A stretch of DNA of 22,126 nucleotides from a virus. Below, piece after piece: positions 1 through 22,126 of the stretch (positions are counted from its first letter, which is position 1; each line of letters begins with the position of its first letter). A model generated the notes under the pieces. It saw only the letters and a program-made list of their open reading frames with translations. It was not told where the DNA came from and searched no databases. The stretch lies in IMG/VR virus record IMGVR_UViG_3300034283_001069, positions 1-22,126 of that record; one strand, given 5' to 3'. The position numbers were made by a program, and so were the translations under genes.

Positions 1-23
1 GATTTGTAATTTGCGCTTGTCAT
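1..23 (-). CDS. Start of a further tail-region gene, cut by the window edge
   Basis: An ATG at 23-21 overlaps the TGA stop (25-23) of the 1006-aa hub gene in an ATGA arrangement, the same junction type used at 4042/4039. Only seven full codons are visible, reading M-T-S-A-N-Y-K, so no function can be assigned. A purine-rich AAGAGA lies just upstream inside the end of the hub gene and could act as a weak ribosome binding site. By position it is likely another tail or tail-fibre gene in the same operon. The call rests on the start-stop overlap and the continuing operon. Confidence 0.55.
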
Positions 24-3000
24 CAGTCTCTTATGAAAGTATATGTCATGCCACCACCCGATGTCGGGGTGGTCGTAGGAGGAGCCACAGGAATAGGTTC
101 AGGGGTCGGAGACCCAGAAGGTAATTCTACACTATCCTTAGGTTTAATGAACGATTTTGCCATCACTTGGGAGAATCCAAATGCAAGATACTCTGCGCCG
201 TTTGCATTGCCAATCCACTGCTGCGCGCTTAACGTGAGCGGCTTGCGCAAATCCAATCCGTCGTCTACGATGTAAACGTTAAGATCATCTCCAAGAGAGT
301 ACCCATCGTGTGGTGTGATTGTGTTCGGCACAACATTAACTTGGATGGAAAACAAGCGATCTGGCTGAAGGTTATACTGAAGTTGCGCAGAGAAATCAAT
401 GTCGTTACGCTCATCGTCCGTCTCTGCCACCTTGTCAATTAGCGCATACTCAGCGTACAGGGAAGCATCAGTGTCTCCGTTGTATGCAGTAAACGCAGTG
501 CCCCCGTCCACGAACGCCTTGTTCAGGACGCTTGCTCTGGTCGCCATCTGATCAAGGTTGTCGTCAAGAACGTACTGCTTAACGTTTGTTCCGTATCGCA
601 GCCACCAATTGGGCTGAGTCACCTGCCCTTGTGTAAGGTGGCGGTGGCGAAGTCCGACGCTCATGGTATTAATCTTGGCAGCAGGAAGACCCACGTTAGG
701 ATTCTCAACGATTACTCGGTCTGTCGTACCAGCCATTAGCACGTCTGCCATTGCCGACATGGAACGCATAGCCTGCTGCCCCGCCACCGCAACGCTTTTC
801 TTTGCGGTAGCCGTAGCGTTGCCGCTATTAACGACGCTGTAGTCCCTAAAGAATACGGTCGGGGACTCGCCCCATCCCATATCCATAATTGTTTTTGCTG
901 GAGTTGCGGTGCCGCCAGAAGTATACGTGCCAATGAATGTATCTCTTACCTCAAACCACTCGTCTTCTCGCGCAACAATAGTCTTTAGCGGGATGTTAAA
1001 CCCCGAAGGAGAAACCCCAGTAATTGTTACGACCTGACCAGTGAAGAAGGTGTTGGCTGCCGTGTATCGGATGATCCCGTTCTTGCTTGGGGTTGCCAAA
1101 CCGCCTGATGTATACGTTCCAGTTACCGTATCCCAAATGTCAAACGTTGTAGCCGTCGCCCCCTTGACTTCTTTGTCGGAAAGGTTAAACACGGTCGGGG
1201 TTACACCAGTAATTTTTACAATGTCGCTAACGGCGAAAGTGTTGTTTGCAGTAAATCTAATGGTACCAGAAGTTGCGGTACCGCCAGAAGTCCAGGCGGT
1301 TGTAGTGCTACTGGCGATCTCAAAATACGTTCCTGTTGCACCCGTAATAATTTGGTTGCTCAGGTTGTAGGACGTTGGGGATACCCCAGTTATGCTTACC
1401 CGACCACCGACAAAGAACGTATTGGTTGCAGCGAATCTTACTGTTCCCGCAACAGGGAAGGAGATCCCCGTGATAGTGGCTGGGGCAGGGATAGTTATTC
1501 CAGTAATAGTAGCGGTCGGAAAACCGACAGCACCCGTAACCGTAGCCGTCGCAACGTTGCGTGCCATGATGTCGTCATGAAGGTTGGCAAGGGTTACGTC
1601 AACGTGGGAGTAGTCCTCCCCAGTAAAGGCGGTGCTTACCATCGTTCGGTCCATCATTCCAGGTTTGTCAATGCCATAGAAGACCACTTCGTGAGGGTAG
1701 CGAACCGACTTTACAATAAGCCCTTCGCTTAGCACACGGAAGTAACCGTTGTTATCGTCCCATCGGCATGCACGCCAGAAAGTTTTTTGCGGCTGGATAA
1801 ACTGAATCTGCGGGTGGTCGGACTTTACCGTAAAGAACACTTCCCCAGAGCCGTTAACCTGCTGGGCGATACCGATTTTCTTTGCATCAAATATTACTGC
1901 TGATGGATTAGGGTCAAACCCATTAAGGCTTGACAAGAGTGGATAAAATTCTAAGCGGTATTTGTTCCTTGCGATAGTCTTGGTTGTAGAAAAGTTTGGG
2001 TTTCCTTCTGGAGGAGGGAATCCCGATGTGTTGGTTGGTGCCGTGAAGGATGCAGTTGCTAACGTGCTCCAATCGCTCACGACGTTAGAAGTGTCGTATG
2101 ACCGCACACGCCAGTAATAGTCAATGTTGGAATCAAAGTTGATCATTGGTACGGATGCCGTAAGCGGCGTAGTTGTCGTTGGGTATGAAGCGGTAAAGAT
2201 TGGCGACGACCAGTCTGAGTTCTTGCTAATTTCAAGATCAAACTTACTCGGCAAATCGCCAGCGTCTGGGTCGCTATGCGTTGCAGTAAACGTAATTGCG
2301 TCCCCGCTCTGCAAAGCAAGGCTAAGCGGGCTGGTAGGTACTGGCATGTTTGGCTTAGTGTTCGTGGTGTAGGTTAGGGTAATGGTTGGAGCGACCGACC
2401 CGTACGTGCTAGCACCCTCTACAGAGTAGAACTCAGCGCCGTGAGAAGTTGTTGAAGACACGCTGTTCATCTTCATAAGGATGCCGTAGTTCGGCTGCGC
2501 CTGCCCTGCTACACCCGTCGTAGCCCCCACTAGGAGCGACGCTGGGGCGATCTTTTGGATAAAGGGTAGGATGTTTACAGAGTAACTATTCTTGTTGGCA
2601 ATGGTCCCCGATAGGTCAAGAAACGCATCTACTGCTGAGTCGTAGTGAGTGCCAGCAGTCCTGACACGACTGTTCCAGTTTTGGGTACTGGATGGCTTCC
2701 ACCCAGTAACAACATCGTCGCCCACCCCCGTCGTAAAGCCTGTTCGCAAACGATGAAAGTTTACCCGTCTTGAGCCGCTGTTAACCGTCATTCTCTCAGC
2801 ACCGTTATAGTATCTAAGAGTAAGGGTTGCCGCAGTAATCTGTCCAGCGCCAGTAAGGGAAGAGAAATTAATTGGAATGTTTATCAAAGATCGGAACGAG
2901 AACGGAGTACCAGAAGAACTGCTAACTCCTACTGGGTTAGAGCGGTACTTTCCATTCCAGTTTGCCAGACCCGTCTCTGTTCCAGATGAGTACGAGGCAA

Positions 3001-3043
3001 TGGCACTTGCATCTACTGTTGCGGTAAACGTTGCCGTTGCCAC
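23..3043 (-). CDS. Tail-hub / tail-associated protein with DNRLRE-like and FN3-like domains
   Basis: A 1006-aa structural protein starting at GTG (3043-3041), immediately after the TAA of the Dit-like gene. Residues about 1-227 resemble a DNRLRE-type beta sandwich: a buried R-S-L-I-N-I-P strand, an A-A-T-L-T-L-R strand, and a closing P-T-I-T-L-T-Y strand. Residues about 231-336 look like a fibronectin-III fold (Y-Y-W-R-V-R-S-Y-D then D-W-S). Residues about 355-495 and 718-962 resemble the tail-hub proteins annotated as ReqiPepy6 Gp37-like in actinobacterial siphophages. Three copies of a roughly 62-residue repeat (533-716) interrupt this hub region. A Pro/Ser/Thr-rich tail (970-998) ends the protein. 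It contains one cysteine (C426). Inferred role: tail-tip hub that also displays host-binding modules. The domain names are recognised by eye; the tail location is much firmer than any receptor specificity. Confidence 0.72.
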   Translation of the reverse strand: MATATFTATVDASAIASYSSGTETGLANWNGKYRSNPVGVSSSSGTPFSFRSLINIPINFSSLTGAGQITAATLTLRYYNGAERMTVNSGSRRVNFHRLRTGFTTGVGDDVVTGWKPSSTQNWNSRVRTAGTHYDSAVDAFLDLSGTIANKNSYSVNILPFIQKIAPASLLVGATTGVAGQAQPNYGILMKMNSVSSTTSHGAEFYSVEGASTYGSVAPTITLTYTTNTKPNMPVPTSPLSLALQSGDAITFTATHSDPDAGDLPSKFDLEISKNSDWSSPIFTASYPTTTTPLTASVPMINFDSNIDYYWRVRSYDTSNVVSDWSTLATASFTAPTNTSGFPPPEGNPNFSTTKTIARNKYRLEFYPLLSSLNGFDPNPSAVIFDAKKIGIAQQVNGSGEVFFTVKSDHPQIQFIQPQKTFWRACRWDDNNGYFRVLSEGLIVKSVRYPHEVVFYGIDKPGMMDRTMVSTAFTGEDYSHVDVTLANLHDDIMARNVATATVTGAVGFPTATITGITIPAPATITGISFPVAGTVRFAATNTFFVGGRVSITGVSPTSYNLSNQIITGATGTYFEIASSTTTAWTSGGTATSGTIRFTANNTFAVSDIVKITGVTPTVFNLSDKEVKGATATTFDIWDTVTGTYTSGGLATPSKNGIIRYTAANTFFTGQVVTITGVSPSGFNIPLKTIVAREDEWFEVRDTFIGTYTSGGTATPAKTIMDMGWGESPTVFFRDYSVVNSGNATATAKKSVAVAGQQAMRSMSAMADVLMAGTTDRVIVENPNVGLPAAKINTMSVGLRHRHLTQGQVTQPNWWLRYGTNVKQYVLDDNLDQMATRASVLNKAFVDGGTAFTAYNGDTDASLYAEYALIDKVAETDDERNDIDFSAQLQYNLQPDRLFSIQVNVVPNTITPHDGYSLGDDLNVYIVDDGLDLRKPLTLSAQQWIGNANGAEYLAFGFSQVMAKSFIKPKDSVELPSGSPTPEPIPVAPPTTTPTSGGGMTYTFIRD
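896..1447 (-). repeat. Three tandem protein-level repeats within the tail-hub gene
   Basis: Three consecutive units lie at 1447-1268, 1267-1082 and 1078-896, coding for residues 533-592, 593-654 and 656-716 of the hub protein. Each unit begins G-[TI]-[VI]-R-[FY], passes through N-T-F and a V-x-I-T-G-V-[ST]-P core followed by [YF]-N, and ends T-S-G-G-x-A-T. The copies have clearly diverged, so the repeat is visible in protein and only weakly in DNA. They probably form a row of small beta domains projecting from the hub. Confidence 0.85.
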
Positions 3044-4042
3044 TTAGAACCACTTCTCTCGCCAGTACGCAGTAACCGTGTATCCAGTTGTAATGTCTGT
3101 AAGGGTACTTGCGTTTTGAACCCTAACCTTAATTGGTGTCCCGACAGCGAGATCCGCTAGGGGTTCAACCGTAGCAAACAGTGCGCCAGAGTTTATGTTG
3201 ATTAGGTTCATTGTGACCGATGCGGTTGTTGCAAGAGTCGTAGTGTTTTGTTCTCGGGTATAAACAACCTGATCGCTGTAATCAATAAGCCAGGATCGGT
3301 TAATAGAGCCGTCCAGTCCAGCCGTCTGGGTGATGTTTAGTTCCAAAGGAACACCGTCCACTGTAACGGTGACTAGCAAATCGTCCGTACGTGCTGTATT
3401 CCCAGTGGATTCAATCCCAATTTGCAGGTCCGCTGGGGCAGCGCCGTAATTGTTTACGGTAACGTTCGTGTTATTAATAGGAACCACCAACTCGTTAATA
3501 GAGTCCGCGTATTTGTACGGGTACTTCAGCAGGAAATAGAGCAGCATCTTTGTAGAATACCCAAGGGCATCTGATCCAGAAAATTGCGCCGAGGTAGACT
3601 CGGACTGAGGGATTTGCAGGGGTCGGGCAAGGAAGTGGATTTTGATTTCCCCGTCTTGGAAGTTAGCATCCGTTGTAATCATGGTAGCACTCAGTTTCCT
3701 AAACCCGTCGCTTGACTCAAAGGTCTTAGGCATAAACCGCATGAGGTTAATAATGTTCTGAACATTTTGAAATAGGTTTGCCCGACTTGACCCGTAAACG
3801 TCTACCTGCACAGTAAGAATCCGCCTACCCGCAAACGCCTCGGCGGTATCAACCCCGTCAGAAATTGTCTTTGGGTCCTCATATCCAATTGGTAAACTTG
3901 AACCAATTCCAAACCCAGAAACTGAGTAGCCTGACAACGGAACACCGCCGCCAGCAAGCAACGGGTTACCCGTAATTGTGTTAATGTTTACGTCATCGCC
4001 CTTACCATTCTGGTAAGAAATTGCGCTACTTAGATCAATCAT
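3044..4042 (-). CDS. Dit-like distal tail protein
   Basis: A 332-aa protein. The start chosen is ATG at 4042-4040, which forms an ATGA overlap with the TGA of the upstream adaptor gene. An upstream ATG at 4087 would force a 49-bp overlap and is less likely. Residues about 70-180 match the N-terminal beta domain of distal tail proteins: G-R-R-I-L-T-V-Q-V-D-V-Y-G, then a helix with N-V-Q-N-I-I-N-L-M, then a region ending in R-P-L-Q-I-P. Residues about 186-332 resemble the galectin-like C-terminal domain; the stretch V-N-N-Y-G-x-A-P-A-D-L-Q-I at 196-208 is typical of it. Family knowledge: Dit forms a hexameric ring joining the tail to the baseplate hub. The hub gene follows directly, as in siphophages, but no tape-measure gene precedes it. 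No cysteine is present. Confidence 0.72.
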   Translation of the reverse strand: MIDLSSAISYQNGKGDDVNINTITGNPLLAGGGVPLSGYSVSGFGIGSSLPIGYEDPKTISDGVDTAEAFAGRRILTVQVDVYGSSRANLFQNVQNIINLMRFMPKTFESSDGFRKLSATMITTDANFQDGEIKIHFLARPLQIPQSESTSAQFSGSDALGYSTKMLLYFLLKYPYKYADSINELVVPINNTNVTVNNYGAAPADLQIGIESTGNTARTDDLLVTVTVDGVPLELNITQTAGLDGSINRSWLIDYSDQVVYTREQNTTTLATTASVTMNLININSGALFATVEPLADLAVGTPIKVRVQNASTLTDITTGYTVTAYWREKWF

Positions 4043-4725
4043 CCAAGCCTGCGCATCTTGCGCAAGCGACCGCGCTCTCCGAACCATCGCTGGCGAGCAG
4101 AGTTTGCAAGCACAGCCAACTCGCTAATGCTAATGTCGGTAGAGCCAGAAGCAATTTGCCACTGCTGGAAGTTTGCACGGTCGGTCATTAGGCGAGAGAG
4201 AGACTCGGCTACCGCGTAGACTCGGACTGCCTGCTGCTCCTGGTCGGTAAGCGTCGTCGCCGTCACATCGTCATCAAGGAATGGGTGGCGACCGTATCCA
4301 AAGACCCGAAGTTTAATTTGCTCAGTCGGATTGCCATTAACGGACACAGTAATAGATGGGTAGAAATAATTCTCTGGAATAAGAATCTTCCCGCCGAACC
4401 ACTCCCACCCTCCAGAGGACCCCTCATTTGCACTTGGTGGCAGCGTGGTGTGTAGTTGGCTGCTGTTGTTAAGGATCTCAACACGGAAAATGTTGAAGAA
4501 CTCACTAGTCGGAGTTACCTCTTTGATTTTACCAAATGCGTTCTGCGAGATGGAGTATGGGAATGTATAAGTAATATCCTCGCGGATTTCTCGCGGGGAA
4601 AGATCGGATACGGCATTAATTCCTGAGTTAATCAGGTCGTTTAGTTCTTCGTCGCTCCAAGAATTCCCATTGGGATCTCGGAGTTCTCGTTGAATCTGTT
4701 CCCTTATGTCTGCACGAGTTGCCAT
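4039..4725 (-). CDS. Head-tail adaptor / connector protein
   Basis: A 228-aa protein starting at ATG 4725-4723 behind a strong AGAAGGAGAAGG ribosome binding site. The N-terminal 45 residues are helical, with R-A-D-I-R-E-Q-I-Q-R and S-D-E-E-L-N-D-L-I-N-S-G-I, a pattern common in proteins that dock onto the portal (gp6-type adaptors and podoviral tail-tube A proteins). A beta-rich middle (50-150) is followed by a helix at 160-190 and an Arg-rich C-terminus (R-x-R-W-F-G-E-R-G-R-L-R-K). Position between the major capsid gene and the Dit-like gene supports the role. I do not recognise the exact family. It could instead be a tail completion protein. It has no cysteine and is coupled to the next gene by ATGA. 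Confidence 0.6.
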   Translation of the reverse strand: MATRADIREQIQRELRDPNGNSWSDEELNDLINSGINAVSDLSPREIREDITYTFPYSISQNAFGKIKEVTPTSEFFNIFRVEILNNSSQLHTTLPPSANEGSSGGWEWFGGKILIPENYFYPSITVSVNGNPTEQIKLRVFGYGRHPFLDDDVTATTLTDQEQQAVRVYAVAESLSRLMTDRANFQQWQIASGSTDISISELAVLANSARQRWFGERGRLRKMRRLG

Positions 4726-4745
4726 ACCTTCTCCTTCTGGTTGCA

Positions 4746-4769
4746 GGGGGCTGCCCGCCAGCAGCCCCC
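4746..4769 (-). terminator. Strong hairpin after the major capsid gene (attenuator or mRNA-end structure)
   Basis: On the minus strand GGGGGCTGC (4769-4761) pairs perfectly with GCAGCCCCC (4754-4746) around a 6-nt loop TGGCGG, giving a 9-bp, very GC-rich stem. It lies 11 bp past the capsid TAA and about 20 nt before the adaptor ATG. No U-run follows (CTGCAACC), so it is not a standard intrinsic terminator. It more likely protects the 3' end of capsid mRNA or partly attenuates transcription into the tail genes. Confidence 0.7.
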
Positions 4770-4782
4770 CACTCCCTAGTTG

Positions 4783-5763
4783 TTACGCGCCGAGAGTTGC
4801 GCCAGTCTCAAGCCGCTTGTACTTCGCGCCAGCGAGGTCAAGCAACTTAGCACCGAAGCGCATCTTCCAACCCGCAATAGCGTACTGAGCGAGCGGGTCG
4901 CTGTGGTCACCGCCTGGGGCAGTGAAGTACGCCTGAAGCGTCTGCGAGTCACCAACCGTGTACGAATCAGGTCCCATGAAGAACGCTGAATACACATTGG
5001 CATCGTTAGCGCCGCCGCTTGCACCCGTAAACACCTTAGCGTTTGACGAGACAACAAAGCGAACGCCAGCGAACTTACCGATTTCACCCGTCAAGAGAGG
5101 GGTGTTGTCGGCGTACTTGTTCGCCTCAAGCCAGCCATTTGCGGTCGTATCTGAAATCAGATCGTACTCGTGGAATGGATGGATGATTGCGCGGTAAGTA
5201 CCGTCAGCAAACGTTGGAATGTTCGCAGCCTTAAGCCCAGCAACCATCTTCTTAACCTGTTCACCAGTGAGGCGAGCGGTCGCAGTAATCGTACTACGAG
5301 AGTTGTTCGCCGTCTGTGCACCAGTGCTTGCGTTAATGTTTGGAGCGTAGGCAACGTTCGTGCCTGCGGCAAGAACGTCTCGGACCACACGGTCCATGGT
5401 CTCAGCAGCCTGACGCGCAAGGCGGTCAGAGGCAACTGCGATCAGGTCATGTGGCGAGTCCAACTGAGCAAGGTCGGTGATTGCAAGGGTCTGACCGTAC
5501 TGCGTTGCAGTAAAGGCATCGCTTGAAATCGTCAACGCCTGTGAAACAGGAGGCGTACCCTCACCGAGCACAGTAGCATTAGCGCCAAGATCAGCGTAGC
5601 GAGCGAAACGGATCTGGTTCGTTCCCTTAACGAAACGCCCAGGAACAAACTGGTCAGGAAGAACGTGTACGAGTCGTGATCGGAGTTCGGCTTCAGCCTT
5701 AGCCTGGACGAGATCCTGAACGAGCGTACTAAAGTTCGTCGTTGACGTACTAGTAATAGCCAT
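4783..5763 (-). CDS. Major capsid protein, N4-gp56 family
   Basis: A 326-aa HK97-fold shell protein. Recognised family marks in order: V-K-G-T-N-Q-I-R-F-A-R-Y near 45-56; G-E-G-T-P-P at 67-72; a Q-Y-G-Q-T-L-A-I-T-D segment at 88-97; the long helix with R-Q-A-A-E-T-M-D-R-V-V-R-D-V-L-A-A-G-T-N at 117-136; I-I-H-P-F-H-E-Y-D-L at 193-202; G-x-F-A-G-V-R-F-V-V-S-S at 229-240; and D-P-L-A-Q-Y-A-I-A-G-W-K at 289-300. Length is usual for the family. It follows the scaffold gene by 18 nt and is followed by a strong hairpin, consistent with high expression. An AAGGAGAA ribosome binding site five bases before the ATG fixes the start. It has no cysteine. Confident call. Confidence 0.92.
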   Translation of the reverse strand: MAITSTSTTNFSTLVQDLVQAKAEAELRSRLVHVLPDQFVPGRFVKGTNQIRFARYADLGANATVLGEGTPPVSQALTISSDAFTATQYGQTLAITDLAQLDSPHDLIAVASDRLARQAAETMDRVVRDVLAAGTNVAYAPNINASTGAQTANNSRSTITATARLTGEQVKKMVAGLKAANIPTFADGTYRAIIHPFHEYDLISDTTANGWLEANKYADNTPLLTGEIGKFAGVRFVVSSNAKVFTGASGGANDANVYSAFFMGPDSYTVGDSQTLQAYFTAPGGDHSDPLAQYAIAGWKMRFGAKLLDLAGAKYKRLETGATLGA

Positions 5764-5768
5764 GATAG

Positions 5769-5776
5769 TTCTCCTT
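5769..5776 (-). promoter_or_regulatory. Strong ribosome binding site of the major capsid gene
   Basis: AAGGAGAA lies 5 nt before the capsid ATG in an A/T-rich, likely unstructured 18-nt spacer. It is one of the best Shine-Dalgarno matches in the window, fitting the need for many capsid copies. Confidence 0.85.
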
Positions 5777-5781
5777 AAATA

Positions 5782-6348
5782 TTACATCCCAAAGAACGGA
5801 TTTCCTAGTCTCTCCAACTCTGCCTCAATGTCCTTTACAGTACGAACCGTACTGCTAGGGGCATCCTTGCGAGTGTTGGCGCTAGGGGTTACATTAACAT
5901 CCGAAGGTACACCCTTTTCTACATCCTGAGCCTTCTTGACAGACGAAAGGAATCCTTCAAAGGCGACTGCACGAGCCTCCTCAGAAAGTCCTGCGGTGTC
6001 AGCGAGGAACTGTGCGTAATTAGGGGCTGACGAACGAATACGCTCCTGACGAGCATACTCCTTTGTCTGGTTCAACTCGGATTCTAGCGCCGCCAGCCTA
6101 GCCTGAGCCTTTTCAAACTCGGACATGTTTGCTTGCTCTTGCTCTGCCTTCCATCGCTTAAGGTTTTCGGCTTCGCTCTTCAGCGAATCCAACTCCTTCT
6201 TTGCAGCGGTGAGCGCCTGATCCTTGCCCGCAAGCCGCTTCTTCCAAGTGGCAACATCCTCTACCTCGTTAGTGGCAGACTCAACTTGCTCCTGTGCAGG
6301 GGCAACCTTCTGCGACTCTTCGGTAGTCGTTACGACTTCTTCAGCCAT
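5782..6348 (-). CDS. Capsid assembly scaffolding protein (putative)
   Basis: A 188-aa, highly charged, predicted largely helical protein placed directly before the major capsid gene, the classic scaffold position. Residues about 30-106 form a strong coiled-coil candidate, rich in Ala, Glu, Lys and Leu with heptad-like spacing (K-K-E-L-D-S-L-K, A-R-L-A-A-L-E-S-E-L). The N-terminus is acidic and Thr/Glu rich. The C-terminal 20 residues (V-K-D-I-E-A-E-L-E-R-L) form a short amphipathic helix like the capsid-binding tails of known scaffolds. An AAAGGAGAAAT site precedes the ATG. No protease motif is seen, so it is not a protease-scaffold fusion. Function is inferred from position and composition, since scaffold sequences are poorly conserved. 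Confidence 0.78.
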   Translation of the reverse strand: MAEEVVTTTEESQKVAPAQEQVESATNEVEDVATWKKRLAGKDQALTAAKKELDSLKSEAENLKRWKAEQEQANMSEFEKAQARLAALESELNQTKEYARQERIRSSAPNYAQFLADTAGLSEEARAVAFEGFLSSVKKAQDVEKGVPSDVNVTPSANTRKDAPSSTVRTVKDIEAELERLGNPFFGM

Positions 6349-6364
6349 TGGTTATTTCTCCTTT

Positions 6365-9300
6365 TCACTTAGGTCGGATGATATCCCGAAGGGACTCAGC
6401 CGCGTCTCCAATTGCGTCTCCAGCCTGTGCCAGAAGACTATCTTCTTTAAAGAGCGCATAGTCAAGAATCTTACCTGCCTCTTGTGCAGCGCGACCAAGA
6501 CCAACGATTCCGACAGCCTGATCGGAAACAGCCCGTCCTATTGTACCAAAGTTTGGTCGCTCACCAGAGGTAAACTCTTCTCCGATTACCCGAACTGGTC
6601 TACTCAGCGATGTGCCAACCTCCGATGGCAAGCCAGGAATAAGAGTATTGGCAAGCATATAGATAAGCGGGTTCTTAGTTGCGGTTGCGTCTTCGCCAAG
6701 ATTTTCAACCATCGCCTGCCTAATATCAGACGCAGCGTTAAAGCCAACAAGCGGAGCGTACTTTCCCCAGTTCTCTGCGCTAAACTTTGAGCCGCCGAAG
6801 GCACGTAGAATTGCCATCCATGGAGCGAGGACCATACCAGAAACACCTCTTGTCGGGCTAAGGTAGAGCATTCGCGAATACTCTGGAAGAACCTTTCCGA
6901 ACATGTACGAGACTGGGTATAGGGCAAAGACTGGATGGTTAAGCGATCTTTCCAGGAAACTTCTTCCTGGGTTAAAGAAGTGGGTTTTATCCGCGCGGGC
7001 AGCAGCGCCGTCAATGCTATGAATAATCGCGTTCCACATGGTTTCCTCTGGGGCACGAGCACCGCGAATGTGGATAAGACTATCCTTTAGCGTGTCAAGA
7101 ATTTCTGGAGAAAGGCGCTCTCCCTTCATTGCCTTCGTAATAGCAATAGAAATCTGCGGGACTAACTCCCGACGCTTTTCCGCCACTACGAATAGCGCAG
7201 CCATTTCGTTAGCAAGCGGCTTTGAAATTCCGTCGGCAATAAGCGCATCACGAACCAGTCCTTTTCTAGCCACAGCGGTTTCAAACTCTGAACGCAGCGC
7301 GCCTCTTGCATCATCAAGCGAGGATACTACAGCATCTGCAGTAGTCGTTGATTTCTTTGTAAGGTTGTTTTTAACAGTAAGCCTGGCTGCAGTGCGAGCA
7401 GTTTCAATTGCGCCCTTTGCCCTCGTGAGAGCGTCAAGACCCTCAACGCTGTATCCAATAATTGCAGCCTCTGCGTGAATTGCCCCAAGGCGTTTATCTA
7501 GATCGTCAAGAGCAGCGCGGCGAACGGCGGGGTCTTTGCTTTTAACTTTCTTAGAAAGTTCCCGAACTGTAATGTCAAGATTCTTAATTGGGGCATCGTC
7601 GTACTGACGACCAAAGCCCATCCCCATTGGCTTGTTTGCATCAAGGTAAGATCGGGCGGACTGCCTCCCTCGGATAAGTGCTTGGCGTTCCCTCATCATG
7701 ATTAGCGCAGCGCCTCGCCTATCACCGCCAGCCAACTTTAACCACGTTGCCCACTGCATTGGCGCGTGCTCCGCAAAGCGAGCGCCAAGTCCGTCCGCAA
7801 TCTCATCAAGCGACTCAGATGTTACATACTTGTACCAGTCGTTAGCCTTGTATCTACCAACGTTTTGGGCACCTCCAAGGGACTCAGCAAGCCCCTTAAC
7901 AAACGATTCGCTATTTGCACCGAACGGAGATAGGATGGCATCTGTAACGCTGCCAGCGTAATACATATTAATTGAATTCATCTCCTGGGCAAATTTTAAT
8001 TCTGATCTTTCTGAAATATAAAGTTCCGCAAGAACGTCAACGGAATCTACCTTAACAATCTTGCCCGTTGCTGGATCTTCAATATCATAAAAACGTTTTG
8101 TTCCAAATCGGATGTCATCCGCCATACTGGACTCAATGCCCCTCTTTCGCAAAATCTGACCAAGGCTCATCTCGGATCCGTACCCACGAATAGTGTTCCA
8201 GTACTTAGACTCAATAACCTCCTGAAGTCCGAAGATGGGGCTTAGCGTGAACTTAACGGATGGGTAGATCATGTCTGGGATTGAGGTAACAAAATTGGCA
8301 GTGATTTCTGTTTTAATCCTTCCCGTAAGTTTTGATGTTAAGCCAACAACAGATGCGTCTCCTTCCGCCGCCAAGAAAATCATACGTCGGAGTTCCCCAC
8401 TGGTTTTCATTGCAAGAAGCGTTTCGTAATCTGTCTGAGACAACTTCTTTGCATCCAAAATAAGTTCGTCAATAATTGTAGTTGACGTATTTGAACCTTG
8501 GTTTGCCTCCGTGAATGCGGTTCTTATGGATCCTTTCATCTCAAACGCCCTGTCGGTAAGTCGCGAATGGAGTTTGCGAACCATTGCTCGCGAGATCGGC
8601 AGGTTCTTTTGGATTACGTACTCCTGCATTCGGGTAAGCGTGTTTGCCACGACAGCGGTCGTTCTTCGTTCTCTTGTTAGAGTGTCCAGTGCAGACCCAA
8701 GAAAATTGCGATTCCCTAGTGTTACATCAATCGCGTCATCTGTAATTGGGACCCACAGGTCTACACCGAATCGGCTAACGTCTTTGGTTACGGCGTTTTG
8801 ATATACCCTGTTTGGAATTGTTGCAATTTTTGCAGCGGTTTCTGGTTCAAACGCAAGACGGTATTCTCCGCGCTCGGCAGAATTTCGCATTGCCCCTAGT
8901 TCTGGCAAAACTTCGTCGGCTCCCTTAAACTCGTCAATGGGAACCTCCTTAAGGAACGACCCTTCCTCGTATTGGCTAAGAGTGTCCTGGAGCGCATCAA
9001 CCGCCTTCTTCTGTGACGCCTCGTCGCCAGTAGCAAGTCGGGCAAACCCCTTTGCGTCGTATTGATTACGAAGAATACTAAAACGCCTTACTGCGTATAG
9101 CGCTGCCTTCGCCCTCTCCGCCGTGCTAAGAGTGTCGTCAGCAAGGATTCGGACAGTGGTTGCGTAATCCTTGTCGGTCATAGTGTCCTTGGCGACGATT
9201 GTCCATCTTTCTGCCTGCTCAACCATAGGTCTAGTAATGTCGGAAAGGCGAGAGCGAACTGCGGTAGTGTTGATTCGGCTTAGCAAACTCTTCTTCGCTG

Positions 9301-10717
9301 CACCAAACTGCTTGGCAACGTATCCAAGCCGCATAACTTCTGATGCGTAAATAAGTTCTCCGAGTTGGCGAACATTAGACCCGCTGCTTTTAGCCGCTAG
9401 GCGAAGGCTCTCTTCCCAAATCTCTGCGGCTACCGAGTCTCCAACGATAGGGCTTAGGTTAGAAAGAAACTCTTCTTTGGCAAGCGCAATTCGCCCAGCG
9501 TCATCCGACGCACCTGACAGCAAAAACATTGCTTCGTCAACCGCAACGGTTTTTTGATCTTCCACCCTTCGGGCAATAGCCACCTCGTCAATCGTTCGCT
9601 CCGCCTTAAGAATTGAAAGAACTCCCGTTTTCCCAATCTGTTCATTGATTTCCCCAGCAACGTTTTGATTTAAAATCTCTCGGTAAACTGCGGTCTCCGC
9701 CTTAAGCCCAGCGCTCTTTGCAACGAGGTGAAGTTGTTTCCACTCAGCGGTAATGTACTCAAGGCTGTCTCCAGCGGTTTCGGAACTTCCGCTATTTACT
9801 CGGACGTACTTGTCAAATGCAACTGTGTCGTCTACCCCGCTAGACTTGGCAACGATTTGAGCCTTGCGAAGAGCCGATGCCCTGCTCTGTCCAAATACGC
9901 GGTTGGTTACTACGTCCGCAGCCGCACCCATTGTGACATGGTTTGTTCCCACCGCAACGGCATCTATTAACTGGTCCGAAACCTTTGAACGCTTAGCAAC
10001 CTCAATAGCAGTGAAAAGGAAGCGAACACCAATAATTGCTGCGGCAACTCCAGAGCCGCGCCCAAGCATTGCGGTTGCCATCCCACGCTTAATTCCCCCG
10101 AGACCTTTGGCGGTCTTTGAGTACATTCTGCCTAGCAACTCCTTGCCAGAGTTTCCTTTAAGCCACGCCTCTTCTTCTGCACTTGCACCGTACCGCACGG
10201 CAGAAGAAGCAATACCGTCAACAGTTGTCTGGTTAATACGCTCCTGGATGCTGGCACTTTTCTTTGCAACGTCGTACCCCTTGCCAGCGCCAGCAGCAAT
10301 AAGGTTAAACGGATCCATGAAGACGGCAAGCAGGAGTTCGGTCGCAGCGTCGTTTGTTATTCCAGCGCTTTCATTTGCCATCTGGTCTGCAACGTCGCTG
10401 ATGCTCATGCCATTGACACGGACCATGTCAATGTAGCGCTGGGAAATTCCTAGGTCAAGTCCAGTTAATTGCTGACCCAAACGCTTCTCTGCAATCTCAC
10501 CGCTAACAATTTCAAAAGGTGTGTTGACTACTTCCCCAAGAGTTCCAAGTGTCGCGGATACCCCACCGCCCAAAAGACCTGCCGACCCACCAAGCAGGTC
10601 AACTCCAAATGTTCCAGGTCGGTCAAGACCAGTTTGTTCTGGCTCAGAACCGCCGCCAATCCCAGGTCCAACTACTGGCGGGAGCGACCCGCTATTTCCA
10701 GATACGAGCCTTACCAT
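6365..10717 (-). CDS. Giant 1450-aa protein, probable virion-internal protein, unknown family
   Basis: At 4.35 kb this is the largest gene in the window. Its ATG overlaps the previous stop as TAATG (1 bp), with TAGGAAC upstream. I do not recognise the family. Visible features: a Gly/Pro-rich N-terminus; a Gly-rich hydrophobic stretch at about 37-64; a hydrophobic segment at about 224-241 (A-A-A-I-I-G-V-R-F-L-F); then about 1000 residues of mostly helical, highly charged sequence; and an aromatic, Pro-containing segment at 1260-1272 (N-H-P-V-F-A-L-Y-P-V-S-Y-M), followed by another hydrophobic stretch (V-L-A-P-W-M-A-I-L). No cysteine is present. No peptidase, lytic transglycosylase or nuclease signature stood out. 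Size, amphipathic helices and position beside the portal suggest an ejection or internal-core protein. A tape-measure role is an alternative, though its location before the scaffold argues against it. Confidence 0.6.
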   Translation of the reverse strand: MVRLVSGNSGSLPPVVGPGIGGGSEPEQTGLDRPGTFGVDLLGGSAGLLGGGVSATLGTLGEVVNTPFEIVSGEIAEKRLGQQLTGLDLGISQRYIDMVRVNGMSISDVADQMANESAGITNDAATELLLAVFMDPFNLIAAGAGKGYDVAKKSASIQERINQTTVDGIASSAVRYGASAEEEAWLKGNSGKELLGRMYSKTAKGLGGIKRGMATAMLGRGSGVAAAIIGVRFLFTAIEVAKRSKVSDQLIDAVAVGTNHVTMGAAADVVTNRVFGQSRASALRKAQIVAKSSGVDDTVAFDKYVRVNSGSSETAGDSLEYITAEWKQLHLVAKSAGLKAETAVYREILNQNVAGEINEQIGKTGVLSILKAERTIDEVAIARRVEDQKTVAVDEAMFLLSGASDDAGRIALAKEEFLSNLSPIVGDSVAAEIWEESLRLAAKSSGSNVRQLGELIYASEVMRLGYVAKQFGAAKKSLLSRINTTAVRSRLSDITRPMVEQAERWTIVAKDTMTDKDYATTVRILADDTLSTAERAKAALYAVRRFSILRNQYDAKGFARLATGDEASQKKAVDALQDTLSQYEEGSFLKEVPIDEFKGADEVLPELGAMRNSAERGEYRLAFEPETAAKIATIPNRVYQNAVTKDVSRFGVDLWVPITDDAIDVTLGNRNFLGSALDTLTRERRTTAVVANTLTRMQEYVIQKNLPISRAMVRKLHSRLTDRAFEMKGSIRTAFTEANQGSNTSTTIIDELILDAKKLSQTDYETLLAMKTSGELRRMIFLAAEGDASVVGLTSKLTGRIKTEITANFVTSIPDMIYPSVKFTLSPIFGLQEVIESKYWNTIRGYGSEMSLGQILRKRGIESSMADDIRFGTKRFYDIEDPATGKIVKVDSVDVLAELYISERSELKFAQEMNSINMYYAGSVTDAILSPFGANSESFVKGLAESLGGAQNVGRYKANDWYKYVTSESLDEIADGLGARFAEHAPMQWATWLKLAGGDRRGAALIMMRERQALIRGRQSARSYLDANKPMGMGFGRQYDDAPIKNLDITVRELSKKVKSKDPAVRRAALDDLDKRLGAIHAEAAIIGYSVEGLDALTRAKGAIETARTAARLTVKNNLTKKSTTTADAVVSSLDDARGALRSEFETAVARKGLVRDALIADGISKPLANEMAALFVVAEKRRELVPQISIAITKAMKGERLSPEILDTLKDSLIHIRGARAPEETMWNAIIHSIDGAAARADKTHFFNPGRSFLERSLNHPVFALYPVSYMFGKVLPEYSRMLYLSPTRGVSGMVLAPWMAILRAFGGSKFSAENWGKYAPLVGFNAASDIRQAMVENLGEDATATKNPLIYMLANTLIPGLPSEVGTSLSRPVRVIGEEFTSGERPNFGTIGRAVSDQAVGIVGLGRAAQEAGKILDYALFKEDSLLAQAGDAIGDAAESLRDIIRPK

Positions 10718-13566
10718 TAAACGTTCCTATTTCTTGCAATTGGCGTGTATTTAACTCCAGTTTGTGGAAGCCCGCCAGTTCCGCCTTTCGCCGTTGGCAT
10801 ATTTCGCATAAACGTTTGCAGCATGCGATCCGACTGCTGACCTGATTGTGCTCGGTTAATTCCCCCAGTTACAACGTTGCCCATCCCAGTTCCCGCAACT
10901 GATGCAGCGCGTGCGCGGTCGTACCGTCCTAGGTACGAATCCATTTTGTCTTTGGTTGCTTTAGGAATGTTCATGCCTGAGGTCATAGGCTTAACAGAAC
11001 CGCCAGTCTTCTTTGCGCCAGTGTCCCACATAAAGCCAGTGCCGCCAGAGAACGCTTCGCCAAGCGTAAGATCCCTTCCGCCTGCGGTCTTTGAGATAAC
11101 AGTAGATGCATCTTGACCCGCCCATTGCGTTCCAGCCCAGCGATCTTTCCCAACCCTTTGATTCCCGCTACTGGGGCGGGTAGATCCGTCTCCTGCTCCT
11201 GATCCCTCTCCTGGGGTTGTGTCAACTGTTGGGAAAAGTTCTGTAATTTGCGTAAGCATTTCAGGTGAGATCATCTCGGTAATATCTAGGTCAATTAACG
11301 CTTCCCCTTGCGAGCCGCCAATCTTTTTCCCGTCGGGGATATAAACCCTTCCATTCCGAACGGTAAGCAATCCGTCCTTAACAGCCTTTCGGATACCCCC
11401 GTCAACAATTCCCTGGTAATCCGAAGCCCATGTATATCCCTTATCCTTAAGAAGACCCCAAACGCTCCCGTCCGAAAGATCCGTTGCGTCAAGAGAGTCA
11501 CCATCACCAAGTTTGACTAAGGACTCTCCCGCTGTAACGGGAACAGTAATGACTCGGTTTCCCCCAACATTGTCTACGAGGGAGTTCCAATTTCCGTTTC
11601 GCAAATACTGCTGGACAAACTGTTGAGCAGCACTTCCCGTAAGCAACTTGTTACTCGTATCTGCGTTTTGGCTAAACACAATGTATTTAAACGTTCCGTC
11701 GCTTTGCTTAACCCTAGAAACCCACCCTCGGGTATATTTGTCAATGTCGGTTGGGTCAGCCTGACCTCCTGGAATAACGATGCGAATGCGCTGAAGGTTC
11801 TGGTTAACAAGGGAAGAAATTGTTGTTTTGCCAGCAATGGTAATTGTTCCAAGCGTTTTAATCATAACGCCTTGACCTTTCTCCCATGCGGACGTGTCTT
11901 GCGTGCCAGTGTCTGGAACGTCCTCTCCGTCAATGTCAGTAATGACAGTTCCGTTTCCAGCGATCCATTCGGTTTCTTGATCATAAACGCTAGTGATTGC
12001 GTCAAAGATTGACGTTCCCTCGCCAGAAGTCCCTGGTGAAATAATTCCTCCTAGAATTGTCTGGGGATCATAAATTCCCCGAACGTTATTTCCGCCGAGA
12101 ATGTTTCCGCTGTATTCCCCGTACAGGTCCGAGGTGTCTGAGGGTCGTCTACCCGTTATATACATAGCCGATTCGTTTTGTAGGGATCGCGCGATGTCGC
12201 TAGGGATTCCCGAGGTTCCAGAAATTGTATTCAGTCTCGCGCCGAACGCCCTGAGTGCTGCGGCGCGTGCACCAATATCCGCTCCAGCCTTGTCCATTGC
12301 CTTTCCGAGGTCGTCAACCGCATCATCGTAGTTGTCCTCAACAGTAAGAATTGGAGCAGCCTTTCCTAGCACCGTTGCAAACCTGTCCCAACTGGCAATG
12401 GTTTTTCTTGTTGTGTCAGTGACACTAGGATTATTCTTTGCCCACTTTACAAGAGCGGCAGCGGAAGAGCGCGCGTCTTTCATCATGTCAGAAATGTTGT
12501 CAATTGTTAGGGTAATCTTTGTTCCATCGGGTCTCTTAATAGAACCCCCATTAACTGAAATAAATTGATCTAGGATTGAAAGCGCGGCGTTCTGGTTTCC
12601 AGCCAGCAGTTGTGCAAACGAAGTTTCGCCAAGCAAATCTTTAATGGTTGGTGCTGCCTTCATTGCTTCGTCAATTGCATCTAGGTCCTTAAAGATATTG
12701 TCGTACCCTGCATTAATCCTCTTGTCTGCGGCAGCCCCCGCCATGTTCTTATTTGCAATAGACTGATTCTCTTGGAGGTTTCGGATACTTGAAAGAACTT
12801 TTTCTGCTTCTGTTGCCAAGCCGTACTTAGAGGAACTGAGCAAGTCGTACGCCTGTTGCAAAAACTTCAACTGCTCTGTGTACCCTTGGTACTTTGCGGA
12901 GTCCGTTGTTCGCGACTTAGACAACCACGCCGCATTCCCCTTTGCAACAATTACCGAAGCCTCTGCAATGACCTTTTCCTTGTTGTATTTTTCAGAAGCC
13001 TCTGGGTTCCGCCCAATCGCGTCGTCGTACAGGGAAAGAAACACATCCTGATTGGCACCGCCAGCAAAGTCAATTGTCTTTCCGTTTATCGTTACTTTCC
13101 CCCCAGACGCAAACTGGTTTTGTGTGTTGGTAAGAAGATCGTCAACCGCATCGTTTAGTTCGTCCCGCAACTCATCAATGTCGTCTGGGTTCAACGTTGG
13201 GTCAAGAAGCATTTCCTCAATCACTCGCACCTTGTTTGCGTAATCTCCGTTGGCGCTTTGCTCCTTAAGAGTTGTGTCAATTTCGTTAAGCGTTCTGGTT
13301 CGGCTTGCCTTGCGAATAGCACGAAGAGTTTCCTCAACGTCCATTCGCGACTTGCCCCCCTTGGTCGTAGTCGCCATCATCTTATTAAGCAACTCAATGG
13401 CGATAGCAGAAGTAATCTCGCGACCTTCAAACGACTCTTTGTTCACAAAGGCTTTATAAATTCGGTTTAGTCTCAGGGTAATGTAGGACGAAGCGATCCC
13501 GCTAATTGAAGAAGCGAGAGACCCGCTCCCCGTAATGATCTTACCGAACTGACCAGTTACTGCCAT
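10717..13566 (-). CDS. Large 949-aa protein, probable virion component, unknown family
   Basis: It follows the portal stop by 3 nt, with a GGGTGG site upstream of ATG 13566-13564, and overlaps the 1450-aa gene by one base. I do not recognise it. Residues 1-460 look helical and charged (for example D-D-I-D-E-L-R-D-E-L-N-D-A-V-D-D-L-L at 128-145). Residues about 535-760 look beta-rich (I-K-T-L-G-T-I-T-I-A-G-K-T, R-I-R-I-V-I-P-G-G). From about 783 the sequence is Gly/Ser/Thr-rich and low complexity, ending in a basic tail. There is no cysteine and no clear enzyme motif. Its pairing with the 1450-aa gene and tight junctions to both neighbours suggest the two work together in the virion, perhaps at the portal vertex. 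That is inference from context. Confidence 0.58.
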   Translation of the reverse strand: MAVTGQFGKIITGSGSLASSISGIASSYITLRLNRIYKAFVNKESFEGREITSAIAIELLNKMMATTTKGGKSRMDVEETLRAIRKASRTRTLNEIDTTLKEQSANGDYANKVRVIEEMLLDPTLNPDDIDELRDELNDAVDDLLTNTQNQFASGGKVTINGKTIDFAGGANQDVFLSLYDDAIGRNPEASEKYNKEKVIAEASVIVAKGNAAWLSKSRTTDSAKYQGYTEQLKFLQQAYDLLSSSKYGLATEAEKVLSSIRNLQENQSIANKNMAGAAADKRINAGYDNIFKDLDAIDEAMKAAPTIKDLLGETSFAQLLAGNQNAALSILDQFISVNGGSIKRPDGTKITLTIDNISDMMKDARSSAAALVKWAKNNPSVTDTTRKTIASWDRFATVLGKAAPILTVEDNYDDAVDDLGKAMDKAGADIGARAAALRAFGARLNTISGTSGIPSDIARSLQNESAMYITGRRPSDTSDLYGEYSGNILGGNNVRGIYDPQTILGGIISPGTSGEGTSIFDAITSVYDQETEWIAGNGTVITDIDGEDVPDTGTQDTSAWEKGQGVMIKTLGTITIAGKTTISSLVNQNLQRIRIVIPGGQADPTDIDKYTRGWVSRVKQSDGTFKYIVFSQNADTSNKLLTGSAAQQFVQQYLRNGNWNSLVDNVGGNRVITVPVTAGESLVKLGDGDSLDATDLSDGSVWGLLKDKGYTWASDYQGIVDGGIRKAVKDGLLTVRNGRVYIPDGKKIGGSQGEALIDLDITEMISPEMLTQITELFPTVDTTPGEGSGAGDGSTRPSSGNQRVGKDRWAGTQWAGQDASTVISKTAGGRDLTLGEAFSGGTGFMWDTGAKKTGGSVKPMTSGMNIPKATKDKMDSYLGRYDRARAASVAGTGMGNVVTGGINRAQSGQQSDRMLQTFMRNMPTAKGGTGGLPQTGVKYTPIARNRNV

Positions 13567-13569
13567 TTA

Positions 13570-15564
13570 TTAACCACCCTGTCCGAACATCAACTGCTCT
13601 TCTGTCTGCGCTACTTGCGCTTCGTTTTCTGGCATTGCCTCCGCCGCCGATGGCGGGATCAATCCCTCATCGTTCATGGACTCGCTTCCCATTGGGGGCG
13701 GGTTTTGCCCGCGCATCGCTTCCATTGCTGATTGCTGATCAAGCGGCGATCCAGGTTCACCAATTCCCTGCGGAGCCTGCAAGCCAAGTTGTCGGAACGA
13801 TCCAACCACGCTCGCCATTGTTGCAACAGCCGCTGGGTTAATTGTAGCATCTGTCTGCTCGTCTCGGATAATATCCTTTTCGTTCTGCGGATCATCTACG
13901 CCTACGCGATCCATTGCGCGCTCAGCCGACCAGATGCGATTTTGCACAAGGCTAATTGCTGTGTTAGCAAGTTCAAGCGTGTCGCGAGGGGTCAACTCAG
14001 GGGGGACAACTTCAATGCGATACTGACCATTAATTACAAGGGCAACGGTTTCATCATTGTACGACCATACTTGAGCAGCCATCTTCCAAACCTTTTTAAT
14101 CCAGTTGTAGAACAACTTACGCTTTGGCGCAATGCGCTGCTCGTAGTTAGCAACCAGCGAGGCAATGGCTCGTGACGATCCAAGTACGCTTGAAGGAGCA
14201 ATACCAAGAAGCAGATCGTTAAGACCAGAGACGACGGCTAGTTCTCGGTCAATACGCTGATTGTATTGCTCAATCTGGATGTTGGGGAGGAACGGCTGGA
14301 TTGGCTCAATGCGGTTTCCTGCGCCAGGGGCGGCAATACGACCTGGCTTCGGGATTGCATTTGCAGGGACTTCCTCTGGGGCATCCTGCCCAACCAACTG
14401 GAACATTTGCCCGCCCACAATCTGATGAATGAATTGCGCGGCGTTTGTGATGCGCTCGTCCTTTTCTCGGAGAAGTTGCTCAACGTCGTATAGTTCTGGC
14501 TTTCCGTATGGAGACCCAGGAATGCGAGAGTTGATGAGCGGGATATATGGAAGTTCGCCGTTGTACTCTGGCTGCTCCGAATCCTTGATAAGTTCGTTGC
14601 CAACAAAAACGCAGTTGTAGGTCTTAACTTCATCACCCACAACTTTCTTGTACCAGTAGTCGTAGACACTTACCTGAAGGCGCTCGTACGCAGTATCGCG
14701 ACGGTCAACGCTTCGCTCAGCCTGCGACGCAAATGCAGTGACAAGGGGGTCCGCATGGGTTCCGTTGTATACAAATGGGAAATACTCGTTGCCCATCTTC
14801 ATTGGGATTACGTCAACGCCGAACTCGTCCATAACTGCCTGAGGGCTAAGACCGTAGTGATAAAGCGCCCAGTCAATACGTGTGAAGTCAGATGCGCCAT
14901 ATCCCATGTAAAGGTTTTCTGGGGCAGAGATTACTTCTACGCGAGGAACGCCGTCCTTCTTGTCGTACGTTATCTTTGCAGCGGTATCTCCGTAGAGGGA
15001 CTTGTAAAGGGCTGCATCTTCCATAACGATATCCATGTCCGCCTCTTCCCACCATCGGAAGAAAATTCGCTCTCGCGCCGCAGCCTCTTCTCGGTCCTCT
15101 CGCTCATTTCCTGAAGGAAGATAGTTGATGACTGGGCGAACGGCTTGTAGCGAGGCTGGGATAGACACATACGATGGGTGAACGTTAACGGATACGTGGG
15201 CGCGACCGCTAAGTCGCGCGGACTGATCGTCTGCCCAGTGGTCTGCGCCGCCAATGGTCATTGTTCTTGCGTGGAAAAGATTGTCAAAGCGTCGGAACAA
15301 TTGTCGTCGTCGTGCGTTCTCGGACTCAACGCTTCCCTTGCGCTCAAGGATCTCGGCAAGTTTCTTGGCGGCTTCCTGACCGCCAGTTACCTCAGCGTTC
15401 TTGACTAACTTCTTTGCTTCCTCAGCAAGAACCGTACTTCCCATGAATCGGCTTCCGCGACCAGCAATCTTGGCAACAAGTTTGGCTCCCTTCTGAGCCA
15501 TGTCAATAACCTGTGGGTCATTGGTCTGAAGGGATGGGATCTGTGATGCATTTCTCTTAGCCAT
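13570..15564 (-). CDS. Portal protein
   Basis: A 664-aa protein directly after the large terminase gene, overlapping its stop as TAATG. Portals form the 12-subunit ring through which DNA enters and leaves the capsid. Supporting segments: R-R-F-D-N-L-F near 91-97; H-V-S-V-N-V-H-P-S-Y-V-S-I near 123-135, leading into V-I-N-Y-L-P; the helical F-F-R-W-W-E-E-A-D-M-D-I (168-179); L-Y-G-D-T-A-A-K-I; and A-P-E-N-L-Y-M-G-Y-G. Later there is a long helical stem/wing region with R-E-K-D-E-R-I-T-N-A-A-Q-F. The C-terminus is Gln/Glu/Pro-rich and probably flexible. An extra 80-residue Lys/Ala-rich helical N-terminus precedes the usual start region; the TAATG junction supports it being real. Only one cysteine is seen. 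Confidence 0.85.
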   Translation of the reverse strand: MAKRNASQIPSLQTNDPQVIDMAQKGAKLVAKIAGRGSRFMGSTVLAEEAKKLVKNAEVTGGQEAAKKLAEILERKGSVESENARRRQLFRRFDNLFHARTMTIGGADHWADDQSARLSGRAHVSVNVHPSYVSIPASLQAVRPVINYLPSGNEREDREEAAARERIFFRWWEEADMDIVMEDAALYKSLYGDTAAKITYDKKDGVPRVEVISAPENLYMGYGASDFTRIDWALYHYGLSPQAVMDEFGVDVIPMKMGNEYFPFVYNGTHADPLVTAFASQAERSVDRRDTAYERLQVSVYDYWYKKVVGDEVKTYNCVFVGNELIKDSEQPEYNGELPYIPLINSRIPGSPYGKPELYDVEQLLREKDERITNAAQFIHQIVGGQMFQLVGQDAPEEVPANAIPKPGRIAAPGAGNRIEPIQPFLPNIQIEQYNQRIDRELAVVSGLNDLLLGIAPSSVLGSSRAIASLVANYEQRIAPKRKLFYNWIKKVWKMAAQVWSYNDETVALVINGQYRIEVVPPELTPRDTLELANTAISLVQNRIWSAERAMDRVGVDDPQNEKDIIRDEQTDATINPAAVATMASVVGSFRQLGLQAPQGIGEPGSPLDQQSAMEAMRGQNPPPMGSESMNDEGLIPPSAAEAMPENEAQVAQTEEQLMFGQGG

Positions 15565-17114
15565 TATGCAACCCCGAAGAAGTTAAACTCTGCGTCCTTA
15601 ACGGATTCCGAGGCTGAGCGGGCGGCGTGTCGGATAGCAACGGCAAGAGCCATCACCGCGTCTGTCTCCAGTTTCCTGTCATCTAGTTTGTATCCCAAGA
15701 GTTGCCTCCGCAGTTCTAGCCAGATCCCCCGCTTAGGGAATACAATCATTTCTTTATCTAGTATAGCCTTAAGATCCGACAAGATTTCAAGTTTCTTAGC
15801 CTTAGTCCCAGAGAAGTCTACTTGTCGTAAGGGCTTAATGACACTTAGTTCTTGCATAAACATCTTACCACCAAATCCAGTGCTATCTATAATAGTGGTA
15901 CAATATGCTCCCTGATTATACAACAGATGGCTTTCCCTAAGCATATTTACGAGGTTTATTAAAGTTTGCCTACCCGACCTCTTCCTAGCGCGGACTCCAC
16001 GGATCTTGTTCTTGTCGGTATAGTCAAGGACAACGGACCACGTGGCATCCGAAGAGATGGCAGGATCGCATCCCTGAACGTAGCGGTGTGCCTTTACAGG
16101 TTCCTCTTCATCCTCAAGGTCAGGGTAGAAAGCCTTCTCAATAGACTCGGCATGGAAGTACGCCTCACGAGCCTCAATGAAGTACCCGTCAATGTTTTGG
16201 GGGACAAGGTATTCAACCTGCTGGCGGATGATAGAGTCAAAGTTATCCTTGGAAAGACCGTACCCGATGTTGTCGCGAGTAGACATCCTGAAGGAAATAA
16301 ACTGGTCGTCCCTAACTGGGTTTTCGGGGTTTCCCAATTCCCAAAGATCTGCATAATCGTTGATTCCCTCGGTCGGGGTGGAGATGAAGTGGAGTTGCCC
16401 TCCAGTGGAGAGGCGTCGGAGGTTAAGAACCTCTTGGTAGATGGTCATAAGGTACGGATCAAACGCCGCTTCGTCAAACGAAATGCCGCTCATGTCTTTA
16501 CCAAGAAGCGCCTTCGCCTTATCTTGAGTTGTTCGGAAGTGGATGCTCCCACCGCCAACCGCCTTATTGAACTGAAACCAGAGATACTCGCCACGATACT
16601 TCTTATCAAAGGTAGCGATCTTCCCCATTTCTATAAAGAGCGGAGCCTTGCGCCCCTTTTGCGCAGGATGAATTCCTTGGCAAATCATAGACAGTTCGCG
16701 GAAGACCAGTTCGGCGGTTTCCTGTTGAATGCCGATGTGATACCACTCGTAGGGTTCTTTAAGCCAACGGAGTGCATCTTCGGGATCAGATGGCGTTGGG
16801 GGCTTAATTCCCAGTTTGTAAAAGGCTGAATGAAAAACCATAAGTGCCATTGCCAGAGTCTTACCTGCTCGGTTACCAGCAGATACAACTGTAGTTAGAT
16901 ACTTGGGAGACCAGCCGTTTTCTGCCCGCTCAACGCAGGCTCTCGCCCAACGCTCCTGACCAGGATTCATATGAACCCCAAGGAAACGCTCAGCGAAGAA
17001 TACTGGGTCTGTGCGCCCAGCAGTCAAGTCCTCTAAAAGATTACCCACGCTTGGCTTTGTTACGGGCGCTAATTGCGGCAGCCTTTCGCTTTGCGTCTGC
17101 CTTACTGCTTGCAC
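15564..17114 (-). CDS. terL: Terminase large subunit (packaging ATPase/nuclease)
   Basis: A 516-aa DNA packaging motor. The ATPase half has Walker A S-A-G-N-R-A-G-K-T at 78-86, Walker B I-S-F-D-E-A at 211-216 with catalytic E215, and a coupling motif F-I-S-T-P-T-E-G at 243-250. The RNase H-like nuclease half offers D350 (G-C-D-P-A), D410 (I-I-D-S-T-G-F-G-G) and D485 (E-T-D-A-V-M-A-L-A) as metal-binding acids. Length is usual. The start is uncertain: GTG at 17114 implies a 74-bp overlap with the preceding gene and has only a poor GTGTGGG upstream. GTG at 17048 would shorten it by 22 residues without touching any motif. It is coupled to the portal by TAATG. Confidence 0.95.
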   Translation of the reverse strand: MQAVRQTQSERLPQLAPVTKPSVGNLLEDLTAGRTDPVFFAERFLGVHMNPGQERWARACVERAENGWSPKYLTTVVSAGNRAGKTLAMALMVFHSAFYKLGIKPPTPSDPEDALRWLKEPYEWYHIGIQQETAELVFRELSMICQGIHPAQKGRKAPLFIEMGKIATFDKKYRGEYLWFQFNKAVGGGSIHFRTTQDKAKALLGKDMSGISFDEAAFDPYLMTIYQEVLNLRRLSTGGQLHFISTPTEGINDYADLWELGNPENPVRDDQFISFRMSTRDNIGYGLSKDNFDSIIRQQVEYLVPQNIDGYFIEAREAYFHAESIEKAFYPDLEDEEEPVKAHRYVQGCDPAISSDATWSVVLDYTDKNKIRGVRARKRSGRQTLINLVNMLRESHLLYNQGAYCTTIIDSTGFGGKMFMQELSVIKPLRQVDFSGTKAKKLEILSDLKAILDKEMIVFPKRGIWLELRRQLLGYKLDDRKLETDAVMALAVAIRHAARSASESVKDAEFNFFGVA

Positions 17115-17337
17115 CCCACACGCGCAGGCTCAATAGCAGTCGGGTAGGCTTGCCGTTGGCATCGTACTCTGGTCCAGGCATGCCGCCCATACGGGCAAGA
17201 AACGATGCACGACGTGGGTTGTCTCCGCTCTTAACTGGAGCCTTAAGCGTGCCACCCTTGTAGGACGCACGACCCTTGGCGTTGAGTCCGCCTGCTGGGT
17301 TCTTCCCTTCTTTGCGTGACCATGCTGGTGTTGCCAT
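17041..17337 (-). CDS. Conserved small basic phage protein (DUF6321-like)
   Basis: A 98-aa basic protein. An AGGAG site four bases before ATG 17337-17335 fixes the start; an upstream in-frame start at 17373 would overlap the previous gene and lacks such a site. Its opening T-P-A-W-S-R-K-E-G-K-N-P-A-G-G-L-N, then G-R-A-S-Y, P-V-K-S-G-D-N-P-R-R-A-S-F-L-A-R-M and L-L-L-S-L-R-V-W-G-A-S-S-K, is a pattern I associate with a widespread small phage family, recalled as DUF6321. No catalytic function is known to me. It has no cysteine and is Lys/Arg rich, suggesting nucleic-acid contact. It sits next to the large terminase, overlapping its 5' end, which is consistent with a packaging or head role (inference). 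Confidence 0.72.
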   Translation of the reverse strand: MATPAWSRKEGKNPAGGLNAKGRASYKGGTLKAPVKSGDNPRRASFLARMGGMPGPEYDANGKPTRLLLSLRVWGASSKADAKRKAAAISARNKAKRG

Positions 17338-17340
17338 AAC

Positions 17341-17347
17341 TCTCCTA
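17341..17347 (-). promoter_or_regulatory. Ribosome binding site merged with the previous stop codon
   Basis: The minus-strand string TAGGAGA contains both the TAG stop of the DUF5872-like gene and the AGGAG site for the DUF6321-like gene, four bases before its ATG. This decides the start at 17337 and suggests translational coupling. Confidence 0.8.
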
Positions 17348-17740
17348 TCTGTACCGCGCTGTGCGCCTTGCAATACTCTTTGGCTGCTTGGAGAACTGCT
17401 TCCCCTTCTTCGTGTCTTCCCGCTTTTTGGCTGAGGTGGCGGCGTATTCCTTAGCGCTTAGGGCAGCGCGAGCCTTTGATGGCAGGTAGCGTTCTCCAGT
17501 AGCGGACTCTCCCTGCGTGCTGGGCTTGCCAGACTTTGTTCCCCACTTCTCTCCCGTCCACTTGGAGAGGGACTTCTGGGCTTTCGTCTTCCCGCCAGAA
17601 TAGCCGCCGCCTGCATTCTCATACTCTGCTGCAAGCAACTGTGCCTTGCGCGCAGACCACTGCCCAGGTTTGCCACCCTTGCTGCCAGCGAGTATGCGGT
17701 TTTTAATAGACTCCCGAAGGCTAGGCTTAGTGTACGCCAT
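17345..17740 (-). CDS. Conserved small basic protein (DUF5872-like)
   Basis: A 131-aa protein with 31 Lys/Arg against 9 Asp/Glu. ATG 17740-17738 overlaps the previous stop as TAATG, with an AGGTAGGTG site upstream, so the longer in-frame start at 17749 is rejected. The N-terminus has L-R-E-S-I-K-N-R-I-L-A-G-S-K-G-G-K-P-G-Q-W-S-A-R-K-A-Q-L. From about residue 58 it reads S-K-W-T-G-E-K-W-G-T-K-S-G, then E-R-Y-L-P-S-K-A, A-A-T-S-A-K-K-R and G-K-Q-F-S-K-Q-P-K-S-I-A. I recognise this as the DUF5872 pattern, found in phages and also in large eukaryotic DNA viruses. Its function is not known to me. Composition suggests DNA or nucleoprotein binding; its place in the packaging cluster fits a virion or packaging accessory role. 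Confidence 0.78.
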   Translation of the reverse strand: MAYTKPSLRESIKNRILAGSKGGKPGQWSARKAQLLAAEYENAGGGYSGGKTKAQKSLSKWTGEKWGTKSGKPSTQGESATGERYLPSKARAALSAKEYAATSAKKREDTKKGKQFSKQPKSIARRTARYR

Positions 17741-17934
17741 TAGTTGCACCTACCTGCTTTGTGCTTCCAAATGAATCTTGTGTTTGCCTTGGCTCCCACA
17801 AAGTTCTTGACGAGCACGCGGTCAGCGTCCTTCATTATGGCAATAAGTGTGCCGCATTCAGCGCACTGCCTTGGCTGCCAGAACGTTTGCTTAGGCTTTG
17901 CGCTTGCGAGTTTTGCTGGCTTCTTGCCCGCCAT
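17740..17934 (-). CDS. Small CxxC/HxxxxC zinc-finger-like protein
   Basis: A 64-aa protein starting at ATG 17934-17932, preceded by GGAGAGGTGAAAG, a good ribosome binding site lying within the preceding gene. The reading frame overlaps the last 44 bases of the metallopeptidase gene in another frame. Residues C24-A-E-C27 and H58-K-A-G-R-C63 supply four potential zinc ligands (three Cys, one His) around a short beta-type core (V-L-V-K-N-F-V). The N-terminus is Lys-rich. It could be a zinc-stabilised nucleic-acid-binding protein. The family is not recognised. Its stop overlaps the DUF5872-like start as TAATG. Confidence 0.68.
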   Translation of the reverse strand: MAGKKPAKLASAKPKQTFWQPRQCAECGTLIAIMKDADRVLVKNFVGAKANTRFIWKHKAGRCN

Positions 17935-18331
17935 CTTTCACCTCTCCAAAGTTAGGAATTGGAAGAACCTTGGCTAATGGTGTAGCCAATGAGTCTGCCC
18001 CACGCTCGGTTTCGGTATCCCAAACATTGTTGAGGATATCAAAGACCATACTCCCGACTGAAGATTCAATCGTATTTAGTAGGCGCTCAACGCCAGCGTA
18101 GTGCACATGAATAAGTTCATGCGCAATAATTCGGCGTTGACTTTCTGGTTTCTCTTTCCAGAAATCCTCCGACAGACGGATGGTTGCGGACCAGAGGTTT
18201 TCGGAAACCTCAATATCCGCATACGCATCGTCTGGCGGCAAAGACTCTGAAACCTTTACATCCCACTGCTTAAGGTTAAGCAACGGGAGGGCTTTGGCGA
18301 TATACGCCTGTACCAGTTCCCTCTTTGTCAC
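17891..18331 (-). CDS. HExxH zinc metallopeptidase-like protein
   Basis: A 146-aa protein with a GTG start; GGAGG four bases upstream makes it convincing. The zinc-binding motif is H71-E-L-I-H75, following A-T-I-R-L-S (50-55) and R-R-I-I-A-H. A downstream E107-T-E109-R-G-A-D-S-L-A segment could provide the third, glutamate ligand, as in gluzincin- or SprT/ImmA-like peptidases. Expected activity is peptide-bond hydrolysis with zinc. Residues about 127-146 form a charged tail (K-T-R-K-R-K-A) encoded in the stretch that also begins the next gene. Possible roles are virion protein processing, host protein cleavage or a structural use of the fold. No conventional prohead protease is seen in this window, so maturation is worth considering, but that is inference. 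Confidence 0.75.
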   Translation of the reverse strand: MTKRELVQAYIAKALPLLNLKQWDVKVSESLPPDDAYADIEVSENLWSATIRLSEDFWKEKPESQRRIIAHELIHVHYAGVERLLNTIESSVGSMVFDILNNVWDTETERGADSLATPLAKVLPIPNFGEVKDGGQEASKTRKRKA

Positions 18332-18335
18332 GTTT

Positions 18336-18340
18336 CCTCC
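18336..18340 (-). promoter_or_regulatory. Ribosome binding site that supports a GTG start
   Basis: A perfect GGAGG lies four bases before GTG 18331-18329. It sits in the 15-nt gap after the preceding TAA and fixes the metallopeptidase start. Confidence 0.85.
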
Positions 18341-18346
18341 AGGTAA

Positions 18347-18952
18347 TTACTTCTTCTTCTTTTTTGACATCTCCGCTGCAACCAACTGGGCTAGGACGGC
18401 AAGTGCGCCACCAGCGGCACCACCCTTTACGCTAGAGCGGGTCTTTGTTCGTTTTGCCCGAAGATAACCTGCTTCACTAAGGAGTCTTGCTGAGCCACCT
18501 TTGCCCATTGCCTTTGCGGACTCAATTTCGCTTTTTGCGGTACCCTTATTAATGTATTTATCTCTGTCTCTATTGCTCATCCCAGAAAGTTTTGCTGCCC
18601 GATCATAACTTCCAGGCTCGCTCCTGTCTGCCGCGGTTCGGTTTTCAAGTAGCCCTCTGTAGTTAGCAAGTTTACTCTTCTCTACGCGAGGCATTCGGCT
18701 GTACTCAGAGTCTGCAACGCTTCTTGCAGCGCGGTTAGTAGATTCCTCTTCGGTATTACTATATCCGCGACCAAGGCTACGGTCAGCCTTGTAATATTCT
18801 CGGGCATCGCGCGCAACGGAGCGGCGAGAAAGTGGCGTAGCAGCCGCACGACCAGCCGCAGCGCCTGCGCCAGCCCCAAGTGCTACTAGGAGTGGATTAA
18901 CCCCGTCGTTATTCTTTCTTCGTGGTGGCTGTGACTTCCTACGCTTAACCAT
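18347..18952 (-). CDS. Very basic 201-aa protein with hydrophobic, Lys-tailed C-terminus
   Basis: ATG 18952-18950 is preceded by AAGGAGA and overlaps the end of the previous gene by 8 bp; an upstream in-frame start at 19003 is unnecessary. I do not recognise the family. It holds 45 Lys/Arg. The N-terminal K-R-R-K-S-Q-P-P-R-R-K cluster is followed by a Gly/Ala hydrophobic stretch at about 19-39. The middle is polar and Arg/Ser/Tyr-rich. Residues about 178-194 form a second Gly/Ala/Leu hydrophobic segment (A-L-A-V-L-A-Q-L-V-A-A), followed by a terminal run of lysines. Membrane or DNA contact is plausible. The C-terminal layout resembles that of its upstream neighbour. Confidence 0.7.
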   Translation of the reverse strand: MVKRRKSQPPRRKNNDGVNPLLVALGAGAGAAAGRAAATPLSRRSVARDAREYYKADRSLGRGYSNTEEESTNRAARSVADSEYSRMPRVEKSKLANYRGLLENRTAADRSEPGSYDRAAKLSGMSNRDRDKYINKGTAKSEIESAKAMGKGGSARLLSEAGYLRAKRTKTRSSVKGGAAGGALAVLAQLVAAEMSKKKKK

Positions 18953-19577
18953 TCTTTTTCTCCTTCTTTCCGCCAGCAATATGCTGAGCAAACAATGATG
19001 CAATTCCTAGCACGCCACCTGCGCGTGCGATACCCTTCAGTGCACGACCCCGAACAATGTGCCCGATACCAGCCTCGGCATTGCGCTTCATTGAAGTAGC
19101 ATATCCACCAGACTTACGAGCAGCCCACTTTGATTCCTTAGCGGCAACACGAGACATTTCCTGCGCGCCCTTAACCTTTGAATAAATTGGGTTTGTCTTT
19201 GACCCCTGATGCTCAAGTTGAGCCTGCTTCGCAAGCACACGCTTTTGAAGATATACGTTGCCTCGCTTGTTTCCCTGCTTTGCCTTAGTGTAATACCCCT
19301 CTTCGTATGCAAGATACTTTGTAAGGTCCTTCGCTTTTGTGCGTTGCTGACGGCTTGTGGCATTCATCGTCTCCGCCATTTTAGTAAGCGGAGCCTTCTT
19401 CTTCTTTGCAACACGAGCCTTAGCAATACGGACGGCGGCAGCCTGCCCTTCTTCTTTTGCAGCAAACCGCGCAGCAACAGCATCACGAGTTACGGTACTT
19501 CGCAGCACCATAGAGTTTTTAGTAAGTGGTTGAAATTTATCCAACCGTGGTGCGACTTTACGCCTCTTAAGAGCCAT
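18945..19577 (-). CDS. Very basic 210-aa protein with Gly-rich, Lys-tailed C-terminus
   Basis: The start chosen is ATG 19577-19575, with GGAG eight bases upstream; a TTG two codons earlier is possible but poorer. It overlaps the preceding gene by 11 bp. It contains 49 Lys/Arg against about 13 acidic residues and no cysteine. The N-terminal M-A-L-K-R-R-K leads into an Ala/Lys/Arg-rich helical stretch (about 30-62) and a Tyr-rich patch (Y-L-A-Y-E-E-G-Y-Y at 88-96). Residues about 178-203 form a Gly/Ala/Ile hydrophobic region (G-G-V-L-G-I-A-S-L-F-A), then K-K-E-K-K-N-G. The family is not recognised. Composition suggests binding to DNA, RNA or membranes. Confidence 0.7.
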   Translation of the reverse strand: MALKRRKVAPRLDKFQPLTKNSMVLRSTVTRDAVAARFAAKEEGQAAAVRIAKARVAKKKKAPLTKMAETMNATSRQQRTKAKDLTKYLAYEEGYYTKAKQGNKRGNVYLQKRVLAKQAQLEHQGSKTNPIYSKVKGAQEMSRVAAKESKWAARKSGGYATSMKRNAEAGIGHIVRGRALKGIARAGGVLGIASLFAQHIAGGKKEKKNG

Positions 19578-20046
19578 GCTCAATCTCCATTACTACTTCT
19601 TTTGCAGTCCCTTCAATGACTGCCACACCGCCAAGTACTTGCGCCAACATGATGGTGAGGTCGCGATCTGTTGACTTCTCATTTCGTCGGTCAATGATCT
19701 CTTGCGCCCTCAAACCCTCAGCCAGCGTGGGCATAAGTATACCATCTTCCAACATCAGATTTACTTGGTTCCGAACCAGAGAAGCCAAATCCGCGTCAGA
19801 CTTTATCGTCTTCTGCTGACGTTGTAACACTTCGGCAGCCTGCTTACGCTTCTTCTCAAAGGCATCTACGAGGTGCTCGCGCTTATGGCGACCCAGAGTG
19901 ATTCGGCTGATGTACCCACCCTGTTCCCTAAGCCACTCGGAGATCCTAAGGTCGGGCAATCCCTCCTTCATCTTCTTGTTGATAGACTCAACGAAAGGAG
20001 ATCGGCAAGCGTGACAGCCCGTAAGGACTGGGGCTAGTTCAGACAT
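19567..20046 (-). CDS. Zinc-HTH DNA-binding protein, candidate terminase small subunit
   Basis: A 159-aa protein whose N-terminal 60 residues combine C11-H-A-C14 with H54-K-R-E-H58 around a helix-turn-helix-like segment (L-R-I-S-E-W-L-R-E-Q-G-G-Y-I-S-R-I-T-L). That gives a likely zinc-stabilised DNA-binding domain. A helical, coiled-coil-like middle (62-82, E-K-K-R-K-Q-A-A-E-V-L-Q-R-Q-Q-K) and a helical C-terminal region (84-150) follow. This layout of DNA-binding head, oligomerising middle and C-terminal segment is usual for small terminases, and the gene lies in the same operon upstream of terL, although six small genes separate them. It could instead be a regulator. ATG 20046-20044 overlaps the previous gene by 8 bp; the ribosome binding site is weak. 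Confidence 0.58.
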   Translation of the reverse strand: MSELAPVLTGCHACRSPFVESINKKMKEGLPDLRISEWLREQGGYISRITLGRHKREHLVDAFEKKRKQAAEVLQRQQKTIKSDADLASLVRNQVNLMLEDGILMPTLAEGLRAQEIIDRRNEKSTDRDLTIMLAQVLGGVAVIEGTAKEVVMEIEHGS

Positions 20047-20719
20047 TGCGGCTCACGGACCTGCGGACTTGGCTAAGTAGGGCATTGATACGATTTACCA
20101 CCTTCTTGGGCTGTACGGGCTTCCTAGGTGGCACTACGGGCTTTTTAGTAAGGACTAGACAACGCCTATGCGGGGCATCTCCCTTAGAGGAGGCAATCTG
20201 CTTTAACTGCCAGATTGTTACAGGCACGGCATCGGCTTCCTTCCGCTTGCCAGTCATCGTTGGGTCTGCCCACTGAGCACCGATAGTTCCAGCAACCGCG
20301 CAAGTTATATGCCCGTAAGTTCCCTTAGGGTTTTTCTTTTGATAGGCTTTGTGCCACTTGCTCATGGGAACTGCAGGGTAGTCTTTTGCTTGCTGCACGT
20401 TAATTATAATCACAGCGCCCTTCTTCATAGAGGTGAGAACGTCGCTCCACGACTTGGCATAACGGGCGACCAGCCCAACCTTATTTGCTCCACGGACTAA
20501 CTGGGCAAGAGATGTCGGGTCAGGGAACCCGTCGCGGTCATGACGACCGACAGATTCTCCTACGGCAATCCCGTCCTTGCTGGTCATTGTAGATCCAGTC
20601 AGATGGTTGGCAGCGCAAGCAAGCGTTGCCCATGCGCAGTCGTCCATCCAGTTGTCATGAACCCCTGGCTTGCCAGTTTCAACGCTGTCTGTCTGGGTTA
20701 CGATCTTAAGCGTTTTCAT
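20039..20719 (-). CDS. C39-like cysteine peptidase (candidate lysin or maturation enzyme)
   Basis: A 226-aa protein with a papain-like catalytic layout: C28 in D-D-C-A-W-A-T-L-A-C-A-A-N-H-L, H137 in Y-G-H-I-T-C-A-V-A-G, and D152 in W-A-D-P. This order and spacing match C39-like peptidases. A Pro/Lys/Arg-rich tail (191-226: K-K-P-V-V-P-P-R-K-P) could bind cell wall or nucleic acid. Family knowledge: C39-like domains occur in actinobacteriophage lysins as peptidoglycan endopeptidases, and also in bacteriocin leader processing. No holin is seen nearby, so the lysin call is uncertain. No signal peptide is evident. GAGG seven bases before ATG 20719-20717 supports the start, which overlaps the preceding gene by 14 bp. 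Confidence 0.65.
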   Translation of the reverse strand: MKTLKIVTQTDSVETGKPGVHDNWMDDCAWATLACAANHLTGSTMTSKDGIAVGESVGRHDRDGFPDPTSLAQLVRGANKVGLVARYAKSWSDVLTSMKKGAVIIINVQQAKDYPAVPMSKWHKAYQKKNPKGTYGHITCAVAGTIGAQWADPTMTGKRKEADAVPVTIWQLKQIASSKGDAPHRRCLVLTKKPVVPPRKPVQPKKVVNRINALLSQVRRSVSRNV

Positions 20720-20891
20720 CTGAAACCTCTACAAGGTCGGTGACTTCCTGCGAGCAAGTCCCGCAGGCAACCCTAAACACACCGTCGGAGTTTACTGAAG
20801 CGTTGATTCTGTGCGTGACGTTTTCATTGACACAGTTAGTCGTTCTGCACGTCGCATCCATAAGTACTCTTGGTCTTTCTACTTCTTCCAT
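20706..20891 (-). CDS. Small zinc-ribbon protein
   Basis: A 61-aa protein starting at ATG 20891-20889, one base after the fibre gene's TAA, with TAGGAG upstream. Paired cysteines C15-x4-C20 and C43-G-T-C46 flank a short beta hairpin (H-R-I-N-A-S-V-N-S-D-G-V-F-R-V), the outline of a zinc ribbon. The C-terminus is acidic. Such proteins may act as DNA- or protein-binding adaptors; the specific family and role are not recognised. All four ligands are present, so the fold looks intact. Confidence 0.7.
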   Translation of the reverse strand: MEEVERPRVLMDATCRTTNCVNENVTHRINASVNSDGVFRVACGTCSQEVTDLVEVSDENA

Positions 20892-20892
20892 A

Positions 20893-22126
<1,234 letters not shown>

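Follow-up and report, generated by a model that had tools for sequence, protein, structure and literature searches.

Coupled Giant Genes Between Portal and Scaffold as a Candidate Ejection-Protein Pair of Uncultured Phages

Introduction

What might be the role of two giant proteins whose genes fill the space between the portal and scaffold genes of an uncultured phage? This question is raised by a 22,126-base IMG/VR fragment (the whole stretch analyzed here, referred to as the window), in which every gene lies on the minus strand and the order of transcription is: collagen-like fibre, C39-like protein, several small genes, terminase large subunit (TerL), portal, the two giants, scaffold-like protein, capsid, a 228-aa connector-like, a 347-aa Dit-like and a 1006-aa protein. 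An initial annotation of this DNA placed proteins of 949 and 1450 aa (P949 and P1450), joined by a TAATG overlap, between portal and scaffold, and our reading of the ORFs and of the junction found all of these particulars to be exact (Table 1).

Table 1. Coordinates of the giant genes, their conserved elements and their neighbors in the window.
Feature	Coordinates	Strand	Basis or remark
Terminase large subunit, 516 aa	15564..17114	-	phrog_2 E 3.8e-18
Portal protein, 664 aa, directly upstream of P949	13570..15564	-	phrog_156 E 7.9e-10; SPP1_portal E 8.3e-7
P949, first giant gene, 949 aa	10717..13566	-	ATG start; proposed gp15-like ejection/internal core protein
P949 conserved N-terminus, MA..GxFGR...G.SNL.SLI... 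in relatives	13437..13566	-	Sequence conservation
TAATG stop/start overlap of P949 and P1450	10715..10719	-	Junction sequence
P1450, second giant gene, 1450 aa	6365..10717	-	ATG start; proposed gp16-like ejection/internal core protein
P1450 aromatic motif NHPVFALYPVSYMFGK, about residues 1260-1275	6891..6940	-	Highest conservation within the family
Scaffold-like protein, 188 aa, directly downstream of P1450	5782..6348	-	phrog_3760 E 0.0014 (weak) and position
Major capsid protein, 326 aa	4783..5763	-	phrog_1357 E 3.8e-47
Head-tail connector-like protein, 228 aa	4039..4725	-	phrog_399 E 6.6e-5
Dit-like hub protein, 347 aa	3044..4087	-	phrog_33 matches of orthologues
Large tail/fibre-type protein, 1006 aa, last of structural block	23..3043	-	Position; weak Prophage_tailD1 the only family match

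Results

As an observation, the two giant genes are real: dozens of loci contain orthologues of full length, and purifying selection is strong (dN/dS of about 0.02–0.20), which shows that these ORFs are not a product of chance. The portal stop is located three bases ahead of the P949 start (GGTGGTTAATAAATGGCA), and at the junction of the giants (...GTTTAATGGTAAGG) the TAA stop of P949 and the ATG start of P1450 have one A in common. A search of IMG/VR with P1450 yielded six relatives, and more were recovered with a profile of its C-terminal part; a portal profile revealed 271 IMG/VR relatives, 80 of which were fetched for analysis. No IMG/VR match was obtained with the window P949 and its own patterns alone and, since these patterns missed orthologues that do exist, negative pattern scans carry little weight. 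Among 50,697 isolate-phage records, tblastn at the limits used gave no match to P1450, portal or TerL of the window. The comparison of gene order in related metagenomic phages, which the initial annotation had proposed as a check, yielded the same order of adjacent genes (portal, P949, P1450, scaffold, capsid) in all 46 IMG/VR loci reaching both giants, with an identical one-base TAATG overlap in 41 of them. P949 orthologues (53 sequences) span 867–975 aa and those of P1450 1278–2161 aa, a spread mainly due to a single insertion. The size order is thus that of T7/P22-type pairs, for which published sizes are 431–982 aa (gp15-like) and 609–1337 aa (gp16-like) (PMC8954989), P1450 being slightly above the latter range.

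With respect to predicted folds, the AF2 model of P949 is helical at residues 17–480 (pLDDT about 80–94), beta-rich at 535–780 and disordered after 780, and that of P1450 (residues 251–1450) consists almost entirely of helices, with moderate confidence (mean pLDDT 65). The description of both proteins as largely charged and helical therefore applies, as to helicity, to the modelled part of P1450 and to P949 up to residue ~480, but neither to the remainder of P949 nor to the charged residues, the fraction of which (23–25%) is ordinary. In place of the hydrophobic stretches noted earlier, there is a single strong one (P1450 residues 223–241), which is not conserved, and no conserved transmembrane segment was found in the giants. 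The aromatic motif reported near the C-terminus of the larger protein, NHPVFALYPVSYMFGK, is real, and its strict form is present in 33 of 38 P1450 orthologues. The conserved N-terminus of P949 is a candidate partner-binding peptide.

Profiles of both giant families gave no credible Pfam, PHROG or PDB-sequence match, and the window proteins themselves no Pfam or PHROG match at E ≤ 0.05. Clear homology to a known tape measure, which by the initial annotation would have refuted its proposal, was not found, the best tape-measure match (phrog_167) being weak and absent from the window protein. A comparison by hhalign with ejection proteins of T7, P22, phiKMV and P-SSP7 detected no homology (probabilities of 0.1–1.1); nor was profile homology detected to T7 gp14/15/16, P22 gp7/20/16 or, outside an HExxH domain, gp15/gp16-position proteins of BPP-1-type phages. 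A PDB fold search with both models returned nothing at E ≤ 0.001, and its VIA Z values of 8.8 (P949) and 11.9 (P1450) do not exceed the noise of helical bundles, and neither does the superposition of P949 17–102 on T7 gp15 297–377 (Z 7.4, rmsd 2.7, 72 residues for 6yt5; Z 7.1 for 7k5c; rmsd 2.7–2.9 over 72–75 residues overall). In the BFVD viral fold search, an uncultured-phage orthologue (E 1.5e-56, 35% identity) was followed by one uncultured protein (E 5.8e-4) and by weak matches including three T7-type internal virion proteins (E 0.004–0.03) and several tape measures. Such weak fold matches to internal virion proteins and to T7 gp15 are hints at most.

The insertion responsible for the length spread of P1450 (~700 aa, at window residue ~491–530) carries an ADxTTxxHEIGH motif and is found in six long orthologues of 2118–2161 aa (L072, L077, L083, L044, L045 and L052); HExxH is absent from the window P1450. 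Hence, the earlier statement that no enzyme motif is recognizable is correct for the window proteins but not for the family. The enzyme class of this metallopeptidase-like insert is tentative, as Pfam gives only a weak Peptidase_M48 match (E 0.012). The HExxH domain aligns with the phrog_9880 giants (hhalign probability 99.0, E 4e-18). In PfDIW6, BPP-1, AF, CP2 and others, these giants are encoded after tail and internal-virion genes and after a gp15-position protein, several of these partners being annotated as endolysins. Homology of P1450 as a whole to the BPP-1-type giants was considered and dropped: the phrog_9880 match comprises a ~130-residue HExxH domain of the long orthologues, which the window protein does not have.

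A pronounced scarcity of cysteine is a common feature of both families. P949 orthologues contain 0 Cys in 43,069 aa and those of P1450 2 Cys in 53,628 aa, vs. about 74 and 92, respectively, to be expected if cysteine were as frequent as in the portal, scaffold and capsid proteins of these phages; all 53 P949 and 36 of 38 P1450 orthologues are Cys-free. T7 gp15 and gp16 as well as P22 gp7, gp20 and gp16 have no cysteine. In a modest sample of phages at hand (relatives among them, and not a survey), known gp15/gp16-position proteins (n = 29, 14 phages) have 9 Cys in 36,855 aa (0.24 per 1000; 23 Cys-free) vs. 183 Cys in 30,117 aa (6.08 per 1000; 4 Cys-free) in other large virion/packaging proteins (n = 45; Fisher p 6e-10), a control that covers annotated genes only, with Page and Immanuel3 in the “other” group only. 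The scarcity in known ejection proteins was seen in L102, L106, L107, L109, L110, L113, L124, L125 and others. This signature is not exclusive, since some large fibre-type proteins of the clade (651–704 aa) are Cys-free too. A literature search on cysteine in ejection proteins found, among the papers it matched, no title or abstract reporting such scarcity; Cys-free composition as a mark of ejection proteins is a signature measured here, as opposed to a published definition.

Both giants diverge faster than the portal: at portal identity of 65–72%, P949 is 24% and P1450 33% identical. This resembles the published pattern, with gp15-like proteins 34% identical where portals keep 69% (PMC8954989). 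The dS of the giants also exceeds that of the portal in several genome pairs (L037/L065, L070/L057 and L047/L098), which points to recombination behind a part of the excess divergence and suggests that P949 and P1450 are swapped as a pair.

For the type of virion, the relative G008 is informative, its genome being complete (41,373 bp, 127-base terminal repeat). After the capsid gene it has only glycosyltransferase, connector-like, Dit-like and fibre-type genes. The lack of any tail-tube, terminator or tape-measure candidate in this genome suggests a short tail, and the phage group with the two giants is, judging from gene content, probably short-tailed. Dit-like orthologues match the phrog_33 distal tail protein (E 5e-10 and 3.6e-11), and the window copy has no such match. 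The Dit gene stands right behind the connector gene (window 3044–4087; L004:16558–17544; L115:16863–17756), and a siphovirus-type Dit hub is thus seen in presumably short-tailed phages without a tail-tube or tape-measure gene.

Several other observations were made on the relatives. The capsid protein is matched distantly by proteins of Page-like Bacillus, Immanuel3-like Streptomyces and Vibrio phages. Bacillus phage Page has just a 263-aa gene between portal and capsid; its gp20 (L099:19786–24825, 1679 aa, hypothetical) contains no cysteine and might be ejected or belong to the tail. In one branch of the clade, a glycosyltransferase gene lies between capsid and connector genes (L115:14462–15718), and a 218-aa gene is apparently duplicated at L005:21–1243 (224 and 179 aa, common C-terminal end). 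A Cys-free protein of 431–449 aa encoded far upstream starts with MARLVQR or MVRLVS, resembling P1450 of the same genome (L008:2872–4164 with L004:9926–14254; G002 13443–14792 with L007:10001–14317); this likeness is possibly a shared N-terminal tag, or chance. The sole host hint is a MAG contig labelled Salinibacterium (L105, SCSV01000106.1) with a ~50% identical portal, the binning of which may be wrong; 396 genomes of this order contained no other strong portal relative, and no WhiB motif was found in the clade.

Discussion

Overall, we consider it fairly probable that P949 and P1450 serve a short-tailed phage as ejection, or internal core, proteins, and the best explanation, by analogy, is that they would work like T7 gp15/gp16 or P22 gp20/gp16. 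This reading draws on the observed gene order (a conserved slot) and coupling, conservation, size order, predicted helical folds, divergence, Cys-poor composition and the lack of tail-tube and tape-measure genes in the complete relative. The HExxH domain common to P1450 orthologues and to BPP-1-type giants encoded behind tail and internal-virion genes counts in the same direction, and SPP1 gp7 provides a precedent for the slot. Evidence against it includes the lack of profile homology outside the HExxH domain and of a significant PDB fold match, the absence of an adjoining gp14-like small membrane gene and of a transglycosylase, the usual location of ejection genes after tail-tube genes (PMC10386132), the non-exclusive Cys signature and the share of recombination in the divergence. 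Descent from T7/P22-type ejection proteins found no support in profile comparison. Nevertheless, where phages have diverged, published assignments of ejection proteins are based on size and synteny (PMC8954989), and a lack of homology is therefore compatible with the analogy. The initial proposal of an ejection machine at the portal vertex has in this form become the best-supported reading, with vertex assembly and ejection as its conditional part; coupling to the portal gene alone is no proof of it.

We infer a virion location, portal binding, ejection and conduit formation for both proteins, in the following putative sequence. Made from coupled genes beside the portal gene, they would enter the procapsid along with the portal, above which they would form a core. 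Upon infection, they would exit the head unfolded, ahead of the DNA, via portal, connector and Dit-like hub, and fold anew to build a conduit that spans the cell envelope. P1450 may additionally carry an accessory enzyme domain, such as the metallopeptidase-like insert of some relatives.

Other roles have to be weighed against the ejection of a conduit-forming pair. The giants may be packaged cargo or effectors bound to the portal, in the manner of MuF/SPP1 gp7 or polyvalent proteins, which act on the host after injection and form no conduit. The equal slot of SPP1 gp7 (PMC6316719) and the HExxH domain of the long P1450 orthologues speak for such a role; in polyvalent proteins, zincin-like peptidases are the domain that occurs most often, and packaging is assumed for many of these proteins (PMC5512222). 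However, the window P1450 has no recognizable enzyme domain, let alone the several effector domains (commonly with an HExxH zincin-like one) of a polyvalent protein; none of the 27 and 28 members of the giant families compared with Pfam and PHROG showed a MuF match at E ≤ 0.05; and both genes are always present and paired, unlike optional cargo. We regard cargo as unlikely. A still smaller probability is assigned to inner head or assembly proteins that remain in the head, i.e., a core or a giant scaffold-like pair setting head size or portal incorporation: the position directly between portal and scaffold and the helical, extended predicted folds are compatible with it, but a separate scaffold-like gene exists, and Cys scarcity along with fast divergence is atypical of head proteins of these phages.

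Least probable of all, and in our view very improbable, is a tape-measure or tail function of the giants in a long-tailed phage whose genes have been reordered. Tape measures are likewise long and helical, a Dit-type hub gene is present, weak phrog_167 matches occur in 3 of 27 orthologues (E 0.0013), and tape measures are among the weak BFVD matches. On the other hand, a tape-measure gene is normally located between the tail-tube gene and Dit, whereas the giants lie between portal and scaffold, upstream of the capsid gene; G008 has no candidate for a tail tube (major tail protein) or tail terminator; and P1450 length varies mainly through one insertion.

A bolder version, in which the ejection apparatus is of independent origin (a conduit pair unrelated to T7/P22 that occupies the slot between portal and scaffold and is combined with a siphovirus-type Dit hub behind the connector, the hosts perhaps being Gram-positive actinobacteria), is possible but doubtful. 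Ejection proteins are reported to be absent where Gram-positive hosts are infected (phi29-like phages).

If the ejection of P949 and P1450 holds true, a widespread uncultured phage group (as judged from its portal relatives in IMG/VR) injects its DNA with proteins that databases do not recognize, and an ejection module would be able to shift to the portal side and to diverge past profile detection. With the Cys signature, candidates for ejected proteins could be picked out in unannotated phages without recourse to homology. Sharing of the HExxH domain suggests an exchange of enzyme parts between injected proteins of unrelated phages.

Comparison With Known Systems

SPP1 gp7 and MuF proteins share the portal-scaffold slot with the giants, and gp7 is an internal protein taken into the procapsid by the portal that aids infection (PMC6316719); SPP1 differs in being a long-tailed phage with gp7 as a single protein. 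The phrog_9880 giants of BPP-1-type phages (Bbp10; PfDIW6 gp16) resemble P1450 in that they are the second giant, take the gp16 position, contain hardly any cysteine and have an HExxH domain as in the long orthologues, but their core is unrelated (profile probability 0.2), their genes come after tail-tube genes and their partner has a transglycosylase. P22 gp20/gp16 are adjacent, Cys-free (as is gp7) and joined by the same one-base stop/start overlap; unlike the giants, this pair is encoded after head-completion and needle genes, is far smaller (471/609 aa) and has no detected homology to them. The T7 order differs, as the initial annotation had correctly pointed out: the T7 pair follows the tail-tube genes, and T7 also has gp14 and a transglycosylase in gp16. 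Nevertheless, T7 gp15/gp16 are, like P949/P1450, encoded side by side with the smaller protein (747 aa) ahead of the larger (1318 aa), and they are Cys-free, fast-evolving and mostly helical, the helicity of the giants being a prediction.
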